DNA of 64,000 bases from the NCBI RefSeq assembly GCF_024227715.1, contig NZ_CP100448.1, forward strand, positions 1,054,001 through 1,118,000, given 5' to 3'. Position numbers and translations under genes: made by a program. The DNA is from Halomarina litorea. GTDB lineage: Archaea; Halobacteriota; Halobacteria; Halobacteriales; Haloarculaceae. How positions within the stretch are numbered: the first letter of the stretch is position 1; each line of letters opens with the position of its first letter. Positions 1 through 64,000 of this stretch are shown piece by piece. Below the pieces are notes generated by a model. The model was not told the DNA's origin and ran no database searches. It was given only the letters and a program-made list of their open reading frames with translations.

Positions 1-182
1 TTCGAACGAGAAATACCTCGACGAGGAGGAGGAAAGCGGGAGCAGAATCGACCCGGCGAGTCGGGAGAGAATATCGATGCCACAGATCGGTTTGTGCCAT
101 CATGGGACACGATTCGGCGTAGGGAGGATAAGCCTCGGGGCGCGGTGATAACAGTCAAGTCCGCACCGCCCCGACGCCGGGT
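1..182. other. Left edge, no complete gene
   Basis: No complete gene is visible. One plus-strand frame is open from base 2 to a TGA at 146-148 and begins with an acidic stretch (about YLDEEEESGS), so the first ~75 bases could be the 3' end of a gene lying left of the window, but the downstream part of that frame does not look coding. The last ~60 bases must hold the promoter of the acyl-CoA dehydrogenase that starts at 183; no clear TATA box stands out. Confidence 0.35.
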
Positions 183-1325
183 ATGGACTTCAGCCTCTCG
201 CCAGAACAGAAACAGATCGAGGACATGGTGTCCGACTTCGTCGACGAGGAGGTCGTTCCGGTCGCGGCCGACATCGACGAGAACGACGAGTTCCCCGCGG
301 ACCTCGTCGGCGAGATGGCCGACCTCGGCCTCATGGGGATGCCGTTCCCCGAGGAGTACGGCGGCGCGGGTCTGGACTACCACTCCTACGCCATCGGCCT
401 CTCCGAGATCGCCCGGGGGTCGGGCGGTCTGGGCACCATCGTCGCCGCCCACATCTCGCTGGCGGGCAACATGGTCTACGAGTTCGGGGACGAAGCGCAG
501 AAACAGGAGTACCTCACACCCCTCGCGGAGGGGTCCGACATCGGGGCGTTCGCGCTCTCGGAACCGCAGGCCGGCAGCGACGTGCCCGCGATGGGCACCA
601 CCGCCGAGAAGGAGGGAGACGAGTACGTCATCAACGGGAACAAGCTCTGGATCTCTAACGGGAGCGTCGCGGACACCGTCACGCTGTTCGCCAAGACGGA
701 CCCCGACGCGGGCAACAAGGGCATCTCCTCCTTCATCGTCCGCCCCGAGGAGGACGACGGCTTCTTCGTGGAGGGGACGGAGCACAAGATGGGCGACAAG
801 GGCTGTCCGACCGCCGAACTCCGCTTCGACGACCTGCGCATCCCCGAAGAGCGCCGGCTGGGCGAGGAGGGCCGCGGGTTCGTCCACGCCCTGAAGACGC
901 TCAACGGCGGGCGCATCACCATCGCCGCCCGCGGCGTCGGCATCGCGCAGGCCGCCCTCGACGAGGCCCTGCGCTACAGCCAGGACAGAGAGCAGTTCGG
1001 CCAGCCCATCAGCGAGTTTCAGGCCATCCAGCACAAACTCGCCGACATGGACACGAAACTGCAGGCCGCCCGCCTGCTCATGCACCAGGCCGCCGACAGG
1101 AAGATTCGCGGCGAGAACTTCGTCAAGGAGGCCGCACAGGCGAAGCTCTACGCCTCCGAGATATCCCGCGAGGTCGCAAACGAGGGCATCCAGATCCACG
1201 GCGGCTACGGCTACACGAAGGACTTCCCCGCAGAACGGTTCTACCGCGACGCGAAGCTCAACGAGATTTACGAGGGGACCAGCGAGGTCCTGCGCAACAC
1301 TATCGCCGCCCAGTTGCTGAACTGA
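183..1325 (+). CDS. Acyl-CoA dehydrogenase
   Basis: FAD-dependent acyl-CoA dehydrogenase, 380 aa, the standard length for the short-chain/isovaleryl group. It would oxidise an acyl-CoA to the trans-2-enoyl-CoA and pass electrons to an ETF in the cytoplasm. The N-terminal helical domain opens with MDFSLSPEQ, the middle beta domain carries the FAD/substrate loop ALSEPQAGSD, and the C-terminal helical domain has the GGYGYTKDFPAERFYRD and IYEGTSEV segments; Glu364 of YEGTSE is at the usual catalytic-base position. It is a clear paralogue, of identical length, of the gene at 59754. A small membrane ORF follows 4 nt downstream. The acyl chain used cannot be read from sequence; short or branched chains are the family's usual range. 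Confidence 0.95.
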   Translation: MDFSLSPEQKQIEDMVSDFVDEEVVPVAADIDENDEFPADLVGEMADLGLMGMPFPEEYGGAGLDYHSYAIGLSEIARGSGGLGTIVAAHISLAGNMVYEFGDEAQKQEYLTPLAEGSDIGAFALSEPQAGSDVPAMGTTAEKEGDEYVINGNKLWISNGSVADTVTLFAKTDPDAGNKGISSFIVRPEEDDGFFVEGTEHKMGDKGCPTAELRFDDLRIPEERRLGEEGRGFVHALKTLNGGRITIAARGVGIAQAALDEALRYSQDREQFGQPISEFQAIQHKLADMDTKLQAARLLMHQAADRKIRGENFVKEAAQAKLYASEISREVANEGIQIHGGYGYTKDFPAERFYRDAKLNEIYEGTSEVLRNTIAAQLLN

Positions 1326-1329
1326 GCGG

Positions 1330-1449
1330 GTGAGCCTCCTCGACGCCTCCCTCCAGTACAAGGTCGGTCTGCTCACCGCGACGGCCCTCGCCGTCGTCGG
1401 GGGACTGCCCGTCGCACTCGTCGCCCTGCGGGTCGCGCGCACGGGCTGA
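1330..1449 (+). CDS. Putative 39-aa single-span membrane protein
   Basis: A 39-codon frame starts with GTG 4 nt after the stop of the acyl-CoA dehydrogenase. It encodes a short polar N-terminus followed by one hydrophobic span (about LLTATALAVVGGLPVALVAL) and an Arg-containing tail, so a one-span membrane peptide with a cytoplasmic C-terminus is predicted. Codon use has the G/C third positions of real haloarchaeal genes. Tight spacing suggests translation from the same mRNA as the dehydrogenase. No family is recognised and chance cannot be excluded at this length. Confidence 0.5.
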   Translation: MSLLDASLQYKVGLLTATALAVVGGLPVALVALRVARTG

Positions 1450-1486
1450 AACCGCGTCTGCTCCGTCTGTTTCCCGTCTCGCGCAC

Positions 1487-1801
1487 TCAGTCGTCAGCTA
1501 TCGTGTAGAGCAGGTCCGAGAGCCGTCGGTCTGTGAACCGAAGCCAGACGAGCGTGCTACACACCCCGCCGACGAGGAAGGTGACGTCGGCCACCGCCTC
1601 GACGGCCTCACGCACGAGCAACTGGGTCGCCAGCGGCGGTCCTCCCCCGGCGCGCCCGAGGCGGGCGAGCAGTGCGTCCAGCAGCAGTGCGTCGAATACG
1701 GCGACGGCTCCCGCGACCACCGCGACCACCCAGAGCAGGAGGGTGACGCCGGTTCCGCCCGCCTCCACGATGTCGTCCAGTCGTCGGAGCGTCTCTCGCA
1801 T
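1487..1801 (-). CDS. Small membrane protein, unknown function
   Basis: A 104-aa protein if started at the ATG at 1801 (MRETLRRL); an upstream ATG at 1864 would add a basic, non-haloarchaeal-looking extension, so the shorter start is preferred. Two hydrophobic segments are visible, about residues 19-38 (LLLWVVAVVAGAVAV) and 65-85 (VTFLVGGVCSTLVWLRF), and the C-terminus is polar. It is convergent with the upstream dehydrogenase unit and followed on the same strand by a winged-helix regulator. No family is recognised. Confidence 0.6.
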   Translation of the reverse strand: MRETLRRLDDIVEAGGTGVTLLLWVVAVVAGAVAVFDALLLDALLARLGRAGGGPPLATQLLVREAVEAVADVTFLVGGVCSTLVWLRFTDRRLSDLLYTIADD

Positions 1802-1878
1802 GGGGCGTCTGGTCCCGACTCCCCACTTGAACCCTCGCCCCGTACGTTGCCGGACCGCGCACACCGGGAGCCTGAACG

Positions 1879-2223
1879 CTACTCGTCGGCGTCGGAGTCG
1901 TTCCTCCGTTCCCTGCCGTCGTCGTCGTCACTATCACCATCCCCCTTCCCCGCCTCGACGCACCCCGAGAGCCACTCGTGGTGGTCGAGTAGTCGCCGCT
2001 CACCCTGTTCGGTCAGCGCGTACACGTCGTGGAGGCCGTCTGCGCGCTTCTCGACGTGGCCCGCCGAGACGAGGGCGTCCATCCGGTCGTAGAACCGCTT
2101 CGGGTCGAGTTGCAGGTCGTAGTGCCGTTCGAGGTGCGTCTTGAGCGCCTGCCCGCGCAGTTCACCGCCCCGGTAGAGGAGCGCGCAGATGTCCCGGCGC
2201 GTGCCGCTCTCCAGCCACTTCAT
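1879..2223 (-). CDS. PadR-like winged-helix protein
   Basis: A 114-aa predicted DNA-binding protein. Residues 1-80 read as a winged helix of PadR/MarR type: MKWLESGTRRDIC, a recognition region around KTHLERHYDLQLDPKRFY, and the wing DGLHDVYALTEQGERRLLD. The last ~25 residues are a low-complexity acidic tail (GDSDDDDG). The ATG at 2223 is chosen because the winged helix begins there; a longer open frame upstream runs antisense to the VOC gene and is not haloarchaeal in composition. It is divergent from the VOC gene at 2338 and the two could share a control region. The ligand and targets are unknown. Confidence 0.75.
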   Translation of the reverse strand: MKWLESGTRRDICALLYRGGELRGQALKTHLERHYDLQLDPKRFYDRMDALVSAGHVEKRADGLHDVYALTEQGERRLLDHHEWLSGCVEAGKGDGDSDDDDGRERRNDSDADE

Positions 2224-2337
2224 GGCGGTGTGTCGGGAAGCGACGACTCGTGCCTTGCGCTTCGCGCAGGCCGACCCGTTCACTACCGCCCCGCTCGGCG
2301 CGACCTTTTGTCCTCGGAAAGCCAACAGTAACCGACC

Positions 2338-2778
2338 ATGCTGACCGGCATCACCCACGTGACGGTCCTCGTCGAGGACCAGGACGAGGCGCTCGACTAC
2401 TACACCGGGACCCTCGGCTTCGAGAAGCGCGATGACGTCCCGACCCCGGACGGCCGGTGGCTGACCGTCGGCCTCCCGCACACGGACTTCCCACAGCTCG
2501 TCCTCATGGGCGCGGACGACGACGCCCAGCGCGAGGCGGTCGGTCGGCAGGTCCCCGGCTACACCGCGTTCGTGCTCACCACCGACGATTGCCGGAAGGA
2601 GTACGAACGGCTCTCGGCGGCCGGCGTCGCCTTCGAGGGACAGCCCACCGAACAGCCGTGGGGCGTGGAGGTGTACTTCGAGGACCTGTACGGCAACCGG
2701 TTCGACCTGCTCGAACCCCACGAGATGGACGAGGCGGCGATGGCGGCGCTCGCCGAGGGGACGGACCCCGCGGCCTGA
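2338..2778 (+). CDS. VOC (glyoxalase/dioxygenase-fold) family protein
   Basis: A 146-aa vicinal-oxygen-chelate protein with two beta-alpha-beta-beta-beta modules. Module 1 begins MLTGITHVTVLVEDQDEALDYY, where His7 is a typical metal ligand; module 2 ends VYFEDLYGNRFDLLEP, which carries the usual C-terminal acidic ligand. The size fits a single-chain glyoxalase-like enzyme that works as a dimer. Members include glyoxalase I, methylmalonyl-CoA epimerase, dioxygenases and resistance proteins, and nothing here picks one. It is divergent from the winged-helix gene at 1879-2223, with 114 nt between starts. Confidence 0.88.
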   Translation: MLTGITHVTVLVEDQDEALDYYTGTLGFEKRDDVPTPDGRWLTVGLPHTDFPQLVLMGADDDAQREAVGRQVPGYTAFVLTTDDCRKEYERLSAAGVAFEGQPTEQPWGVEVYFEDLYGNRFDLLEPHEMDEAAMAALAEGTDPAA

Positions 2779-2827
2779 GTCGGGGAGAACCGATAGACGG
2801 GTAGGGCGGCCACCCCTACGCCGCGCC

Positions 2828-3127
2828 ATGAGCGACGACAGGGACGACGCGGACGCCACGACGACGGCGACGGCGGGCGACGTCACCGCCACCTACTACG
2901 AGACGGACGGCGAACGCGTGCTGACCTTCGACCGGGAGGGTCGGACGGCCGCCATCGCCCAGAACCTCGACGGCTACGCCATGTTGAAGGTCCGACCGAC
3001 GCCGGACGGCGACGAACTCGAACGCTACTACGGCTTCGACATGGCACTGGACCACGCCGCCGAACTCCTCGGCGTGGGCGTGAACGACCTGCCGGTCCCC
3101 GACGCCGCGAGCGACATGGGGATGTGA
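2828..3127 (+). CDS. Conserved haloarchaeal hypothetical protein
   Basis: A 99-aa soluble acidic protein. After a low-complexity start (DDADATTTATAG) it has a compact predicted alpha/beta domain: ATYYETDGERVLTFDREG, the segment AAIAQNLDGYAMLKVRPT, and a C-terminal helix MALDHAAELLGV. This pattern is familiar to me as a small haloarchaea-only family; I cannot give a function or a reliable family number. It is co-directional with the VOC gene upstream and the thiolase downstream, but 114 nt separates it from the thiolase, so operon membership is uncertain. Confidence 0.75.
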   Translation: MSDDRDDADATTTATAGDVTATYYETDGERVLTFDREGRTAAIAQNLDGYAMLKVRPTPDGDELERYYGFDMALDHAAELLGVGVNDLPVPDAASDMGM

Positions 3128-3241
3128 TTCGGCGGACTCGATCGAACTCGACCGCCGTCGATAGCCCGCACGACGACTGTCGCGCACGCGAGACGTGCCA
3201 CTGACGGCAGACATATAGGGCGGAACCGAATACGTGAGGTC

Positions 3242-4414
3242 ATGTCAGGGGTACGAGTCGCCGGCACCGGCCTGACGAAGTTCGGGCAGTTCCCCGAACG
3301 GACCGGCCGCGACCTGTTCGCGGAGGCCGGACTGGCGGCTATCGACGAGGCGGGCATCGACCCGACGGCGGTCGAACACCTGTACTTCGGGAATTTCATG
3401 GGCGAACTCGCGGAGCATCAGGGCCACCAGGGACCGCTGATGGCCGAGGCAATCGGCGTCACCGCGCCCGCGACGCGACTGGAGACGGCCTGCGCGTCCG
3501 CCGGGGTGGCGGTCCGCGAGGCGGTCAAGACCGTCCGCTCGGGCGAGGCCGACGTGGTCGTCGCCGGCGGGATGGAGCGCATGACCAACCTCGGGACGGC
3601 CCGCGCGACGGAGGGACTGGCCATCGCGGCCGACGACCTCTACGAGATTCGCGGGGGCATGACGTTCCCCGCCGCCTACGCGCTGATGGCGCAGGCGTAC
3701 TTCGACGAGTTCGGCGGGGACGCCGAGGACCTCGCGCACGTCGCGGTGAAGAACCACGACAACGCCCTCCCGAACGAACACGCCCAGTTCCGCAACGCCA
3801 TCACCGTCGAGGACGTCCTCGACGCGCCGCGCATCGCGGACCCCATCGGCCTCTACGACGCCTGCCCCATCACGGACGGTGCGGCGGCCATCGTCGTCGT
3901 CAGCGAGGACTTCGCGGACCGCGAGGGCATCGACGCCGGCGTCGCGGTCACCGGGTCCGGACAGGGCGGCGACAACCTCGCCCTGCAGGACCGGAAGCAC
4001 CTCGCGCGGAGTCCCGCCGCGACGAAGGCCGCCGAGATGGCCTACGAGGACGCGGACATCGGCCCCGAGGACGTCGACGTCGCGGAGGTCCACGACTGTT
4101 TCACCATCGCGGAGGTCATGGCCATCGAGTCGCTCGGCTTCTACGAACCCGGCGAGGGAATCGGCGCGGCCCGGCGCGGTGAGACCACTCGCGACGGAGA
4201 TTTACCAGTCAATCTCTCGGGCGGTCTGAAGGCGAAGGGCCACCCGGTCGGCGCGACGGGCGTCGCACAGATCGTCGCCGTCACGCGCCTCCTGCGCGGC
4301 GACCACCCGCGCTCGCCGGACATCCCCACGCCGAAAATCGGCGTCGCCCACAACGCGGGTGGGACCGTCGCGAGTGCGACCGTCCACGTGCTAGAGGAGG
4401 TGAGCGACGAATGA
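3242..4414 (+). CDS. Thiolase (SCP-x type acetyl-CoA C-acyltransferase)
   Basis: A 390-aa thiolase-superfamily enzyme that would form or cleave a beta-ketoacyl-CoA. The nucleophilic Cys84 lies in ETACASAG; the C-terminal half has the DCFTIAEV motif, GHPVGATG with the catalytic His, and AHNAGG. The second cysteine of classic biosynthetic thiolases is absent, as usual in the SCP-x-like archaeal group. Its stop overlaps the start of the DUF35 gene by 4 nt (ATGA), the usual pairing for this group; in archaea thiolase and DUF35 proteins form a complex that can channel acetoacetyl-CoA to HMG-CoA synthase, although no HMG-CoA synthase is in this window. A TATA-like ATATAG lies about 30 nt before the ATG. 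Confidence 0.93.
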   Translation: MSGVRVAGTGLTKFGQFPERTGRDLFAEAGLAAIDEAGIDPTAVEHLYFGNFMGELAEHQGHQGPLMAEAIGVTAPATRLETACASAGVAVREAVKTVRSGEADVVVAGGMERMTNLGTARATEGLAIAADDLYEIRGGMTFPAAYALMAQAYFDEFGGDAEDLAHVAVKNHDNALPNEHAQFRNAITVEDVLDAPRIADPIGLYDACPITDGAAAIVVVSEDFADREGIDAGVAVTGSGQGGDNLALQDRKHLARSPAATKAAEMAYEDADIGPEDVDVAEVHDCFTIAEVMAIESLGFYEPGEGIGAARRGETTRDGDLPVNLSGGLKAKGHPVGATGVAQIVAVTRLLRGDHPRSPDIPTPKIGVAHNAGGTVASATVHVLEEVSDE

Positions 4415-4794
4415 GCGACCGAGTCCGCGACGAGGGGTACGACGACCTCTTGGACGCCATCGAGGCCGGCGAGGGCTACTATCTGGAGTGCGCCGAGGGC
4501 CACGGGATGCTTCCGCCGCGACGGGTCTGCCCGCACTGCGGGTCCCGCGAACTCTCGGACGAACCGCTCCCCGACTCGGGCACCGTCGCGACGTACACCG
4601 TCGTCCGCGTCGCCGCGCCGCAGTTCGCCGAGGACACGCCCTACACGACGGCCGTGGTCGACTTCGGCCCCGTTCGAGTGACCGGCATCGTCGACGCCGA
4701 CCCCGAGGACGTGAAGACCGGCACGACCGTCGGCGTCGGCGTCGGCGAGTCCGTCACGGAGCGGGCGCGGGTCATCGAGTTCACGCCCCGGTAG
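4411..4794 (+). CDS. DUF35 zinc-ribbon/OB-fold protein, thiolase partner
   Basis: A 127-aa acyl-CoA-associated scaffold protein. The N-terminus carries a rubredoxin-like zinc ribbon with Cys27, Cys40 and Cys43 and with His31 in the position where a fourth ligand could lie (ECAEGHGMLPPRRVCPHCG). Residues ~55-127 form an OB fold (TVATYTVVRVAAPQF, PVRVTGIVD). Such proteins bind thiolases and HMG-CoA synthase and bridge their CoA sites. The ATG overlaps the thiolase stop codon, so the two are translationally coupled. It is followed 55 nt later by the carboxylase beta chain. Confidence 0.93.
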   Translation: MSDRVRDEGYDDLLDAIEAGEGYYLECAEGHGMLPPRRVCPHCGSRELSDEPLPDSGTVATYTVVRVAAPQFAEDTPYTTAVVDFGPVRVTGIVDADPEDVKTGTTVGVGVGESVTERARVIEFTPR

Positions 4795-4849
4795 TCGGAC
4801 CCCCCCAAACAAGACAACCGTTTTCACGTCCCTCCGCGCACCGGGGAGC

Positions 4850-6559
4850 ATGAAGGTGCGCATCGCGAAGGGCGCGAGCGACGAGGAGGCCCGAGCCATC
4901 GCCGCCGTACTCGCCCGCCACGCCGTCGAGGCAGTCGAGGTGTACGTCGGTGCGGACGACGACCCCGCCGTCGTCCACGACGCCGACCGGGTCGGTGACG
5001 CCGTCCCCAACGACGACATCGGTCCCACTCAGCGGGAAATCGACCTGCTGGAGGAGATAGCGGCCATCGAACAGGGTGGTCCCGAGAAGTACAAGGAGCG
5101 ACTGCCCGACCAGGGCAAACTGTTCGTCCGGGACCGACTGGACCTCTGGTTCGAGGACGGACTGCTCTTCGAAGACGGCAAGTTCGCCGAGTTCGACGCC
5201 GAGGACCGCATCCCCGCGGACGGCCTGTTGACCGGCGCGGCCGACTTCGAGGGCCGCGAGGTCCACTTCATGGCCAACGACTTCACCGTCAAGGCGGGGT
5301 CGATGGCCGCCAAGGGCGTCGAGAAGTTCCTCCGGATGCAACAGCGCGCGCTGAAGACCGCGAAACCCGTCCTCTACCTGATGGACTCCTCGGGGGGTCG
5401 CATCGACCAGCAGACGGGCTTCTTCGCCAACCGCGAGGGAATCGGGAAGTACTACTACAACCACTCGATGCTCTCCGGGCGAGTCCCGCAGATATGCGTC
5501 CTCTACGGGCCGTGTATCGCGGGTGCGGCGTACACGCCCGTCTTCGCCGACTTCACCATCATGGTCGAGGGGATGTCCGCGATGGCCATCGCCTCCCCGC
5601 GGATGGTGAAGATGGTCACCGGCGAGGACATCTCGATGGAGGACCTCGGCGGCCCGGAGGTCCACACCCGCCACTCGGGCAGCGCGGACCTCGTCGCCCG
5701 CGACGAGGAACACGCCCGCGAACTCGTCGCTCAACTGGTGAGCTACCTCCCGAACAACTCCGACGAGAAGCCGCCGCGCGCCGAACCGAAGGCGCCCGCC
5801 GAGTCGCCGATGGGCATCGACCGCGTCATCCCCGAGGAACCGAACCGGGGCTACGACATGCGTGACCTCGTCGACCGGGTCGTGGACGCCGACTCCTACT
5901 TCGAACTCCAACCGGAGTACGGCCCCGAGATCCTCACCGCGTTCGCGCGCATCGACGGCCGACCGGTCGGCATCGTCGCCAACCAGCCCGCCGCGCGCGC
6001 GGGGGCAATCTTCCCCGACGCCGCCGAGAAGGCCGCCGAGTTCATCTGGAAGTGCGACGCGTTCAACGTCCCGCTCCTCTACCTCGCGGACACGCCCGGC
6101 TTCATGGCCGGGTCCGGCGTCGAGAAGGAGGGCATCTTGGAGAAGGGCAAGAAGATGATCTACGCCACCTCCTCGGCGACGGTGCCGAAACAGTGCGTCG
6201 TCGTGCGCAAGGCCTACGGCGCGGGCATCTACGCCATGTCCGGCCCCGCCTACGACCCCGAGAGCACCATCGGCCTTCCCTCCGGAGAGATCGGGATCAT
6301 GGGTCCCGAGGCGGCCATCAACGCCGTCTACGCGAACAAGCTCAACGCCATCGACGACCCCGAGGAACGGGCGAAACTGGAGGCGGAACTCCGCGAGGAG
6401 TACCGACAGGACATCGACGTCCATCGGATGGCCAGCGAGATGGTCATCGACGACATCGTCGCGCCCTCCTCGCTGCGCGAGGAACTCGCCAACCGCTTCG
6501 CGTTCTACGAGACGGTCGAGAAGGACCTCCCCGACAAGAAACACGGCACGGTCCTGTAG
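4850..6559 (+). CDS. Acyl-CoA carboxylase carboxyltransferase (beta) subunit with extra N-terminal domain
   Basis: A 569-aa carboxyltransferase of the propionyl/acetyl-CoA carboxylase type, which moves CO2 from biotin to an acyl-CoA. Residues ~65-569 are the two crotonase-like halves: the oxyanion-hole segments are GPCIAGAAYTPVF in the first and ADTPGFMAGSGVEKEG in the second. Normal beta chains are about 510-525 aa. The excess is an N-terminal ~50-residue module (IAKGASDEEARAIAAVLA) resembling the small third subunit (PccX / acc operon protein, or actinobacterial epsilon) found as a separate gene with other carboxylases. No biotin carboxylase or biotin carrier gene lies nearby, so the alpha subunit must be elsewhere. 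Co-directional with thiolase and DUF35. Confidence 0.93.
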   Translation: MKVRIAKGASDEEARAIAAVLARHAVEAVEVYVGADDDPAVVHDADRVGDAVPNDDIGPTQREIDLLEEIAAIEQGGPEKYKERLPDQGKLFVRDRLDLWFEDGLLFEDGKFAEFDAEDRIPADGLLTGAADFEGREVHFMANDFTVKAGSMAAKGVEKFLRMQQRALKTAKPVLYLMDSSGGRIDQQTGFFANREGIGKYYYNHSMLSGRVPQICVLYGPCIAGAAYTPVFADFTIMVEGMSAMAIASPRMVKMVTGEDISMEDLGGPEVHTRHSGSADLVARDEEHARELVAQLVSYLPNNSDEKPPRAEPKAPAESPMGIDRVIPEEPNRGYDMRDLVDRVVDADSYFELQPEYGPEILTAFARIDGRPVGIVANQPAARAGAIFPDAAEKAAEFIWKCDAFNVPLLYLADTPGFMAGSGVEKEGILEKGKKMIYATSSATVPKQCVVVRKAYGAGIYAMSGPAYDPESTIGLPSGEIGIMGPEAAINAVYANKLNAIDDPEERAKLEAELREEYRQDIDVHRMASEMVIDDIVAPSSLREELANRFAFYETVEKDLPDKKHGTVL

Positions 6560-6596
6560 CGCCGTCCCCTTCGTCGGGTCCGCGTACGGACTCATC

Positions 6597-7016
6597 TCAG
6601 TCCCGCAACGCCGCCACCGCGACGGCCAACGCCAGTCCCGCCAGTCCCACGTCGCGGGCGAGGACGTCCCCGAACCGCCCCGAGAGCGCCCAGACGACGG
6701 CGAGGTAGCCGACCGTCGCCGTGAGTGAGACGGCCGCTACGCCCGCCGCGAACGCCGTGTAGCGGTCCGCGAGGATGGCGAGGCCGAAACCGACTTCGAG
6801 GACGCCGTTGACGAGCATGAACGTCTCCGGCGAGACGACGAGCCACGGCGCCAGCCAGTCGGTCACGTAGACCGCCCACGCGCCGGGGTCGAGCACCTTG
6901 TGCACCCCCGCGAGGAGGACCATCGCGCCGAGGGCGACCCGCGAGAGTGTCGTGGGGGCCGGCCCGTCGCGTGCGAGCGCCCGCGACCTCTCGACGGCGC
7001 GTTCGAACGTGTCCAT
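6597..7016 (-). CDS. DoxX-like membrane protein
   Basis: A 139-aa membrane protein with four predicted spans, around residues 26-45 (VALGAMVLLAGVHKVL), 62-82 (FMLVNGVLEVGFGLAI), 88-110 (AFAAGVAAVSLTATV) and 118-137. The VHKVLDPG and VNGVLEVGFG segments fit the DoxX/DoxD-like superfamily, small quinone- or thiosulfate-linked membrane proteins. An in-frame GTG directly precedes the ATG at 7016; the ATG is preferred. It converges on the carboxylase gene with a 37-nt gap. Function in haloarchaea is not established. Confidence 0.75.
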   Translation of the reverse strand: MDTFERAVERSRALARDGPAPTTLSRVALGAMVLLAGVHKVLDPGAWAVYVTDWLAPWLVVSPETFMLVNGVLEVGFGLAILADRYTAFAAGVAAVSLTATVGYLAVVWALSGRFGDVLARDVGLAGLALAVAVAALRD

Positions 7017-7222
7017 CACCTTCCCCGACGGGTTCCGGGGCCAAAGGCCGACCGGTCCCCCTCCCCTAACCGGCCGTTATCGGCGCGCTTCGCCGTGTTA
7101 CCGCGCGGCTTACCGTCGCCGGCGGTCCTGTAGGTGGGCGGTAACAATAGCTCGGGATGACGTTCCCCGTCGTACGGAGGTCCCACCCGTCACCCGGACC
7201 GCGGGACCAGCCATCGCTCACC

Positions 7223-7585
7223 ATGCCCACGTCCCACACCGAAACGCACGACGCCGTGACCACCTCACAGTGGTTCCTCGACGGCGCGGCACGCTACGAA
7301 CGGATACTCTGGGCCGTCGCCGTCCTCGCGATGGTCCTCGACATCGCGCTCACCGCCTACGGCCTGCGTCTCGGCCTGACCGAGATGAATCCCGTCGCCG
7401 CGGGCATCATCGCCGACTACGGGGTCCTCGGGATGACAGCGATGAAATTCGCGGGCTTCGCCGTCGCCATCGTCGGGTGGTACGTCGTCCCGCGCGACGT
7501 CGCCCCGTTCGTCCCGCTCGCCCTCGCCACGCCGTGGCTCCTCGCCGCGGGCATCAACGTCGTGATGATTGCGAGCGTTCTCTAG
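7223..7585 (+). CDS. DUF5658-like membrane protein
   Basis: A 120-aa membrane protein if started at the ATG at 7223; an upstream in-frame ATG at 7157 adds a Pro/Arg-rich stretch that looks untranslated. Four spans are predicted. The signature DIALTAYGLRLGLTEMNPVA near residue 45 (Asp, Thr, a Gly-x-x-Glu-x-Asn-Pro turn) is shared with the DUF5658 group of small archaeal and bacterial membrane proteins. It stands alone, divergent from the DoxX gene and convergent with the MaoC gene. Function unknown. Confidence 0.72.
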   Translation: MPTSHTETHDAVTTSQWFLDGAARYERILWAVAVLAMVLDIALTAYGLRLGLTEMNPVAAGIIADYGVLGMTAMKFAGFAVAIVGWYVVPRDVAPFVPLALATPWLLAAGINVVMIASVL

Positions 7586-7600
7586 AGCACCGATTTCCTC

Positions 7601-7672
7601 GGCGCGGCTTCGCCGCGCCTGCGGGAACCCCTCGGCGCAAAACCCTCTCCCAGCAAGCACGGCTTCTGGGAG
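7601..7672. repeat. Two hairpins in a convergent intergenic region
   Basis: Between the convergent genes ending at 7585 and 7729 lie two inverted repeats. The first is perfect: GGCGCGGC (7601-7608), loop TTC, GCCGCGCC (7612-7619). The second is CTCCCAG (7647-7653) with CTGGGAG (7666-7672) around a 12-nt loop. There is no T-tract typical of archaeal termination on either side, so a simple terminator is not demonstrated. The whole 7590-7720 block could also be a dispersed intergenic repeat element. Confidence 0.5.
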
Positions 7673-7728
7673 TCTACGGGACGCTCCGCATCTCACAATG
7701 GCACGGAAAACGGCCGCCACCAGTTCGA

Positions 7729-8184
7729 CTACTCCGCGTTCTCGCGCTTCAGCGACAGCACCGTCCGGTCGAACTCGCAGACCAGTTCGTCGTCCTGGTT
7801 GAACGCCTCGACGTGCATCGTGACGAGGCCGCGTTCACCGTCGCTCGTCTCGCGCTTGTCGGTCACCGTCGACTGCGCGCGGATGGTGTCGCCGTGAAAG
7901 ACGGGTGTCGGGTGCTGGACGTCGTCGTACGAGAGGTTGGCGACGATGGTGCCGTCCGTCGTCTCGGGGATGGAGACGCCGACGGCGAGCGCCATCGTGT
8001 AGATGCCGTTGACGAGACGCTCGCCGAACTGCGTCTCGGCGGCGAACTCCTCGTCGAGGTGGAGCGGTTGCTGGTTCATCGTCATGTCACAGAAGCGCTG
8101 GTTGTCGCTCTCGCTGACCGTCCGTCGGGTGCGGTGCTCGATGGTCTCGCCGACCTCGAACTCCTCGTAGTACAGTCCGGGCAT
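7729..8184 (-). CDS. MaoC-type hotdog enoyl-CoA hydratase
   Basis: A 151-aa single-hotdog (R)-type acyl-CoA hydratase/dehydratase. The hydratase-2 motif normally reads G-D-x-N-P-L-H; here it is MTMNQQPLHLDEEFA (residues ~34-48), so the usual Asp is Asn and the usual Asn is Gln, while PLH is kept. From memory, the same variant occurs in MaoC proteins encoded beside CitE lyases in actinobacteria, which act on branched dicarboxylic acyl-CoAs such as itaconyl- or mesaconyl-CoA. A CitE homologue lies 0.9 kb away on the other strand, supporting a shared CoA-ester hydration and cleavage route. Substrate is inferred, not shown. Confidence 0.88.
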   Translation of the reverse strand: MPGLYYEEFEVGETIEHRTRRTVSESDNQRFCDMTMNQQPLHLDEEFAAETQFGERLVNGIYTMALAVGVSIPETTDGTIVANLSYDDVQHPTPVFHGDTIRAQSTVTDKRETSDGERGLVTMHVEAFNQDDELVCEFDRTVLSLKRENAE

Positions 8185-8250
8185 CGCTGTCTGCGGACTC
8201 CCCCGGGCGGGGGAAAGCCGTTGCGCTCGACTCGATTCGATTCGGCGCCG

Positions 8251-8949
8251 CTACCCGTCGAGCAGGGCCGCGAGGGCGTCGACGTGTCCCCACCCGACGA
8301 CGGCGACGACGCTCCCCTCCCGCCGGAGGGCGTCGAGGTGGCGGGCCATCCGTTCCTCCCGGGCCGCGTTCGTGACTCGCTGGGCGGGCGGCGACACCGT
8401 CGCCCCGAGGAGCGTCGCACACTTCCGGACGTGCGCGCGTTCGTTCGCTGCCTGCTCCGCGGGCGGGTCTTCGATGGTACAGTCGTACGTCGCCTCGGGT
8501 TCGACGGCCGGGGTGCGTCCCCTGACCCGGTGTTCGAGCGACCGCCGCACCACGCCGGTCAGATTCCGGACGACGGTGCAGACGGTTCCTCGATCGACGC
8601 GTTCCGCGACGAGACGGCGGGCCAGCGAGGTGAGGAACGGGCCGTCGACGGCGTCGATACCGACGTGACGCGCCCCGGGCGCTCCCGCCATCGCCGCGCT
8701 CATCTCGTCGTCCGACCGGCCCGCGCGGAACGCGGGCAGCGCCGTCGGCGACAGTTCGAGGGCGAGGACGCCGGGGCGGACGGCGGCCGCGACGGCCCGC
8801 GCCCGGTAGGCGCTGGCCGGGTGGCCGTGGACGGTCCCGACGAGGTAGAGCGGGCGGTCCTCCCCGACCCGGCGGACGAACTCCGGGTCGACTCGCGGGT
8901 CGGGGTGGTCGATGCCCGGATCCGGCGAGGCGTGGTCGGTGTCTGCCAT
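8251..8949 (-). CDS. TraB/GumN-like protein
   Basis: A 232-aa protein, started at the ATG at 8949 (MADTDH); the upstream ATG at 8997 adds only a short polar extension. The pattern matches the TraB/PrgY/TIKI-like fold: an N-terminal strand with LVGTVHGHPAS, then VLALELSPTALPAFR with the conserved Glu-Leu, and a C-terminal VVAVVGWGHVDALAALL with Gly-His. Family members are proposed metal-dependent peptidases or pheromone-shutdown proteins. Unlike the long haloarchaeal TraB proteins it has no C-terminal membrane domain. It lies 66 nt upstream of maoC on the same strand, so both could be co-transcribed. Confidence 0.7.
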   Translation of the reverse strand: MADTDHASPDPGIDHPDPRVDPEFVRRVGEDRPLYLVGTVHGHPASAYRARAVAAAVRPGVLALELSPTALPAFRAGRSDDEMSAAMAGAPGARHVGIDAVDGPFLTSLARRLVAERVDRGTVCTVVRNLTGVVRRSLEHRVRGRTPAVEPEATYDCTIEDPPAEQAANERAHVRKCATLLGATVSPPAQRVTNAAREERMARHLDALRREGSVVAVVGWGHVDALAALLDG

Positions 8950-9124
8950 GTGTGTGCTGCCCGTCGACCGGACGTCCGTCGAACCGAGCGCGGACACGGG
9001 GATTCGCGTACCGTCTACGGGTGTCGTGCCGGCCCGGGTGCGTGGCTAGTTGTATGGTACCACGCTACCGGCGCGCGGCGACGTCGAGACGAACGTTCAA
9101 CACCCCCCGGACGCATCTCCGACC

Positions 9125-9955
9125 ATGCCCCGACGAAGCGTGCTGTTCTCTCCGGGCGACAAGCCCGACCTGATGCGGAAGGCCCCCGGTACCGGCGCGG
9201 ACGTGATCGTCTTCGACCTCGAGGACGCCGTGGCGCCCGAACGGAAGGACGCCGGCCGCGATGCGGTCAGCGAGGTGCTCACGGACCCCGACTTCGACCC
9301 GGACTGCGAGGTGTGCGTCCGCGTCTCGGTCGCCGAGGCCCCCGCGGACCTCGACGCGGTGTTGCGTGACGACCCCCGAATCGACGCCGTGATGCTCCCG
9401 AAGGCGGAGTCCGGCGCGGACGTGGACGGCCTCGCCGCCCTCCTCGCCGAACGCGACGCCGACCTGCCCGTCTTCGCCCTCTGCGAGACGGCGGCGGGCG
9501 TCCTCCACGCCGAGGACGTCGCGGCCGCGGACGCCACCACCGCGGTCTGTTTCGGCGCGGAGGATCTCTCGGCGGACATCGGCGCGAACCGCACCCGGGA
9601 GGGGACGGAGGTGCTCTACGCGCGCGAACACGTCGTCCTCGCGGCGAGCGCGGCGGGTGTCGACGCCCTCGACACCGTCTTCACCGACATCGAGGACACG
9701 GACGGCCTCGGCGAGGAGACGAACTTCGCCCGCGACCTGGGCTACGACGGGAAGCTACTCATCCACCCCGCGCAGGTGCCGGTCGTCAACGAGGCGTTCA
9801 CGCCGAGCGACGAACAGGTAGCGTGGGCGCGACGGGTGCTCGCGGCCCGCGACGACCACGACGGCGAGGGCGTCTTCCGGGTCGACGGCGAGATGATCGA
9901 CGCACCGCTCATCGCCCGGGCGGAGCGAGTCCTCGAGCGGGCGGGCGGGGACTGA
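9125..9955 (+). CDS. CitE-type acyl-CoA lyase (HpcH/HpaI family)
   Basis: A 276-aa TIM-barrel lyase that reversibly cleaves a beta-hydroxyacyl-CoA (malyl-, methylmalyl- or citramalyl-CoA) to glyoxylate or pyruvate plus an acyl-CoA. Visible motifs are RSVLFSPGDKPDLM at the N-terminus, the metal-binding VFDLEDAVAP (Glu/Asp), VMLPKAES, FALCETAAGV and CFGAEDLSADIG, and a C-terminal KLLIHPAQV. The ATG at 9125 matches the family start; an upstream GTG/ATG extension is not conserved-looking. In haloarchaea relatives act in the methylaspartate cycle or in itaconate/leucine-type degradation. Glutamate dehydrogenase follows 81 nt downstream. Confidence 0.92.
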   Translation: MPRRSVLFSPGDKPDLMRKAPGTGADVIVFDLEDAVAPERKDAGRDAVSEVLTDPDFDPDCEVCVRVSVAEAPADLDAVLRDDPRIDAVMLPKAESGADVDGLAALLAERDADLPVFALCETAAGVLHAEDVAAADATTAVCFGAEDLSADIGANRTREGTEVLYAREHVVLAASAAGVDALDTVFTDIEDTDGLGEETNFARDLGYDGKLLIHPAQVPVVNEAFTPSDEQVAWARRVLAARDDHDGEGVFRVDGEMIDAPLIARAERVLERAGGD

Positions 9956-10036
9956 GCCCGGTCGGTCTGGTGTGTCTCGGCACGACCGATGCGCGCCTCC
10001 GACATACTTAACCGGCGACTCTTCGACGGAGGGTGT

Positions 10037-11296
10037 ATGTCCGACGAGGCAAACCCGTTCGAGAGCCTCCAGGAGCAGATCGACGACGCCGCTGCTCATC
10101 TGGACGTCCGCGAGGACGTGCTCGAACGACTCAAACACCCCGAACGAATCCTCGAGACGAACCTCACGATCGAACTCGACGACGGGTCGCTGGAGACGTT
10201 CAAGGCGTTCCGCTCGCAGTTCAACGGCGATCGCGGCCCCTACAAGGGCGGCATCCGCTATCACCCCGGCGTCTCCCGCGACGAGGTGAAGGCGCTCTCG
10301 GGGTGGATGGTCTACAAGACGGCCATCGTCGACATCCCCTACGGCGGCGGGAAGGGCGGCATCGTCATCGACCCGCGCGAGTACTCTGACGCGGAGGTCG
10401 AACGCGTCACCCGCTCGTTCGCGACGGAACTGCGTCCCATCATCGGCGAGAACAAGGACATCCCCGCGCCGGACGTCAACACCGGCCAGCGGGAGATGAA
10501 CTGGATCAAGGACACCTACGAGAAACTGGAGAACACGACCGCGCCGGGCGTCATCACGGGCAAGGCGCTCGACTCCGGCGGCTCTGCTGGCCGCGTCGAG
10601 GCCACCGGTCGCTCGACGATGCTCACCGCCCGCGAGGCGTTCCAGTACCTCGGAAAGGACATCGAGGGGGCCAGCGTCGCCGTGCAGGGCTACGGCAACG
10701 CCGGGTCCGTCGCGGCCCGCCTCATCGAGGAGGAACTCGATGGGCGGGTCGTCGCCGTCAGCGACTCCTCGGGAGCCATCTACAACGAGGACGGCTTCGA
10801 CGCCGCCGCCGCGAAGGACCACAAGGACGAGACCGGTTCCGTCACGGGCTTCGAGGGCGCGGAGGAGGAACTGACGAACGAGGAACTGCTCACCCTCGAC
10901 GTCGACCTCCTCGTCCCCGCCGCACTGGAGAACGCCATCGACGCCGACATCGCCGAGGACGTGCGGGCGGACGTCGTCGTGGAGGCCGCGAACGGTCCCA
11001 TCACGCCCGACGCCGACGACATCCTCACCGAGAGCGAAGTGGAGGTGTTCCCCGACATCCTCGCGAACGCGGGTGGTGTCACCGTGAGCTACTTCGAGTG
11101 GGTCCAGAACCGCCAGCGCTTCTACTGGACCGAGGAACGCGTCAACGACGAACTCGAACGCGTCATCACCGAGGCGTTCGACGCTCTCACGGACGCCTAC
11201 GAGGAGAACGACCTCTCGAACTTCCGGACCGCGGCCTACGTCGTCGCCATCCGGCGCGTCGTCGACGCCTTCCAGCAGGGCGGGAGCTGGCCGTAA
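10037..11296 (+). CDS. gdhA: Glutamate dehydrogenase
   Basis: A 419-aa hexameric-type glutamate dehydrogenase linking glutamate and 2-oxoglutarate plus ammonia. The substrate domain has [18 protein letters not shown] and the catalytic-lysine motif IPYGGGKGG; the Rossmann domain has the nucleotide loop [27 protein letters not shown] is the C-terminal signature. Start at the ATG at 10037, where a TATA-like ACTTAA lies about 27 nt upstream, implying a nearly leaderless mRNA. NAD versus NADP preference is not decided here. It provides either assimilation or, with methylaspartate-cycle genes located elsewhere, glutamate recycling. Confidence 0.96.
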
Positions 11297-11317
11297 CGTC
11301 TCTCGTTTCCCGCGAAC

Positions 11318-11599
11318 TCAGTCCTCGAACCGTCTCGTCCCCACCACGGGCCACCCCGTGATTGCGAGGGTGAACGCGACGTACCCGCCGACCAGCGGGA
11401 GCGTCGTCGTCACGAACGCGCTCAGGACCCAGCGCCCGACGAACCGCGCCAGTCCCGCCTCGTCGTTCACCCGGTCGGAGTCGTATCCGGCGACGAGCGA
11501 GGTGTCGCCGCGGTAGACCGCCCACCCGAACAGCGCGGTGGTCGCCGCCGAGAACAGCAGGACGGCGCTGACGGCGAAGTTCACGGGAAGTGGTGGCAC
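11318..11599 (-). CDS. DUF3784-like small membrane protein
   Basis: About 93 aa if started at the GTG at 11599 (a second GTG lies at 11584 and a distal ATG at 11692 gives a Cys-rich, unlikely leader). Two hydrophobic regions are seen: VNFAVSAVLLFSAATTALFG near the N-terminus and AFVTTTLPLVGGYVAFTLAI near the C-terminus. The intervening DTSLVAGYDSDRVNDEAGLARFVG resembles the DUF3784 signature (AGY followed by a conserved polar loop). It converges with gdhA (21-nt gap) and is divergent from mvaD. Function unknown; the start is uncertain. Confidence 0.65.
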   Translation of the reverse strand: MPPLPVNFAVSAVLLFSAATTALFGWAVYRGDTSLVAGYDSDRVNDEAGLARFVGRWVLSAFVTTTLPLVGGYVAFTLAITGWPVVGTRRFED

Positions 11600-11676
11600 G
11601 CCGACCGGCTTCCCGGTTGCGGTGGTACACCGGCAGACAACGCAACTACAAAGGCCCGGCCCGCGGACCCTCGGGT

Positions 11677-12645
11677 ATGAAAGCCACCGCACGAGCCCAC
11701 CCGATTCAGGGACTCGTGAAGTACCACGGGATGCGCGACCCGGAGCTTCGACTCCCCTACCACGACTCCATCAGCGTCTGTACCGCCTCCTCGAACACCA
11801 CCACGACCGTCGAGTTCGACGAGTCGCTGGAGGGGGACCGCATCGTCATCGATGGCGAGGAGGCCACCGGTCGAGGCCGCGAACGCGTCGAACTCGTAGT
11901 GGAGCACGTCCGCGACCTCGCCGGAATCGACCACCCCGTACGCTTCGAGAGCGAGTCGTCGTTCCCGACGAACATCGGCTTCGGCTCCTCCTCGTCGGGC
12001 TTTGCCGCCGCCGCGATGGCCCTCTGTGGGGCCGCCGGACTGGACATGACCCGACCCGAGATCTCGACCGTCGCCCGCCGAGGCTCGTCCTCGGCAGCGC
12101 GCGCGGTGACGGGCGCGTTCTCCATCCTCCACACCGGCCTGAACGACGAGGACTGCAGGGCCGAGCGGCTGGCGACCGACCTGGAGGACGACCTGCGAAT
12201 CGTCGCCTGCGAGGTGCCCGCCTACAAGGAGACCGAGGAGGCCCACAAGGAGGCCGCGGACAGCCACATGTTCGAGGCGCGGATGGCCCACATCCACGGC
12301 CAGATAGCCGAGATGCGCGACGCCCTCCGCCGGGCGGACTTCGACGACGCCTTCGAACTCGCCGAACACGACTCGCTGTCGCTCGCGGCGACGACCATGA
12401 CCGGCCCCGCCGGGTGGGTGTACTGGCAGCCGACGACGCTCGAAATCTTCGAGGCGGTGCGCGGGATGCGCGAGGACGGCGTCCCGGTCTACTTCTCGAC
12501 GGACACGGGGGCGTCGGTGTACGTCAACACGACGGCGGAGTACGTCGACCGCGTCGAGGGCGAACTGAGCGACCTCGCCCCGACGCGGGTGTGGGAAGTG
12601 GGTGGGCCGGCACGAATCCTCGACGAGGACGAGGCGCTGTTCTGA
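11677..12645 (+). CDS. mvaD: Phosphomevalonate decarboxylase (GHMP family)
   Basis: A 322-aa GHMP-fold decarboxylase of the haloarchaeal mevalonate pathway, converting 5-phosphomevalonate to isopentenyl phosphate, the precursor of the C20 ether-lipid chains. The N-terminus MKATARAHPIQGLVKYHGM, the LPYHDSISVC segment and the Gly/Ser-rich phosphate loop NIGFGSSSSGFAAAAM are the diphosphomevalonate-decarboxylase signatures; the haloarchaeal orthologue was shown experimentally to use the monophosphate. The ATG at 11677 is chosen because homology begins there; a TATA-like ACTACAAAGG lies ~25-30 nt upstream. Co-acting isoprenoid genes are not in this window except the prenyltransferase at 27135. 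Confidence 0.9.
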   Translation: MKATARAHPIQGLVKYHGMRDPELRLPYHDSISVCTASSNTTTTVEFDESLEGDRIVIDGEEATGRGRERVELVVEHVRDLAGIDHPVRFESESSFPTNIGFGSSSSGFAAAAMALCGAAGLDMTRPEISTVARRGSSSAARAVTGAFSILHTGLNDEDCRAERLATDLEDDLRIVACEVPAYKETEEAHKEAADSHMFEARMAHIHGQIAEMRDALRRADFDDAFELAEHDSLSLAATTMTGPAGWVYWQPTTLEIFEAVRGMREDGVPVYFSTDTGASVYVNTTAEYVDRVEGELSDLAPTRVWEVGGPARILDEDEALF

Positions 12646-12753
12646 GCGAAAGGTCGGCCGTCGCGTCCGTCGGCGGCGACTGGTAGACAGAGAGTGTGGG
12701 TCTATCATTATTATACACGGAAAGTACCTGATTGCTGAACAGAGTTCGTCTCT

Positions 12754-13446
12754 ATGGATTGGCTCGGTCGGGGGTGGTCGCTCACGAGGCGTCAGCACCT
12801 CGGCCTTCGTCTCGCGGTCGCCGTACTGCTCATCGCGAACCCGATGTACATCGGCCTCTTCAACCTCGACCTCTCTGGGTATCGTTACTCGGTCGAACCG
12901 GTCGGCATCGAAGACGGGCGCATCACCGTCGCGAACGACGGACTCCCCGACACCGCGTTTCAGTTCATCGATTGTTCGAGCTGGCTGATTTCGACAAAGT
13001 GCGCGTACGAGCGAAGCCGCGTCCAAGCCGGACTGCTCTCCCTCAACGAGACGTATCCGAACGTCCGGGGCGATGCCTCGTACGTCTATCATCCCGTAGA
13101 CGGTGAACCGATGTACTACTAGCGGCTGACGGACCGGCTGGCAGGTAACAGTACAATCGTGCTCGACCCCGTCGACGAGCAGGCGGTTCTCGATGCCATC
13201 GCCGTCCGCGACTCCCGGCTACCGCTCCGGCTTCGAGCGGCGCTTCTCGTCGGCGGACTCAGGACGGACGAACCGCTCCCGGAAGCGAACCGTATCATCG
13301 CGACCGACGACGGCTACGTAGTGTTCAGCGAAACCGGTCGTCAGTTCCTCAGTAGTGGTGAGAACGTCGAAACTGGTCTGTCCGGTCTCGGTGTGCTGCT
13401 GGGCGTCGCTCTGTTACGAACCGTGTATCGACGACTACCGGAGTGA
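12754..13446 (+). pseudogene. Membrane-anchored haloarchaeal protein interrupted by an in-frame TAG
   Basis: Two open frames, 12754-13122 and 13159-13446, lie in the same reading frame, separated by a single TAG at 13120-13122. Read through, they form one coherent ~230-residue protein: an N-terminal membrane span (LRLAVAVLLIANPMYIGLF), an extracytoplasmic region with two Cys in CSSWLISTKC, the segment YHPVDGEPMYY, then RLTDRLAGNSTIVLDPVDEQ across the stop, and a C-terminal span (GLSGLGVLLGVALL). The intervening codons are open and haloarchaeal in composition, so a recent nonsense mutation or sequencing error is the simplest reading. No function is recognised. An AT-rich promoter (TTATTATAC) lies at about 12706-12718. 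Confidence 0.75.
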
Positions 13447-13450
13447 ACCA

Positions 13451-13490
13451 CTCGCGAGGCGCGTCGAACGATACATAGAGAGCGTGCGTG
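13451..13490 (+). repeat. Diverged 40-nt repeat, copy 1
   Basis: A 40-nt segment starting CTCGCGAGGCGCGTCGAAC, 4 nt after the stop of the interrupted gene. It is about 80% identical by eye to 14048-14087, including the core CGCGTCGAAC followed by AGAGAGCG. Both copies precede the start of an exported-protein gene by 100-150 nt. No coding role is evident. Confidence 0.45.
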
Positions 13491-13557
13491 GGTTTATCGC
13501 TCGCGTAGTTACGTTTTCTCGGGAACAACCTATGCCGCGATACGCAAAGAGTGTCGT

Positions 13558-13947
13558 ATGCCCTCCACTCGTCGACAGTTTCTCCGTGCAGGTACCGGAG
13601 GAATCGCCGCGCTTGCTGGGTGCTCGGCCGTCTCCGGCCCACAGCAATCGCTCCGGATGATAGTCATCAACAATTCGGAGGAACGCCATCGATTCCACCT
13701 CCTCATCGAGGACGGTGGAGACGAACTGATTCGTCAGTATCTCGAAATGCCTGCCGCGGAGTCGCCCGTTGCCCCCGCGATGGAGACGACGATCGCACTC
13801 GAGGAACTGCCTGACGGAACCCACCTCGACGTTACAGCGTGGGTCAGGAACGGCCCACGAGAAACCGCACCACTGACGCTGGACTGTAGCAACGACTTCG
13901 CAGGCGACGCGCTGACTGCTCGGATTGTCGACTCCGACACTGTGTGA
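13558..13947 (+). CDS. Small Tat-exported lipoprotein
   Basis: A 129-aa predicted lipoprotein. The N-terminus STRRQFLRAGTGGIAALAGC contains a twin-arginine motif (RRQFL), a short hydrophobic stretch and a lipobox (LAGC, Cys22), so Tat export and lipid anchoring at the outer face are predicted. The mature part is a single beta-rich domain (MIVINNSEERHRFHLLIED, TTIALEELPDGTHLDVTAWV) like the small Ig-like domains found in many haloarchaeal lipoproteins. The substrate is unknown. It lies in the lower-G+C patch between the interrupted gene and the exported cupin; a TATA-like box GTTTATCGC lies at ~13491-13499. Confidence 0.78.
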   Translation: MPSTRRQFLRAGTGGIAALAGCSAVSGPQQSLRMIVINNSEERHRFHLLIEDGGDELIRQYLEMPAAESPVAPAMETTIALEELPDGTHLDVTAWVRNGPRETAPLTLDCSNDFAGDALTARIVDSDTV

Positions 13948-14175
13948 TTACGCCGGGTCACCGAAGACGGGTCGTGCTACACGCGAGACTTTTCGATTGC
14001 TGACGAGTCGACGTGGGGAGATAACGAATCGCAATCCTGACGATACACTCGCGGCACGCGTCGAACACTACACAGAGAGCGCGTGCCGACGCCCCAGAGT
14101 CAAGCCGCGCTTCCACGAGAGCGTGCCACCAGACGGACACTCTTAATTATAGTCTGACTGACTAGTTTATCACGG
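13948..14175. other. Gene-free AT-richer stretch with repeat copy
   Basis: No convincing gene. The block holds the second copy of the diverged 40-nt repeat and ends in an AT-rich segment (about 14142-14170, TTAATTATAGTC) that should contain the promoter of the cupin gene at 14198. Confidence 0.5.
14048..14087 (+). repeat. Diverged 40-nt repeat, copy 2
   Basis: Partner of 13451-13490. A 15-nt part of it, CGGCACGCGTCGAAC (14052-14066), recurs exactly at 14847-14861, downstream of the cupin gene, giving three related sites in 1.4 kb. No terminal features of an insertion sequence are visible. Confidence 0.45.
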
Positions 14176-14190
14176 TTGGTAACATACCAA
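14176..14190. promoter_or_regulatory. Palindromic operator candidate before the exported cupin gene
   Basis: A perfect inverted repeat TTGGTA-ACA-TACCAA ends 7 nt before the ATG at 14198, just downstream of an AT-rich promoter region. Its position, overlapping the expected transcription start, is what a repressor operator would have. The cognate regulator is unknown. Confidence 0.5.
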
Positions 14191-14197
14191 ACATATC

Positions 14198-14821
14198 ATG
14201 TCGTTGATCGAGAGTCCGCAGAACGGTGAATCAGACGACGAGACGACTACTGCGACGGAGTCGGTGGGTGGTGTGTTGCGTCGGACGGTACTGAAAACCA
14301 GCGCAGTCGTGGTCGGTGCGCTCATGTTGAACGCACCGGTAGCAGCGGGTCAGTCCCGCTCCGACGACGACTCGGCGACTACAGATGAAGTCGACGAACC
14401 CGAGGGATTCAGCGTCGAAGTACTCGCACCTCACGCGACCTTCCCGGACAGCGTCGCTGCGGGGTTCGTGGTCGACTACGAGGGGAGTGACTCGGGACCG
14501 ATCACGTCGCTGCTCCCGTTCGATGCGTCCAGTGTCGTCCTCGCGAAGGTGACCTGGCAGCCGGGGGGGACCTCCGGGTGGCACACCCACCCAGGGCCGG
14601 TCGTCGTGACCATCACCGAGGGGGAACTCGAACTCATCAACGAGCGTGACTGCGTCACTCGAACCTACACGGCGGGCGAGGCGTTCATCGACCCCGGACA
14701 GGGGAACGTCCACATCGCAGCGAACCCGAGTACCACCGAACAGGCGGTCGCGTACGCGACGTTCCTCGGCGTACCTGATGGCAAACCGGCGACGATATGG
14801 GTCGAACCAGTGGAGTGCTGA
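14198..14821 (+). CDS. Exported single-domain cupin
   Basis: A 207-aa protein with an N-terminal targeting region: LRRTVLKTSAVVVGALML has a twin-arginine pair followed by a hydrophobic core, then VAAGQ, suggesting Tat export, although the ~28-residue polar leader before the RR is long. Residues ~95-190 are a cupin barrel with WQPGGTSGWHTHPGP (two His of motif 1) and a later VHIAANPS (motif 2 His). Such cupins bind a divalent metal; the reaction is unknown. It lies in a lower-G+C neighbourhood with a palindromic operator candidate directly upstream, so it may be specifically regulated. Distinct from the two cytoplasmic cupins at 14909 and 15467. Confidence 0.8.
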   Translation: MSLIESPQNGESDDETTTATESVGGVLRRTVLKTSAVVVGALMLNAPVAAGQSRSDDDSATTDEVDEPEGFSVEVLAPHATFPDSVAAGFVVDYEGSDSGPITSLLPFDASSVVLAKVTWQPGGTSGWHTHPGPVVVTITEGELELINERDCVTRTYTAGEAFIDPGQGNVHIAANPSTTEQAVAYATFLGVPDGKPATIWVEPVEC

Positions 14822-14908
14822 CGGAGCGGCGTCGACAGTACGTAATCGGCACGCGTCGAACGTCCACGCCGGCCCCGACGTCGACGGCGTCAGTGACCCT
14901 CGTCCCGT

Positions 14909-15418
14909 TCAGCGTTCCCGTCCGCACTCCTCACAGGCGATAGTCACGTCTCCGTCGGGCATCCGCTGGCCCTCCTCGGCCGGGGCGACGCTGTGGACCG
15001 TCCCCTTCTCACAGTCGGAGCACTCGACAACCGCCTCGACGTCGTCCCACTCGTGGCGTGCGCCGGGGACGCCGACGGCGAAGCCCACCACTCCCTCGGT
15101 TCCCTCGTTCCGGCCCGTCTGGTAGACGTCGCCCGCCTCGAAGTGGATGGCCTCCCCTGCGCTCACTTCGAGGGATTCGCTCTCGCCGTCCGGGGTCTCC
15201 CGCGTCTCGAAGGTGGCCGTCCCCGAGAGGACGTAGAACAGTTCCTCCTGTTCGCGGTGGGTGTGCAGTCCCCCGGAGAACGCCTCGCCGGGTTCGAGTT
15301 CGAAGTACGTCATCGCGAACCCCATCCCGTCGATGGCCCGCGAGAGGGGCTTCCTGACCGTGTTCGCGCCCATGAAGTGCGGGACGTCCTCCACGTCGCC
15401 GACGGTGACCTTCTGCAT
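14909..15418 (-). CDS. Cupin protein with C-terminal zinc ribbon (paralogue 1)
   Basis: A 169-aa cytoplasmic protein started at the ATG at 15418 (MQKVTVGDVEDV). Residues ~30-110 are a cupin: FELEPGEAFSGGLHTHREQEELFYV carries HxH and a Glu, and GEAIHFEAGDVYQTG carries a late His. The last 40 residues hold a two-knuckle zinc ribbon (CSDC and CEEC). The gene at 15467 has the same architecture, so these are tandem paralogues, 48 nt apart and co-directional. They may sense or modify a small molecule; no reaction is established. Confidence 0.85.
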   Translation of the reverse strand: MQKVTVGDVEDVPHFMGANTVRKPLSRAIDGMGFAMTYFELEPGEAFSGGLHTHREQEELFYVLSGTATFETRETPDGESESLEVSAGEAIHFEAGDVYQTGRNEGTEGVVGFAVGVPGARHEWDDVEAVVECSDCEKGTVHSVAPAEEGQRMPDGDVTIACEECGRER

Positions 15419-15466
15419 GGCTGTCGGTACCACGTACCACCAGACGAAAAACGTGCTGGCGGGGCC

Positions 15467-15955
15467 TTACGAGTGTTCGTAGCCGCACTCCCCGCAGGTC
15501 ATCTCGAAGCGTCCCTCCACGAAGTCGAGGTCGTGGCCCGTCTCCTGCTCGCAGTCGGGACAGTAGACGACCGACTCGATGTCGTCCCAGTCGTGCATCG
15601 CGCCGGGCGCGCCGAGGGCCAGTCCGGTCACCTGCTCCTCGCCGCGGTTGACGCCCTGCTGGTACTCGCCGGGGTCGAAGCGGATGGCCGCGTCGGGACC
15701 GACCTCCACCTGTTCGGTCTCGCTCTCGACGGACTGGCGCACGTCGAACGTCGCGGTGCCCTCCTGGATGTAGAACACCTCCTCCTGGTCGTGGTGGGTG
15801 TGCATCCCGCCGGAGAAGGACTCGCCGGGTTCGAGTTCGAAGTAGTTCATCGCGAAGTCCTCGGTGCCCAGAACCTTCGAGACGGGCTTGCGGACCTCGT
15901 GGACCTTCAGGGGATTGGGTTCGTTGCGGACGTCGTCGAGTGCGACTCTCTTCAT
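15467..15955 (-). CDS. Cupin protein with C-terminal zinc ribbon (paralogue 2)
   Basis: A 162-aa protein with the same order as its downstream neighbour: an N-terminal motif NEPNPLKVHEVRKPVSKVLG, a cupin with FELEPGESFSGGMHTHHDQEEVFY, and a zinc ribbon (CPDC, then CGEC). In the second cupin motif it has AIRFDPGEYQQG where paralogue 1 has a His (AIHFEAGD), so the metal site may differ. It is probably the promoter-proximal gene of a two-gene operon. Convergent/adjacent to the cystathionine gene only by chance spacing (49 nt). Confidence 0.85.
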   Translation of the reverse strand: MKRVALDDVRNEPNPLKVHEVRKPVSKVLGTEDFAMNYFELEPGESFSGGMHTHHDQEEVFYIQEGTATFDVRQSVESETEQVEVGPDAAIRFDPGEYQQGVNRGEEQVTGLALGAPGAMHDWDDIESVVYCPDCEQETGHDLDFVEGRFEMTCGECGYEHS

Positions 15956-16004
15956 GTACCCGTGGTGAGGGTGGTGCCGACAAAAACCCCGGCGTCGCCG
16001 GGGG

Positions 16005-17192
16005 TCAGTTCGTCGCCGTCTCGATGGCCTGCGCCAGGTCGGTCCGCAGGTCCTCGACGTGTTCGACGCCGACCGAGACGCGGATGAGGCCGTCGTCGAG
16101 GCCCGCCGCCTCGCGTTCCTCGGACGGGACGGCGGCGTGGGTCATCGCCGCCGGCTGTTCGATGAGGCTCTCGACGCCGCCCAGCGACTCCGCGAGGGTG
16201 AACACCTCGGTGTTCGAGACGAGGGCGGACGCCTCCTCGAGGGTGCCGTCGAGTTCGAAGCTCAGCATCCCGCCGAAGTCGTCCATCTGCCGGGCGGCGA
16301 CGTCGTGCTGGGGGTGCGAGTCCAGCCCGGGGTAGTACACCGCGTCCACCTTCGGGTGGTCCTCGAGCCACGTCGCGAGGGTCCGGGCGTTCTCGCAGTG
16401 GCGGTCCATCCGTACGGGGAGGGTCTTCGTCCCCCGGAGGACCAGGAAACAGCCGAAGGGGCCCGGCGTCGCCCCCACCGCGTTCTGGTAGAAACCGAGG
16501 CGCTCGTCCAGATCCTCGCTGTCGGTGACGAGCGCACCCCCCACGACGTCCGAGTGGCCCCCGAGGTACTTCGTCAGCGAGTGGCTGACGATGTCGGCCC
16601 CGTGCTCGAGCGGGCGCTGGAGGTACGGCGTGGCGAAGGTGTTGTCCACGGCACAGAGCGCCCCACCCTCGTGGGCCACCTGCGAGACGGCGGCGACGTC
16701 CACCACCTGCATCAGCGGGTTCGTGGGCGTCTCCATCCAGACGAGTTCCGTCTCCTCGCGCATCGCGTCGGCGACGGCGTCCGCGTCGGTCATATCGACG
16801 AAGGAGAACTCGACGTCGTACTGGTCGTACACCTGCGTGAACAGGCGGTGGGTCCCGCCGTAGACGTCGTCGCCGGTGACGACGTGGTCGCCCGACTCGA
16901 GGAGGTTCACCACGGCGTTGATAGAGCCCATCCCGGAGGAGAAGGCGCGGCCGTACTCGCCCCCCTCCAGCGACGCGAGGTTCGCCTCCAAATCTGTCCG
17001 GGTGGGGTTCCCGGTCCGCGAGTACTCGTAGCCCCGGTGGTCGCCGGGGCCGTCCTGTACGTACGTCGAGTTGGCGTAGATGGGCGTCATCAGCGCGCCC
17101 GTCTCCGCGTCCGGTTCCTGCCCGGCGTGGACGGCGCGCGTCTCGATGCGGTGGTCCTCGTCTCCGCCGTTCTCGTGGCTCTCGTCGCTCAT
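16005..17192 (-). CDS. Cystathionine gamma-synthase/lyase family enzyme
   Basis: A 395-aa PLP enzyme of the Cys/Met metabolism family. The PLP-binding Lys208 lies in [27 protein letters not shown] is the phosphate-binding/tetramer loop; SGMGSINAV and ETPTNPLM are further signatures. It would form cystathionine from an activated homoserine plus cysteine, or cleave it; sequence alone does not separate synthase from lyase. A cysteine-synthase-family gene lies 0.3 kb upstream on the same strand, separated by a tiny opposite-strand zinc-finger gene, suggesting a transsulfuration pair. Confidence 0.93.
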
Positions 17193-17286
17193 GCAGGAGG
17201 GTGAACGGCCCCGAGTGTGACTCTTGCCGTTCGGCGCGGGCGACCGTCAGGGCTACGCGGCCCGTCCTCGACGTTCCGAACCGTCC

Positions 17287-17478
17287 GTGACACGAAACGA
17301 GATTCGCCGCGACGACCTGCGGGCGGGCGTCGTCGAGTGCCCGCTGTGCGAACGGCAGGTCCCCGACCCGACCGACCACGCCTTCGTCTACGGGACCGTC
17401 GACGCCGTCACCGCCGAGAACGCGGACGCGGTCGAGTGTCCGGCCTGTACCGGCGTCACGTTCGTCTCCGGGGAGTGA
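17287..17478 (+). CDS. 63-aa zinc-finger micro-protein
   Basis: Started at GTG 17287 (VTRNEIRRDDL). The protein has two CxxC knuckles, CPLC near residue 18 and CPAC near residue 50, so one zinc-bound domain is expected. Haloarchaea encode many such small CPxC proteins, mostly of unknown role. It lies on the opposite strand between the cystathionine enzyme and the cysteine synthase; its stop is 1 nt from the 3' end of the latter. A longer in-frame ATG start at 17224 would add a basic leader and is less likely. Confidence 0.7.
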   Translation: MTRNEIRRDDLRAGVVECPLCERQVPDPTDHAFVYGTVDAVTAENADAVECPACTGVTFVSGE

Positions 17479-17479
17479 C

Positions 17480-18457
17480 CTACCCCTGCCACTCCTCGAA
17501 CGACCCGTAGATGCCCTTCGAGAGGTAGCGCTCGCTGGAGTCGGGGAACACCGTCACCACGGAGTCGTAGGGGGCGTCTAGCTCCCCGTCGCGGATGCGT
17601 CGGGCGACGTTCAGGGCGGCGACGCTCGCCGCACCCGACGAGGAGGCGACGAGATGGCCCTCCTCGCGGGCCAGTCGCTTCAACTCCTCCTGTGCGCGTT
17701 CGTCCGTCACGGTGGCGATCTCGCTCACGAGGTCGACGTCGAACAGTTCGTTCGTGGCGGCGTCGCTCGTCCCGATGCCCTCCGTCTTGTACTCGCCGTG
17801 GGGCGGGTCCTCGCCGACCGTGCGGCGGTACACCGACCCCTCGGGTTCGACCGCAGAGACGAACGTCGACGGCTCTCGCTCCCGGAAGTACCGCGCCATC
17901 CCCATCAGCGTCCCCGCCGTGCCGCACCCGGCGACGACTGCGCCCACCTCGCCGTCGAGTGCCTCGTCGATTTCGGGTGCGGTGGTCTCGTAGTGCGCCT
18001 CCGCGTTCAGCGGGTTCGAGAACTGCTGGGGGACGACACCGCCTCGCTCCTCGGCGAGTTCCTCGGCGCGGTCGATGGCCCCCGCGATGCCGTCCGCGGT
18101 GGGCGTGTTCACCACCTCCGCGCCCAGCGCGCGCATGAGTCGCTGTTTCTCCACGCTGAACCGTTCGGGGACGACGAACACCGCCTCGACGCCCAACTGC
18201 CCGGCGGCGAGGGCGAGACCGATGCCGGTGTTCCCAGCGGTCGGTTCGACGATGGTCCCCCCGCCGTCGAGGGTCCCCTCCTCCAGCATCCGTTCGAGCA
18301 TGTATCGCCCGATGCGGTCCTTGACGCTCGCGCCGGGGTTGAACGACTCCAGTTTGGCGTAGACGGGCACCTCGTCGGGCGAGACGTGCACCCGGACGAG
18401 TGGCGTCTCGCCGATGGTATCGAGGACGGAGGGCAACGGTTCGCGGTGGGTCGTCAT
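17480..18457 (-). CDS. Cysteine synthase family PLP enzyme
   Basis: A 325-aa fold-type II PLP enzyme. Lys46 in NPGASVKDRIG is the Schiff-base lysine; PTAGNTGIGLA binds the substrate carboxylate, and VAGCGTAGTLMG is the PLP-phosphate loop. It would make cysteine from O-acetylserine (or O-phosphoserine) and sulfide, or act as a cystathionine beta-synthase. The substrate loop reads PTAGNTG rather than the TSGNTG of classic O-acetylserine sulfhydrylases, so the CBS-type role is open. The neighbourhood with a cystathionine synthase/lyase supports sulfur amino-acid interconversion. Confidence 0.92.
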   Translation of the reverse strand: MTTHREPLPSVLDTIGETPLVRVHVSPDEVPVYAKLESFNPGASVKDRIGRYMLERMLEEGTLDGGGTIVEPTAGNTGIGLALAAGQLGVEAVFVVPERFSVEKQRLMRALGAEVVNTPTADGIAGAIDRAEELAEERGGVVPQQFSNPLNAEAHYETTAPEIDEALDGEVGAVVAGCGTAGTLMGMARYFREREPSTFVSAVEPEGSVYRRTVGEDPPHGEYKTEGIGTSDAATNELFDVDLVSEIATVTDERAQEELKRLAREEGHLVASSSGAASVAALNVARRIRDGELDAPYDSVVTVFPDSSERYLSKGIYGSFEEWQG

Positions 18458-18520
18458 CTGGCAAATATTGCAGCATCGCGCCCAATAAGGTGCCGGTGTC
18501 CGGCGGCGTCACCGCCTCGC

Positions 18521-19309
18521 TCACCCCCGCGCGGCGGTCACCAGCGCCCGGACCCGGGCCTCGTCGACGGGGTTCGTCGGGGCGCCTCCTTCCTTCAGCG
18601 CCGACCCGACGATGGCCCCGTCCGCGACCGAGAGGACCTCCCAGACCGTCTCGGGGGTGACGCCGCTCCCTGCGAGGACGGGGACGTCGAGTTCCGCCGC
18701 CACGCGCGCGACTCGCGAGAGGCGGTCGGCGTTAGTCGGTTCGGCCGTCCCTCGCCCCGAGACGACCACCGCGTCCGCGTGGCCGCGTTCGACTACGTCT
18801 CGGGTCTCGCTCTCCACGTTCTCCTCGCCGAGCGGGCTGCTGTGTTTCACCGCCACGTCCGCGAGGACAGACACGTCGCAGTCGAGTCGGTCGCGCAGGC
18901 GCATCGTCTCGTGGGCGCGGCCCTCGACGACCCCCTGGTCGGTCACCCGCGCGCCCGCGTGGACGTTCACGCGGACCATCGCGCCTCCCGTCGCGGCGGC
19001 CACCGAGAGGGCCGCGCGGGCGTCGTTCCGGAGGACGTTCACCCCCACCGGCAGCGAGACGGCGTCGCGCACCGCCCCCACGACGGCGGTCATCTCGGCG
19101 ACGGTGTGGTCGGGCACGTCGTCGGGGTAGAACGGCGCGTCCCCGAAGTTCTCGACCAGCAGCGCGTCCATCCCGCCGGATTCGAGGGCGCGCGCGTCCG
19201 CGACGGCGCGGTCACGGAGTCCGGTACGGGACCCCTCGTACCCCGGCGCGCCGGGCAGGGTCGGCAGGTGGACCATCCCGACCAGCAGTCCCTCGCAGGT
19301 GTCGAACAT
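18521..19309 (-). CDS. BtpA/SgcQ family protein
   Basis: A 262-aa TIM-barrel protein of the BtpA family, named for a cyanobacterial photosystem I biogenesis factor but widespread in archaea with unknown enzymatic activity. Signatures include LLVGMVHLPTLPGAPGYEG at the N-terminus, DALLVENFGDAPF, LPVGVNVLRNDARAALSVA, VRVNVHAGARVTDQG and VLAGSGVTPETV near the C-terminus. The ATG at 19309 is chosen because the family begins with the barrel's first strand. A Cys-rich 30-residue ORF lies 38 nt upstream on the same strand. Confidence 0.88.
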   Translation of the reverse strand: MFDTCEGLLVGMVHLPTLPGAPGYEGSRTGLRDRAVADARALESGGMDALLVENFGDAPFYPDDVPDHTVAEMTAVVGAVRDAVSLPVGVNVLRNDARAALSVAAATGGAMVRVNVHAGARVTDQGVVEGRAHETMRLRDRLDCDVSVLADVAVKHSSPLGEENVESETRDVVERGHADAVVVSGRGTAEPTNADRLSRVARVAAELDVPVLAGSGVTPETVWEVLSVADGAIVGSALKEGGAPTNPVDEARVRALVTAARG

Positions 19310-19347
19310 ACCGGGGGTCGGGCAGTCGGGGAGAAAAGCGATACCGC

Positions 19348-19440
19348 TCAGCAACACCCGGGCGGACAGCACTCGGGGGGACACTCGGGGCAGCTGTCGG
19401 CGGTCGGTTCGGCTTCGCGGGTGCAGTCGGTTCGGTTCAT
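19348..19440 (-). CDS. Putative 30-aa Cys-rich mini-protein
   Basis: ATG at 19438-19440 and TGA at 19348-19350 enclose 30 codons. Seven residues are cysteine: Cys6, Cys17, Cys20, Cys24, Cys25, Cys29 and Cys30, the last six packed in CPECPPECCPPGCC. That density suggests a small metal-binding (metallothionein-like) peptide rather than a normal zinc finger. It sits 38 nt upstream of btpA on the same strand and may share its mRNA. The first half (TDCTREAEPTADS) is polar and acidic like other haloarchaeal micro-proteins. Too short for certainty. Confidence 0.5.
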   Translation of the reverse strand: MNRTDCTREAEPTADSCPECPPECCPPGCC

Positions 19441-19557
19441 CGCGTTCGGAGGGAGGTACCGCAGGAGGATGAAGCCGGCAGTGATCGTCCGGGCAGGTGC
19501 TATCCGCGCGGATAGCGCCCGACACGACTTTTCCCGGCGGACGGCCTACGGGGGGCG

Positions 19558-19671
19558 ATGACCGACGGGACCTGCGGGACCGGGGAGTCGGAGGGGCCGG
19601 ACGACGTCCGGGAGTGGCGGGCGACGTGGCACGGGATACACGCGGTACTGGGCCGGAAGTGCTGGAGATGA
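19558..19671 (+). CDS. 37-aa ORF coupled to the next ORF
   Basis: ATG 19558 opens 37 codons (start MTDGTCGTGESEGPDDVREW, end LGRKCWR). The TGA stop overlaps the ATG of the next ORF by 4 nt (ATGA), a common coupling in haloarchaeal operons. A TATA-like stretch GACTTTTCC lies ~30 nt upstream. No family is recognised; composition (acidic first half, Trp residues) is compatible with a real micro-protein. Confidence 0.4.
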   Translation: MTDGTCGTGESEGPDDVREWRATWHGIHAVLGRKCWR

Positions 19672-19802
19672 CGGCCAAACAGCTCTACTCCGAGCGCTTC
19701 GGCGAGTGGCCGGGGGCCGACGGCGGCGCCTACCCGGCCGTCCCCGGGTCGGAACGCCTGTTCGACCGGAACCGGGTGGCGGCCATCGTCGCCGGGGAGT
19801 GA
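19668..19802 (+). CDS. 44-aa hypothetical micro-protein
   Basis: Starts at ATG 19668 inside the stop of the preceding ORF. The product begins MTAKQLYSERFGEWPGADGG and ends NRVAAIVAGE. It is amphipathic with no membrane span. Codon use has strong G/C third positions. It lies 91 nt before the gamma carbonic anhydrase gene on the same strand. Function unknown. Confidence 0.45.
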   Translation: MTAKQLYSERFGEWPGADGGAYPAVPGSERLFDRNRVAAIVAGE

Positions 19803-19893
19803 GACGGCGGGGACGGGCCGATTGGGACCCGCCGAGGCGGGGCCAGGCCGTCTCACGGGCAACGGTTAAGCGAGCGCCGTCCGCCCCTCGGGC

Positions 19894-20397
19894 ATGGTCA
19901 TCCGTTCGTTCGACGGGGTGGAACCGGAGATACACGAGTCGGCGTACGTCGACGAGTCGGCGGTCGTCGTCGGGGACGTGACGCTCGAAGCCGAGGCCAG
20001 CGTCTGGCCGAACGTCACCCTCCGGGGGGACCACGGCGCCATCGTCCTCCGGGAGGGCGCGAACGTCCAGGACAACGCCGTCTGCCACGAGGGGACCGAA
20101 ATCGGGCCGTACGCCACCGTTGGCCACACCGCCATCGTCCACGCCGCCACCGTCGGAGAGCGGGCGATGGTCGGGATGGGCGCGGTGGTCCTCGACGGCG
20201 CGACGGTCGGGGAACGAGCGCTCGTCGGCGCCGGGAGCGTCGTCACCGAGGGGACCGACGTGCCCCCGGAGACGCTGGTCGCGGGCACCCCCGCCGAGGT
20301 AATAAAGGAGGTGAGCGACTCGCCGTGGACGGCCGCGGGCGACCGCTACGTCGACCTCTCGCGAGAACACATGGCGACGAGCGAGCGCCTCGACTGA
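19894..20397 (+). CDS. Gamma-type carbonic anhydrase-like hexapeptide-repeat protein
   Basis: A 167-aa left-handed beta-helix protein of the YrdA/CaiE/gamma-CA family. Hexapeptide repeats run from about residue 15 to 135 (VVVGDVTLEAEASVWPN, IGPYATVGHTAIVHAATVG). Zinc ligands are at His65 (NAVCHEG), His78 and His83 (GHTAIVH), the arrangement of the family's trimeric metal site. Many homologues lack measurable carbonic anhydrase activity, so the reaction is not assured. A C-terminal helix (WTAAGDRYVDLSREHM) closes the fold. A TATA-like GGTTAAGC lies ~30 nt upstream. Confidence 0.9.
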   Translation: MVIRSFDGVEPEIHESAYVDESAVVVGDVTLEAEASVWPNVTLRGDHGAIVLREGANVQDNAVCHEGTEIGPYATVGHTAIVHAATVGERAMVGMGAVVLDGATVGERALVGAGSVVTEGTDVPPETLVAGTPAEVIKEVSDSPWTAAGDRYVDLSREHMATSERLD

Positions 20398-20406
20398 GGA
20401 CGCGCC

Positions 20407-20751
20407 TCAGGCGGCGTCGTGGTTCTCGGGGTCGTCGCGCGGGGACTCGTCGGTCGCCTCGCCGTCCCGGGTCGCCCCATAACGGTCGGCGTCCGGCCCG
20501 TCCCCGGCCACCGCCTCGAGGACGGCGCGTTCGCCGTCGTCCGCGCGGCGACGGGCCTCGTCCGCGGCCCCGTCCCAGACGGCCCGCCCGAAGGCGTCCG
20601 TCGCGACCCGCCCCACCTCGCTTGGGTTGCCCTCGTACTCCGCCTGGAGGTCCCGCGCCAGTTCGTGGTCGTCCGCCCGCCGGACGAACGCGACGAACAG
20701 GTCGCTCGCGCCGGCGTGCCGCGCGGCCGCTATCGCGTCGTCTGATACCAT
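20407..20751 (-). CDS. Conserved haloarchaeal acidic protein
   Basis: A 114-aa protein started at the ATG at 20751 (MVSDDAIAAARHAG). It is largely helical (FVAFVRRADDHELARDLQAEYEGN, GRAVWDGAADEARRRADDGERAVLEAVA) with a disordered acidic tail. A longer open frame upstream runs through the tRNA-derived repeat and is rejected. It converges with the gamma-CA gene (9-nt gap). No function is recognised. Confidence 0.7.
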   Translation of the reverse strand: MVSDDAIAAARHAGASDLFVAFVRRADDHELARDLQAEYEGNPSEVGRVATDAFGRAVWDGAADEARRRADDGERAVLEAVAGDGPDADRYGATRDGEATDESPRDDPENHDAA

Positions 20752-20804
20752 ACTCGACGGGACTCCCGCGCGTCGGATAGGGGTTGTCGTGGCACCTGCG
20801 GGGT

Positions 20805-20914
20805 GGTTCGAATCCCTCAGTGCCCGTTCATCCTGCCGCGAGCCGAACGGCGAGCGGCTGGTGAACGAACCGCTGGGATTCGAAGCAGGGAGCGACTGCA
20901 AGGAGCGACCGTGG
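20805..20914 (+). repeat. tRNA-Arg-derived repeat, copy A (inverted relative to copy B)
   Basis: Two blocks: 20805-20829, GGTTCGAATCCCTCAGTGCC plus GTTC, matches the T-arm and 3' acceptor end of the tRNA-Arg at 25634 with one change; 20876-20914 is nearly identical, in reverse complement, to 25554-25592 (one mismatch visible at the A/C in CTGATTCG/CTGCTTCG). Thus the same composite unit occurs at 20.8 and 25.5 kb in opposite orientation. It lacks a D-arm and anticodon arm, so it is not a tRNA gene. No gene is otherwise visible in 20752-21023; the last 45 nt are AT-rich promoter-like sequence. Confidence 0.8.
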
Positions 20915-21023
20915 TGTCCGGACGGGGCGTCGGGCCGGCCGCCGACACCAACTGTAACCGAGGAGTGATTCTCTATTGACAATCTCTACCATGTGACCCT
21001 CAATCTATTTACGATGTGCCAAT

Positions 21024-21932
21024 GTGAGTAGGACTAACGTGTCTCTTGGCAACCTGAACCACGACCGGGGGCCACCGGAGGGCTTGCTCGGCAACCTCCG
21101 GGGGCTCCAGCGTGCACGACAGCAGGGTGGTTGTTCGGTCGGGTGTCGGTCGCGCAGGACCGACGACGCGCGCCTCCCGTGGGAAGCGTTCGACCGGTAT
21201 GGCGGCTGGGGGGGTCACGCGTTCCACGGCACCGACCCCGGAACCGACCGGACGCCGGTCGTGTTCGTCCACGGGAACCAGCGCGACGCCTGTGACTGGG
21301 AGGAACACGCCGAGTTCTTCCTCAAGCGCAGCTACACCGGCGACGAACTGTGGGCCATCTCCTTCGACGACGGGAGTCCCACCCACCGGGCGATGGCCTC
21401 GCAACTCGACCACTTCGTCGGGAAGGTCCGCGAGCACGCGGGCGTCGAGGAGGTGTCGGTCGTCGCCCACAGCCTCGGCGTCACCGGCGTCCGCCACTGG
21501 CTCTACGACCGCGACCGGTACGACTGGGTGGACACCTTCGTCGGCCTCGCGGGGGCCAACCACGGCACCGTTCTGAGTTCGTGGTGCGCCACGGCCGGCC
21601 TCACGAGCGGGACGTACAAGATGAGCCCCTTCCTCCGAGCGGACTACGCCATCCGCGAGGACCACCCGCTCGCGAAACTCAACGAGGACGAGACGCCCGG
21701 CGACGTCGACTACTACACCATCCGGGGGAGCCACGACCCCCTGTTCTGGCGCTGCGAGCGCAGCCCCGAACTCGATGGCGCCGTCAACCTCGAACTCCCC
21801 GTCGACCACGACGGCGTCAGAACCGACCGCGAGGCCATCGAACACGTCTTCGAGTGGGTCTCGGGGACCGACCCCTACGACCTGCGCCACCACGTCGGCC
21901 TGCCGGAGTCGGCCGAGAACGCGGCGGACTGA
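21024..21932 (+). CDS. Lipase class 2-like alpha/beta hydrolase
   Basis: About 302 aa from GTG 21024 (a second GTG at 21039 is possible). The alpha/beta hydrolase core shows the oxyanion segment PVVFVHGNQRDACDWEEHAE, the nucleophile elbow VVAHSLG with Ser150, LAGANHG after it, and a C-terminal catalytic His region (EAIEHVFEWV). This pattern fits lipase class 2 / PhaZ7-like depolymerases rather than small esterases. No Sec or Tat signal is visible, so it is probably cytoplasmic, and a role on storage polymer or lipid esters is possible. First gene right of repeat copy A; an AT-rich promoter (ATCTATTTACG) precedes it. Confidence 0.82.
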   Translation: MSRTNVSLGNLNHDRGPPEGLLGNLRGLQRARQQGGCSVGCRSRRTDDARLPWEAFDRYGGWGGHAFHGTDPGTDRTPVVFVHGNQRDACDWEEHAEFFLKRSYTGDELWAISFDDGSPTHRAMASQLDHFVGKVREHAGVEEVSVVAHSLGVTGVRHWLYDRDRYDWVDTFVGLAGANHGTVLSSWCATAGLTSGTYKMSPFLRADYAIREDHPLAKLNEDETPGDVDYYTIRGSHDPLFWRCERSPELDGAVNLELPVDHDGVRTDREAIEHVFEWVSGTDPYDLRHHVGLPESAENAAD

Positions 21933-22029
21933 CGACGGGACCTCCCGTCCGACGTTCTCCCGCCCTCGCGAACGCGTGCGACACGGTGACGCGGCACGTA
22001 TATCTATCCCGGAGCGCCGAGGGAGGGTG

Positions 22030-22320
22030 ATGGCGGAGCGACCACCCGACGACGCCACCGAACCGACTCCTCACGACGCCACGCCGACAGCGCGCGCCGA
22101 CGAGCAAACCGCCGTCCACGCCTGTGCGGTCTGTGCCGTCGAACACCCGCCGAACGATCCGGCGTGTCGCTGTACCGACTGTATCTGCGAGGAGTGCAAA
22201 CCCAACGAGTGCCCCTGTTCCGGGGCCGGCGAACGGGCCCGCGACGACCACGACCGGGGCCTGTTCACCGACCCGCTCTCGCTCCTCGGCGGGTGGCGAC
22301 TCCCCGCGAGCGGCCTCTGA
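22030..22320 (+). CDS. Cys-rich zinc-binding protein
   Basis: A 96-aa protein from ATG 22030. The middle carries ten cysteines: HACAVCAVEH followed by CRCTDCICEECKPNECPC, enough for two zinc sites. The flanks are disordered and acidic, and the C-terminus (DPLSLLGGWRL) is weakly hydrophobic. A TATA-like TATATCTATCC lies ~25 nt upstream, implying an almost leaderless mRNA and supporting this start. The fold resembles small haloarchaeal zinc-finger proteins of unknown function. Confidence 0.72.
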   Translation: MAERPPDDATEPTPHDATPTARADEQTAVHACAVCAVEHPPNDPACRCTDCICEECKPNECPCSGAGERARDDHDRGLFTDPLSLLGGWRLPASGL

Positions 22321-22422
22321 ACCCGTCTTTCCCCGTCCTCGTCCTCCGTGACTGCTCCCCGACGATTCTGTCGTGTCGGCGTTTTGTCGATCGAGTGATA
22401 CTCGGTGTCACGAGTCGCAGGG

Positions 22423-22614
22423 ATGGTCCGCTGGAGGGCGGGCGAGCGCTGGGGCTGGTCGTGGGGATGCTGGTGGGGGTGTCACGATAGCGGTGTTCCA
22501 GGACCTCGAGCCGGCGGTGTCCGGCGTCGGCCTCACCCTCGGTATCGCCGTCGGCGTCGCTACCGGGTCGGTCGTCGGGGCGTACGCGGAGCGAAGAGCG
22601 TTCGTCGAGACCGG
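22423..22614 (+). pseudogene. Degraded glycine-zipper membrane protein remnant
   Basis: Three frames each hold a piece of what looks like one small membrane protein: MVRWRA from ATG 22423, then ALGLVVGMLVGV in the next frame, then TIAVFQDLEPAVSGVGL and GIAVGVATGSVVGAYAERR in a third. Gly-x3-Gly patterns are typical of glycine-zipper proteins in haloarchaea. Two frameshifts within 100 nt point to a decayed gene. The last part abuts the opposite-strand gene ending at 22615. The rest of 22321-22422 shows nothing. Confidence 0.4.
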
Positions 22615-22830
22615 TCAGTCGTGTTTCCGGACGACCTCGACCAGTCGGCAGGTGTCGTTCGCCGCGCCCGGTTTGCTCGCCTCCGCCGACCGGCGGGCGG
22701 CCTCGAGGTCGCTCGCGCGAATCTGGTCGACGTACCGGCTCGACCAGCCGGCGCTGTCGGTCACCTCGTAGACAGCGATGTACAGTTCCTGGTTCGGTGC
22801 GTCCGTCGTGCGGTGGGTCGAGTGTGCCAT
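22615..22830 (-). CDS. 71-aa conserved haloarchaeal hypothetical
   Basis: Started at ATG 22830 (MAHSTHRTTDAP). The product is a compact alpha/beta protein: QELYIAVYEVTDSAGWSSRYV, then DQIRASDLEAARRSAEASK and a final strand CRLVEVVRKH. I recognise the shape as a small haloarchaea-specific family without known function. Promoter-like AT sequence (GTATATCTG at ~22911-22919) lies further upstream. It is antisense to the decayed glycine-zipper remnant only at its very end. Confidence 0.65.
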   Translation of the reverse strand: MAHSTHRTTDAPNQELYIAVYEVTDSAGWSSRYVDQIRASDLEAARRSAEASKPGAANDTCRLVEVVRKHD

Positions 22831-23012
22831 CGGGTGGGTAGAGATGGGTGGTGGTCGGAAGCGATACGAGACTGGCACAGAGTAGTACGCGAGAGTTAGT
22901 GCGGGCTCACGTATATCTGTTGGTCGTTCGTCACTCGGCGGCTCGACCCGGACGCGGGCGAACCCGGACGTACTTGAGGGGCGAGCGGTGAGTGTCGGGG
23001 ACGCACGTGGCC

Positions 23013-23648
23013 ATGTACGACATCCCGCCGGACCTCTGGTCGACGCTCACCACCCTCGGGACGTACCTCCTGTTCGTCCTCCTCGTCGTCGTCCCCGTCT
23101 ACCTCAACCGGGCGTACCTCCCGGGCCGCCTCGCCGCCCTCGCCCGCGGGTGGCGACGCCTCACCGCCCGTGGCTGGTGGCGCGCGGGCTACGTCCCCCT
23201 CTCGCTGGTCGTCCTCTTCGCCGCCGCCGCGGGCGCACTCGTCCTCGCGGAACTGGTTCCGCTCCTCCGGTGGGGGTGGCTCGGCGCGAACATCATCGCC
23301 GCACCCCTCGCCCCGCCGGCCGACGCCGGTCGCACGCCGGGGGTGGACTGGAGCGCGCTACTCCCCCTCGCGCTCGTCCCGGTCATCGTCGCGGCCATGC
23401 TCCTGTTCAACTACGAGGAGGAGCGCCAGTATCGCGACTCCTACCGGTCGGTGGGGGTCTGGGCGGTGTTGCACCTCGTGATGGGTATCCCCCTCTTCGC
23501 CGTCATCCCCATCTTCACGGTGGGGCTGGTCTACAAGCGCATCTACGACCGTCACGGTCTCGACGCCGCCTACGCCGTCCACTTCGCGACGAACTCGGTG
23601 CTCGTGACGGTGCTGGTGGTGGGGACGGTGGTGCTGGCGACGGTGTGA
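23013..23648 (+). CDS. CPBP-family intramembrane protease-like protein
   Basis: A 211-aa membrane protein with about six spans, from ATG 23013. The C-terminal half carries the three CPBP (Abi/Rce1-like) motifs: EExxxR in NYEEERQYRD (about residue 131), a His at the end of WAVLH, and HxxxN in AVHFATNS. These residues form the glutamic-protease active site in the family, which cleaves prenylated or anchored peptides, modifies bacteriocin immunity or matures signal peptides. It is a plausible membrane partner of the neighbouring soluble aspartic protease, but no shared operon is proven (76-nt AT-rich gap). Confidence 0.78.
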   Translation: MYDIPPDLWSTLTTLGTYLLFVLLVVVPVYLNRAYLPGRLAALARGWRRLTARGWWRAGYVPLSLVVLFAAAAGALVLAELVPLLRWGWLGANIIAAPLAPPADAGRTPGVDWSALLPLALVPVIVAAMLLFNYEEERQYRDSYRSVGVWAVLHLVMGIPLFAVIPIFTVGLVYKRIYDRHGLDAAYAVHFATNSVLVTVLVVGTVVLATV

Positions 23649-23724
23649 ACGCCCCCCGAAGTCTCGTTCGAGTTCGACTATATTCACGAAACAATTAATA
23701 TCCGACACCTGCCGGAGTGGACGT

Positions 23725-24063
23725 ATGACTCCGAGCCCCATTGTGGGCCTCGTCGAACGAACCGTCTTCACCGGCACGCACTCGTCGGCGAGCGTTCTCG
23801 TGAAGTGTGACACCGGCGCCAGGCGAACGTCGCTCGACAGCGACGTGGCCCGCACCATCGGCGCAGGCGAGGGGACGAAGACGGTGCGGGTCCGCTCCAG
23901 CAACGGCGTCCAGACGCGGGCGGTCCATCCCTTCACCGTCGAACTCCGGGGACGGACACACGATGTCCTCGCGTCGGTCACCGACCGCAGCGCGATGCGC
24001 TACGACGCGATTCTCGGACGGGACGTCCTCTCGTCGTATCTGGTCGATGCTTCGCGAGCGTAG
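23725..24063 (+). CDS. RimK-associated retropepsin-like protease
   Basis: A 112-aa single-lobe aspartic-protease-fold protein. The catalytic motif is VKCDTGARRTSLD (Asp29-Thr-Gly); the C-terminal AILGRDVLSSYLVD matches the second conserved strand of the family (ILGRD). Relatives are the putative ATP-dependent zinc proteases found with RimK/LysX ligases; they work as dimers. No ATP-grasp ligase is in this window, so it is an orphan here. TTAATATCC ends 25 nt before the ATG, indicating a leaderless transcript and fixing the start. Confidence 0.85.
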   Translation: MTPSPIVGLVERTVFTGTHSSASVLVKCDTGARRTSLDSDVARTIGAGEGTKTVRVRSSNGVQTRAVHPFTVELRGRTHDVLASVTDRSAMRYDAILGRDVLSSYLVDASRA

Positions 24064-24217
24064 GCAAGTGTCGTACCGGTACGGGACTCGACACCCGCGC
24101 ACACTCCCACGGACCGCACACCCCGTCGCCAGCACTCCGCTGACGCGTGCGGCGACAGTCCCGAATCCGTGAAAACAGGCTTATCTATCGATTCGCTGTC
24201 GTGTATCTACGGAGAAA

Positions 24218-25501
24218 ATGGCGATTACTACACACATCCCCGGGATGATACCGGGAGCGACGCGCCGGAACGTCGCTCTGGGCCTCCTCGCGGTCGTCCT
24301 CTTCCCGCTCACGCTCGTCTTCGCGCTCTTCTACGTACCCACCGTCCTCGCCACGAACCGCGGCGGGGTCGGGGACGCTCTCGCGGGGTCTCCGCTCGTG
24401 CGGGTCCCGGGGATCGGCGGTCCCGGAGTGAAGACCGCCGCGGTGGCGTTCGTCTACCTGTTCGTCCTCGTCGGCGTCGTCTTCGCCGCACTCCCGTCCG
24501 ACGCCGGGTCACCGGACGCCGGACCGTCCGCCCCCGACACCGGCGCGAAGGGCGCGGTCGCGACCGCGGACGACGACACCGCATCCCCCGAACGCGAGAC
24601 GCTCACGGCCACGCCGACTGACGGTGCTGGGACGGAGGGGACGACCGGGGACGGCACGGCGACGACACCGAGCGAAGGCCCCACGACGACCGAACCGACC
24701 GAGCGACGGACCCCGCGGACGGAGACGGCGACGCCCGCGCCGACGCGGACATCGACACCGACGGAGACGGCGGCACCGACGCCCACGCCGTCGCCGACTC
24801 CCACGCCCGCCACGACGACCGAGGCACCCCGAGGGCCGAGCGAGGGGGGCGAGTGGACGGTGACGGTCACGCGCGTCGTCGACGGTGACACGCTGGAGGT
24901 CCGGTTCCCGAACGGGGAGACGGACACGCTGCGACTCCTCGGCGTCGACACTCCTGAGACGACGCTTGGCCGGGTCAGCCCCGACGAGTTCGAGGGCATC
25001 CCCGACACGACAGGCGGGCGCGACTGGCTCTACGAGTGGGGCGAGCGTGCCTCGCAGTTCGCGACGCGGGAACTCGACGGCGAACGGGTCCGAATCGCCG
25101 TCGACCCGACCGCGGACCGCCGCGGGGGCTTCGGTCGACTGCTGGTGTACGTCTACGTCGACGGCGAGAACTTCAACGCGCGACTGCTGGAGGAGGGGTA
25201 CGCTCGACTGTACGAGAGTTCCTTCTCGCAGCGTGGTCGCTTCACCGACATCGAGGCGACGGCGCAACGGCGAAACGTCGGCGTGTGGGGGTACGAGGGA
25301 CCGGATCCGACGCCGACGCCGGACCCGACACCCACGCCGGGCGACGCACCGGACCTGCCGCCCCTCCCGCCCGACGGCGACTACAACTGTGGGGACTTCG
25401 ACACCCACGAACAGGCGCAGTACGTCCTCGAACGGGACCCGAGCGACCCGCACGGACTCGACGGCGACGACGACGGCATCGCGTGCGAGTCGTTGCAGTA
25501 G
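24218..25501 (+). CDS. Membrane-anchored thermonuclease (SNase) with excalibur domain
   Basis: A 427-aa protein. Residues ~15-95 contain two membrane spans ([20 protein letters not shown] and [19 protein letters not shown]), residues ~100-205 are a Pro/Thr/Ala linker, residues ~210-345 are a staphylococcal-nuclease domain ([51 protein letters not shown]), and the C-terminus is an excalibur Ca-binding motif ([22 protein letters not shown]). A cell-surface nuclease for degrading extracellular DNA is the likely role. A TATA-like CTTATCTATC lies ~30 nt upstream. Last gene before the tRNA-derived repeat copy B. Confidence 0.9.
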
Positions 25502-25530
25502 CTTTGCACACCGACTACTCGCGACACGCA

Positions 25531-25592
25531 GAACGGGCGCTGAGGGATTCGAACCACGGTCGCTCCTTGCAGTCGCTCCCTGATTCGAATCC
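25531..25592 (-). repeat. tRNA-Arg-derived repeat, copy B
   Basis: 25531-25555 (GAACGGGCGCTGAGGGATTC plus GAACC) duplicates the 3' end of the adjacent tRNA-Arg, whose own copy is at 25631-25655 (AAACGGGCGCTGAGGGATTC plus GAACC). 25554-25592 is the extra part shared with copy A, itself containing a second GATTCGAATCC T-loop-like core. The unit lies 41 nt beyond the tRNA 3' end and looks like a partial tRNA duplication of the type left by integration or slippage. Confidence 0.82.
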
Positions 25593-25633
25593 ACAGGCAC
25601 CGTTTTTACTGCTCACCTCGTTCGCAGGAAAAC

Positions 25634-25707
25634 GGGCGCTGAGGGATTCGAACCCCCGACAAACTGGTCCGAAGCCAGTCACTCTGTCCAGGCTGAGCTA
25701 AGCGCCC
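25634..25707 (-). tRNA. tRNA-Arg (anticodon TCG)
   Basis: A 74-nt cloverleaf on the minus strand. Acceptor stem GGGCGCT pairs perfectly with AGCGCCC; the D-arm contains GCTCAGCCTGGACAGAGT; the anticodon stem ACTGG/CCAGT closes loop CTTCGGA, giving anticodon TCG (reads CGA, Arg); the T-arm is GGGGGTTCGAATCCCTC. No intron and no encoded CCA are seen. A promoter-like TTAAATC on the minus strand lies 28 nt upstream of the 5' end. The 3' end is duplicated in copies A and B nearby, marking this tRNA as a likely integration site. Confidence 0.96.
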
Positions 25708-25730
25708 TTACCACCAACGAACGGCAGGAC

Positions 25731-25740
25731 CGATTTAACT
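25731..25740 (-). promoter_or_regulatory. TATA box of tRNA-Arg
   Basis: AGTTAAATCG on the minus strand, centred 28 nt upstream of the tRNA 5' end at 25707, the expected distance for an archaeal box A directing transcription to start at the mature 5' end. Confidence 0.65.
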
Positions 25741-26087
25741 CTGTCCATCGGTTCCGTCCGGCGCAGTCCGCGTGCGTCCCACCTAGGATGAGTGAAAGCA
25801 ATAATGTGCATCCTTGGTCCGACTGCCAAGGGTTTCTCCAAGCTAAGCGGGTTCGCTGTGCCACTGGCCGTCTTGGATTTTCGCCGTTTGCTATGGGTCT
25901 CTTAATAGGCGTCCTCAGTAGCCCCCATGGTGTGGTGGATACATCGAGGCTGTGTACTGGTGCTACCAGACAAACAATAGCACACGTTCGGGGGGCGGGG
26001 TACTGGTGGTAGGCCGGTCCTCAGTAGGAACAGAGTCGCGTATCGTAGTAATAGGCGGAAATCGGTCACACGAGCTCTGTTCTGCCC
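25741..26087. other. Gene-free lower-G+C stretch between tRNA-Arg and the DUF4268 gene
   Basis: No convincing gene. Short frames exist on the plus strand from ATG 25788 but their codon use is unlike haloarchaeal genes. G+C is visibly lower than in surrounding core genes. Together with the next gene and the tRNA it has the look of the edge of an acquired segment. No terminal inverted repeats or attachment-site direct repeat matching the tRNA end were found at the far side near 27.06 kb. Confidence 0.5.
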
Positions 26088-27047
26088 TCAGGTGTCGATC
26101 TCCTGAATCCGGTCCCCGAATGCCTCATAGAACTCTTCTCCGATCTCGACCATCCACTCGATGTATTCGTCCCAGTTCTCCCTGTCGGTGATGTCACCTT
26201 GCCGGGTGAGGTAGATCTGGCTCCGCAGGTTCCCTGAACTCGTTTCCATGGGGGTGTCCCACTTGAGTCCCTCACCGACCTCGTTCTCGATGGCCTCCTG
26301 CTGGGACTTCAGCTCTCGAAACGCTTCGGCGTCGTCCGTAATCAGGAGCCTCGCACGCAGGAGGTCGTCGCTCATATCTACGACAAATGAGACTGTGAAT
26401 CCTGACCGACCGATAGAACAGTTGTATCGGTGTAGCGCCTTCGGCTTCCGAGAACCCATCGGGGTGTCCGTTTCCTTGGCCCTGTTTCGGAACTCAGTCC
26501 AGAATGCCTCTTGAAGCTGTTCCGTCTCCGTCAACGCATCCGCCGAGCGCTGCGCCTTTTCTTTCCACGTACTGGGTTCGACGACTGCGTTTAGACGAAC
26601 GGCAGGGGGCGAGTCTTCAATTTGCCATACTTCCAGCCGCAGTGCGAACAGGTCAACGGCCTCGCGGCTGTGTTCATTGAGCCACTGAACTGCATCACGG
26701 TGTTCGTCGTTGAATTGTGGGGCCAGCCAAACGATGATGTCAGCATCGACTCCTGCGGCGTACGCGATTGACTTTCCGAGGTGGTCGTGGTCCGAGGTCG
26801 TGAGTTGGTTTTCGATAACGACGTTCCGTCCGTCATCGGCAGCTTCCGCGAGGATGTCGACGCTGTACTTGCCGACGCTCTTCTCGCGTTCAATGAAGTT
26901 TAAATCCAGCCCGAGAGTCCTTTCCAGCTTGCTAGGTGCCTCTGCCTTGATCTTTTCCGCGAGCCACGGCGTGAAGTCTCTCGATTCGTGTTTCCAGTAC
27001 TCCCTCGCGTCCTGTAATTCGAGCGAGGCGAACTGTGGTTCAGCCAC
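26088..27047 (-). CDS. DUF4268 protein with nuclease-like N-terminal domain
   Basis: A 319-aa protein. The N-terminal ~150 residues resemble a PD-(D/E)xK nuclease fold: Asp64 in YSVDILAEA, then VVIENQL with Glu79 and Gln81 (ExQ in place of ExK), followed by TSDHDHLGKSIAYAAG. The C-terminal ~130 residues are DUF4268 (FWTEFRNRAKETDT, CSIGRSGFTVSFVVD, IYLTRQGDITDRENW, ending in a helix). Such proteins occur in bacterial and archaeal accessory regions, often near restriction or other defence genes. Here it is alone: no methyltransferase, helicase or other nuclease adjoins it. G+C is clearly lower than its neighbours, and it lies beside tRNA-Arg, both signs of transfer. Confidence 0.85.
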   Translation of the reverse strand: MAEPQFASLELQDAREYWKHESRDFTPWLAEKIKAEAPSKLERTLGLDLNFIEREKSVGKYSVDILAEAADDGRNVVIENQLTTSDHDHLGKSIAYAAGVDADIIVWLAPQFNDEHRDAVQWLNEHSREAVDLFALRLEVWQIEDSPPAVRLNAVVEPSTWKEKAQRSADALTETEQLQEAFWTEFRNRAKETDTPMGSRKPKALHRYNCSIGRSGFTVSFVVDMSDDLLRARLLITDDAEAFRELKSQQEAIENEVGEGLKWDTPMETSSGNLRSQIYLTRQGDITDRENWDEYIEWMVEIGEEFYEAFGDRIQEIDT

Positions 27048-27134
27048 GCCATAAGTGTCAGTCTCTTCTTATTAACGTCTCTGGTCGCTGTTCTGCTTCG
27101 CGCCATTTATCGCCCGCCCCTCACACCACGGGAT

Positions 27135-27983
27135 ATGCGCGAGACGCTCCGCGGACTGCTGGAACTCACGCGGCCGGTCAACGCCGTCGCCGCGGGCGTC
27201 CTCACCCTCATCGGCGCGTACGTCTCCGGGGCGGACGGCGGCGGCCTCGCCGCGTTCCCCCTGCAGGGGGCGGCCGCCGTCCTCGCCACCGTCCTCGCGA
27301 CGGGCGCGGGCAACGCCATCAACGACTACTTCGACCGGGACATCGACGCCATCAACGCGCCCGACCGGGCCATCCCGCGCGGGGCCGTCTCGCCGGGGGG
27401 CGCACTCTTCTTCAGCGTCGTCCTGTTCGCCGGGGCAGTCGTCCTCGCGCTCACCCTGCCCGTCCTCGCACTCGCCATCGCGGGGTTCAACCTGCTGGCG
27501 CTGGTCGCCTACACGGAACTGTTCAAGGGCCTGCCAGGGGTGGGGAACCTCCTCGTCGCCTACCTCGGGGGGAGTACGTTCCTCTTCGGCGGGGCGGCCG
27601 TCGAGGGCGCACTCGCCACGGCGGCCACCCTCGCGGCGCTCGCGGCCCTCTCGACGTTCACCCGCGAGGTCATCAAGGACGTCGAGGATCTCGCGGGCGA
27701 CCGAGAGGAGGGCCTGAACACCCTCCCCATCGCCGTCGGGGAGCGACGGGCACTGGCCGTCGGGACGGCGGCACTCGTCGTCGCCGTCCTCGCCAGCCCC
27801 GTCCCGTACCTCCGGGAGTCGCTCGGCCTCGCGTACCTCGCGGTGGTCGTCCCCGCTGACCTCCTCATGCTCGGGGCGGCCGCAGAGGCCTTCTCCGATC
27901 CCTCGGACGCCCAGCAACACATGAAGTACGGGATGTTCCTCGCGGCGGCGGCGTTCCTCGTCGGTCGGTCGATCGCCGTGTAA
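27135..27983 (+). CDS. Digeranylgeranylglyceryl phosphate synthase (UbiA family)
   Basis: A 282-aa membrane prenyltransferase with 8-9 spans. It adds the second geranylgeranyl chain to geranylgeranylglyceryl phosphate in archaeal ether-lipid synthesis. The two Asp-rich motifs are present: NDYFDRDID (residues 63-71) and DVEDLAGD (~180-187), which bind the Mg-diphosphate. The N-terminus MRETLRGLLELTRPVNAVAAG matches archaeal DGGGP synthases rather than other UbiA enzymes. It stands alone, divergent from the DUF4268 gene; the leftmost core gene after the accessory region. Confidence 0.92.
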   Translation: MRETLRGLLELTRPVNAVAAGVLTLIGAYVSGADGGGLAAFPLQGAAAVLATVLATGAGNAINDYFDRDIDAINAPDRAIPRGAVSPGGALFFSVVLFAGAVVLALTLPVLALAIAGFNLLALVAYTELFKGLPGVGNLLVAYLGGSTFLFGGAAVEGALATAATLAALAALSTFTREVIKDVEDLAGDREEGLNTLPIAVGERRALAVGTAALVVAVLASPVPYLRESLGLAYLAVVVPADLLMLGAAAEAFSDPSDAQQHMKYGMFLAAAAFLVGRSIAV

Positions 27984-28089
27984 CGGTCGAGCACAGTCTT
28001 TTTGTACGCCAGAAGCCAGTACTCAGCCGACTGACTCCGCGGGGTCCCTGTACGGGCAGCGACACGGGGAGTGTCGGGGGTGAGAGAGT

Positions 28090-28695
28090 ATGTTCGACCT
28101 CGGTTCGCCGTTCGACAGCACGATTCCGGCAGGCGCGAGTCTCCTCGTCGGGGGGCCGCCGCTGACCGGGAAGCGACGCCTGGGTCTCGACGTCATCCAG
28201 CGTGGACTCGACGAGGGCGACGCCTGCATCCTCGTGACCACGACCGTCACCGCAGACCAGGTCCTGTCGATGGCCCCCTTCCGCGCCGAGGAGGTCGCCG
28301 TCATCGACTGCGTCACCCGACACCTGGGCCTCTCGGCGTCGCCCACCGACCGCCTGCGGTACGCCTCCTCGCCGGAGGACATGACCGGCATCGGCATCGA
28401 GTTCTCCGAACTCGTCGGGACGGTCGCCCGGGAGGGTGACGGCCTTCGGGTCGTCTTCGACTCCCTCACGCCGTTGCTCGTCTACGCCGACATCCAGACC
28501 GTCTTCCGGTTCCTCCGCGTCCTCGTCAGTCGCATCGAGACGATGGACGCCCTCGGCGTGTTCACGATGGACACCACCGCCCACCCCGACCGCGACGTGT
28601 CGGTCGTCGGGTGCCTCTTCGACGGCCACATCACGACCAGCGAGGACGCCCCGGCGACGCTCTCGCTCGACTCGGACCCGACGCCGACCACGTAG
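28090..28695 (+). CDS. RAD55/KaiC-like ATPase-fold protein
   Basis: A 201-aa RecA-superfamily protein. A P-loop-like segment SLLVGGPPLTGKRRLGLDV lies at residues ~15-33, and the Walker B strand is LRVVFDSLTPLLVY. The C-terminal half is VSRIETMDALGVFTMDTTAHP and VVGCLFDGHITTS. Haloarchaea encode many short single-domain proteins of this type (HTR-like), thought to act in signalling rather than recombination. The promoter is likely the AT-richer TTTTTGTACG at ~27998-28007. Confidence 0.8.
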   Translation: MFDLGSPFDSTIPAGASLLVGGPPLTGKRRLGLDVIQRGLDEGDACILVTTTVTADQVLSMAPFRAEEVAVIDCVTRHLGLSASPTDRLRYASSPEDMTGIGIEFSELVGTVAREGDGLRVVFDSLTPLLVYADIQTVFRFLRVLVSRIETMDALGVFTMDTTAHPDRDVSVVGCLFDGHITTSEDAPATLSLDSDPTPTT

Positions 28696-28758
28696 CGTCG
28701 TCCGTCCGCCGTGGGCGACCGACGGCACGCTTTTGCACCTCCGTAGGGTAGGTGGCCC

Positions 28759-29169
28759 ATGCCGACCGAGAGCGACGAGGAACTCCGCGAGATTCTGGCA
28801 CTGGAGACCATCGCCGTCGTGGGCTGTTCGGCCACCCCCGGCAAGGACGCCCACGAGATCCCGAAGTACATGCGCCAGCACGGCTACGACGTCGTTCCGG
28901 TGAACCCCTACGCCGACGAGATGTTCGGCCGCGAGGCCTACGACTCGCTCGCCGACGTCGAGGAGGACGTCGACCTCGTCGACGTGTTCCGCCCCAGCGA
29001 GGAGGTGTCCGGCATCGTCGACGAGGTGCTCGACCGCGAGGACGTCGAGGCGGTGTGGCTCCAACTCGGCATCCGCGACGAGGAGGCCGGCGAGCGCGTC
29101 GAGTCCTCGGGTCGCAGGTTCGTCCAGGACAAGTGCCTCAAGGTCGAACACGCACGGCTCGTGGACTGA
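28759..29169 (+). CDS. CoA-binding protein (YccU-like)
   Basis: A 136-aa Rossmann-fold CoA-binding domain. IAVVGCSATPGKDAHEIPKYM is the nucleotide loop, VVPVNPYADEMFG the second strand, LVDVFRPSEEVSGIVDEVL and AVWLQLGIRDEEAG the remaining core. The family is the stand-alone version of the CoA-binding domain of succinyl-CoA synthetase-like enzymes; its role is unknown. A TATA-like CTTTTGC lies ~28 nt upstream of the ATG. Confidence 0.9.
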   Translation: MPTESDEELREILALETIAVVGCSATPGKDAHEIPKYMRQHGYDVVPVNPYADEMFGREAYDSLADVEEDVDLVDVFRPSEEVSGIVDEVLDREDVEAVWLQLGIRDEEAGERVESSGRRFVQDKCLKVEHARLVD

Positions 29170-29199
29170 CCACGGAAGGGAATCACCGCGTCGGGGCGA

Positions 29200-29577
29200 C
29201 TACGCGCTCCCGTCGGTGGTGTCGTCCGTCGCGCCGGTGGTGCCGCCGTTCGCGTTCGCGGCGTCGGTCGGGGAGTCCGAGGTGTCGTCGGTCGCCGTCC
29301 CCGTCTCGTCCGCCGCCCCCGGTTCCGTCCCGTCGTCGGCCGTCGGTTCGGCCTCCTCGATGGCCGTCTGCGCGAGGACGGTGTCCACGTCGATGCCCTG
29401 CTGGTCGGCGAGTGCCTCCAGCAGCGCGCGGTTCTGCGTCGTCTGGTCGTCGACGCGTTCGACCGTCTCGCGCAGGGCGTTCAGCTCCTTGCGCATCTCG
29501 TTGAGCTTCTTGTAGACGTCCTCCGCCATCGACGCGACCTTCTGTAACTTCTCCGCCGTACCGCCGAGTCCTACCAT
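29200..29577 (-). CDS. Coiled-coil haloarchaeal protein (DUF5798-like)
   Basis: A 125-aa protein started at ATG 29577 (MVGLGGTAEKLQKVA). Residues ~5-60 form an amphipathic coiled coil (VYKKLNEMRKELNALRETVERVDDQTTQN), followed by ALLEALADQQGIDVDTVLAQ and a ~50-residue Thr/Asp-rich disordered tail. The pattern matches the haloarchaeal DUF5798 family of unknown function; a structural or oligomeric role is inferred from the coiled coil only. Divergent from the membrane gene at 29678. Confidence 0.8.
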   Translation of the reverse strand: MVGLGGTAEKLQKVASMAEDVYKKLNEMRKELNALRETVERVDDQTTQNRALLEALADQQGIDVDTVLAQTAIEEAEPTADDGTEPGAADETGTATDDTSDSPTDAANANGGTTGATDDTTDGSA

Positions 29578-29677
29578 ATCTTCGTAGGCGGTACGCTGGC
29601 TTGTGTGCCTTGCGCTCCGTGCGAGGGCCGGAGCGTCGGAGCGTCGGCTTGATGGTGCCGCCGGACGCGCGTCCGCT

Positions 29678-30100
29678 ATGGAGCGGACCCGCCTCGCGCC
29701 AACGGTCGGCATCGCCGCCTGTCTCGCCCTCGTCGTCGTCCTCGTCGTCCCCTTCGCCCTCGTCCGGACGCCGGGTGCCGTCGCGACGTACTACTCGTCG
29801 GGGGCCGTCAACCCGCTGTTCGCGGGGCTGTTCGCGCTCGTCGCCGTCATCGTCTTCGCCGCAGGCCGCGAGGACCGTTCGGACCCGGCGCTGGCGGCGG
29901 GCGCGGCGCTCGTCTTCGGCCTGTTCATCGTGGCGTTCTGCGTCGTCTGGCTCGCCAGCGGCCCGACCGAGGTCATCCTCTCGCTCGACGAGACGGGACT
30001 CGTCCAGACCCTCCAGTACCACCCCTACGTCGTCACGCTCGTCTCGCTGTTCGTCCCCGCCGCGGCGGCGTGGTACGCCCGCGCGCTGGGCCTCGTCTGA
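29678..30100 (+). CDS. Four-span membrane protein
   Basis: A 140-aa protein from ATG 29678 (MERTRLAPTVG). Four spans are predicted, at ~10-28 (IAACLALVVVLVVPFAL), 45-65 (NPLFAGLFALVAVIVFA), 75-95 (GAALVFGLFIVAFCVVW) and 115-135. It belongs to a haloarchaea-restricted family of unknown function. SRP RNA follows ~90 nt downstream on the same strand but has its own TATA box. Confidence 0.78.
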   Translation: MERTRLAPTVGIAACLALVVVLVVPFALVRTPGAVATYYSSGAVNPLFAGLFALVAVIVFAAGREDRSDPALAAGAALVFGLFIVAFCVVWLASGPTEVILSLDETGLVQTLQYHPYVVTLVSLFVPAAAAWYARALGLV

Positions 30101-30162
30101 GGCGTCTCGTGACCGCCCTCCCCCTCTCGTACCACCTCGAAAAAATCGCCGTACCGAAAGGC

Positions 30163-30169
30163 GTTTATG
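30163..30169 (+). promoter_or_regulatory. TATA box of SRP RNA
   Basis: TTTATGG centred ~25 nt before the inferred 5' end of the SRP RNA, preceded by purine-rich CCGAAAGGC (BRE-like). Confidence 0.6.
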
Positions 30170-30189
30170 GTGCAGTCGGGTAGATTGAG

Positions 30190-30498
30190 TGGACTAGGTC
30201 AGGCAGTTAGGCCCTGCTTCCCGCCAGCGCTATGGTCTTGAGCTGGGACCGAACCCGGGTGCGTCCGGTCCGACCGGTGCGGGCCCTGCAAGCCAACAGA
30301 GAAGCCTCGTCCTTCGGGGGCGGCGGTCCGTGGCGTGACGCCTGCAGGGGCGTCTCACCACGGTTAGTCGCGGGCACCCCGCCAGGCGCGGAAGCGAGCA
30401 GCGGACTCGCGGACACCCGTCGCTCGAAGGGTCGCGGGGTGGAGAAGGTGCGCAGGATGCCCCGTATCGGAACGACCGGGCAATCCCGCTGTCCTCTC
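30190..30498 (+). ncRNA. ffs: Signal recognition particle (7S) RNA
   Basis: About 300 nt with archaeal SRP RNA landmarks. Domain IV (helix 8) is GCCAGGCGCGGAAGCGAGCA with the GGAA tetraloop and the asymmetric internal loop that SRP54 binds; the enclosing helix pairs CACCCCGC (30374-30381) with GCGGGGTG (30433-30440). Helix 6, bound by SRP19, pairs CCGTGG with CCACGG and GACGCC with GGCGTC around it. The Alu-side segment with GGTCCGACCGGT lies in the 5' part. The 5' AGGCAG and 3' CTGTCCT close helix 1. Ends are estimated to within ~10 nt. It targets secretory and membrane proteins to the translocon. Confidence 0.93.
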
Positions 30499-30699
30499 AT
30501 TCATCCGATGTTCACACTCGTGAGCCGACGGCTCGTCCATCGTTCCGTCCGGACCGTCACCGAACCGACGGGACCCGTTCCGGCCGACGACCGGCGCTCG
30601 ACGAGTTCTGACGGCGGAAACGCCCTCGACGCGATACCGCGGACGGCACTGGTCAGGGTGCGCACGAAGCGACGGAAGCGACAGGAGTGAGACGGGGAG

Positions 30700-31644
30700 T
30701 CAGTCGTCCGACTCGGCCCGTGCGACCTGCGGGTTGGCGAGTGCGAGGCCGCCCGAGAGGTCGCGCTGGGGGAACGGAATGCTGATGCCCGCCTCGTCGA
30801 ACGCCCGCTTGACGTTCGTGACGTACTCCCCGCGGATGCGCACGAAGTCGGCCCGCGAGGGGTCGGGGATCCAGATGCGCGACTGGAGGCCGACGTAGGA
30901 GTCGGCGAGTTCCGTCAGGCGCACCGAGGGGGCGGGCTCCGAGAGTATCTCCCCGTGCTCCTCGGCCTCTCGGACGATGATGTCGGAGGCGGTCTGGACG
31001 TCGTCCTCGTAGCCGATGCCGAAGACGAACTTGAGGCGGAGCTTGTTCTTCGCGACGGGGTTCTTGATGACGCCGTCGGTGAGCTGGCTGTTCGGGACGG
31101 TCAGCAGTTCGTTGTCGAAGGTGCGCACGCGCGTGACGCGCAGCGAGATGTCCTCGACGATGCCGGAGTACGTCCCGTCGTCCCACTCGATCCAGTCGCC
31201 GATGCGAAACGGCTTGTCCGTGTAGATGAACACGCCGGCGACGAAGTTCTGCAGGACGTCCTGCATCGCCAGCCCGATGGCGAGCGTGGCGGCCGCCGCG
31301 ATGGTTGCCAGCGAGGTGAGGAAGTCGCCGAAGCCGGCGGTGCCGAACGCCACCGCGACGGCGACGAAGACGACGACGATACCCGTTGCCTTCAGGAGCG
31401 GTGTCTTCGCGTGTTCGCCGAGGCCCCGCCGGTCGAGCAGTCGCCCGACGAGCGGTTTGAGAACCGCCCGTCCGAGGGCGTACAGTGCCGCGAACACCAC
31501 GACGAAGATGAGCACCTGCCCGACGGGGTTGGCGAAGTCGGCGGGGGCACCGAACTCTTGGAGGAGGTCCCCGACGACGTTCTCCGTCCCGACGGTCGGG
31601 CCGTCGTCCTGCGGGGTCTGGAGCGGGACCGGAAGCGGAGTCAT
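30700..31644 (-). CDS. MscS-family mechanosensitive channel
   Basis: A 314-aa small-conductance mechanosensitive channel protein. Three N-terminal spans include LIFVVVFAALYALGRAVL; the pore helix is FLTSLATIAAAATLAIGLAMQDVLQNFVAG (split over residues ~105-135); the beta domain follows with GDWIEWDDGTYSGIVEDIS and TVPNSQLTDGVIKNP. It releases solutes on hypo-osmotic shock, relevant to a halophile. Its ATG overlaps the YhbY stop by 4 nt, so it is translated from the rnp4-yhbY-mscS mRNA. Confidence 0.93.
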   Translation of the reverse strand: MTPLPVPLQTPQDDGPTVGTENVVGDLLQEFGAPADFANPVGQVLIFVVVFAALYALGRAVLKPLVGRLLDRRGLGEHAKTPLLKATGIVVVFVAVAVAFGTAGFGDFLTSLATIAAAATLAIGLAMQDVLQNFVAGVFIYTDKPFRIGDWIEWDDGTYSGIVEDISLRVTRVRTFDNELLTVPNSQLTDGVIKNPVAKNKLRLKFVFGIGYEDDVQTASDIIVREAEEHGEILSEPAPSVRLTELADSYVGLQSRIWIPDPSRADFVRIRGEYVTNVKRAFDEAGISIPFPQRDLSGGLALANPQVARAESDD

Positions 31645-31886
31645 CGATGCAGGACGGCCGTGTGGCCGCGAACGTCGATCACCTCGGCGTTGACGCGGTC
31701 CGCGAGGGCGTCGGCCTGTTCGTCGGCGTCGGTGCCACCGAGCGCCGCCCGCTGGAAGCGCACCTTCACGAGGTTGCGTTGGGCGAGCTGGTCGTTCAGT
31801 TCGTCCACCACGGGGTCGATACCGTTCTTGCCCACCCAGACGGTCACGTCGAGGTCGTGGGCGCGTGCCTTCAGGTCGTCGGCCAT
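31641..31886 (-). CDS. YhbY/CRS1 family RNA-binding protein
   Basis: An 81-aa CRM-domain protein. The signature VWVGKNGIDPVVDELNDQL includes the GKxG loop, and LVKVRFQRAALGG the following strand. The family binds pre-ribosomal particles or structured RNA. Placed between RNase P component 4 and the MscS gene, with 73 nt before it and a 4-nt overlap after it. The association with rnp4 fits an RNA-processing role. Confidence 0.92.
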   Translation of the reverse strand: MADDLKARAHDLDVTVWVGKNGIDPVVDELNDQLAQRNLVKVRFQRAALGGTDADEQADALADRVNAEVIDVRGHTAVLHR

Positions 31887-31959
31887 TGGCCGTCGTAACT
31901 AGCCCGCGCGGTTGAACCTTTCTTGTCGCGCCCGCGCGGTCGGAGACCGGACCGCGGGG

Positions 31960-32244
31960 CTACCCGCCGGGACGGTACGGGTAGCGCTTCTGTGTCCCGC
32001 ACTCGCAGGTGACGACGACGTGGCCGTCCCGCGTCCGCACGCGGGCGTTCCGGCCCGGCCGGAGGTAGACGTCACAGCGGTCACAGGTGAATCGCTTGAA
32101 CCGCGTCGGGAGGCCACAGCGGTTGCGCTCGGCGACCCGGCGCGCCCGCCGGACGTACGACCGCGAGCGCTCCTCGTGGCCCTCCGCGACGGCCCGGCGG
32201 GCGAGGGCGTGGAGCCGTTCGATGCGCTCCTCGGCGATGGTCAT
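31960..32244 (-). CDS. rnp4: Ribonuclease P protein component 4
   Basis: A 94-aa Rpr2-type subunit of archaeal RNase P, which matures tRNA 5' ends. The N-terminal helices (AEERIERLHALARRAVAEG, YVRRARRVAERNR) precede a zinc ribbon with CDRC and CECG (TRFKRFTCDRCDVYLRPG, then VTCECGTQKRYPY). Started at ATG 32244; a longer upstream frame lacks family similarity. First gene of the rnp4-yhbY-mscS unit, divergent from the glycosyltransferase at 32343. Confidence 0.93.
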   Translation of the reverse strand: MTIAEERIERLHALARRAVAEGHEERSRSYVRRARRVAERNRCGLPTRFKRFTCDRCDVYLRPGRNARVRTRDGHVVVTCECGTQKRYPYRPGG

Positions 32245-32342
32245 CGGGGTCGTCCGCCGGTTCCTCCGCGAGGCGGATAGCGATTGTCGTTCGCGGCCGG
32301 GTTCCACTACACCTAACAGTCCCTCCGAACACGACACGGTAG

Positions 32343-33392
32343 ATGCGCGTCTGCAACTACCTCGAACTGGAGTCGCAGTTGGTCCGGTCGGGCATGGGAA
32401 CCTCCGCGGCCCACCAGCGGAAGGCGCTGGCCGACACGGACTGGGAGGTGCTCTCCTCGCCGTGGCGGGGCGGTTCACCCCTGCGAGCGGTCCAGCACGC
32501 CCTCGTCGGCGACGGCGCGTTCGAGGCGTTCGACCTCCTCCACTGCAACTTCGTCGGGCCGGGCAGTCTCGCCGCCGTCCGCCACGCGAAGCGTGAGGAC
32601 GTCCCCGTCGTTCTCCACGCCCACATGACGAAGGAGGACTTCGGTGAGTCCTTCCGCCTCTCCACCGAAGTCGCGCCCGCACTCGGCGTCTACCTCCGGT
32701 GGTTCTACTCGCAGGCCGACCTCGTGCTCTGCCCGAGCGAGTACACCAGAGGCCTCCTCGAAGCGTACCCCGTCGACGCCCCCATCCGTCCCATCACGAA
32801 CGGGGTGGACGCGGAGTCGCTCGCGGGGTTCGAGGACCTCCGGACCGAGTACCGCGAACGGTTCGACCTCGACGGCCTCGTCGTGTTCTCGCTGGGTAAC
32901 GTCTTCGAGCGCAAGGGCCTGACGACGTTCTGCGAACTCGCCCGCGAGGCCGACTACGAGTTCGCGTGGTTCGGCCCCTACGAGACCGGCCCGCAGGCCA
33001 GCGAGTCGGTGCGCTACTGGACCGAACACCCGCCCGAGAACGTCACGTTCACGGGGTGGGTCGACGACAAGCGCGGTGCGTTCGGCGCGGGCGACGTCTA
33101 CCTCTTCCCGACGAAAGACGAGAACCAGGGCATCGCGGTGCTGGAGGCGATGGCCTGCGGGAAGCCCGTCGTCCTCAGCGACCTGCCCGTCTTCCGCGAG
33201 TTCTTCACCGACGGCGAGGACTGCCTGCTCTGTTCGACCCGCGAGGAGTTCCGCGCGGCGCTAGAACGACTGGAGGACCCCGCCGAACGCGAGCGTCTGG
33301 GGGCGAACGCCCGCGAGACGGCGAGCGAGCACTCGCTCGCGCGCGTGGGGGAGGAACTCACACGCGCCTACCGGGAAGTCACAACACCTTAG
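32343..33392 (+). CDS. Glycosyltransferase family 4 protein
   Basis: A 349-aa GT-B glycosyltransferase. The N-terminal Rossmann half starts MRVCNYLELESQLVRSGMGT; the C-terminal donor domain has LVVFSLGNVFERKGLTTF and the E-x7-E motif in KDENQGIAVLEAMACGKPVV. No membrane span is present, so it is likely peripheral. The second GT4 gene follows after 25 nt and an LEA14-like membrane protein after that, suggesting a joint role in glycolipid or surface glycan synthesis. Acceptor and sugar are unknown. Confidence 0.92.
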   Translation: MRVCNYLELESQLVRSGMGTSAAHQRKALADTDWEVLSSPWRGGSPLRAVQHALVGDGAFEAFDLLHCNFVGPGSLAAVRHAKREDVPVVLHAHMTKEDFGESFRLSTEVAPALGVYLRWFYSQADLVLCPSEYTRGLLEAYPVDAPIRPITNGVDAESLAGFEDLRTEYRERFDLDGLVVFSLGNVFERKGLTTFCELAREADYEFAWFGPYETGPQASESVRYWTEHPPENVTFTGWVDDKRGAFGAGDVYLFPTKDENQGIAVLEAMACGKPVVLSDLPVFREFFTDGEDCLLCSTREEFRAALERLEDPAERERLGANARETASEHSLARVGEELTRAYREVTTP

Positions 33393-33417
33393 AGGACCCA
33401 CGAAGGAATCTCGGGAA

Positions 33418-34521
33418 ATGCGTCCCGCCGTCGCCGTCTTCACCGACACGTACCTCCCGACGGTCAACGGCGTGACCTACACTATCGAGACGTGGCGCGA
33501 CCGCTGGCGGGCGCGCGGCGGCCGGATGGACGTGGTCTACCCGAAGAGTGGCCACGTCCCCGGCGACCGGGAGTTTCCCGTCTTCAGCCTCCCCTTCCCG
33601 TTCTACGACGGTTTCCGCATCGCCGGCCCCCTCGTCCCCGACACGGTCCGCGACGTGGACCTCGTCCACTCGCACACCCCCTTCGGCATCGGTCTCGGGG
33701 GCTATCGCCTCGCCCGCCGGTCGGAGAAACCGTTCGTCGCCTCCTTTCACACGCCTACCTCCGAGTACGCCAACTACCTCTCGGACGGACTGGCGACGGT
33801 CGTCTCACGGGCAGCCGACCGCTACGAGAACGCCTACCTCGGACGGGCCGACCACGTCATCACCCCCTCCCCGAGCGCCCGCGACCGACTGCTCGACCGG
33901 GGCGTCGACACGCCCGTCACCGTCGTCTCGAACGGCATCGACACCGACCGGTTCCGGCCCACCGACGGTCCCGCGTTCCGCGAGCGCTACGACCTCTCGG
34001 GGACGCTCGTGGGCTACACGGGCCGCCACGGCTTCGAGAAGCGACTGTCGGACGTCATCACCGCCTGTGAGGGACTGGACGTCACCGTCGTCTTCGGGGG
34101 CGACGGCCCGGCCCGCGCCGACCTGGAGGCACAGGCCGCCGAGAGCGACGTCGACGTGCGCTTTCTGGGCTTCCTCGACCGCGAGGAACTGCCCGCCTTC
34201 TACACCGCGCTCGACGTGTTCGCCCACCCGAGTCCCGTCGAGACGGAAGGACTGGTCGCACTGGAGGCCGCGGCCTGCGGTACGCCCGTCGTCGCCGTCG
34301 ACGCGGGCGGCCTCGCGGACACCGTCCGCGACGGCGAGACGGGCGTCCACTACCCCCCCGGGGATATCGGAGCGTTTCGGGCGGCCATCGGACGGGCGCT
34401 CGACGACCGAAGCTCCCTCCACGAGACGTGTCTCGCCCGTCGGGACGCGATGAGCGTCGAGCACGCGGTCGACACGCTGGAGGCGGTGTACGACGGAATC
34501 CTCGACGGGGCTAACACCTGA
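33418..34521 (+). CDS. Glycosyltransferase family 4 protein (glycolipid-type)
   Basis: A 367-aa GT4 enzyme resembling alpha-mannosyl/glucosyl transferases acting on lipid acceptors. Motifs: AVFTDTYLPTVNGVTYTIE at the N-terminus (the GG/NG loop), HSHTPFGIGLGG, ASFHTPTSEYANYL, LVGYTGRHGFEKRLSDVI, and E-x7-E in VETEGLVALEAAACGTPVV. The N-terminal pattern is that of haloarchaeal and bacterial glycosyl-diacylglycerol synthases. Co-directional with the other GT4 gene (25 nt) and the downstream LEA14-type gene (42 nt). Confidence 0.92.
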   Translation: MRPAVAVFTDTYLPTVNGVTYTIETWRDRWRARGGRMDVVYPKSGHVPGDREFPVFSLPFPFYDGFRIAGPLVPDTVRDVDLVHSHTPFGIGLGGYRLARRSEKPFVASFHTPTSEYANYLSDGLATVVSRAADRYENAYLGRADHVITPSPSARDRLLDRGVDTPVTVVSNGIDTDRFRPTDGPAFRERYDLSGTLVGYTGRHGFEKRLSDVITACEGLDVTVVFGGDGPARADLEAQAAESDVDVRFLGFLDREELPAFYTALDVFAHPSPVETEGLVALEAAACGTPVVAVDAGGLADTVRDGETGVHYPPGDIGAFRAAIGRALDDRSSLHETCLARRDAMSVEHAVDTLEAVYDGILDGANT

Positions 34522-34563
34522 GTGGGAAGGCATTTATCGGGATGCGAGAACGTTCGGACGACA

Positions 34564-35823
34564 ATGGGTCTACGGCGATTCCTGTTCGGGTCGAAGCGTC
34601 GGGTGGTCCTCGTGGTCGCCCTCGTCCTCACGGCGTCCGTCGGCGGGGCGTACACGCTCGGCGTCGTGGGCGCACCGAAGGTGACCGGCGTCGAGAACTC
34701 GTTCGGTCCCGTCGACCGCAACGAGACGACGGTCTACACGGACCTCGTCGTCGAGAACCCGAACCCCGTCGGCGTCGAACTTGGGGGGACGGCCATCGAC
34801 TACACGGTGTACATGAACGACGTGGCGATGGCCAGTGGGAGCAAGCAGGGCGTCGACGTCCGCCCGGGGACCAACCGCGTCCCGTTCACGACGACGATGG
34901 TCAACGAGCGCATCCCCGAGTGGTGGGTCACGCACATCCGGAACGGCGAGACCACGCAGGTCCGGGTGGACGCGACGGTCCACTCCTCGCTGCTCGACCG
35001 CTCGTTCGACCTCCCACAGGAGCGAACCATCGAGACGGACGTTATCGGGCAGTTCCGCTCGACGGAGGAGCGCCCGATAGACGCCGACCAGCCGCTCGTC
35101 TCGGATCCCGTCCTCGTCGTCCGGGAGACGGACGCCGAGTGGGGCGAGGTCACGAGCGAGACGACGCCCATCGAGATGGAGTTCGTCGTGTTCAACCCGA
35201 AGGCCGTCTCCTACGCCATCACCGAGCTCGGCTACAACATCACGATGAACAACCTCACCGTCGGGTCGGGCGCGACGGAGGACCCCTACGTCCTCGCGGC
35301 CAACAGCGAGACGACGGTCCGGGCGACCGCCGGCATCGAGAACGCCCGCCTCGACGACTGGTGGGTCTCACATCTGGAGCGCAACCAGACGACGGACCTC
35401 CGCATCGACTTCTACGCGAAGGTCAGAATCGGGGGCACGACGGTCCGCGTCCCCCTCGACGAACTCACCTACACCAAGACCATCGAGACGGACATCCTCG
35501 GGACGAAGAACGACTCCGACGCCCCCGACGGGACCCGTGACGGGTCGGGGACGACTGCGACACCTGCCTCGAACGGGTCGGGCGACGGGGACGAGACGAC
35601 GGACGGGTCGGACGGACCGACCGACGACAGCGGGGCCACGACGGGAACCGCGACGGGGGCAGACACGGCCACGAGCACGCCCACGTCGACACCCACCTCC
35701 ACGCCGACTCCGACGCCCACGACCGGCACGACCACCATGACGGACGACGGCGGGTTGCTCGGCGGCGGGAACGACTCGGGGGAGGGGTCGGAGAACGGCA
35801 CCGACGACGGTGTCCTCGGGTAG
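34564..35823 (+). CDS. Membrane-anchored tandem LEA14/WHy-domain protein
   Basis: A 419-aa surface protein started at ATG 34564. One N-terminal span (VVLVVALVLTASVGGAYTLGVV) anchors it; two WHy/LEA-type-2 domains follow, ~35-155 (VYTDLVVENPNPVGVELGG, RIPEWWVTHIRNGETTQVRV) and ~180-310 (FVVFNPKAVSYAITELGYNI, DDWWVSHLERNQTTDLRIDF). The repeated ENPNP and WWVxHxxN segments show an internal duplication. The last ~95 residues are a Thr/Ser/Asp-rich stalk with a Gly-rich end. TATA-like GCATTTATCG lies ~33 nt upstream. A protective or surface-binding role is inferred. Confidence 0.85.
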   Translation: MGLRRFLFGSKRRVVLVVALVLTASVGGAYTLGVVGAPKVTGVENSFGPVDRNETTVYTDLVVENPNPVGVELGGTAIDYTVYMNDVAMASGSKQGVDVRPGTNRVPFTTTMVNERIPEWWVTHIRNGETTQVRVDATVHSSLLDRSFDLPQERTIETDVIGQFRSTEERPIDADQPLVSDPVLVVRETDAEWGEVTSETTPIEMEFVVFNPKAVSYAITELGYNITMNNLTVGSGATEDPYVLAANSETTVRATAGIENARLDDWWVSHLERNQTTDLRIDFYAKVRIGGTTVRVPLDELTYTKTIETDILGTKNDSDAPDGTRDGSGTTATPASNGSGDGDETTDGSDGPTDDSGATTGTATGADTATSTPTSTPTSTPTPTPTTGTTTMTDDGGLLGGGNDSGEGSENGTDDGVLG

Positions 35824-35933
35824 CACGGCCCACCCCTGCGGAAGCGTTTTGCGGGCGCGACGGGGTACGGGAACCATGCAGCGTCCAACCGCTCCTGGTC
35901 GCGTTCTCCACCGCCCGACGTGACGGCCACGTC

Positions 35934-36296
35934 GTGGTCACCATCGACGGCACCCGCCACGCTCTCACCCCCGAGGCGGCGCGGGCGCTGGTCGCAGACA
36001 TCCACGAGGCGTTGAGCGACCGCTCCGAGTTCGTCCACACCGCCTGCGAGACGCGCCGCGACGGCCGGTTCGTCGTCTCGCGGCGGCGCGGGACGTCGGC
36101 GGGCACCGAGGTGGTGTTCGACTCACCGGGCGAGGTGCGGGTGCTCTACGGCGCGTTGCCCGAGCGTTTCGGTGCGAGCGACGTCACCCGCGTCTCCGGG
36201 TCGCGGAGACACCTGCTGGTGCGCTTCTTCGTCGAACACCCCGACTACAACTGCGAACTGGTCTCCGAGAACCCGCTGGCGGTTCAGAAGAAGTGA
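35934..36296 (+). CDS. Conserved haloarchaeal hypothetical (DUF7528-like)
   Basis: A 120-aa protein from GTG 35934 (MVTIDGTRHALTPEAAR). A beta strand, a helix (ALVADIHEALSDRSEFVHTA) and several strands follow (RFVVSRRRG, TEVVFDSPGEVRVLYG, HLLVRFFVEH). The frame is open and coding-like for another ~18 codons upstream, but the nearest ATG (35876) is one nucleotide out of frame, so an earlier start, or a 1-nt indel, is possible. It overlaps by 13 nt the 3' end of the convergent gene. Function unknown. Confidence 0.7.
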   Translation: MVTIDGTRHALTPEAARALVADIHEALSDRSEFVHTACETRRDGRFVVSRRRGTSAGTEVVFDSPGEVRVLYGALPERFGASDVTRVSGSRRHLLVRFFVEHPDYNCELVSENPLAVQKK

Positions 36297-36640
36297 GCGA
36301 GCGACCCCGAACTGGTGCCCTCCTCGGCGAAGGGGCCGCCGAAGCTCATCACGTCGAGCGCGAGGAAGAGGGCCGCGAGCAGGAGGCCCGTCGCGAGGAA
36401 CGCCACCGCCGCCGAGGTGCCGCTCCCGGGCGCGAGGCCGAGCCGTCGCCGACCCCACGTCGACCCCACGAGGACCGCCGCGAGGAAGCACGCGCCGACG
36501 GCCGCGACGTGGAGGCCGCCGAGCAGGGACGCCGGGAGGAGGACGAGGCCGTACAGAAGGACCGCCAGTCCGACCGCGCCCGTCACGACGCCGGCGGCTC
36601 CGTCGAACCGGGGGGTGGGGTGTGCTGCGTGAGAGTTCAC
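36284..36640 (-). CDS. Small membrane protein
   Basis: A 118-aa protein with three predicted spans (GVVTGAVGLAVLLYGLVLLP, LHVAAVGACFLAAVLVGS, SAAVAFLATGLLLAALFLAL). The C-terminus (AEEGTSSGSLAHFF) is polar. No family is recognised. It overlaps the convergent DUF7528-like gene by 13 nt and lies 57 nt upstream of the PAP2 gene on the same strand. Confidence 0.65.
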   Translation of the reverse strand: MNSHAAHPTPRFDGAAGVVTGAVGLAVLLYGLVLLPASLLGGLHVAAVGACFLAAVLVGSTWGRRRLGLAPGSGTSAAVAFLATGLLLAALFLALDVMSFGGPFAEEGTSSGSLAHFF

Positions 36641-36697
36641 ACGGCCGGAACGTCGTACCCGCTGATAACCGTTGTGCGCGGCCTGCTGGCGCGGCGC

Positions 36698-37666
36698 TCA
36701 GGTGGCCCGCGCCGTCCCCGTCCCGACGGTGCGGACGACCCGTCCTGCGATGTCCGGCGCGCCGACGATGGCGCCCGCCGCGAGGAAGCTTCCGACGAAC
36801 CCCGCCGGGAGTCCGGGCTCCGAGAAGTAGACGACGGCGAAGCCGACGCCCGCGAAGAGGAAGACGGCGGCGCTCACCGCGAGGACGCCCGTCTCCGAGG
36901 AGGGCGTCGGGCGTTCGTCGACCAGCAGGCGCCAACTGAGCCACCCGCCGAGGGTCGCGCCGAGCGCCGAGACGCTGTCGAAGGCCACCGTGTTCAGCAC
37001 CCCGAGGACGCCGACGGCGAGGGCCGCGAGCAGGACCCTGTCGGGGACCCGCCCCCCGTCCGCGAGTCGGTAGAGCGCGGCGAGGAGGGCCGCGCCGAGG
37101 GCGGCGCCCGCGAGAACGTCGACGAGGAAGTGGACGCCGAGTGCGAGCCGCGAGACCGAGACGAGGGCGGCGACGGTGCCCGCGACGAACAGGCGACTCC
37201 GCCGGGTGCCGTAGTCGAGCGCCAGCGCTACCCCGCCCCAGACGAGCGTTGTCCCGAGTGCGTGCCCGCTCGGGAAGCCGTAGCCCGTCGCGGTGGCCGT
37301 GTTCTCGAAGACGGGGACGAGCACCTGCGGTATCCACTCGACGACGGGCGCGACGGCGGCGTTGGTCGGTCGCGGGAGCGTGAACACGCCCTTCAGCGCC
37401 TGTACGGTGGCGACGTAGAACAGCGCCAGCGCGAGGACGAACGCCCCCTGCCGACGGTCGACGCCCTCGATGCGCGCCGAGGCGGCGTACACCGTCGCGC
37501 CCATCAGGAAGAGGAACCAGATGTCGCCCAACTGCGTCAGCGCCGCGAACACGACCTCCCAGTTCCCGGTGAACATCGCCTCGATGAACTCCGTCACGCC
37601 GAGGCTCCGACCGATAGCCTGCACGCTACGGCTCCCTCCGGGTGACTGGTCGGTCGAAGCTCCCAC
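36698..37666 (-). CDS. PAP2-family membrane phosphatase
   Basis: A 322-aa polytopic protein (about eight spans). The three phosphatase motifs are visible: KGVFTLPRPTN (KxxxxxxRP), SGHALGTT (SGH) and SRLALGVHFLVDVLAG (SRxxxGxHxxxD). The active site faces outward. Substrates in the family include lipid phosphates, polyprenyl diphosphates and, in archaea, unknown ether-lipid phosphates. The C-terminal ~150 residues add further spans (LGGWLSWRLLV, VFLFAGVGFAVVYF). Confidence 0.92.
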   Translation of the reverse strand: MGASTDQSPGGSRSVQAIGRSLGVTEFIEAMFTGNWEVVFAALTQLGDIWFLFLMGATVYAASARIEGVDRRQGAFVLALALFYVATVQALKGVFTLPRPTNAAVAPVVEWIPQVLVPVFENTATATGYGFPSGHALGTTLVWGGVALALDYGTRRSRLFVAGTVAALVSVSRLALGVHFLVDVLAGAALGAALLAALYRLADGGRVPDRVLLAALAVGVLGVLNTVAFDSVSALGATLGGWLSWRLLVDERPTPSSETGVLAVSAAVFLFAGVGFAVVYFSEPGLPAGFVGSFLAAGAIVGAPDIAGRVVRTVGTGTARAT

Positions 37667-37817
37667 GCCTCCCGAGGCTAGTAGAACGCGGCGTGACGGA
37701 CGGCCCCGTCGTCGGTCGTCGAATCATCGAGCAGGGTTTCTAGCGGGCAGTACGGCTCCCGGCCCCTTTGCTGATGTGGTTGCGAACCGGGACGGCGAAG
37801 GGAAACGGCGTGGCCCG

Positions 37818-38852
37818 TCAGTTGATGGTGGTGTGGTCGCTCTCGGAGTTGAGCGCGAGGTTCGTCGCGATTTCGGCGTTCCGGACCGCGTACTGGGCGG
37901 TCTGACCGAGACTCACGAGCACCTCGCGGACCTGCAGGAGGTCGGCGTTCTCCATCTCCGGGAGTTCGCTGAGTATCTCGCGCTCGCGGTTCTGAATCTC
38001 CGCGAACAGGCGACGCACGTCGATGGCGATGTCGTAGTCGCGTTCGACGGCCGCGCGGACGCCCTTCTCCGTTATCTCGTTGACCTGGTCGGTAAACTCC
38101 CGGATCTTTCGCATCGTCGAGTCGTCCACGTTCAGCGTGTGACCCTCGGCGTTGAGCGCGATTTCGGCGATGTCTTCGGCGTTGTCCGCGGTGAGTTCGA
38201 GGTTCTTCGCGATGGAGCGGTAGCCGATGAGCGCGAAGCCGTCGTCCAGTCCGAGCGCGTTCGTCAGGTTGGGGTTCTGGTAGGCCGTGAAGATGAGGCG
38301 GAGCAGGAGGACGAAGATCTTGTTCGCCTGCCGCTCGCGGTTGAGCGCTCGCTGTGCGAGGTCCGGGTTGCCGTGGGCGAGCGCGCGGATGGCCTCGTTG
38401 CGCATCGTCTGGCCCGTCGACTCGAGGCGTTCGAGCAGGTTGTCGAGCGTGAAGTCCTCGGGGTCGACCGAGCACCGGATGGCGATTCGCTCGGGCGTCT
38501 CCTCGATGACGCCGAGGCCCATCAACTGCGTCTCGGCGTTGTAGACGGCGTTGATGTGGGCGCTGTCGAGCGTCTCGTCCTCGTCGGCCTCCACGTGGAT
38601 GACCCGACGACCGAGGACGTACTGGGCGACGATGGCCCGTTCGACGGCGTCGGCGTCGAGGCTGCTCGCGTGGATGATGGCCTCCGATTCCTCCTGCTGG
38701 ACCGACTCGGGCATGACGGTGAGCATCCCCTTCTCGCCGATGCGGATGGACACCTCGTCGCCCTTCTGGACGTCGTACTCCTTGGCCCACTCGGCCGGCA
38801 GCGTCATCGCCAGCGTCGAGGGACCGAGGCGCTGGACTTTGCGCGTCTCCAT
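37818..38852 (-). CDS. PhoU-domain regulator with N-terminal AbrB DNA-binding domain
   Basis: A 344-aa protein. Residues 1-50 form a SpoVT/AbrB swapped-hairpin domain (TRKVQRLGPSTLAMTLPAEWA, KGDEVSIRIGEKGML). The rest are two PhoU-like helical bundles (~105-215 and ~220-335; ALAHGNPDLAQRALNRERQANK, AVERDYDIAIDVRRLFAEIQNRE). The combination is a haloarchaeal transcription regulator linked to phosphate transport control. No phosphate transporter adjoins it here, so it acts on distant targets or a different ligand. Promoter-like CCTTAAGGATATC lies ~22-34 nt upstream. Confidence 0.92.
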   Translation of the reverse strand: METRKVQRLGPSTLAMTLPAEWAKEYDVQKGDEVSIRIGEKGMLTVMPESVQQEESEAIIHASSLDADAVERAIVAQYVLGRRVIHVEADEDETLDSAHINAVYNAETQLMGLGVIEETPERIAIRCSVDPEDFTLDNLLERLESTGQTMRNEAIRALAHGNPDLAQRALNRERQANKIFVLLLRLIFTAYQNPNLTNALGLDDGFALIGYRSIAKNLELTADNAEDIAEIALNAEGHTLNVDDSTMRKIREFTDQVNEITEKGVRAAVERDYDIAIDVRRLFAEIQNREREILSELPEMENADLLQVREVLVSLGQTAQYAVRNAEIATNLALNSESDHTTIN

Positions 38853-38932
38853 GGATGTGGAGGAGCGCTCAGCTACCTTAAGGATATCTCAACAGCCCCC
38901 ATAGTCGACGATGACATACTAGGATGTGCGAG

Positions 38933-39994
38933 TCACACGGTACGGAGGAGTCGCTGTTCGAACCGCCCGACGCGGACCTTTCGCCACCCTCGCAACTCCT
39001 CGTCGAGGTCCGGGTCGCCCGTGTCGACGCGCAACTCCCCGATACCGTCGAGTTTCGACGGCGAGGCCACCACCTGCACCTCCGACCGTCGGAGGACCGC
39101 GGGCGAGAGTTGCTGGTTGCCCCGCCCGAAGACGAACCCCTGTCCCCCGATGGGCGAGACGACGACGACGTTCCGGTCGCCGAGTGCGTCGAGAATCTCG
39201 GATTCGCTGCCGTCGCGGACGAGTACCTCCCCATCTCTCCACACGTCGACGCCGAGCGGCGACCCCTCGAAGCCCAGTTCGCGCTTGATGGCACCGACGG
39301 TCGACCCCGGTCCGAGGACGTACGTGACGCCCGATTCCACCTCGTCGGCGAACCCGGCGGCGAGGCTCTCGACGCTTCCCCCGCCGAGTTGCTTCGAGGA
39401 CTGCACCTCGCTCGCGATGGGGACCTGCACCACCGCCTTCAGGTCCGTGACCACCTCGCCGCCCCGGTAGGCGTCCTCGTCGATGTCGTTGACCTCGCGT
39501 TCGGCCACCCGGTCGTAGTCGACGGCGATGCGCCCCGCCGCCCGTGGGGTGACGGCGAACACGGAGGAGTATATCTTCACGCCCGCGGGCACGCCGAGCA
39601 TGGGCGTCCCCGAGTCGCCGATGGCCCGCGCCACGTCCACGGCGGTGCCGTCCCCGCCGACGAACAGGACGAGGTCCACGCCCGCAGCGACGAGGGCCTC
39701 CACCGCGCGCCGGGTGTCCTCGCCCGACGTCTCCTCCCCGTCGGGCGTCCAGACCACCTCGGGGTCGAAGCCCGCCGCGCGGGCGACGGACGCGCCCATC
39801 GGGTCCCCGGCGGTCAGGACGCGCGCGTCCGGTGCCCGGTCGTGCAGGGCGTCGAGTGCCTCGCGGGCGCGTCCGGGGGCGCGTGGCTCTGCGCCGCGTT
39901 CGCGGGCCTCGGCGACCTTCCCGTCGGTCCCCTTCAGACCGACCCGACCGCCCATCCCCGCGATGGGGTTGAGGACGAATCCGATAGTTCGCAC
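38933..39994 (-). CDS. ATP-NAD kinase-like protein
   Basis: A 353-aa protein of the NAD kinase/AcoX superfamily. The start chosen is GTG 39994 (VRTIGFVLNPIAGMGGRVG); a TTTAG box 25 nt upstream supports a leaderless mRNA from there, while the ATG at 40060 lies before that box. Motifs: NPIAGMGG and VLFVGGDGTAVDVARAIGD (GGDG, the kinase signature). The C-terminal ~170 residues carry VLGPGSTVGAIKRELGFEGS, typical of this archaeal subgroup whose substrate is unproven. Probably cytoplasmic. Confidence 0.9.
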   Translation of the reverse strand: MRTIGFVLNPIAGMGGRVGLKGTDGKVAEARERGAEPRAPGRAREALDALHDRAPDARVLTAGDPMGASVARAAGFDPEVVWTPDGEETSGEDTRRAVEALVAAGVDLVLFVGGDGTAVDVARAIGDSGTPMLGVPAGVKIYSSVFAVTPRAAGRIAVDYDRVAEREVNDIDEDAYRGGEVVTDLKAVVQVPIASEVQSSKQLGGGSVESLAAGFADEVESGVTYVLGPGSTVGAIKRELGFEGSPLGVDVWRDGEVLVRDGSESEILDALGDRNVVVVSPIGGQGFVFGRGNQQLSPAVLRRSEVQVVASPSKLDGIGELRVDTGDPDLDEELRGWRKVRVGRFEQRLLRTV

Positions 39995-40092
39995 GGTACG
40001 TCGTTCGTCACGGGCGACTAAAGCGCCCCGGGTCGGGGGGAGGGTCCACACAGGTATCAACGCTTATGAGAGCGCGCCGGGAACCCGCATCC

Positions 40093-40209
40093 ATGTACGT
40101 GCTGCTGCAGGAGGGGGTCCAGACGGGTATCATCGACGTCGCGGGCTGGATTATCGGACTCGGCGGGCTGGCGCTCACCGCCGCGTGGCTGTTCTACCTC
40201 ACGCGCTGA
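40093..40209 (+). CDS. 38-aa single-span membrane protein
   Basis: A small ORF from ATG 40093, MYVLLQEGVQTGIIDVAGW, followed by one hydrophobic span (IIGLGGLALTAAWLFYL) and a TR end. Codon use is haloarchaeal and a TATA-like CGCTTATGAG lies ~25 nt upstream (40060-40069), supporting real, leaderless expression. Very similar short one-span proteins are common in haloarchaea. It converges with the CinA gene (1 nt apart). Function unknown. Confidence 0.72.
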   Translation: MYVLLQEGVQTGIIDVAGWIIGLGGLALTAAWLFYLTR

Positions 40210-40210
40210 G

Positions 40211-40906
40211 TCACTCCTCGTCCAGTAGTTCGACTCGCTCGCGGAGCCACGCCGCGGCCCGTTCGACTGCCGCCTCATCCTCGCCCCTGACCCGCACGGT
40301 GACGTGGTCGCCGGGGTAGCTCCCGAGGGTCACGTCGAACGCCGACTGTACCTCCTCGAACCGGTCGACCAGCGCGCTCTCCGGTTCGTCCACCTCGACG
40401 GTGGCGACGTGCAGTCGAACGCCCTCGAACTCCTCGCGTATCGACTCGAACATCGCCTTCATCTCGCTCGGCACGCCCGGGAGGACATACACCGACTCGA
40501 CGACACACCCCGGTGCGACGCCCGCCTCGTTGTGGAGGACGCGCGCCCCCGCGGGGAGGTCAGCGGTCCCCGCCGCGAGGTCGGCGCGGGCGTAACCGCC
40601 GTGGTCCTCCAGCCACGCGAGGGCCTCCTCGTTCCGTTCGAGCGGGCGGCCGAACGCCGCCGCGACGCCCGCCATCGTCAGGTCGTCGTGGGTCGGTCCC
40701 AACCCACCGGTGACGACGACGGCGTCGTACTCGGCGTGGTACTCGTTGACGGTGCGGGCGATGTCCGCCTCGCGGTCGGGGAGCGTGACGACTCGCTCGA
40801 CGCTCGCGCCGCGTTCCGTCAACTGTTCGCCCAGCCACGCGGCGTTCGTGTTCACGGTCTCGCCTGCGAGGAGTTCGTCACCGACGGTGACCAGCGCGAC
40901 GCGCAT
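40211..40906 (-). CDS. CinA-like molybdopterin-binding domain protein
   Basis: A 231-aa protein of the competence/damage-inducible CinA N-terminal (MoCF-biosynthesis) family. VALVTVGDELLAGETVNTNAAW and VVVTGGLGPTHDDLTMAGVA are the signatures; VLPGVPSEMKAMF is the third. The pyrazine-amidase CinA C-terminal domain is absent, as usual for archaeal versions. Starts at ATG 40906. Possible activity is ADP-ribose or nucleotide pyrophosphatase; unproven. Last on the minus-strand block that begins with tfe (47-nt gap to the DUF5803 gene). Confidence 0.9.
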   Translation of the reverse strand: MRVALVTVGDELLAGETVNTNAAWLGEQLTERGASVERVVTLPDREADIARTVNEYHAEYDAVVVTGGLGPTHDDLTMAGVAAAFGRPLERNEEALAWLEDHGGYARADLAAGTADLPAGARVLHNEAGVAPGCVVESVYVLPGVPSEMKAMFESIREEFEGVRLHVATVEVDEPESALVDRFEEVQSAFDVTLGSYPGDHVTVRVRGEDEAAVERAAAWLRERVELLDEE

Positions 40907-40953
40907 GACGTCCGCTACGAGCGGGGCGGTAAAAGGGGCCGCGGTCGGGCCGG

Positions 40954-41694
40954 TCAGGGCCGGTCGTCGCCCGTGTCGACGTCCAGTCCCACCTCCTCCC
41001 TTCGACGTTCGAGTTCGCGAATCTGCCGGAGGTAGTAGGCCGCGCCGGCGATGCCGGCGATGGTCATGACGCCGACGAGCGACCCGAAGATGAGCAGGTC
41101 GCGGTCGAGGTAGTAGCGCACCGAGATGGCCCCCGCGCTGACCGATTCCCAGTAGATGTGGATGCGGCCGTCGACGTCCTCGGTCGAGGTGGGCGCGGGT
41201 CTGACCTTCCCGAGGAGGGGCACCGCCACGTCCGTCTCCGGCGGGATGATGACCTCGTGGGAGGCGTCCTCGATGAACACCGGCACCGTCACCGTCTTGC
41301 CCGTCTTGGGCACCGTGAACGCCACCGACCCGTTCTCCGCGGGGGTGGTGATGGTCAGGCGCTCGCGGCCCTGCGTGATGTTGAACCCGGGCGTGTCGGC
41401 GGGAGCGACGACGGTCCCGTTCGCGTACCGGAACCGGACGCCCTGCACGTCGAGCGGTCGCTCCAGTCCGAGGGCGTCGTTGCCATACACCTCCAGCGTG
41501 CGGTTCTCGACCCGGTAGACGGCGGTGTAGTTGTTCGTGTGGATGTCGATGGTGACCGTCGCTCGGCGGTCCCAGTCGTAGGTCGCCTGCTCGTTCAACT
41601 GGTCGTCGCTGAGTTCGCCGGGCCCGAAGAGGCTGGTACACCCCGCACTCACCGTCAGGAAGACGAGCAACGCGAGCGCGGCGAGTCGCCTCAT
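40954..41694 (-). CDS. DUF5803-like lipoprotein
   Basis: A 246-aa membrane protein started at ATG 41694. LAALALLVFLTVSAGCTSLFG is a Sec signal with lipobox SAGC (Cys19). The body is beta-rich (ATVTIDIHTNNYTAVYRVEN, GRERLTITTPAENGS); a second span near the C-terminus (LLIFGSLVGVMTIAGIAGAAYYL) is followed by a charged cytoplasmic helix. The ATG overlaps the DUF2110 stop, so the tfe-DUF2110-DUF5803 order is one coupled operon. This gene order recurs in haloarchaea; the role is unknown. Confidence 0.82.
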   Translation of the reverse strand: MRRLAALALLVFLTVSAGCTSLFGPGELSDDQLNEQATYDWDRRATVTIDIHTNNYTAVYRVENRTLEVYGNDALGLERPLDVQGVRFRYANGTVVAPADTPGFNITQGRERLTITTPAENGSVAFTVPKTGKTVTVPVFIEDASHEVIIPPETDVAVPLLGKVRPAPTSTEDVDGRIHIYWESVSAGAISVRYYLDRDLLIFGSLVGVMTIAGIAGAAYYLRQIRELERRREEVGLDVDTGDDRP

Positions 41695-42359
41695 GGGACG
41701 ACGCAGAGCAACTCCGCGGGGACGTACTTCCCGATGCTCGCGAGGAGGCCGGGCGGGTCGGTCCCCTCGCGACAGACGATGCTCTGTTCGAGCAGTCCGA
41801 GGCGCTCGACGGTGACAATGTCCTGTGCGTGGCCCGCGCGGTTGACCGTCGCGCGAACCTCCGCACGGGTGGCGCTGTTGACGTTCACGCGCCCGTCGCC
41901 GCGGGTCCACTCGTAGAGGCGGTCGCGCTCGTCGTCCGCGAGTCGGGATCCCTCCTCGCCGTAGACGAACCGCATCGGGAGGTGCTGGACGAGGCCGAAG
42001 CGCTTGCGAATCTGCTCGGGCGTCCCCTGTCCGAGGCCGATGCCGTCGGCGGGGATGTGAACGCGCGTCCCGGCGTCAAGGACGAACCCGTCCTCGTCCC
42101 ACGATTCGAGGGTGCCGACGTACTCCTCGCCGTCCTCGAACTGGTCGGTCACCTCCCCCCACGTCTCGCGCAGGAGGTTGCGGGCGACCACCTCGTCCTC
42201 ACCCTCGACGGTGACCGAGGGGAAGCCGTCGCCCCGGAGCCCCACGTCGAAGTCGACGTCGAGGTCGCCGAGGTCGTTGCCGACCAGCGAGCGAAGCGAG
42301 TCCAGCGAGCGTTCGCGGGCGTCGCCCTCCACGTACAGTTTGGTTGCGAGGACGACCAT
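41691..42359 (-). CDS. DUF2110 family protein
   Basis: A 222-aa archaeal conserved protein. ATKLYVEGDARERSLDSLRS begins it; a middle beta-barrel-like region (YVGTLESWDEDGFVLDAG, VHIPADGIGLGQGTPEQI) resembles an OB/KOW fold; and the C-terminus RLGLLEQSIVCREGTDPPGLL is the conserved end. Its ATG begins directly at the stop of tfe and its own stop overlaps the next gene. Linkage to tfe suggests a role with transcription, which is inference. Confidence 0.9.
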   Translation of the reverse strand: MVVLATKLYVEGDARERSLDSLRSLVGNDLGDLDVDFDVGLRGDGFPSVTVEGEDEVVARNLLRETWGEVTDQFEDGEEYVGTLESWDEDGFVLDAGTRVHIPADGIGLGQGTPEQIRKRFGLVQHLPMRFVYGEEGSRLADDERDRLYEWTRGDGRVNVNSATRAEVRATVNRAGHAQDIVTVERLGLLEQSIVCREGTDPPGLLASIGKYVPAELLCVVP

Positions 42360-42890
42360 CTAGGCCTGTGCTTCCGGTTCCACGTTCAGTTCGTCCCGGA
42401 GTTCCGCGATGCGCTCTTCCATCGCCTCGACGAGGCGGTCGTTGCTCATCGACTCCAGATCGGCGCCACAGGAGGGACACGAGAAGTTGAACTCCATCGC
42501 CTCCCCGAAGTCGAAGCGGATGGACTCCTCGGGGCAGAGGTAGAATTCGTTGTCGGTCTCGTACTCCTGGCGCTCTTCCAGCAACTCCAGCAGGTGGTAC
42601 ATCTCCTCTTCGAGTTTCTCGGGGACGTTCTCGTACTCGAAGGTCCACAGGTAGGTGAGCCAGCCGGAGTCCTCGTCGCGGAGGCGGCGGTAGGAGGCGA
42701 GGTCGTTCTCGTAGAGGATGAACAGCGCTCGGCGCACGTCGTTGAGTTCGAGGCCGAGTTCCTCCGCGAGTTCCTCGTCGGTCACCTCACCGTCGGGGGG
42801 CGCCGCGGCGACGGGCATCCCCGTCGGGCCAACCAGCTCGTGGAGATATTTCTGGATGACGGGGTCGTTCAGTAGCTCCTCGAAAGCCAT
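42360..42890 (-). CDS. tfe: Transcription initiation factor E alpha subunit
   Basis: A 176-aa archaeal TFE. Residues ~1-95 are the extended winged helix (PVIQKYLHELVGPTGM, EVTDEELAEELGLELNDVRRALFILYENDL); a linker helix is rich in Glu (EKLEEEMYHLLELLEERQ); the C-terminal zinc ribbon is reduced: YLCPEESIRFDFGEAMEF then FSCPSCGADL. The usual first CxxC is CPEE here, so only three zinc cysteines remain. It assists promoter opening by stabilising the bubble with TBP, TFB and RNA polymerase. First gene of a three-gene operon. Confidence 0.95.
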   Translation of the reverse strand: MAFEELLNDPVIQKYLHELVGPTGMPVAAAPPDGEVTDEELAEELGLELNDVRRALFILYENDLASYRRLRDEDSGWLTYLWTFEYENVPEKLEEEMYHLLELLEERQEYETDNEFYLCPEESIRFDFGEAMEFNFSCPSCGADLESMSNDRLVEAMEERIAELRDELNVEPEAQA

Positions 42891-42989
42891 TACGGAAATC
42901 TGGGCGAGGTACCCGGGTAAAACTTCCGCTCCACCGGCCGTCGGCCCCGCCCGGAACACGGCTTTGCCCCTCGGGTCCCTCGACGGCGT

Positions 42990-43370
42990 ATGGACGACTC
43001 CGACCCCACCCCGCCCGTGGACCTGCCGAGTGACGTCGCCGACTGCCTCCGGGGCCTCGACGGCCACGATCTGCGGGAAGCTATCGTCTACGCGCAGGAA
43101 CTACTCCGCGCCCGCAGCGAACAGCTCCCCGATGTCGAACCGGGCGCCGGCGAGGAAGTCGTCCGCGTCCTCGAACACGAGGGGTACACCGAGGTCCACA
43201 TGCGTCACCAGCGCGACGACGGGGCCTCCGGCGCCGTCTACGTCTACCACGTCACGACCGAACCGCACCGGGACGGGAAACGCCGCCACTGGTCGCTCGT
43301 CGGCCGGGTCGAAGACCGGGACGACGCGGGGTCGGCCGACGGGACGGGACCCAGCGACCCCGAAGAATGA
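42990..43370 (+). CDS. Conserved haloarchaeal hypothetical protein
   Basis: A 126-aa acidic protein. The N-terminal ~45 residues are helical (DCLRGLDGHDLREAIVYAQELL); the middle is a small beta domain (GEEVVRVLEHEGYTEVHMR, GAVYVYHVTTEP, RRHWSLVGRVED); the tail is disordered. Divergent from tfe with 99 nt between starts. It is a familiar haloarchaea-only gene next to tfe, without an assigned role. Confidence 0.75.
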   Translation: MDDSDPTPPVDLPSDVADCLRGLDGHDLREAIVYAQELLRARSEQLPDVEPGAGEEVVRVLEHEGYTEVHMRHQRDDGASGAVYVYHVTTEPHRDGKRRHWSLVGRVEDRDDAGSADGTGPSDPEE

Positions 43371-43400
43371 CGACCGGAGGACGACGGCGGGTCTCCCGAC

Positions 43401-43586
43401 TCACGCCGGGTTCCGGAAGACGGCGAGGTGGACGGCGTCGCGACCCTCTCCGGCACCGATGTCGACCGCACGCAGGTCCGCCCGGTCCGGAGCGTGTTCG
43501 ACCGCGCGAGCCGCCAGTTCGTTGTGGTCGGTCCCCCAGTCGAACGACTCGTCGGCGTCCATCGCCCCCAGTTCCTCGCGGTGCAT
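43401..43586 (-). pseudogene. Truncated SAM-dependent methyltransferase fragment
   Basis: 61 codons from ATG 43586 encode the start of a TehB-like methyltransferase: SFDWGTDHNELAARAVEHA, then motif I as VDIGAGEGRDAVHLA, immediately followed by VFRNPA and a stop. Everything after the SAM-binding loop (normally another ~130 residues) is missing. The remainder is not found in other frames nearby, so this is a deletion remnant rather than a frameshift. Confidence 0.65.
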
Positions 43587-43607
43587 ACCGGCGACCCGGA
43601 ACGGGGG

Positions 43608-44006
43608 TCAGGCGCTCGTCGTCCCATCGGCCGCCTGCGTGCGTTCGGCGAGTGCCGCCGCCACGAGGGCGACGACGAGACTGACGGCGAGGTGGACCGG
43701 GAGGGTGAACACTTCGTCCGCACCGGGAACGTTGACGTACCGCAGTCCGGCGACGGCGAGGAACGCGACGCCGAAGGCCCCGTACGCGATCAGCGCCGCG
43801 GCGGTGACTCCCGAGAGTCGGTCGGCGGTGGCCGCGACGACGACACCTGCCCCGAGACCCGCTGCAAAGCCGACTGACACGCCGAGGATGCCCACGCCCG
43901 GACTCTCGCCGTACAGGCCGCCGAGCACTTCGAGGAGTATCGCGCCGACGAGGAGGAAGGTCGTGACGGCACTGGCCAGTCCGAGAGTGACCGTTCGCAG
44001 GTTCAT
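43608..44006 (-). CDS. Four-span membrane protein
   Basis: A 132-aa protein from ATG 44006. Four spans: LGLASAVTTFLLVGAILLEVL, VGILGVSVGFAAGLGAGVVV, TAAALIAYGAFGVAFLAVAG and LPVHLAVSLVVALVAAALAE. Haloarchaea often have such a four-helix protein with a Gly-rich second span; the family is not named here. It precedes the methyltransferase fragment on the same strand. Confidence 0.72.
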   Translation of the reverse strand: MNLRTVTLGLASAVTTFLLVGAILLEVLGGLYGESPGVGILGVSVGFAAGLGAGVVVAATADRLSGVTAAALIAYGAFGVAFLAVAGLRYVNVPGADEVFTLPVHLAVSLVVALVAAALAERTQAADGTTSA

Positions 44007-44160
44007 GGTCGGTGTACGTCGGGAACGGACGTGAACGTCGCTCCCGGCTCTCACCGGGAGAGAATCGGCCTTCCTGATTTCGTATCGCATCACGTGATTC
44101 ATCGACGAGACGGGGACCGCACCACTCGTCGTCGAGGACTCACGCGAGAACGCGGTAGCG

Positions 44161-44721
44161 TTACTCGGCGTCGTCGGAGGCGACGTCCGGGTCGACTGGT
44201 TCGACCTGCTTGCCGGTCGCCATCGGGACGACCTGTCTGTCCGCGTCCTCCCACGCCCGGTCGAGTTCGCGTCCCTCGAACAGTCGGTCGAGGAACACCG
44301 CGAGCCCGGCCACTTCCGAGTGTGGCTGGTTGGTGACGCCGACGTTCCAGTCCGCGTGTTCGTACACGTCGAAGGGGACCTTCTCGGCCCCGACGACGAC
44401 CAGCAGGGATCCCTCGCGGTGGGCGTCGCGGATGGGGCCCTCGACGTCCTGTACGGGCAGGCCGTACATCGTGAGGTGGACTACCTTCCCCGGGAAGCCC
44501 CGGACGAGTCGTTTGGGTTCGTCGGTCAGTTCGACGGTGAACGGGCCGCCGAACCGGTCGGTGATGTCCTCGATGGTCCCGCGCGGCCCGGCGGCGTTGC
44601 CCGTGAGGACCACGCGGTCCGCCCCCAGCGCCCGCGCGGTCAGTCCGACGTGGGTGGTCATGCGGTTGTCCCGCCCGGCGCGGTGGCCGAGACGGAGCAC
44701 CGTGACCTCGTTGCCTTCCAT
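44161..44721 (-). CDS. trm56: tRNA (cytidine(56)-2'-O)-methyltransferase
   Basis: A 186-aa SPOUT methyltransferase that modifies C56 in the T-loop of archaeal tRNAs. The N-terminus VTVLRLGHRAGRDNRMTTHVGLTARALGA and the C-terminal knot segments VHLTMYGLPVQD, LLVVVGAEKVPFDVYEHADWNVGVTNQPHSE (shown in pieces by position ~95-150) are diagnostic. Started at ATG 44721. Divergent from the epimerase at 44807. A core tRNA modification gene of archaea. Confidence 0.94.
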   Translation of the reverse strand: MEGNEVTVLRLGHRAGRDNRMTTHVGLTARALGADRVVLTGNAAGPRGTIEDITDRFGGPFTVELTDEPKRLVRGFPGKVVHLTMYGLPVQDVEGPIRDAHREGSLLVVVGAEKVPFDVYEHADWNVGVTNQPHSEVAGLAVFLDRLFEGRELDRAWEDADRQVVPMATGKQVEPVDPDVASDDAE

Positions 44722-44806
44722 GGCCCGAGTGGGCGGTCGGGTCGGGAAGCGGTTTCGTTCCAGAACTGACCGCAAACGACTTGCCCGGACCGCGACGACT
44801 GGCGCC

Positions 44807-45745
44807 ATGAACCTCGCTGGGCAGCGCCTCGTGGTCACAGGTGGTGCCGGACTCGTCGGCTCGGAACTCGCCGCCCGACTCGCGCGGGACAACGACGTAC
44901 TGGTCGTCGACGACCTCTCGAACGGGCGGCGCGAGTCGGTGCCCGACGACGCCGAGTTGGTCGAGGGCGATCTGCTCGACGAGAGCGTCGTGGCGGACGT
45001 CGTCACCCCGGACGTGGACGGCGTCTTCCACCTCGCGGCGGCGGACAAGTACGTCGACACGGACGAACCCCGCGAACAGTTCGCGGCCAACACCCGGATG
45101 ACCCACTCGCTGCTCGAACGCGCCGACGAGGTGGGGGTGGGGAACTTCGCGTTCACCTCCTCGTGTACCGTCTACGGCGAGGCGGGCGAACCCACCCCCG
45201 AGGACTACGCCCCGATGGAGCCAATCAGCGTCTACGGCGCGACGAAACTCGCCGAAGAGGCGGTCTGCTCGGTGTACGCCCACTCCTACGATCTCACCGT
45301 CTGGGCGTTTCGTTTCGCCAACATCGTCGGCCCGCGCTTCGGCGCGGGCGTCGTCCCCGACTTCGTCGAGAAACTGCGGGCCGACCCCGAGACCCTGACC
45401 ATCCTCGGGAACGGCGAACAGGAGAAGTCCTACATGCACGTCGGGGAGTGCGTCGCGGCGATGTGCTACGTCGTCGAACACGCCGACGCCGACCTGAACA
45501 CCTACAACCTCGGGACGCGGACGACGACGGACGTCACCCGCGTCGCCGACATCGTGAGCGACGTGATGGGCCTCGACCCCGACTACGAGTACACCGGCGG
45601 CGACCGGGGGTGGACCGGCGACGTCCCGAAGGTGTTCCTCCCCATCGACAGGCTGGCAGACCTCGGCTGGGAACCCGAGTTCTCCAGTGACGAGTCCGTG
45701 CGGCGGGCGGCCGAACAGTTGGTCGGGATGTCGGCTACACGCTGA
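44807..45745 (+). CDS. NAD-dependent sugar-nucleotide epimerase/dehydratase
   Basis: A 312-aa extended SDR enzyme, UDP-glucose 4-epimerase (GalE)-like. NAD loop VVTGGAGLVGSELAARL; Asp-rich end of the second strand VVDDLSNGRR; active-site TSSCTVYG and YGATK (Tyr-x3-Lys). RFANIVGPRFGAGVVPDF and EKSYMHVGECVAAM are later conserved stretches. It would interconvert a UDP- or GDP-sugar for surface glycan or glycolipid synthesis; the sugar is not determined. It overlaps the convergent gene at 45735 by 11 nt. Confidence 0.92.
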   Translation: MNLAGQRLVVTGGAGLVGSELAARLARDNDVLVVDDLSNGRRESVPDDAELVEGDLLDESVVADVVTPDVDGVFHLAAADKYVDTDEPREQFAANTRMTHSLLERADEVGVGNFAFTSSCTVYGEAGEPTPEDYAPMEPISVYGATKLAEEAVCSVYAHSYDLTVWAFRFANIVGPRFGAGVVPDFVEKLRADPETLTILGNGEQEKSYMHVGECVAAMCYVVEHADADLNTYNLGTRTTTDVTRVADIVSDVMGLDPDYEYTGGDRGWTGDVPKVFLPIDRLADLGWEPEFSSDESVRRAAEQLVGMSATR

Positions 45746-46061
45746 AGCGCGTCTCCGCCTCGCACGACTCGTCCTGCGCGCACAGTTCGGCGCGCGCGAG
45801 GAACTCGCCCGACTCGGGCGACTCCCACTCGCCCTCGAACGTCTCCTCGCCGCCCGGTTCCACCGTCCGGTGTTCGATGACCTGCATGAACATCCGCCCG
45901 TCCGACCAGCGCCAGCGTTCCCCCTCGCCGTTGTACACCGCGAAGTCCGCGTGACAGGAGTCGCGGAACGTCAGGTCCGCAGGGCCGTCCCCGTCGTTCC
46001 GGACGGCGAAGACGAACCGGACGACGTCGTCCGTCTCGACGCTGAGGTCACCCGTGAGCAT
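45735..46061 (-). CDS. BsuPI-domain (intracellular protease inhibitor-like) protein
   Basis: A 108-aa beta-sandwich protein from ATG 46061 (MLTGDLSVETDDVVRF). Features of the BsuPI group are FVFAVRNDGDGPADLTFRDSC, DFAVYNGEGERWRWSDGRMF and VEPGGEETFEGEWE. No signal peptide is visible. Family members are putative proteinase inhibitors; no target is known. Convergent with the epimerase. Confidence 0.8.
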   Translation of the reverse strand: MLTGDLSVETDDVVRFVFAVRNDGDGPADLTFRDSCHADFAVYNGEGERWRWSDGRMFMQVIEHRTVEPGGEETFEGEWESPESGEFLARAELCAQDESCEAETRFSV

Positions 46062-46341
46062 GGGGTGCGTTGGTCTCCCGGGGGGAAACAGGTGTGGGTC
46101 GGATGAATCGATAGTCGCTATATCCAACTGGTTCCGTCGGCAGGGCCACCCGGTCCCCTCATGCGTGGGCTAACTGCTCGCCTCCGAGGCCAGCGAACGC
46201 GGACAGAGGGTTCGAGGACTCTATCGTGAATCGAGTGCCGTGCGAGGTATCGTCACTCAACGCACCTCCGGTCCTCGGTCAACCGCCCGAGGGGAGAGAA
46301 GCCGATGGGTTACAATCGACGGCCGTCACGACGGCTCCCGA

Positions 46342-46539
46342 ATGGAACGGCGTTCGGGTGTCGAGACGTTCGGCCTGCCGACCATCGGCGTCCTCGTCCG
46401 GAACGTCGGGCACCCGGAGGAATGCCAGTCCGTCGTACTGGAGTCCAGGGCGCTCGAAGGTAGACAGGCGGCGAACGCCGGTCTCTGTGTGGTCGGGTTG
46501 GACGAGGCGGACCCGTCGGTCGTGTCCCTGAACGTGTGA
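46342..46539 (+). CDS. Possible small hypothetical ORF or gene remnant
   Basis: 65 codons from ATG 46342 have haloarchaeal-type codons in the region FGLPTIGVLVRNVGHPEECQ to VVGLDEADPSVVSL. There is no clear promoter and the N-terminus (MERRSGVET) is atypical. It could be the 3' end of a decayed gene. The rest of 46062-46679 shows no convincing feature apart from an AT-richer stretch near 46100-46130 (TAGTCGCTATATCC). Confidence 0.35.
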   Translation: MERRSGVETFGLPTIGVLVRNVGHPEECQSVVLESRALEGRQAANAGLCVVGLDEADPSVVSLNV

Positions 46540-46679
46540 CGGCGGGCCGCGTGAACGCGACTATCGACCCCGACCCGTCCGGTAGTGCCCTCGCCCGAGA
46601 GAGTCGGCAGGGGAGCTCGTGGCCCGGTGTGCGGAGAGATGACCGTAGACGGGCCCCGACCACGGGTCAGTTCCCGAAA

Positions 46680-47342
46680 CTACTCCCCGTCCACGACCGA
46701 TTCTATCAGGTCCCTCGCGTAGGCCAGTTCGTCCTCGTTGACGCCGTGTCCCATCGCCTCGTAGATGCGCTCCTCGACGCTCCCACCGAGCCCCTCGAAC
46801 ACGTCGCGCGTCTCGTGGACGCGTTCGAGAGGGATGTGGGGGTCGCGGTCGCTACAGCCGAGGAACACGGGCGTGCCGTCGAGGTCCCCGTCGTAGTCCC
46901 GGGGGGTGTCGTCGGGGCCGATGACGCCGCCCGAGAACGCGACGAGGCCGCCGTATCTGTCGGCGTTCCGGGCGACGAACTCGCTGGAGAGGCAGGCCCC
47001 CTGCGAGAACCCGAGGACGACCACCTTCTCCAGCGGGATACCGGCCTCGGTGGCCGTCCCGACGGCGTTCCGGACGGCCCGCAGACCGGAGTCGAGTCCG
47101 GGCTGGTTCGACGCCGTCGGTGCGAGGAAGGAGTTCGGGTACCACGTGTTACGGGCGGCCTGCGGCGCGAGGAGGGCGACCCCCTCGGGACTCACCTCGT
47201 CGGCGAGTTCGAGGATGCTCGGTGCGGTCGCCCCCCGGCCGTGGACGGCGACGAGGGCCGCGTCGGCCTCTTCGACGGGCGTTCCGCCCGTCACGAGTCG
47301 CTCCGACTGGTGCGGACCGGCCTCGGGCGTGTCTGGTGACAT
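46680..47342 (-). CDS. Phospholipase/carboxylesterase-type hydrolase
   Basis: A 220-aa alpha/beta hydrolase of the Abhydrolase_2 group. VAVHGRGATAPSILELADEV contains the oxyanion loop; VVLGFSQGACLSSEF the Ser nucleophile elbow; PVFLGCSDRDPHIPLERV the Asp; and YEAMGHGVNEDELA the His. Cytoplasmic. Divergent from an HxlR regulator 68 nt away with two inverted repeats between them, so this esterase is the probable regulated target. Confidence 0.92.
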   Translation of the reverse strand: MSPDTPEAGPHQSERLVTGGTPVEEADAALVAVHGRGATAPSILELADEVSPEGVALLAPQAARNTWYPNSFLAPTASNQPGLDSGLRAVRNAVGTATEAGIPLEKVVVLGFSQGACLSSEFVARNADRYGGLVAFSGGVIGPDDTPRDYDGDLDGTPVFLGCSDRDPHIPLERVHETRDVFEGLGGSVEERIYEAMGHGVNEDELAYARDLIESVVDGE

Positions 47343-47392
47343 TCGTATACCTGATTACGATACGAACTCCTATGTACGTTCCCGGACGTACA
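47343..47392. promoter_or_regulatory. Divergent control region with two inverted repeats
   Basis: Between the esterase start (47342) and the HxlR start (47411) are TCGTAT (47343-47348) / ATACGA (47360-47365), and TGTACGT (47373-47379) / ACGTACA (47386-47392) separated by 6 nt. The second is a perfect 20-nt palindrome of the size bound by a dimeric winged-helix protein. They are good candidates for HxlR binding at both promoters. Confidence 0.55.
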
Positions 47393-47410
47393 CGTCACCA
47401 GGTGACATCT

Positions 47411-47773
47411 ATGCCATCGGACGAACGCTACAGCGAGGGTGCGTGTACGGTCATCGACTCCCTCGAACAGATCGGTTCCCAGTGGCGACTCATTGTCCTC
47501 CACGACCTGCAGGAGGGCGAGAAGCGGTTCAACGAACTCAAGCGCTCGACGGGGGCGAGTTCGCGCACCCTCTCGCGCGTCCTCGACGACCTGCAGGAGA
47601 CGGACTTCGTGAACCGCAGACTGGAGGAGGACGCCCCCGTGGCGACGTTCTACAGTCTCACGCCGAAGGGGAAGTCGCTCGAGCCCGTCTTCGCGGAAAT
47701 CGAGTGCTGGGCGAATGAGTGGCTGGGCGAGTCCATCGTCGACCCGGAGACGCCCCCCGCCGAGTCGGCCTGA
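47411..47773 (+). CDS. HxlR-family winged-helix regulator
   Basis: A 120-aa regulator. IDSLEQIGSQWRLIVLHDLQEG and KRFNELKRSTGASSRTLSRVL are the HxlR core and recognition helix; ATFYSLTPKGKSLEPVFAEIECW is the wing and dimer helix. A Cys12 in GACTVIDSL lies where HxlR/MarR-type redox sensors often have one; whether it senses oxidants or electrophiles is inference. Divergent from the carboxylesterase and likely autoregulated through the palindromes upstream. Confidence 0.92.
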   Translation: MPSDERYSEGACTVIDSLEQIGSQWRLIVLHDLQEGEKRFNELKRSTGASSRTLSRVLDDLQETDFVNRRLEEDAPVATFYSLTPKGKSLEPVFAEIECWANEWLGESIVDPETPPAESA

Positions 47774-47793
47774 CGGGCGTCGTCTTCTTCCCC

Positions 47794-48405
47794 TCACTCG
47801 ACGCTCGTCCCCGTCGGCGCGTCGGGCAGGTCGTGTTCGACCACCTCGATGCCCAGTTCCTCCAGCGCCGCCCGCAGGTCCTCGCCCCGGACGTACTCCG
47901 CGCCCGCCGCCTCCCTGAGCGACTGTGCCGTCGCCAGCACCTCCCCGTACCTGTCCTCGGGGATGGCGAACTTGTCGGCGACGAGTTCGATCGTCAGGCC
48001 GTTGTGGTCGCGGGTGTACAGCGAGTGAAACGCCCCGCGGTCGAACTCCGAGAAGCGGTGGCCCGCCTCCCGCAGGTTCTCGCGGGTCTCGCGGAACCGC
48101 CCCGGGTCGAGGCTGAACGCGAGGTGGTGGACCGCGCCCGTCTCCGGTCGCTGTGCCCCGTCGTGGCTCTCCGACCCGTCACAGAAGAAGGTCACGAGGC
48201 GGCCGTCCCCCGAGTCGAAGAAGAGGTGTTCGACCTCGTCGTCGTCGAGGTTCGGTTGGCGCATCACCAGCGGCATCCCGAGGACGTCGCGGTAGAACCC
48301 GACGGTGTCCTCGACGTTGCTCCCCACGAGCGTGACGTGGTCCGTCCCCGCGACGTGGACGGTGCTCTCGGGCGTGTCGGCGGTGACTAGCGGGTCCTCG
48401 CGCAT
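47794..48405 (-). CDS. VOC-family dioxygenase-like protein
   Basis: A 203-aa VOC protein started at ATG 48405. A first module begins VAGTDHVTLVGSNVEDTVGFYRDVLG with a metal His; HHLAFSLDPGRF and FHSLYTRDHNGLTIELVADKF supply the second His and the Glu, the 2-His-1-Glu pattern of extradiol or catechol-type dioxygenases. The C-terminal ~50 residues are helical (LATAQSLREAAGAEYVRGEDL). Convergent with the HxlR gene (20-nt gap). The substrate is unknown. Confidence 0.87.
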   Translation of the reverse strand: MREDPLVTADTPESTVHVAGTDHVTLVGSNVEDTVGFYRDVLGMPLVMRQPNLDDDEVEHLFFDSGDGRLVTFFCDGSESHDGAQRPETGAVHHLAFSLDPGRFRETRENLREAGHRFSEFDRGAFHSLYTRDHNGLTIELVADKFAIPEDRYGEVLATAQSLREAAGAEYVRGEDLRAALEELGIEVVEHDLPDAPTGTSVE

Positions 48406-48494
48406 ACCCGTGGATACGTCCTCGTGGGGTATAGCTCCCCGCGGACGCGAGTGTCGGCGGGTGACGTGGACGTCACCTCGCGGAGGGGGCCGGG

Positions 48495-48691
48495 TCACTG
48501 CCCACGCGAGGCGAACCCGAGGACGCACTCGGGGTCGACCCGCCGCGAGAGGTAGTAGGCGGGGACGACGAGGAGGACGGCGAAGAGGGCGAGGTGTCGG
48601 GGAGGAAGACGCGCGTGCCGACGACGAAGGCGACGAGACTCGCCAGTAGCATCCCGAGGACGAACTGGGTCGCGGGCTGCAGGGGGACCAT
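48495..48691 (-). pseudogene. Small membrane protein gene with a 1-nt frameshift
   Basis: From ATG 48691 one frame encodes MVPLQPATQFVLGMLLASLV, then AFVVGTRVFLP; the next frame continues as RHLALFAVLLVVPAYYLSRRV, then DPECVLGFASRGQ and a stop at 48495. The join is at a C-run (CTCCCCGACACC, around 48600). Together they would form a coherent two-span ~65-residue protein, while the original frame runs into Ser-rich sequence. A single missing base, either real or a sequencing error, explains it. Confidence 0.65.
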
Positions 48692-48852
48692 CGTTGCAAC
48701 CGACTGATACAGCGAACCGCGCTAAAAAGCTGTCTGTAGCGCTACTGTGCCGAGTATGGCTCTTCTGGCCGACATCGGACGGGCGGCTGTCGGGCGGCTG
48801 ACGGGTCGGCCGATTCGAACAGCGTTTCACCCTCGCGCGCGTACGACGGTGC

Positions 48853-49572
48853 GTGCAAGTCGTCGGCTATCGCCCCCTCGACCCGTCGCTCCGCGTGGCG
48901 AGCGACGACGTCGTCGAGGCCCTCCCGCTGACGCCGGGGACGGACCTCGCCTTCCGACTGGGGGAACGTCACTGCGCCGGGACCGTCCAGAACGGCCGCC
49001 ACGCCCCCTGTTCGAACCCCGGCGCGCCCTACTGTCCCACCCACACCGTGCCGTGGTCGGTGGCGAGCAACGCGGACTCCGAGGAGGAACACGCGGTCTA
49101 CCTCGCCGCGTTCGCCCCGGCGACGTTCAAGGTGGGCGTCACCCGGTCGTGGCGACTCCCGACGCGACTCGAAGAACAGGGGGCCGACCGCGCAGCGCAC
49201 GTCCACACCGTCTCGGACGGGCGCGTCGCCCGCGAGGTGGAAGCCGACATCGCCCGCGAGGTGGGCGACCAGGTGCGCGTGGCGACGAAACTCGCCGGCC
49301 TCCACCGGGCGGTCGACGACGGGGCGTGGGAGGCGCTCCTCGCCGACTTCCGCGTCATCGAGCGCTTCGACTTCGACTACGGGTTCGACCTCTCGGGCCG
49401 GCCCGTCGCGGAAACGATGCTCACGGGTCGGGTCGTCGGGACGAAGGGTCGACTGCTCGTCCTCGAACGCGAGGGGACGGTCTACGCCGTGGACCTGCGT
49501 GACCTCGTGGGCTACGACCTGCGTGAGGGTCCCGACGACCGGGCGCGACAGGCGAGCCTCACGAGTTTCTGA
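48853..49572 (+). CDS. DUF2797 family protein
   Basis: A 239-aa protein from GTG 48853. A zinc-ribbon-like section (CAGTVQNGRHAPCSNPGAPYCPTH) with three Cys and a terminal His lies at residues ~42-64; EEHAVYLAAFAPATFKVGVTRSWRLPTRLEEQGA is the GIY-YIG-like region (the segments VYLA and FKVGVT); and the C-terminus holds an OB-like fold (GRVVGTKGRLLVLEREGTVY). The family is conserved in archaea and bacteria with unknown activity; similarity to a GIY-YIG nuclease fold is suggested by shape only. Confidence 0.85.
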   Translation: MQVVGYRPLDPSLRVASDDVVEALPLTPGTDLAFRLGERHCAGTVQNGRHAPCSNPGAPYCPTHTVPWSVASNADSEEEHAVYLAAFAPATFKVGVTRSWRLPTRLEEQGADRAAHVHTVSDGRVAREVEADIAREVGDQVRVATKLAGLHRAVDDGAWEALLADFRVIERFDFDYGFDLSGRPVAETMLTGRVVGTKGRLLVLEREGTVYAVDLRDLVGYDLREGPDDRARQASLTSF

Positions 49573-49608
49573 GGCCGCGAAAACGAAGGGTCGTGCGTCG
49601 GTGTCCGT

Positions 49609-50049
49609 CTACCGCTCTTCGAGAGCGTCCGCGATGCGGCCGACTTCGCGTCGCAGGTCGTGGAGTTCGTCGCGCGTCTTGCGGATCTCGCGGACGAGTT
49701 CCTCGTTGCCACCCTCCTCGCTGGCACCGGGGCCGCGGCCACGGCCGCCGGGACCGCCGGGGCCGCCACCCATACCGGGGGGACCGCCGCCCATGCCGCC
49801 GGGGCCGCCGCCGCCACCCATCATGCCACCCATCATCTGGGCGAAGGGGTTGCCGCCGCCCATGCCGCCGGGGCCGCCACCGCCGCCGAAGGCCTCCTCG
49901 AGTCGCTCCTCGGGGGAGCCCTCGCCCTCTTCGCCGTCGCGCTCCTCCGCTCGCTGCTGGCGGATCTCCTCGACGCGCTCTCGGAAGGACTTCTCCTCCC
50001 CGGCGTCGTCGCTGGACTCCTCGGTCGGCGTCTCGTCGTCTTCAGCCAT
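49609..50049 (-). CDS. Gly/Met-rich low-complexity protein with terminal coiled coil
   Basis: A 146-aa protein. Residues ~1-50 are acidic and helical (FRERVEEIRQQRAEERDGEEG); residues ~55-108 are a Gly/Met/Pro low-complexity tract (GGGGPGGMGGGNPFAQMMGG and two similar units); residues ~113-146 form a coiled coil (LVREIRKTRDELHDLRREVG). The order suggests a flexible oligomeric scaffold. Conserved-looking in haloarchaea; function unknown. It lies alone between DUF2797 and the PGF-CTERM pair. Confidence 0.72.
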   Translation of the reverse strand: MAEDDETPTEESSDDAGEEKSFRERVEEIRQQRAEERDGEEGEGSPEERLEEAFGGGGGPGGMGGGNPFAQMMGGMMGGGGGPGGMGGGPPGMGGGPGGPGGRGRGPGASEEGGNEELVREIRKTRDELHDLRREVGRIADALEER

Positions 50050-50140
50050 GACCGGTGGTTCTCGTGCGCGTCACAAAAACGTGGTGCACTCCGTCGGGCC
50101 GACCTCGACGGAAAGAAAGCCGGTCGGTAGACCGCGGACC

Positions 50141-50476
50141 TCAGCGCCGCCGGAGGACGGCGACGACGCCCGAGGCGGCGACGAGGAGGACGACGGCGTT
50201 GAACGCGGCGTGGTAGAGCGGTCGGTACCGGTCGCTCACCCAGACGTCGATGGCCGCCGAGACGCTCGTGTAGAGGTTGGCCGTCGCCACCAGCACGACC
50301 AGTACGAGCACAGCCAGCGCGCCGTACTGGACGTACCGCACGAGTTCGCCGCGGTCGAGCGAGCGCAGGCCGCTGCCGCCGTCCGGCGCCGACCGGGACT
50401 GCGACCGGCCCGCGACCCCGGACCGTCGGTCCGTCTCCCCGTCCGCGTCCGTCTCCGGCGTACCAGTCTCGGTCAC
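50141..50476 (-). CDS. Membrane protein co-encoded with a PGF-CTERM protein
   Basis: A 111-aa protein from a GTG that overlaps the preceding stop (GTGA at 50473-50476). A disordered N-terminus (~45 residues) is followed by two spans (YGALAVLVLVVLVATANLY, AAFNAVVLLVAASGVVAVL). The tight overlap argues that it acts with the PGF-CTERM protein, for example as a membrane partner; this is inference. Family not certain. Confidence 0.75.
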   Translation of the reverse strand: MTETGTPETDADGETDRRSGVAGRSQSRSAPDGGSGLRSLDRGELVRYVQYGALAVLVLVVLVATANLYTSVSAAIDVWVSDRYRPLYHAAFNAVVLLVAASGVVAVLRRR

Positions 50477-51489
50477 GTCGACCGCCTCCGGGCGATGCCG
50501 ACGGCGGCGAGCAGTGCGGCGAGTGCGGCGAGAACGCCGAAGCCGGGGCCGTCGCCGCTGGTCGTGGCTCTGTCACTCGGGGTGGGCTGTGGGCTGTCCT
50601 GACCGTTCGTGTCGGACTCGAAGTCGCTCACTTCGAGGTCGACCTCCCGTCTGGTGGTGTTCACGCTGATGGTCTCCGTGGGGTCGAGGGCGGCGGGCGC
50701 GCGGACGGTGTCGACGACGACGTCGTCGCGCAGCAACACCGCGTCGAGGTAGTAGTTGTAGTCGGTCGGGACGGTGAGGTTCACCGAGGGAGTGACGGTC
50801 CGGCCGGAGCGCACCTCGCCGATGGCGACGCGGGCCTCGTCGGCGACGATGTTCGAGTCGGCCTGCCGGGCCTTCACGACGAGTTCGAGGTCGGTCGCCG
50901 GGTCGTCGCCGGTGTTCGTCAAGAACGCCGAGACGTCGAGGGTCGTCCGGCCGTCGCCCGCCGAACGGACGCTGAACTCGACTGCGGGGAGGTCGGCCCC
51001 CGAGAACCGGTGGAACTGGAGGCCCGACCGGAGGTAGGGGGGCCGGAGGCCGTCGAGACCGCTGACGGTCCGGGCGGCAGTCTCGACGCGCCGGTCGGCG
51101 ACGTAGACGACCGACTCGATGCGGTAGCCGCCCTCGCGGGCGACGGTGAGGTTCGCGGGCACGCCCCGCTCGCGGGCCGCGGTGAGGTCACCGACGCGGA
51201 CCCGTTCGACTGTCTCCAGCATCCCAGACTCGCTGTCGACGGCCCGGACGAGCACCGTCACGTTCTCCGCCGGGCCGCCGCGGTGGTCGAGGAACGTCTC
51301 GACCCGGAGCGTCGCCGTCTCGCCGGTCACCGTGCCGGGACCGATAGTCATCTCGGTGACGGAGAGGTGGCTCTCCGGCGGCGGGTCCGTGGGCGGGTCG
51401 GCCACCACGTCGGGTGCGACCGCCGCGGTGCCGACCGAGAGGACCGTCACGGCGACCGCCGCCGCGACGAGGAGGGTTCTCGTGTCCAT
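50473..51489 (-). CDS. PGF-CTERM-anchored surface protein
   Basis: A 338-aa secreted protein. N-terminal Sec signal LLVAAAVAVTVLSVGTAAVA; two or more Ig-like beta domains (ATLRVETFLDHRGGPAENVTV, RTTLDVSAFLTNTGDDPATD); a Thr/Asp-rich stretch; and the sorting tail GDGPGFGVLAALAALLAAVG followed by ARRRST. PGF plus a hydrophobic span plus Arg-rich end is the signal cut by archaeosortase A, which attaches the protein to a lipid. The archaeosortase itself is not in this window. Fits the haloarchaeal DUF7490-type family. Confidence 0.9.
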   Translation of the reverse strand: MDTRTLLVAAAVAVTVLSVGTAAVAPDVVADPPTDPPPESHLSVTEMTIGPGTVTGETATLRVETFLDHRGGPAENVTVLVRAVDSESGMLETVERVRVGDLTAARERGVPANLTVAREGGYRIESVVYVADRRVETAARTVSGLDGLRPPYLRSGLQFHRFSGADLPAVEFSVRSAGDGRTTLDVSAFLTNTGDDPATDLELVVKARQADSNIVADEARVAIGEVRSGRTVTPSVNLTVPTDYNYYLDAVLLRDDVVVDTVRAPAALDPTETISVNTTRREVDLEVSDFESDTNGQDSPQPTPSDRATTSGDGPGFGVLAALAALLAAVGIARRRST

Positions 51490-51698
51490 GCCGTGACACT
51501 CGACAGGGCAGTAATATGCTTTGTGTGCGGACAGTTCGTCGCCAAAACCCGTCGTGCCTCGCTTCTGTGCGCGCGCTATCGCTCGCTCGACCCGGCACCT
51601 CCTGCGGTGGGCGAGGGCCGCACTCCGGACTCCCCGTCGGGAAGTGAGTGCCGTGACCGGACCGCCCTTCGCGCCGTTCGACCGCGGGTGTCGCCGGG

Positions 51699-53003
51699 TC
51701 AGGCGTACGCCTCGAACTCACGGCCGAAGGCGAGGAAGTAGCCCACGCCGACGAGACCGACTGCTGTCGCCAATCCGAACGCCAGTTGCGGGTCCCGTCC
51801 GTAGAGCCACCCGCCGAGGAGCGCCGAGGGGATGACGACGGTGTTGCGCACGAGGTAGTACGTCCCGGTCACGCGCCCGCCCGCGTCGCGTTCGGCCGGG
51901 CCGACGATGAGCGCCTTGTGGGCGGGGAGGCCGGCGAACCGCAGGCCGGAGAAGGCGAACAGCGCGACCAGCACCCACTGGTCGGGCGGGGCGACAATCA
52001 GGAGGACCGGGAAGACGGCGTACACCGCGAACCCGAGGGCGACGACGGGTTTCAGCCCCGTGCGCTCGGCGAGTTTCGAGACGGGAACTTTCGTCGCGAT
52101 GGCGACGACCATCTCGACGGCCAGGAGGACGCCGAAGAAGGCGTCGGGCCGGAGTGTGACGCCGAAGCCCGCGAATCCTACCCCCAGGAACTCGGTGACG
52201 ACGATGACGAAGAAGACGTACACCATCCCGTTGGCGAACCGAATCAGGGTGTCGGCGACGAGCAGTGGCCGCAGGGTTGCGGGGAGTGTTCGGAGGTCCG
52301 CGAGCACCTGTCGGACGCCTTCGAACCGCTTGCCGACGGTGTCCTCGCTCGCGTCGTAGAGGTAGTGCTGGGCGACGGTCGCCGCCGCGCCGAACCCCAC
52401 CGCCACGAGGAGGACGGCCTGAAACCCGTCGAGGAAGCCCGCGGTAGTCGCCAGAAGTGCGGCGGCGATGAGGGGACCGAGGAGGAACCCGACCCGGCGG
52501 AAGATTTCGGTGCTCGCGAAGCCCATCGCGAGTCGGTCCGGCGGGACGCTCTGCTTGACGATGGCGAACGTCGCCCCGATGCCGAACGACTTCCAGCCCT
52601 GCGTGAGAAAGAGGCCGACGAACACCCACGTCCACGCGGGCAGGGCGAGGCCCCCCAGACTGTCGGGGAACGTCGGCGCGAGGTACCAGACGACGAAGCC
52701 GAGCGTCGAGACGCTCCCGAAGGCCGTCAGCGCGACCCGCGAGCCGATTCGGTCCGACAGCGCCCCACCGGGATAGGGGTACAGCGCCCCGACGAGGTTG
52801 CCGACGCTCCCGTAGAGACCGACGACGGCGGCGCTCGCACCCAGCACCCGGAGGTACTCCGGGACGTATCGGCTCGTCATCTGGAAGGCGAGGCTGAACG
52901 CGAGCATCGCCAGCGAGAGGGCGAGCACGTCGCGTTCCAGCGCGAAGAACTGCCGGAACGAGTCGAGGACGTCGACGTCGCTCGACTCCCGTTCCGTTAC
53001 CAT
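51699..53003 (-). CDS. Major facilitator superfamily transporter
   Basis: A 434-aa protein with 12 predicted spans, started at ATG 53003 (MVTERESSDVDVLD). The N-half has YPYPGGALSDRIGSRVALTAFG, the conserved loop 2-3 motif (GALSDRIGSR); the C-half has VSKLAERTGLKPVVALGFAVY. The pattern is that of drug/metabolite efflux or uptake carriers; substrate unknown. It stands alone; 210 nt of unassigned sequence lies between it and the PGF-CTERM gene, and 210 nt between its start and the next plus-strand gene. Confidence 0.9.
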   Translation of the reverse strand: MVTERESSDVDVLDSFRQFFALERDVLALSLAMLAFSLAFQMTSRYVPEYLRVLGASAAVVGLYGSVGNLVGALYPYPGGALSDRIGSRVALTAFGSVSTLGFVVWYLAPTFPDSLGGLALPAWTWVFVGLFLTQGWKSFGIGATFAIVKQSVPPDRLAMGFASTEIFRRVGFLLGPLIAAALLATTAGFLDGFQAVLLVAVGFGAAATVAQHYLYDASEDTVGKRFEGVRQVLADLRTLPATLRPLLVADTLIRFANGMVYVFFVIVVTEFLGVGFAGFGVTLRPDAFFGVLLAVEMVVAIATKVPVSKLAERTGLKPVVALGFAVYAVFPVLLIVAPPDQWVLVALFAFSGLRFAGLPAHKALIVGPAERDAGGRVTGTYYLVRNTVVIPSALLGGWLYGRDPQLAFGLATAVGLVGVGYFLAFGREFEAYA

Positions 53004-53213
53004 AGAGCGTTCTCGACCGGTCGGGGCATGAATCCTGCGAGGTGTGTCACCTTTTCTCAGGGGTGGTCCGGCGACACCTCGCTGTCGCCGGGCGTCATGT
53101 CGAGCGAAGAACTCTCGACCGCCCATTTGCTATCGCGGCATACGATGTATGACGACTCCACCACGCTCGTCGAATCGGGGAGGTTTTTACCCGCTCGACG
53201 CGCGAGAGGTGGT

Positions 53214-53405
53214 ATGACAGAATCCGCGTCGGGGACCGACATGGAGATGGGACTCGCGATGGTGTTCGGCTTGCTCGGAATCGGCGGCGCGTTCGTGATG
53301 TACGTCGCGGCGACGGGCCACGATCAGGTGCTCTCGGGGTGGGGCTTCGCGGCGGCGATGCTGGCCGGCGGCATCCTCATCGCGGCGCTCCACCTCTACG
53401 GGTAG
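53214..53405 (+). CDS. 63-aa two-span membrane protein
   Basis: From ATG 53214 (MTESASGTDMEMG). Two spans: LAMVFGLLGIGGAFVMYVAA and GWGFAAAMLAGGILIAALHLY. The TATA-like GGTTTTTACC at ~53182-53191 lies ~25-30 nt upstream. It starts a run of four co-directional genes (this, DUF7123-like, SRPBCC, nitrilase). Haloarchaea-restricted family of unknown role. Confidence 0.78.
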   Translation: MTESASGTDMEMGLAMVFGLLGIGGAFVMYVAATGHDQVLSGWGFAAAMLAGGILIAALHLYG

Positions 53406-53437
53406 CCGAAATCGTTAATCCGCCGAATCCCTTATCG

Positions 53438-53674
53438 ATGGGTATGGCAGAGTTGAGCGACGAAGACCAGCGTATCCTCGACCACCTCCGCGAGAGCGTG
53501 GCGCGGGGGGACCGCTACTTCCGGGCCAAGCGCATCGCCGAGAGCATCGGACTGTCGGCGAAGCAGGTGGGGTCCCGACTCCCGCGTCTCGCCGACAGCA
53601 CCGAGGACGTCGAGATCGAGAAGTGGGGTCGCGCTCGCTCGACCACGTGGCGCGTGACTCCCGGCGGCGCGTAG
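53438..53674 (+). CDS. DUF7123-like winged-helix protein
   Basis: 78 aa from ATG 53438 (an ATG two codons later is also possible). A winged helix: DEDQRILDHLRESVARGDRYF, KRIAESIGLSAKQVGSRLPRL and WGRARSTTWRVTPGG. It is likely DNA-binding; targets unknown. Conserved in haloarchaea. Spacing of 32 nt from the two-span gene suggests co-transcription. CCGCCGAATCCCTTATCG just upstream could hold an independent promoter (CTTATCG). Confidence 0.82.
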   Translation: MGMAELSDEDQRILDHLRESVARGDRYFRAKRIAESIGLSAKQVGSRLPRLADSTEDVEIEKWGRARSTTWRVTPGGA

Positions 53675-53725
53675 GGGTTCCGGCAACCCCGAGGAGGTTT
53701 TTACGCCGGGGCGTGAAGGGTGTCC

Positions 53726-54154
53726 ATGACCGTCCGGGTAGAGCGTACGTTCGAACTCGATGCACCCCCCGCGGACGTCTGGTCGTTCATCGCGGACCCG
53801 GCCAAACGCGCCCGCCCAATCAGCGTCGTCACGGAGTTCGAGGAGACGGGCGAGGGGACTGCCACGTGGCACGTCAAACTCCCCATCCCGCTCGTCAATC
53901 GGACCATCCCAATCGAGACGCGCGAGACCGACCGCCGGGAACCGGAGTACGTCCGGTTCGTTGGGCGCTCGAAGGTGATGCGCGTCGTCGGCGAGCACGA
54001 ACTGGAGGCCGTCGACGGCGGCGGAACCCGCCTCACCAACCGCTTCACCGTCGACGGGAAGCTTCCCGGCGTCGAGAAGTTCTTCAAGCGGAACCTCGAC
54101 GGCGAACTGGACAACCTCGAAGACGCCATCCGGCGTGACCTCGCTACCGCCTGA
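53726..54154 (+). CDS. SRPBCC (START-like) family protein
   Basis: A 142-aa lipid/ligand-binding fold from ATG 53726 (MTVRVERTFELDAPPADVWS). FIADPAKRARPISVVTEFEETG, HVKLPIPLVNRTIPIETRET and GGGTRLTNRFTVDGKLPGVEKFF define the helix-grip fold. TTTTTACG ~26 nt upstream is a good TATA box. The nitrilase-type gene begins 2 nt after its stop, so they are one unit. Confidence 0.88.
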   Translation: MTVRVERTFELDAPPADVWSFIADPAKRARPISVVTEFEETGEGTATWHVKLPIPLVNRTIPIETRETDRREPEYVRFVGRSKVMRVVGEHELEAVDGGGTRLTNRFTVDGKLPGVEKFFKRNLDGELDNLEDAIRRDLATA

Positions 54155-54156
54155 CC

Positions 54157-54954
54157 ATGCGCCTGGCACTCGCCCAACTCGTCGTCGAGGGAAGCGACGT
54201 GGAGGGGAACATCTCGCGCGCGGAGGACGCCATCGCCCGGGCCGCCGACCGCGGGGCCGACCTCGTCGTCCTCCCGGAACTGTTCAACGTGGGGTACTTC
54301 GCCTTCGACAGCTACGCCCGCGAGGCCGAGTCGCTCGACGGGCCGACGCTCTCGCGTGTCGCCGACGCCGCCCGCCACCACGAGGTGGGCGTCGTCGCCG
54401 GGAGCATCGTCGAGGACCTCGCGACGACCGAGGGCGGCCCCGCCGAGGAGGGCCTCGCCAACACCTCGGTGTTCCTCGACCGGGACGGCGACCGACGGGC
54501 CGTCTACCGGAAACACCACCTCTTCGGCTACGACTCCGCCGAGGCGGAACTGCTCGTCCCCGGCGAGCAGGTGCCCACGGTTGACTTCGACGGGTTCACC
54601 GTCGGCGTCACCACCTGTTACGACCTCCGGTTCCCCGAACTGTACCGGCGACTGGTCGACGCGGGCGCGACGCTCGTCTGCGTCCCCAGCGCGTGGCCCT
54701 ATCCGCGGGTCGAACACTGGACGCTCCTCACGCGCGCGCGTGCGGTGGAGAACCAGTTCTACGTCGGGGCCGCGAACGGCTCCGGCGAGTTCGAGTCGGC
54801 CACCCTGCTCGGCCGCTCCGCCGTCTACGACCCCTGGGGGACGACGCTCGCCGGGAGCGGCGACGACCCCGCACTCGTCGTCGCGGACTGCGACCCCGAC
54901 CGGGTCGAAGCGGTCCGCGAGGAGTTCCCGGCGCTCGCCGACCGGCGGCGCTGA
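54157..54954 (+). CDS. Nitrilase-superfamily amidohydrolase
   Basis: A 265-aa carbon-nitrogen hydrolase. The catalytic triad is complete: Glu41 in LVVLPELFNVGYF, Lys119 in YRKHHLFGYD and Cys154 in TTCYDLRFPELYR. ARAVENQFYVGAANGSG is a further family stretch. It hydrolyses an amide or nitrile such as omega-amides or carbamoyl compounds; the substrate is not known. Coupled to the SRPBCC gene upstream (2-nt gap). Confidence 0.92.
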   Translation: MRLALAQLVVEGSDVEGNISRAEDAIARAADRGADLVVLPELFNVGYFAFDSYAREAESLDGPTLSRVADAARHHEVGVVAGSIVEDLATTEGGPAEEGLANTSVFLDRDGDRRAVYRKHHLFGYDSAEAELLVPGEQVPTVDFDGFTVGVTTCYDLRFPELYRRLVDAGATLVCVPSAWPYPRVEHWTLLTRARAVENQFYVGAANGSGEFESATLLGRSAVYDPWGTTLAGSGDDPALVVADCDPDRVEAVREEFPALADRRR

Positions 54955-55383
54955 CGCGCTCCTCGCCGCAGTCGAGTGCTACGCGGGTCTCCCCGCCGCT
55001 CCGGGGACGACGGACGACTGGTACTGCCGGGGCATCGGCGAGGCAGGTCGGCAACCTTTATACGGCGTAGGGAACAATGGATGAATGCCGGAACGACGCT
55101 TTTCTCGTCGCACCGGCACAACGGACGACCGCCACCCACAGCGGTCACCCGGGGTGTGCCCGGACCCCGGTGACCGCATCCGCGCCCACCCCACCCCCTC
55201 TCCGTCTTCGTCACCTCTCTCACCGACGAGCGTCGCTGGTCGTGTGGTCTCGAAAGAATCCGACTCGTCGCCGGTTCGGGGGCCGATACACCGGACCGAC
55301 CACGCTTCCGGCGGGTCGCTCCGTCACTCGTCGTCCTGCTCGGAGTCCGACTACTGCTCGGACACGCGGAGCGGTCCTCGCTG
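54955..55383. other. 429-nt stretch without a convincing gene, with a strong promoter-like box
   Basis: A clear TATA-like CTTTATA at 55056-55062 is followed 15-25 nt later by three ATGs (55077, 55081, 55085), but all frames opened there are Arg/Ser/Pro-rich and unlike haloarchaeal proteins; the longest runs antisense into the aldehyde dehydrogenase gene. A non-coding transcript starting near 55086 is possible. Nothing else is recognisable up to 55383. Confidence 0.45.
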
Positions 55384-56925
55384 TTACTCGTCGTCCGAGG
55401 TCTTGATGTCCGCCGAGAGCCCCTGTGCCATCTGGATGTCCTTCGAGTTGTTGAGCGTCCACGCGGTGCGCTCGGTGACGGCCTCGATGACCTCGCGGGC
55501 CGAGGGGTAGCCGTTGCCGGACTTCTTCACGCCGCCGAACGGGAGGTGGACCTCCGCGCCGATACACGGCAGGTTGCCGTACGCGAGGCCGATTTCGGCG
55601 TTGTCGCGGAAGTAGTTGACCTGCCGGTAGTCCTCGGAGACGATGGCTCCGGCGAGACCGTAGGGCGTGTCGTTGTGGATGTCGACCCCTCGCTCGATGT
55701 CGCCGCTGTACTTCATCAGGGCGACGTGCGGGCCGAAGACCTCCTCGCGGATGGAGCGCAGTTCGCCCTCGTCGTCGTAGTCGACCTCGTAGACGAACGG
55801 GCCGACCCAGTTGCCCGCTTCGTGACCGTCGGGAATCTCGTCGTCAGCGAGTTCCGTGCGGTCGACGAGGACCTCCGTGGCCTCCTCGCGGGCGAGGTCG
55901 TTGTACTTCTGAATCTTCTCGACGTGCTCCGGTTCGATGGCCGGCCCCATGAACGTCTCCTCCTCGAGTGGGTCGCCGACCGAGATGCCCTCCGCGACCT
56001 CCACGAAGCGCTCCTTGAACTCGTCGTAGACGTCCTCGTGGACGATGAGGCGCTCGCTCGAAACGCAGCGCTGTCCGGTCGTCTTGAAGCTCGACATCAC
56101 GGCGGAGTGGACGGCGATGTCGAGGTCCGCGCTCTCCGTGATGACGATGCCGTTCTTCCCGCCCATCTCGCAGGCCGCGAGTTTGCCGGGTTCGCCGCCG
56201 ACGGCGTCGGCGATGGAGTGGCCGACCTCCGCACTGCCGGTGAAGAGGACGGTGTCGATGTCGGGCGAGTCGACGATGGCCGCGCCGGCGTCGCCGTAGC
56301 CCTGAATCATGTTGAAGACGCCCTCGGGGATGCCGGTCTCCTCGAACATCTCGGCGATGACCTGCCCGCAGAGGGGAGTCTGCTCGGCGGGCTTCCAGAC
56401 GACGGTGTTGCCGTGGACGAGCGCCACGGCCATGTGCCAGAACGGGATGGCGACCGGGAAGTTCCACGGAGTGATGCAGCCGACGACGCCGCGCGGTTTC
56501 CGGCGCATGTAGGCGTCCTTCGCGGCGATTTCGGAGGGGACCACGTCGCCCTGCGGGTGGCGGGCGTCGCCCGCCGCCCACTCGACCATGTGCCACGCCT
56601 CGGTGACGTCGGCTTTCCCCTCGCTGATCTCCTTGCCGCACTCGCGGGTGACGACCTCCCCGAGTTCTTCGTGGCGGTCGCGCAGTTCGTGGTAGATCTC
56701 CCAGAGGTACTCCGCGCGGTCGATGTAGGAGAGTTCGCGCCACTCCTCGGCGGCGGCGTCGGCGGCCTCGATGGCGCGTTCGACGTCCGCCTCGGTGCCA
56801 CGGTGGAACTCCGCGATGGTCTCGCCCGTCGCGGGGTTGACCGACTCGAACGTCTCGTCGCCTTCGCCCTCGGTGAACTCGCCGGCGATGTAGTGCTGGT
56901 GGACCTCCTGGACTTGCTGGCTCAT
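55384..56925 (-). CDS. NAD(P)-dependent aldehyde dehydrogenase
   Basis: A 513-aa ALDH. Asn155 in TPWNFPVAIP, Glu253 in ACEMGGKNG and the nucleophile Cys287 in TTGQRCVSSERLIV are all present; FTGSAEVGHSIAD is the NAD-loop GxxxxG. Started at ATG 56925 (MSQQVQEVHQHYI); the upstream open frame is basic and untranslated-looking. The TGQRC form is common in archaeal ALDHs for semialdehydes and in glyceraldehyde or 2,5-dioxovalerate enzymes; the substrate is not defined. Isolated gene; a TATA-like AAACTTACC lies ~10-15 nt upstream. Confidence 0.95.
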   Translation of the reverse strand: MSQQVQEVHQHYIAGEFTEGEGDETFESVNPATGETIAEFHRGTEADVERAIEAADAAAEEWRELSYIDRAEYLWEIYHELRDRHEELGEVVTRECGKEISEGKADVTEAWHMVEWAAGDARHPQGDVVPSEIAAKDAYMRRKPRGVVGCITPWNFPVAIPFWHMAVALVHGNTVVWKPAEQTPLCGQVIAEMFEETGIPEGVFNMIQGYGDAGAAIVDSPDIDTVLFTGSAEVGHSIADAVGGEPGKLAACEMGGKNGIVITESADLDIAVHSAVMSSFKTTGQRCVSSERLIVHEDVYDEFKERFVEVAEGISVGDPLEEETFMGPAIEPEHVEKIQKYNDLAREEATEVLVDRTELADDEIPDGHEAGNWVGPFVYEVDYDDEGELRSIREEVFGPHVALMKYSGDIERGVDIHNDTPYGLAGAIVSEDYRQVNYFRDNAEIGLAYGNLPCIGAEVHLPFGGVKKSGNGYPSAREVIEAVTERTAWTLNNSKDIQMAQGLSADIKTSDDE

Positions 56926-57056
56926 AGCGTGGTAAGTTTTGCGCGAGGTCGCCTCAAAAAGACCCACCCTCCGGGCGGTCGGGTTCTGGTCCCCGTTCGG
57001 GACTGTCCGGCGCGTCAGGCACCACGTTCTTCCCGTTGGCGGTCGTCCGACGGGAT

Positions 57057-57560
57057 ATGGACTCCGACGACGAGTACGACATCCCGGTGAGCATCGAGTC
57101 GCCCGACGCCGAGGGCGTCCCACCCGAGGTGGACGAGGCAGCGCTCCGCCGGATGCAGGCCGTGGCGGACCTCATGGACGAGGCCGTCGAGATTCCCGGC
57201 ACGGGTATCAAGGTCGGTCTGGACCCCCTCCTCGGGGTCATCCCCGGCGCGGGGGACGCGGTGAGCGCGGGCATCTCCCTGTACATCGTCCTCGAGGCGG
57301 CGAACCTCGGTGTCCCCTACGACGTCGTCGTGAAGATGCTCGGAAACGTCGCCATCGACACCGCCGGCGGGTCGGTGCCCGTCCTCGGGACCATCTTCGA
57401 CACGTTCTGGAAGGCCAACACGTGGAACGTCCGGATGGTCGAGGAGGCACTCGGCGTCGACCTCGGCGACTTCGACGTGGAGGCCGACGACGAACTCGGT
57501 CTCGACTCCGACACGGACGACGACGATGACGGCGGTATCGTCATCGACGTCGACGACTAA
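57057..57560 (+). CDS. DUF4112 family membrane protein
   Basis: A 167-aa protein from ATG 57057. The DUF4112 signature is the LADLMDEAVEIPGTGIKVGLDPLLGVIPGAGD stretch (residues ~40-70, in parts: IPGTGIKVGLDPLLG and VIPGAGDAVSAGISLYIV). Two hydrophobic helices follow (SAGISLYIVLEAANLG and VLGTIFDTFWKANTWN). The tail is Asp-rich. Function unknown in all domains of life. Divergent from the aldehyde dehydrogenase (131 nt). Confidence 0.88.
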   Translation: MDSDDEYDIPVSIESPDAEGVPPEVDEAALRRMQAVADLMDEAVEIPGTGIKVGLDPLLGVIPGAGDAVSAGISLYIVLEAANLGVPYDVVVKMLGNVAIDTAGGSVPVLGTIFDTFWKANTWNVRMVEEALGVDLGDFDVEADDELGLDSDTDDDDDGGIVIDVDD

Positions 57561-57606
57561 GGCTCCGACCAACAACGGTTAGTACGCCGACCCGTCACGG
57601 TCGGAC

Positions 57607-57927
57607 ATGGTCCCCCTCGGAGACGGCTTCACCCTCACCACCCTCTACTTCCTCGCCCTCGCCACCGCGACGGCGGGACTGCTCGGCTACTGGTTGCTCC
57701 AGATACGTCGCCACGCCGAACCCCCGGACGGGGACCACACGCCCGCGTGGGTCCTCGGTCTCGCCGCCCTCTTCCTCGTCCGGCCGGCGGCCGGACTGGT
57801 CGGCCTCGCACTCTACGGCCGTGTCGAACGCGAGGTGCCCCTCCACTGGTCGGTCATCGTCGCGGCACTCGCGTTCGCCGTCTGGTGGCTCCTCGGGTTC
57901 TCGGTGTCCGCGACGGTGTGGGCGTAG
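57607..57927 (+). CDS. Three- to four-span membrane protein
   Basis: A 106-aa hydrophobic protein: LYFLALATATAGLLGYWLL, then AWVLGLAALFLVRPAAGLVG, then VIVAALAFAVWWLLGFSVSA. ATG 57607 is preceded by GGTTAGTACG ~30 nt upstream. Ends 6 nt before the convergent kinase gene. No family recognised. Confidence 0.68.
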   Translation: MVPLGDGFTLTTLYFLALATATAGLLGYWLLQIRRHAEPPDGDHTPAWVLGLAALFLVRPAAGLVGLALYGRVEREVPLHWSVIVAALAFAVWWLLGFSVSATVWA

Positions 57928-57933
57928 GTCGAA

Positions 57934-58740
57934 TCAGGCACCCGCCGTCGCGTTCTTCTCTATCTCGCCCTTGACGCTCGCGGCGTCGAAGTCGTGGTCC
58001 GGGCGGATGTTGACGAAGTCGAGGAAGTCCTCGGCGGCGAGCAGGTCGGTGATGGGATAGTGCTCGCTCGCGGCGGCGACCACCCGGCGCGGCCCGATGC
58101 GGGGTTCGAGTGCGGCCATGGCACACGCGAGGTCGTACGCCCGCGCCTGGTCCGCCGCGTCCGCGCGGACGCTCGTCGCGTCGATGAGATAGAGCGTGTC
58201 GCGGGCGACGAGGACGTTCTCCGCCCGCAGGTCGCCGTGTGCCAGTCCAGCGGCGTGCATCCGCGCGAGGGCGCTGAACAGGTCCGGCGCGTAGCGGCCC
58301 ACCTCGTCGGGCGTGAGGTCCGAGAGCGTGCGGAACTCGGGAAGGTACTCGACGACGAGGACGCCCAGTCCCTCGTGGGCGAACGCCTCGACGGGTTCGG
58401 GGACGTGCAGGCCGATGTCGCGCATCTTCCGGGTCGCCTCCAGTTCGCGTTCGGCCATCTCCAGGGGGTCCGCGACGTGTTCGAAGAACCCCTCCCGGCC
58501 GCTGGAGAACGCCCCGAGGTTCCGGCCTGTAGTGAGGACGGCGTGGAGGAGGGAGTGCTGGTCGGTCATCACCTTCACGAACCAGCGGCCGTTGACGACG
58601 AAGGGCGTCGACAGCCAGTTGTCGGCGTCGAGGAACTCCACGCGGAGGTCTGACTGGCCGTAGCGTCGGCCCACCTCGCGGGCCACCCCCTCCAGCAGGT
58701 CCCACTCGACCTGCCCCTTCAGCAACCGCCGGAACGCCAT
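57934..58740 (-). CDS. RIO/lipopolysaccharide-kinase-like protein kinase
   Basis: A 268-aa atypical kinase from ATG 58740 (MAFRRLLKGQVEW). Glycine-loop region is reduced, with VNGRWFVKVMTD carrying the Lys; the catalytic loop is AHGDLRAENVLV (HGDLxxxN) and the metal Asp is in LYLIDATSV. The AAGLAHGDLRAENVL pattern matches RIO1-like and haloarchaeal regulatory kinases. Substrate unknown. Divergent from the lipoprotein gene at 58905. Confidence 0.85.
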   Translation of the reverse strand: MAFRRLLKGQVEWDLLEGVAREVGRRYGQSDLRVEFLDADNWLSTPFVVNGRWFVKVMTDQHSLLHAVLTTGRNLGAFSSGREGFFEHVADPLEMAERELEATRKMRDIGLHVPEPVEAFAHEGLGVLVVEYLPEFRTLSDLTPDEVGRYAPDLFSALARMHAAGLAHGDLRAENVLVARDTLYLIDATSVRADAADQARAYDLACAMAALEPRIGPRRVVAAASEHYPITDLLAAEDFLDFVNIRPDHDFDAASVKGEIEKNATAGA

Positions 58741-58904
58741 TGTCGTCTCTGACACCCCCCGACGGTATGAGTGTGTTGCCACCCCGTGTCGAGCGACGGC
58801 GCGAGGACGCGAGGACGTGACGACGCGACGGGTGCGGGGGACACGGTGAGGGCGGGCGCCCCCCGCGGCGAGACGCCTTTCGTACTGGCCGCCCATCGTG
58901 ACGT

Positions 58905-59687
58905 ATGCGACGGGCCGCACTCGCCTGCGTCGTCCTCCTCGTGCTCGCCGGGTGTAGCGCCGGGGGCGGGTCGTCCCCGACGGCGACGCCGGCGGCCGTC
59001 CCCACCGACCGGCCCGTCCCGCCGGGACTGGGCGAGGAGTCGGTGGCCAACGCCTCGGCGCTCGTCGACGCCCACGACGCCGCCCTTTCGGGGACCTCCT
59101 TTACCGTCCGCCGGGAGTACCTCGTCCGGGCGCCGAACGGGACGGTGTACGTCCGCGAGACGGTGACCACGCTCGTCGGGGCGGACGGGACCTACCGGCA
59201 CGTCGAGGACCGCGACGTCTCGCCCGGGGCGGTGTTCGGCGAAGAACACGTCGAGTCGTGGTCCGACGGGAACCGGACGCTCCTCCGGTACGGGCGCGAC
59301 GACGCGCGCGTCCTCGAACTCTCGCCCGGCCACGGGGCCGACCGCCGGGAGTTCCTCACCCGGCCCGACGGGGGGCGGTTCCGACCGCTCCTCACCGGCG
59401 ACGGGCGGCGCACGGTCGAACGCGTCGAACGGGATGGCGAGACCCGGTTCCTCGTGACGGTCCGCAGCGAGTCGCCCGTAGGCGTCGGCGCGCCCCGTCC
59501 GCGCGGGTTCGTCGCCGACACGCCGTTCACCTACGAGTTGGTCGTCGGGATGGACGGCGTCGTCCGGTCGATGGCGGTCCGCTACGAGGGGCACTTCCTC
59601 GACGGCGGGGACGCGACGCTCACCTTCACGGTCCGGTACGTCGACGTGGGGGAGACGACCGTCGAGCGACCCGCGTGGGCCGCGTGA
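58905..59687 (+). CDS. DUF7537-like lipoprotein
   Basis: A 260-aa lipoprotein. The signal MRRAALACVVLLVLAGCSAGG has lipobox LAGC (Cys17). A Pro/Thr linker is followed by an all-beta body with LolA/VioE-like character: SFTVRREYLVRAPNGTVYVRE, ETRFLVTVRSESPVG, YELVVGMDGVVRSMAVRYEG. Such lipoproteins are abundant in haloarchaea and of unknown function. Ends 66 nt before the acyl-CoA dehydrogenase; a TATA-like CCTTTCGTAC lies ~28 nt upstream. Confidence 0.82.
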   Translation: MRRAALACVVLLVLAGCSAGGGSSPTATPAAVPTDRPVPPGLGEESVANASALVDAHDAALSGTSFTVRREYLVRAPNGTVYVRETVTTLVGADGTYRHVEDRDVSPGAVFGEEHVESWSDGNRTLLRYGRDDARVLELSPGHGADRREFLTRPDGGRFRPLLTGDGRRTVERVERDGETRFLVTVRSESPVGVGAPRPRGFVADTPFTYELVVGMDGVVRSMAVRYEGHFLDGGDATLTFTVRYVDVGETTVERPAWAA

Positions 59688-59753
59688 GCGTCGTCAGTGC
59701 CGTCGCGCAACACTTGCCGGAGCGTTTATGGGCGTCGCATTGCGATTCCCCGC

Positions 59754-60896
59754 ATGGACTTCAGCCTACCCTCCGAGCACCGGATGATTCGCGACACCGT
59801 CCGGGAGTTCTGCGAGGAGGAGATCGCCCCCATCGCGCAGGACATCGAGGACGAACACCGCTTCCCCGAGGAGGTGTTCGAGGCCCTCGCGGACCTCGAC
59901 ATGATGGGCGTCCCCGTCGCCGAGGAGTACGGCGGCCTCGGCGGCGACCAGTTGATGTACGCGCTCGTCACCGAGGAACTGGGTCGCGTCTCCGGTTCCA
60001 TCGGCCTCTCCTATGCCGCCCACACCTCGCTGGCATCGAAGCCCATCGAGGCCTTCGGCACCGAGGAACAGAAAGAGCGCTGGCTGACACCCCTCGCCTC
60101 CGGCGAGTACCTCGGTGCGTGGGCGCTGACCGAACCCGGCAGCGGGTCCGACGCGAGCGACATGGACACCCGCGCCGAGAGAGAGGGCGACGAGTACGTG
60201 CTGAACGGCACGAAGCAGTTCATCACGAACGCGAACGTCGCCGGCTCCATCCTCGTGAAGGCCGTCACGGAACCCGGCGCGGGCTACGACGGCATCTCGA
60301 CGTTCATCGTCGACCCGCGCGAGGATGACGGCTTCGAGGTCGTCACCGTCTGGGACAAGATGGGCCTGAACGCCTCGCCCACCTGCGAGATCAAGTTCAC
60401 GGACTGTCGCATCCCCGAGGGCCGGCTTCTGGGGGAGGAGGGCGACGGCTGGGACCAGACGAAGAAGACGCTCAACGGCGGGCGCATCTCCATCGCGGCG
60501 CTCTCGACCGGCCTCGGGCAGGGTGCCTTCGAGGCGGCACGCGACTACGCCAAACAGCGCGAGCAGTTCGGTCAGCCCATCTCGAAGTTCGACGCCGTCC
60601 GCGACATGATCGTCGAGATGGACCGCAAGATAGAGCGCTCGCGCCTGCTCACCCACAAGTCCGCGACGATGTACGACGACGGGGAGGACGTCACCCGCAT
60701 CTCCTCGCTGGCGAAACTCGACGCCAGCGAGACGGCCCGCGAAGTGGGTGAAGACGCGATTCAGGTCCTCGGCGGCTACGGCTACACGACCGACTTCGCC
60801 CCCCAGCGGTTCACCCGCGACGCGAAGCTCATGGAAATCGGCGAGGGCACCTCGGAGATTCAGCGCCTCGTCCTCGGGCGCGAACTCGGCCTCTGA
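59754..60896 (+). CDS. Acyl-CoA dehydrogenase (second copy)
   Basis: A 380-aa FAD acyl-CoA dehydrogenase, the same length as the gene at 183 and clearly homologous, but diverged. FSLPSEHRMIRDTVREFCEEE begins it; ALTEPGSGSDASDMDT is the FAD/substrate loop; GGYGYTTDFAPQRFTRDAKLM and IGEGTSEIQRL end it, with Glu364 as the probable catalytic base. TATA-like GTTTATGG ~25-30 nt upstream supports ATG 59754. It would oxidise a short or branched acyl-CoA and feed an ETF. Not in an operon with other beta-oxidation genes. Confidence 0.95.
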   Translation: MDFSLPSEHRMIRDTVREFCEEEIAPIAQDIEDEHRFPEEVFEALADLDMMGVPVAEEYGGLGGDQLMYALVTEELGRVSGSIGLSYAAHTSLASKPIEAFGTEEQKERWLTPLASGEYLGAWALTEPGSGSDASDMDTRAEREGDEYVLNGTKQFITNANVAGSILVKAVTEPGAGYDGISTFIVDPREDDGFEVVTVWDKMGLNASPTCEIKFTDCRIPEGRLLGEEGDGWDQTKKTLNGGRISIAALSTGLGQGAFEAARDYAKQREQFGQPISKFDAVRDMIVEMDRKIERSRLLTHKSATMYDDGEDVTRISSLAKLDASETAREVGEDAIQVLGGYGYTTDFAPQRFTRDAKLMEIGEGTSEIQRLVLGRELGL

Positions 60897-60982
60897 ACGC
60901 CAGGGGTCGACTGTCCTCTCGCGACCTGCTCACACACCGCTCGACAGGTATTTGCGCTAAACTGTCCGCGTATACGTGACGT

Positions 60983-61258
60983 ATGGACCTCACCCTCCTC
61001 CAGTTCGGCCCGGACCCCACGATGGGTCCTGGCTTCGACGGCTTCTTCACGATGTTCCGCCTGTTCGGCCTCGTCTTCGCCGTGATGGGTATCCTCGCGG
61101 TCCTCTTCCCGCGCGGGATGGGGACCCGGCGTATCCGCACGAACACGGGCTACGAGGCGTCCGTCGAACCGACCGGCGTCCAGCAGGTGGCGACGCGGGT
61201 GATAGGCGCGGTGTTCGCCGTCATCGGTCTCGCGATGGTTGCGGGCGTGTTTCCGTGA
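60983..61258 (+). CDS. 91-aa two-span membrane protein
   Basis: From ATG 60983 (MDLTLLQFGPDPTMG). Spans: MFRLFGLVFAVMGILAVLFP and VIGAVFAVIGLAMVAGVFP; between them lies a polar loop (RRIRTNTGYEASVEPTGVQQV). TATA-like TATTTGCG lies ~32 nt upstream. The shape matches DUF6199-like small membrane proteins. Function unknown. Confidence 0.72.
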   Translation: MDLTLLQFGPDPTMGPGFDGFFTMFRLFGLVFAVMGILAVLFPRGMGTRRIRTNTGYEASVEPTGVQQVATRVIGAVFAVIGLAMVAGVFP

Positions 61259-61315
61259 GCGAACGAGAACGGGAAGCGCAGCGAAGCCGTGCGATCCAGC
61301 TCTCGTAGCGCCGGC

Positions 61316-61843
61316 TCACTCCCGCTTCTCGTCCGCGAACCGCCGCCAGCAGTCGACGTCCACGTACGCTCCCTCCACGAACGCCTCGCGTTCGAGGGTG
61401 GCCTCCCGCTCGACCCCCGCCTTCTCCAGTACGCGCTCGGAGGCCGCGTTCGTGGCGTAGGTCCGCGCCGCCACCTTGTTCAGCCGTCGCTCGCGGAAGG
61501 CGTAGTCGACGAGGAGTTCGACCGCCTCGGTGACGTAGCGGTTCCCCCAGTGGTCGGGGGCGGCGGTGTAGCCCACCTCCGCGCGGCCCCACGGTTCGAC
61601 CCCCCCGTCGAGGCTCACGAGACCGACCCGCTCCCCGTCGACGCGGGCGAGCGAGACGACGCTGTCGCTCTCCCCGAGCGACTCGAACCACGGCTCCTGT
61701 GACCGCCGGTTTCTGGGGACGTCGCCGGACGTGGACCGCCGCACGTCGGGGTGGTTGCGGAGGTCGACGAGGAAGGGCCGGTCGCCCTCCTCGACGGGAC
61801 TCAGTCGGACGCTGTCACCTTCGAGGAACGTGGCGTCGGGCAT
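61316..61843 (-). CDS. GNAT N-acetyltransferase (RimJ/RimL type)
   Basis: A 175-aa acetyltransferase from ATG 61843. DSVRLSPVEEGDRPFLVDLRN starts the GNAT fold; VGYTAAPDHWGNRYVTEAVELLVDYAF contains the acetyl-CoA loop in the RimJ/L style (WGxGxxxEA, here WGNRYVTEA); NKVAARTYATNAASERVLEKAG is the conserved C-terminal core. It probably acetylates protein or small-molecule amines. Gene pair with the membrane gene 23 nt upstream. Confidence 0.92.
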   Translation of the reverse strand: MPDATFLEGDSVRLSPVEEGDRPFLVDLRNHPDVRRSTSGDVPRNRRSQEPWFESLGESDSVVSLARVDGERVGLVSLDGGVEPWGRAEVGYTAAPDHWGNRYVTEAVELLVDYAFRERRLNKVAARTYATNAASERVLEKAGVEREATLEREAFVEGAYVDVDCWRRFADEKRE

Positions 61844-61866
61844 ACGCGCTCCCACGCGGCGGACGG

Positions 61867-62415
61867 CTATCTCGCTTCCCGTCTGACAGGCGTCTCCGTC
61901 TCGTCGGCGTGGCGGCGGTACAGCGCCTCGCGATACGCCCCGACGAGCAACTGGTCGAGACCGCAGGCGAACAGCGCGAACCCGCCGAGGAAGGCGGCGA
62001 CGGTCCAGAAGTCGAACAGCCCGAGCGACGAGGGGTCCCGGAGGGCGCCGAGCGCGGCCAGCGCTCGCCCGATGCGCTCCAGCGCGCGGAAGAAGCCGTC
62101 GCCGGCGACGGTGAGGACGCCCGCGCCGCCCACCGCGGCGAAGACGGCGGCCGTCTGGACGACGGGACCGGGGCGGCGGTCGTCGAGTGCCGCCCGGAGG
62201 CGGTCGGGGTCGCCCGCCCGCACCGGGCGGGTCCTGAGTTGTCGGCGAAGCTGGTAGCCGAACGCGAGGCCCACCAGCGCCCAGAGGACGCCGGCGAGTC
62301 CATCGAGGAGCGTCGTGCGGTCGAGGAGGAAGTAGAGGCCTGCCGCCGAGAGGAGGAGTGCGACGGTTCCGGCGCGGGGGAGGTGCACCACGCGTCGACC
62401 TGGCGACCCGGACAT
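61867..62415 (-). CDS. Membrane protein, unknown
   Basis: A 182-aa protein from ATG 62415 (MSGSPGRRVVHLPRAG). Predicted spans: VALLLSAAGLYFLLDR, LAGVLWALVGLAFGYQL, TAAVFAAVGGAGVLTVAG and DFWTVAAFLGGFALFACGLD; a short cytoplasmic C-terminus follows. No family recognised. The GNAT gene begins 23 nt downstream on the same strand; endonuclease III is divergent at 62526. Confidence 0.7.
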   Translation of the reverse strand: MSGSPGRRVVHLPRAGTVALLLSAAGLYFLLDRTTLLDGLAGVLWALVGLAFGYQLRRQLRTRPVRAGDPDRLRAALDDRRPGPVVQTAAVFAAVGGAGVLTVAGDGFFRALERIGRALAALGALRDPSSLGLFDFWTVAAFLGGFALFACGLDQLLVGAYREALYRRHADETETPVRREAR

Positions 62416-62525
62416 ACCCGCGAGTCGGGCGACGGGGCGTATGAACTCGTCGGGTATGAGTCCTAATCCGGCGGGGACCGCCCGCGTAGCGACACGCCCA
62501 AGTCCGGGCCGCGCGGGGTCCCCGC

Positions 62526-63209
62526 ATGGGCGTTCCCCTCGACAGCCGTGAGGCGCAGGCAGAGGAGGTCGTCGACCGCCTCCGCGAGGCGTATCCGGAC
62601 TCGACCATCTCGCTGAACTACTCGAACCGCCTCGAACTCCTCGTGGCGGTGGTCCTCTCGGCGCAGTGTACCGACGAGCGCGTGAACTCCGTGACCGAGG
62701 ACCTCTTCGAGACCTACCGCACGCCGGAGGACTACGCGAACGCGACACAGGACGAACTCGCGGACGCCATCTACGGCATCACGTTCCACAACAACAAGGG
62801 CGGCTACCTGCAGGGCATCGGCGAGCGAATCGTCGAGGAGTTCGACGGCGAGGTGCCCGACACGATGACCGACCTCCAGAGCCTCCCCGGCGTGGGGCGG
62901 AAGACGGCGAACGTGGTGCTCCAGCACGGTCACGATATCGTGGAGGGCATCGTCGTGGACACGCACGTCCAGCGCATCTCCCGGCGACTCGGACTCACGG
63001 AGGAGGAACGGCCCGAGGCCATCGAGACGGACCTCATGACCACCGTCCCCGAGGATCACTGGCAGCAGTTCACCCACCTGCTCATCGACCACGGACGGGC
63101 GACCTGCACGGCCCGGAACCCCGACTGCGCCGACTGCGTGCTGGAGGACATCTGTCCCTCCTCGAAACTCGACAGCGAGGTCGACCTCGCCAGCGGCGAG
63201 CCGTGGTGA
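62526..63209 (+). CDS. nth: Endonuclease III
   Basis: A 227-aa base-excision DNA glycosylase/AP lyase that removes oxidised pyrimidines. The helix-hairpin-helix is LPGVGRKTANVVL with catalytic Lys126; Asp145 lies in VVDTHVQRISRRL. The C-terminal 4Fe-4S loop is complete, C-x6-C-x2-C-x5-C (CTARNPDCADCVLEDIC). Length is near the E. coli enzyme (211 aa). Divergent from the membrane gene at 61867; 17 nt convergent with the next. Confidence 0.96.
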   Translation: MGVPLDSREAQAEEVVDRLREAYPDSTISLNYSNRLELLVAVVLSAQCTDERVNSVTEDLFETYRTPEDYANATQDELADAIYGITFHNNKGGYLQGIGERIVEEFDGEVPDTMTDLQSLPGVGRKTANVVLQHGHDIVEGIVVDTHVQRISRRLGLTEEERPEAIETDLMTTVPEDHWQQFTHLLIDHGRATCTARNPDCADCVLEDICPSSKLDSEVDLASGEPW

Positions 63210-63225
63210 GCAGCTCGGAGAGGAG

Positions 63226-63720
63226 TCAGAACAGCACGTCGTACTTGCTGACGTACCGTCCGATGCCGATGACGTAGGCCAGGAGCCAGAAGAAGACGTA
63301 GCCGAAGACGCCGACCCGGAGTCGTCGCCGCCAGAAGCGCATGTTCTCGTCGCCGATTTCGTCGAGGAGGACGTCCTCGTCGTAGTCGTGGTAGAGGTCG
63401 TGTTCCCACTTCGCCCGGAAGATGCGGACGATGCCGGTCCCGCCGAAGCCGAGCATGGCGTACGCCTGCAGGCCGAAGAAGGCGTGGATGGCGGCGAGGC
63501 CGCTCAACTGGTCAAACAGTCGAGGGGCCATCCAGAACACGACGGGGACCGTCGTGAGCGTCAGGCCGGTGACGATGAACTTGAGGTGGTAGGTGAGGAC
63601 GTCCCACGTCACCTCCTCGGCGTCGATCATGATCCACGCGCCGTAGAGGAAGAGGGGGAACGAGAGGGTCACCGCCCCGGCGACGAGCGTCGCGATCTGT
63701 CCGTCGCTCAGCCCGAACAT
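63226..63720 (-). CDS. Haloarchaeal membrane protein (DUF7321-like)
   Basis: A 164-aa protein from ATG 63720. Four spans (ATLVAGAVTLSFPLFLYGAW, FIVTGLTLTTVPVVFWMAP, AIHAFFGLQAYAMLGFGGTG and VGVFGYVFFWLLAYVIGIG) flank conserved His residues (TYHLKF and IHAFFG), a layout seen in membrane proteins of respiratory-chain gene neighbourhoods. I associate the family with the haloarchaeal cytochrome bc region, from memory only. Divergent from the partial gene at 63818. Confidence 0.72.
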   Translation of the reverse strand: MFGLSDGQIATLVAGAVTLSFPLFLYGAWIMIDAEEVTWDVLTYHLKFIVTGLTLTTVPVVFWMAPRLFDQLSGLAAIHAFFGLQAYAMLGFGGTGIVRIFRAKWEHDLYHDYDEDVLLDEIGDENMRFWRRRLRVGVFGYVFFWLLAYVIGIGRYVSKYDVLF

Positions 63721-63817
63721 ACTCGATGTTCGACCGGCGGGCGCTTGAGGGTGCCGGAAGCGGCGTCCCCGCCGGTCCTCGGAAACGATAAACCGCTCGC
63801 GGCCGTACCCGTGGCAC

Positions 63818-64000
63818 ATGGCCGACCCCGACTCCGCCCCGTCCACGGACGACGAGCGGACGGTCCCCGACGGGTCGCGTCCGGACGACTCCTCCGAGAA
63901 CTTCGAGGACGACCTGTCGCTGGAGGAACTCCGCGCGCAGGTCGAGGAGAAGTACGACTTCGACAACTTCGGCCCGCGGGACATGGCGCAGATGACGGCC
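63818..64000 (+). CDS. Partial conserved haloarchaeal protein, continues past the right edge
   Basis: 61 codons are visible from ATG 63818. The N-terminus is disordered and acidic (DDERTVPDGSRPDDSSENFE); then LSLEELRAQVEEKYDFDNFG and the start of a further region (PRDMAQMTA). A TATA-like GATAAACC lies ~30 nt upstream. It resembles a DUF7319-like haloarchaeal protein found near respiratory complex genes, an association from memory. The C-terminus is outside the window. Confidence 0.6.
   Translation, partial: MADPDSAPSTDDERTVPDGSRPDDSSENFEDDLSLEELRAQVEEKYDFDNFGPRDMAQMTA

Follow-up and report, generated by a model that had tools for sequence, protein, structure and literature searches.

Mobile DNA classically integrates at the 3′ ends of tRNA genes, and it is routine to interpret a partial tRNA copy as the scar of such an event. 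Copies of a tRNA end also make up the RtT repeats of E. coli, which have been reported to tune tRNA maturation or to release a small RNA, a role that is still vague. In E. coli K-12, the RtT repeats (RF00391) behind tyrV reproduce 19 nt of the tRNA-Tyr 3′ end three times, once every 178 bp; ahead of each copy lie an inverted T-arm piece (GGGGAAGGAT) and a structured loop with the elements CTC-GA-GC-GCCA-GC-GA-GAG, GTTGCC-GCA-GGCAAC and CCC-GAA-GGG; E. coli SK1144, unlike K-12, is without RtT repeats. The REP/BIME of bacteria are short intergenic hairpins of alternating orientation that vary between strains, and in integron attC sites hairpin arms flank the core where modules are exchanged. For archaea, two reports describe that integrated elements leave a partial 3′ tRNA copy (PMC9897764, PMC3119063).

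Two array fragments near a tRNA-Arg gene

We analyzed a window of 64 kb (64,000 nt) from Halomarina litorea, in which sequences related to the 3′ end of a tRNA-Arg gene lie on both sides of a 4.6-kb interval. The layout of the repeat unit is tRNA end (T1), spacer A, T′, hairpin loop B and T2, which behind a tRNA gene forms an array of the type T1-A-T′-B-T2(-A-T′-B-T3...); T2 is a copy of nt 53–73 of the local tRNA and T′ an inversion of nt 54–64. The features at the two sites are as follows.

25633–25707 (−): tRNA-Arg(TCG) gene (ARAGORN; Rfam RF00005, 62.1 bits)
25633–25653 (−): T1, the master copy, last 21 nt of tRNA-Arg(TCG) (ARAGORN)
25594–25632 (−): spacer A of the right-hand array
25609–25627 (−): hairpin tip CTGC-GA-AC-GAG-GT-GA-GCAG within right-hand spacer A
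25584–25593 (−): T′ of the right-hand array, inverted copy of the tRNA T-arm, nt 54–64 (profile over 195 units)
25554–25583 (−): B of the right-hand array, conserved hairpin loop, CAGGGA ... GACCG (match to model R1, covariation)
25534–25553 (−): T2 of the right-hand array, copy of the tRNA-Arg 3′ end, 20/20
25519–25533 (−): broken start of a second spacer A (TTCTGCGTGTCGCGA), right-hand array
20807–20826 (+): T of the left fragment, in opposite orientation, 19/20 to the tRNA-Arg end
20827–20873 (+): spacer A of the left fragment
20874–20914 (+): T′ and B of the left fragment, T2 missing (hairpin model, 38.1 bits at 20875–20920)

Going away from the tRNA, the right-hand array reads T1-A-T′-B-T2 followed by a broken A; the left fragment reads T-A-T′-B and then stops. 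The two fragments are different cuts of one repeating pattern, not one composite unit inverted. The first-pass annotation had described such a composite, an inverted pair made of the tRNA-Arg end and a 39-nt extra block beside an intact tRNA-Arg. The gene is indeed intact and adjoins the right-hand copy, and an inverted pair of 40 nt is present (20876–20915 and 25553–25592, 98% complementary) with tRNA-end copies near both members; the single composite unit did not hold, and the block consists of T′ and B, that is, most of the conserved hairpin, rather than of an unrelated insert.

The right-hand B has a tandem GA and a GCA triloop, and hairpin model R1 scores 69.9 bits at 25544–25593 (−), a unit contained in its training set. 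Beyond 20807–20826, 25534–25553 and the gene itself, no copy of the tRNA-Arg end matching at least 16/20 was found in the 64 kb. In relative G006, the spacer start directly behind tRNA-Arg is identical to the TTCTGCGTGTCGCGA stretch at 25519–25533, and the array that immediately follows tRNA-Arg in relative G001 shows an 83% match with 20802–20915 over 116 nt. Both window pieces are fragments of tRNA-anchored repeat arrays and not the bracket of one integration, the left one probably being a piece of the Arg array that was displaced and inverted.

A variable interval beside tRNA-Arg

The interval between the fragments contains the following features.

20916–25518: variable interval between the fragments (Pfam, synteny)
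21024–21932: lipase-like gene (Pfam Lipase_2)
22030–22320: Cys-rich protein (no Pfam family)
22992–23648: membrane protein
23725–24063: aspartyl-protease-like protein (Pfam gag-asp_proteas/Asp_protease_2)
24218–25501: SNase-domain protein (Pfam SNase)

Ten ORFs in and around the interval, from 19894 to 27983, were searched against Pfam: those at 22030 and 23013 had no family, and none was an integrase. In six genomes, the tRNA-Arg and the same hexapeptide-protein gene lie 0.7–5.2 kb apart, so that the interval, earlier described as accessory, differs between relatives; in one relative (G002), the position and orientation of the lipase-like gene are unchanged and units are absent. We read the 4.6-kb interval as a variable region beside tRNA-Arg between conserved neighbours, not as the cargo of one element.

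The suggestion that the pair marks a past integration fared poorly: none of the ten ORFs is an integrase, the copies are array units found behind many tRNA isotypes, and the lipase-like gene of G002 stands without them. Moreover, the fragments are oppositely oriented and differently cut, unlike the direct repeats of att sites, and an integration bracket was rejected as the main reading. A simple inversion of the whole interval, which had been proposed to follow integration, is disfavoured because the orientation of the lipase-like gene is constant relative to the tRNA and the hexapeptide gene.

Anatomy of the repeat unit

The copied block has sharp limits: over 54 copies, identity is 0.94 at nt 53 and 0.93 at nt 73, then drops to 0.59 and soon to 0.4–0.5. 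In a profile of 195 units, T′ matches its own tRNA over nt 54–64 (informative positions 57, 59 and 62–64, z > 8; position 60, 6.5) and shows no match over nt 65–72. The 287 flanks used in the T′ and wobble analyses are biased because many of their loci had been retrieved by means of a unit match.

B is a shared structured hairpin, the stems of which covary strongly, to an extent reached in none of 500 shuffles; loop position 2 is paired in 94% of 131 loops, compared to 41% upon shuffling. A kink-turn in B was considered and dropped, as inspection by eye showed a tandem GA but no three-base bulge. Each T copy carries a T-rich tail as strong as the gene's own, with a mean longest run of 2.36 behind T1 and 2.32 behind T2 (background, 1.29). 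Tip motifs are found 179 times on the tRNA sense strand and 50 times on the other strand, the purine-rich strand being mostly the sense strand, and GNA triloops occur in 112 of the 179 tips. Across the window, the tip motif has three matches on one strand and none on the other, a count from which we draw no general claim. For the window unit, the predicted RNA fold pairs T′ with T2 and the predicted DNA fold pairs T1 with T′; the two are mutually exclusive.

Distribution among genomes and tRNA genes

Of the 42 tRNA genes in the window's genome, 24 are followed within 400 nt by a copy of their own 3′ end and none (0/42) has one upstream; the remaining 18 miss the criterion of 16/20. Own downstream copies were likewise found for 13/30 tRNA genes in a genome of another family (G054) and 17/30 in one of a third family (G381), with none upstream in either; in the outgroup G066, the 3/30 cases each lie beside a whole duplicate tRNA.

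A model of T′-B-T2 matched 76 of the 392 genomes of the phylum, all in the window's family or order; by our reading of the kinship column, this corresponds to 76 of the 81 genomes in the order and none outside. All 20 model matches inspected lie behind a tRNA on the same strand, as do 78 of 82 pattern matches (within 600 nt), and in 72 of these 78 T2 matches its own tRNA at 16/20 or better. The first-pass annotation had mentioned similar sequences elsewhere in haloarchaea and offered, as an alternative, a mobile repeat carrying a tRNA fragment; a repeat with a tRNA fragment and relatives elsewhere agrees with units standing behind many tRNA genes of many isotypes, and the copies are far more widespread than the two window sites.

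Phage and plasmid collections gave no matches. Viral contigs gave none with the strict pattern and a single one with the loose pattern, located behind a tRNA-Glu near one end of its locus, which we read as host DNA; carriage by viruses or plasmids was rejected on these grounds. No published description of such arrays was found in the literature searched, which included few subscription journals.

Turnover and module shuffling

Whole units are gained and lost, and the A and B modules assort independently. Behind identical tRNA-Lys genes of one genus, the combinations A1-B1, A1-B2, A2-B1 and A2-B2 are all present. Similar genomes differ by whole units, between none and six copies stand behind orthologous or identical tRNAs, and one genome (G271) has four perfect 111-bp units. 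Among clusters with at least two members, 15/16 for B and 1/17 for A span isotypes. The identity of the T copies declines with distance from the tRNA, from 18.6 to 17.5 and, at the last copy, 17.0 of 20. At tRNA-Lys(CTT) in the window's genome, an insertion of ∼1 kb behind the gene duplicates nt 61–73 and pushes the array away.

Origin and possible function of the arrays

With anatomy, spread and turnover directly observed, several proposals may be made for the function of the arrays and for the process that would move B between tRNA genes. We assign a probability of roughly 0.55 to the reading that the tRNA-anchored hairpin repeats are mainly tolerated repeat DNA, turned over by exchange inside the T-arm repeats. 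Unequal recombination or gene conversion in the polyploid cells would swap one T for another and one T′ for another, and a downstream T could turn into the real tRNA 3′ end. Every T in recent use would then be under selection to remain functional between the crossover point and the discriminator base, which would account for how sharply the copied block is bounded. T′ and the B stems may stay complementary either because the hairpin is selected or because it is repaired on its own arm. We take the array mostly to be repeat DNA that is tolerated at a safe site, but it may supply further stop signals to read-through transcripts.

Against this reading, the crossover is inferred rather than directly seen, and repeats of 20 bp offer little length for ordinary homologous recombination. 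Neutrality alone leaves unexplained the near-universality in one order with none seen outside it, the purine bias of the sense strand and the presence of B at many tRNA genes. A transcript function would account for the T tails just as well.

Such a function is the next candidate, although we regard it as tentative: read-through transcripts would fold as T1:T′ or T′:T2, the T-rich tail behind T2 would stop the polymerase, and the trailer would tune tRNA maturation or release a small RNA. The covarying B stems, the strand bias of the tip motifs and the equal T tails behind T1 and T2 argue for it, as may the mutually exclusive predicted folds of the window unit and the two 3′ ends mapped for H. 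volcanii tRNA-Pro (PMC7237163), whether or not that gene carries a unit. However, copy numbers of none to six would be unusual for a housekeeping control, wobble pairs (26 of 1755 cells) show no clear excess over A-C mismatches (18) in the biased flanks, and the conservation of the T2 acceptor part, which T′ leaves unpaired, is not explained.

It is rather improbable that a dedicated recombinase uses T′-B-T2 as a folded site, in single-stranded or cruciform DNA, similar to attC, with the tRNA T-loop as receiver and larger inserts as cargo. Modules do reassort at T′ and T, the insert at tRNA-Lys(CTT) lies within the T block, and the frequent GNA triloops would suit such a site, GNA loops being described as exceptionally stable in DNA (PMC4686876); yet no recombinase is linked to the arrays, there is a single clear cargo case, and ordinary recombination may suffice. 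Equally doubtful is an extended version in which haloarchaea and enterobacteria would share tRNA-tailored hairpin arrays, a cellular folded-DNA enzyme swapping modules at T′-B-T2 and sometimes inserting cargo into the T-loop, and tRNA 3′ ends being rewritten from their own array while still functional.

Already weakened, and unlikely in our view, is an origin as integration scars, whereby tyrosine integrases would cross over in the T-loop, the new tRNA end displacing the old and the elements decaying: three integrase targets are known in tRNA genes, of which the T stem-loop is one (PMC8371274), such an event would leave a copied block 53–73, and the tRNA-Lys(CTT) insertion with its duplicated nt 61–73 would fit, but the spacing is regular (near 100 nt), tandem units are precise, the same hairpin B follows all isotypes with an inverted T′ alternating, the ten window-locus ORFs include no integrase, and phage and plasmid collections lack matches, as do viral contigs apart from the presumed host DNA.

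Whichever process maintains the arrays, most partial copies close behind tRNA genes in one archaeal order appear to be systematic array units and not scars, and annotators should be aware that arrays give rise to false ORFs and false 'integration' calls. The order provides a natural experiment, in which a fast-changing, gene-tailored repeat is attached to an invariant gene, and the question of the arrays is testable in Haloferax or Halorubrum.

Relation to known repeat systems

The haloarchaeal units resemble REP/BIME in being short intergenic hairpins of alternating orientation that vary between strains; in contrast to the dispersal of REP/BIME without a tie to one gene class, they stand behind tRNA genes (78/82), with arms copied from the neighbouring gene. 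With integron attC they have in common hairpin arms around an exchange core, whereas no integrase is linked to the arrays, gene cassettes are not the rule and the arms are tRNA sequence. The tRNA copies described in the integration reports (PMC9897764, PMC3119063) lie kilobases off, across the element, while the haloarchaeal units are ∼100 nt apart and carry a conserved hairpin.

The closest likeness is to RtT of E. coli (tyrT/tyrV, RttR/tpr locus), with which the units have the T-A-T′-B-T layout in common. In both, the inverted arm pairs with the copy of the tRNA end, T′ with T2, as drawn in the Rfam structure of RtT. The RF00391 cut-off was reached in none of 40 haloarchaeal genomes, RF00391 had no match in window positions 20500–26000 or in six array loci, and membership of the family was dismissed as the gathering score was not attained. 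In addition, the haloarchaeal copies run from nt 53 to the discriminator and lack CCA, and a single genome has versions matched to each of many tRNA isotypes. Taken together, the common layout suggests that E. coli RtT may be one case of something wider: a tRNA-echo arrangement previously seen behind one E. coli tRNA gene is encountered here across a whole archaeal order.

Array fragments in the window

The first-pass annotation had described a single composite unit, present in two inverted copies and enlarged by a 39-nt extra block. The two pieces are instead different cuts, in opposite orientation, of one repeating pattern in which the tRNA end (T1) is followed by a spacer (A), an inverted T-arm piece (T'), a hairpin loop (B) and a copy of the tRNA end (T2); the supposed extra block corresponds to T' plus B of an array unit.

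Array features around tRNA-Arg in the window
25633-25707, minus: tRNA-Arg(TCG)
25632-25594, minus: right array, spacer A
25593-25584, minus: right array, T', inverted T-arm piece
25583-25554, minus: right array, B, 30-nt loop
25553-25534, minus: right array, T2, perfect 20-nt tRNA-end copy
beyond T2, minus: right array, partial further spacer of 15 nt, where the array ends
20807-20914, plus: left fragment, T (19/20), 47-nt spacer, T', B, then end

The left fragment lies inverted between the hexapeptide-protein gene and the lipase-like gene. Mechanically called ORFs crossing the right array (25036-25701, plus) yield spurious peptides, e.g. ALRDSNHGRSLQSLPDSNPQA, and in other genomes similar array-spanning ORFs may have entered annotations as proteins.

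Copies of the tRNA 3' end lie behind tRNA genes

The suspicion that similar sequences occur elsewhere in haloarchaea was borne out, as the 73-nt right-hand piece matches nine places in the H. litorea genome and 42 of 59 relatives, mostly adjoining tRNA genes of many isotypes. Using the 20 nt from the T-loop TTC to the discriminator, and counting a copy at ≥16/20 within 400 nt, we found own-end copies downstream of 24 of the 42 H. litorea tRNA genes and upstream of none (0/42). The acceptor part of these copies matched the own tRNA at a mean of 10.9/13 positions, versus 8.7 for other isotypes. By the same criterion, applied to the 30 best-scoring tRNA genes per genome, downstream copies were present in 13/30 and 17/30 cases in two genomes from other families (G054 and G381, respectively), with no upstream copy in either, and in 3/30 cases in the outgroup G066, each adjoining a whole duplicate tRNA gene. 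Segments common to the flanks of same-genome tRNAs amounted to 163 downstream versus 15 upstream pairs in three genomes.

The copied block is sharply delimited: identity to the tRNA, taken over 54 copies, is 0.94 and 0.93 at the two limits, nt 53 and nt 73, falls to 0.59, 0.69 and 0.54 just past nt 73 and later to 0.35-0.50, and is mostly <0.5 upstream of nt 52. In 195 units, drawn from 287 distinct flanks among which units are over-represented, T' is complementary to its own tRNA over nt 54-64, with own-versus-other-tRNA z values >8 at positions 57, 59 and 62-64 and of 6.5 at position 60 (positions 54-56, 58 and 61 are near-invariant, hence uninformative). Complementarity to nt 65-72 is at chance level, and nt 73 gives a weaker, unexplained signal (z 5.2). 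Since T' pairs with nt 54-64 but not with nt 65-72, T2 contains acceptor sequence that T' cannot pair, and the retention of this part must have a cause besides the hairpin.

Identity of the copies to the tRNA drops by rank (18.6, 17.5 and, for the last of several, 17.0 of 20). The mean longest T run in the 15 nt behind is 2.36 for T1, 2.32 for the first T2, 2.28 for the last T and 2.38 for unit-less tRNAs, with a background of 1.29. This equal T-richness indicates either that the T copies each have their own terminator or that each once stood behind the tRNA.

T', B and T2 form a conserved hairpin

Across the T':T2 stem plus a short stem inside it, 25 aligned units displayed 19 cells with two-sided changes versus 5.5 after shuffling, a value reached in 0/500 shuffles. 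The pattern CAG[AG]GA...GACCG picked 131 distinct loops, with Watson-Crick pairing in 96% at the first inner pair (76% shuffled) and in 94% at the second (41% shuffled; CG 68, TA 37, GC 17), and these inner pairs are flanked by a GA/GA tandem mismatch. Tip motifs numbered 179 sense versus 50 antisense downstream and 26 and 5 in upstream regions, counts which depend on a motif of our own definition and by themselves do not discriminate DNA from RNA; 112 of the 179 sense-strand tips carry a GNA triloop. DNA mini-hairpins with GNA loops are described as exceptionally stable in part of PMC4686876.

Distribution of the units

In a search of 392 genomes from the phylum, a covariance model of T'-B-T2 (R1) matched 76 (E<=0.001), all 76 belonging to the family or order of H. 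litorea, and five same-order genomes were listed with no match. We take this as 76/81 inside the order and 0/311 outside, 296 unlisted genomes having been assigned outside via the sort order. Copies per genome are lower bounds, at most 15 candidates being scored in each. We inspected 20 regions, each from a different genome at the head of the R1 list, and all 20 had a same-strand tRNA in front and T copies behind.

A DNA pattern scan retrieved at least 120 stretches, of which the 80 listed are haloarchaeal by name, except one MAG labelled only Euryarchaeota. Together with one viral contig they hold 82 pattern matches, 78 with a same-strand tRNA within 600 nt; of the remaining four, two fall where the stretch was cut off. 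Among these listed matches, T2 agreed with its own tRNA at ≥16/20 in 72/78 and perfectly in 48/78. The viral contig (locus L218) carries its sole unit (13744-13908) behind tRNA-Glu near one locus end, with virus-like ORFs elsewhere, and this unit is probably host DNA beside a provirus.

Turnover and module shuffling

In genus g24, tRNA-Lys(TTT) is identical over 74 nt in 51/52 genomes. We decoded 30 of the arrays behind it, one without a recognised unit and some with undivided segments, and defined A and B modules by greedy clustering at 0.72. Many module combinations occur, and as A1-B1, A1-B2, A2-B1 and A2-B2 are all present, A and B have been reassorted at T'. Genomes whose upstream DNA is about 91-92% identical differ by the presence of whole units: locus L367 has an additional A3-B2-T before the A1 module, which comes first in L347, L348 and L362, and L358 has two more units than L360. 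Genome G271 holds four perfect 111-bp units in tandem.

Among 195 first units, 15 of the 16 B clusters with at least two members extend across several isotypes, as does 1 of 17 A clusters at a 0.78 threshold. By eye, an A type (TTTTCC..GAGCAGTGAAAACG) is common to Arg and Lys genes, so that A is not strictly isotype-bound. A further module type in L347, L348, L362 and L363, CCACGCTCGCTTCGCTCGCGTGGATCCC plus acceptor, copies the tRNA acceptor part only and has its purine loop on the opposite strand.

Haloarchaea are polyploid. Our inference is that modules are exchanged by recombination within the T-arm repeats, with selection acting on the recombinant tRNA end, and that the hairpin is maintained by repair or by selection.

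At H. litorea tRNA-Lys(CTT) (L042, G000:C1:1575115 on), an insertion of about 1 kb, from the tRNA end to about 1.0 kb downstream and with a 150-aa lipoprotein-like ORF, splits the tRNA from its array, which restarts at about tRNA nt 61 (nt 61-73 being duplicated); the array directly follows this tRNA in 6/7 relatives.

The interval beside tRNA-Arg

The hexapeptide-protein gene lies downstream of tRNA-Arg in 5/5 relatives (G001, G002, G005, G006 and G007), with UbiA on the opposite side in 4/5 and cysK present in 4/5. In these relatives 0.7-2.2 kb separate tRNA-Arg from the hexapeptide-protein gene, versus 5.2 kb in the window. In G002, the lipase-like gene has the same place and orientation, but no unit is present. 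Relative G003 carries the SNase-domain gene on the opposite flank of tRNA-Arg. A Pfam search for an integrase among ten ORFs at the window locus found 0/10.

Between tRNA-Arg and UbiA, the window encodes a DUF4268 protein (26088-27047); the corresponding gap in G006 is about 130 bp. Units are missing behind both tRNA-Arg(TCG) and tRNA-Lys(CTT) in the incomplete genome G002 (L085, L383), which in this respect differs from its genus mates.

Comparison with known repeats

Archaeal tRNA fragments have been attributed to integration or CRISPR (sections of PMC9897764), and Haloquadratum partial tRNAs linked to prophages or prophage remnants (portions of PMC3119063). In the available portion of a REP survey covering archaea (PMC12306157), 'Halo' is absent and 'tRNA' appears once, unrelated. 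Our literature search, with most subscription journals outside its coverage, found no account of these tRNA-anchored arrays.

The Rfam RtT model (RF00391) gave 0/40 haloarchaeal genomes over its cut-off (best E 0.028). Locus L370 of E. coli (1011-1537) contains 13 nt, GAGCGCCAGCGAG, common to RtT and to the B loops of H. litorea tRNA-Leu(TAG) and tRNA-Arg(GCG), which also have the same GA-tandem hairpin tip; this likeness could be convergence.

According to part of PMC4986893, tyrT and other tRNA operons release RtT as an RNA, which affects the stringent response. In E. coli K-12, the tRNA-Tyr end recurs behind tyrV as three 19-nt copies spaced 178 bp apart. Like the haloarchaeal units, RtT has an inverted T-arm piece before each copy and GA-tandem, GNA-loop hairpins between, and its Rfam structure pairs two arms as T':T2 does. 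The haloarchaeal arrays are thus built like RtT, of which they are candidate counterparts.
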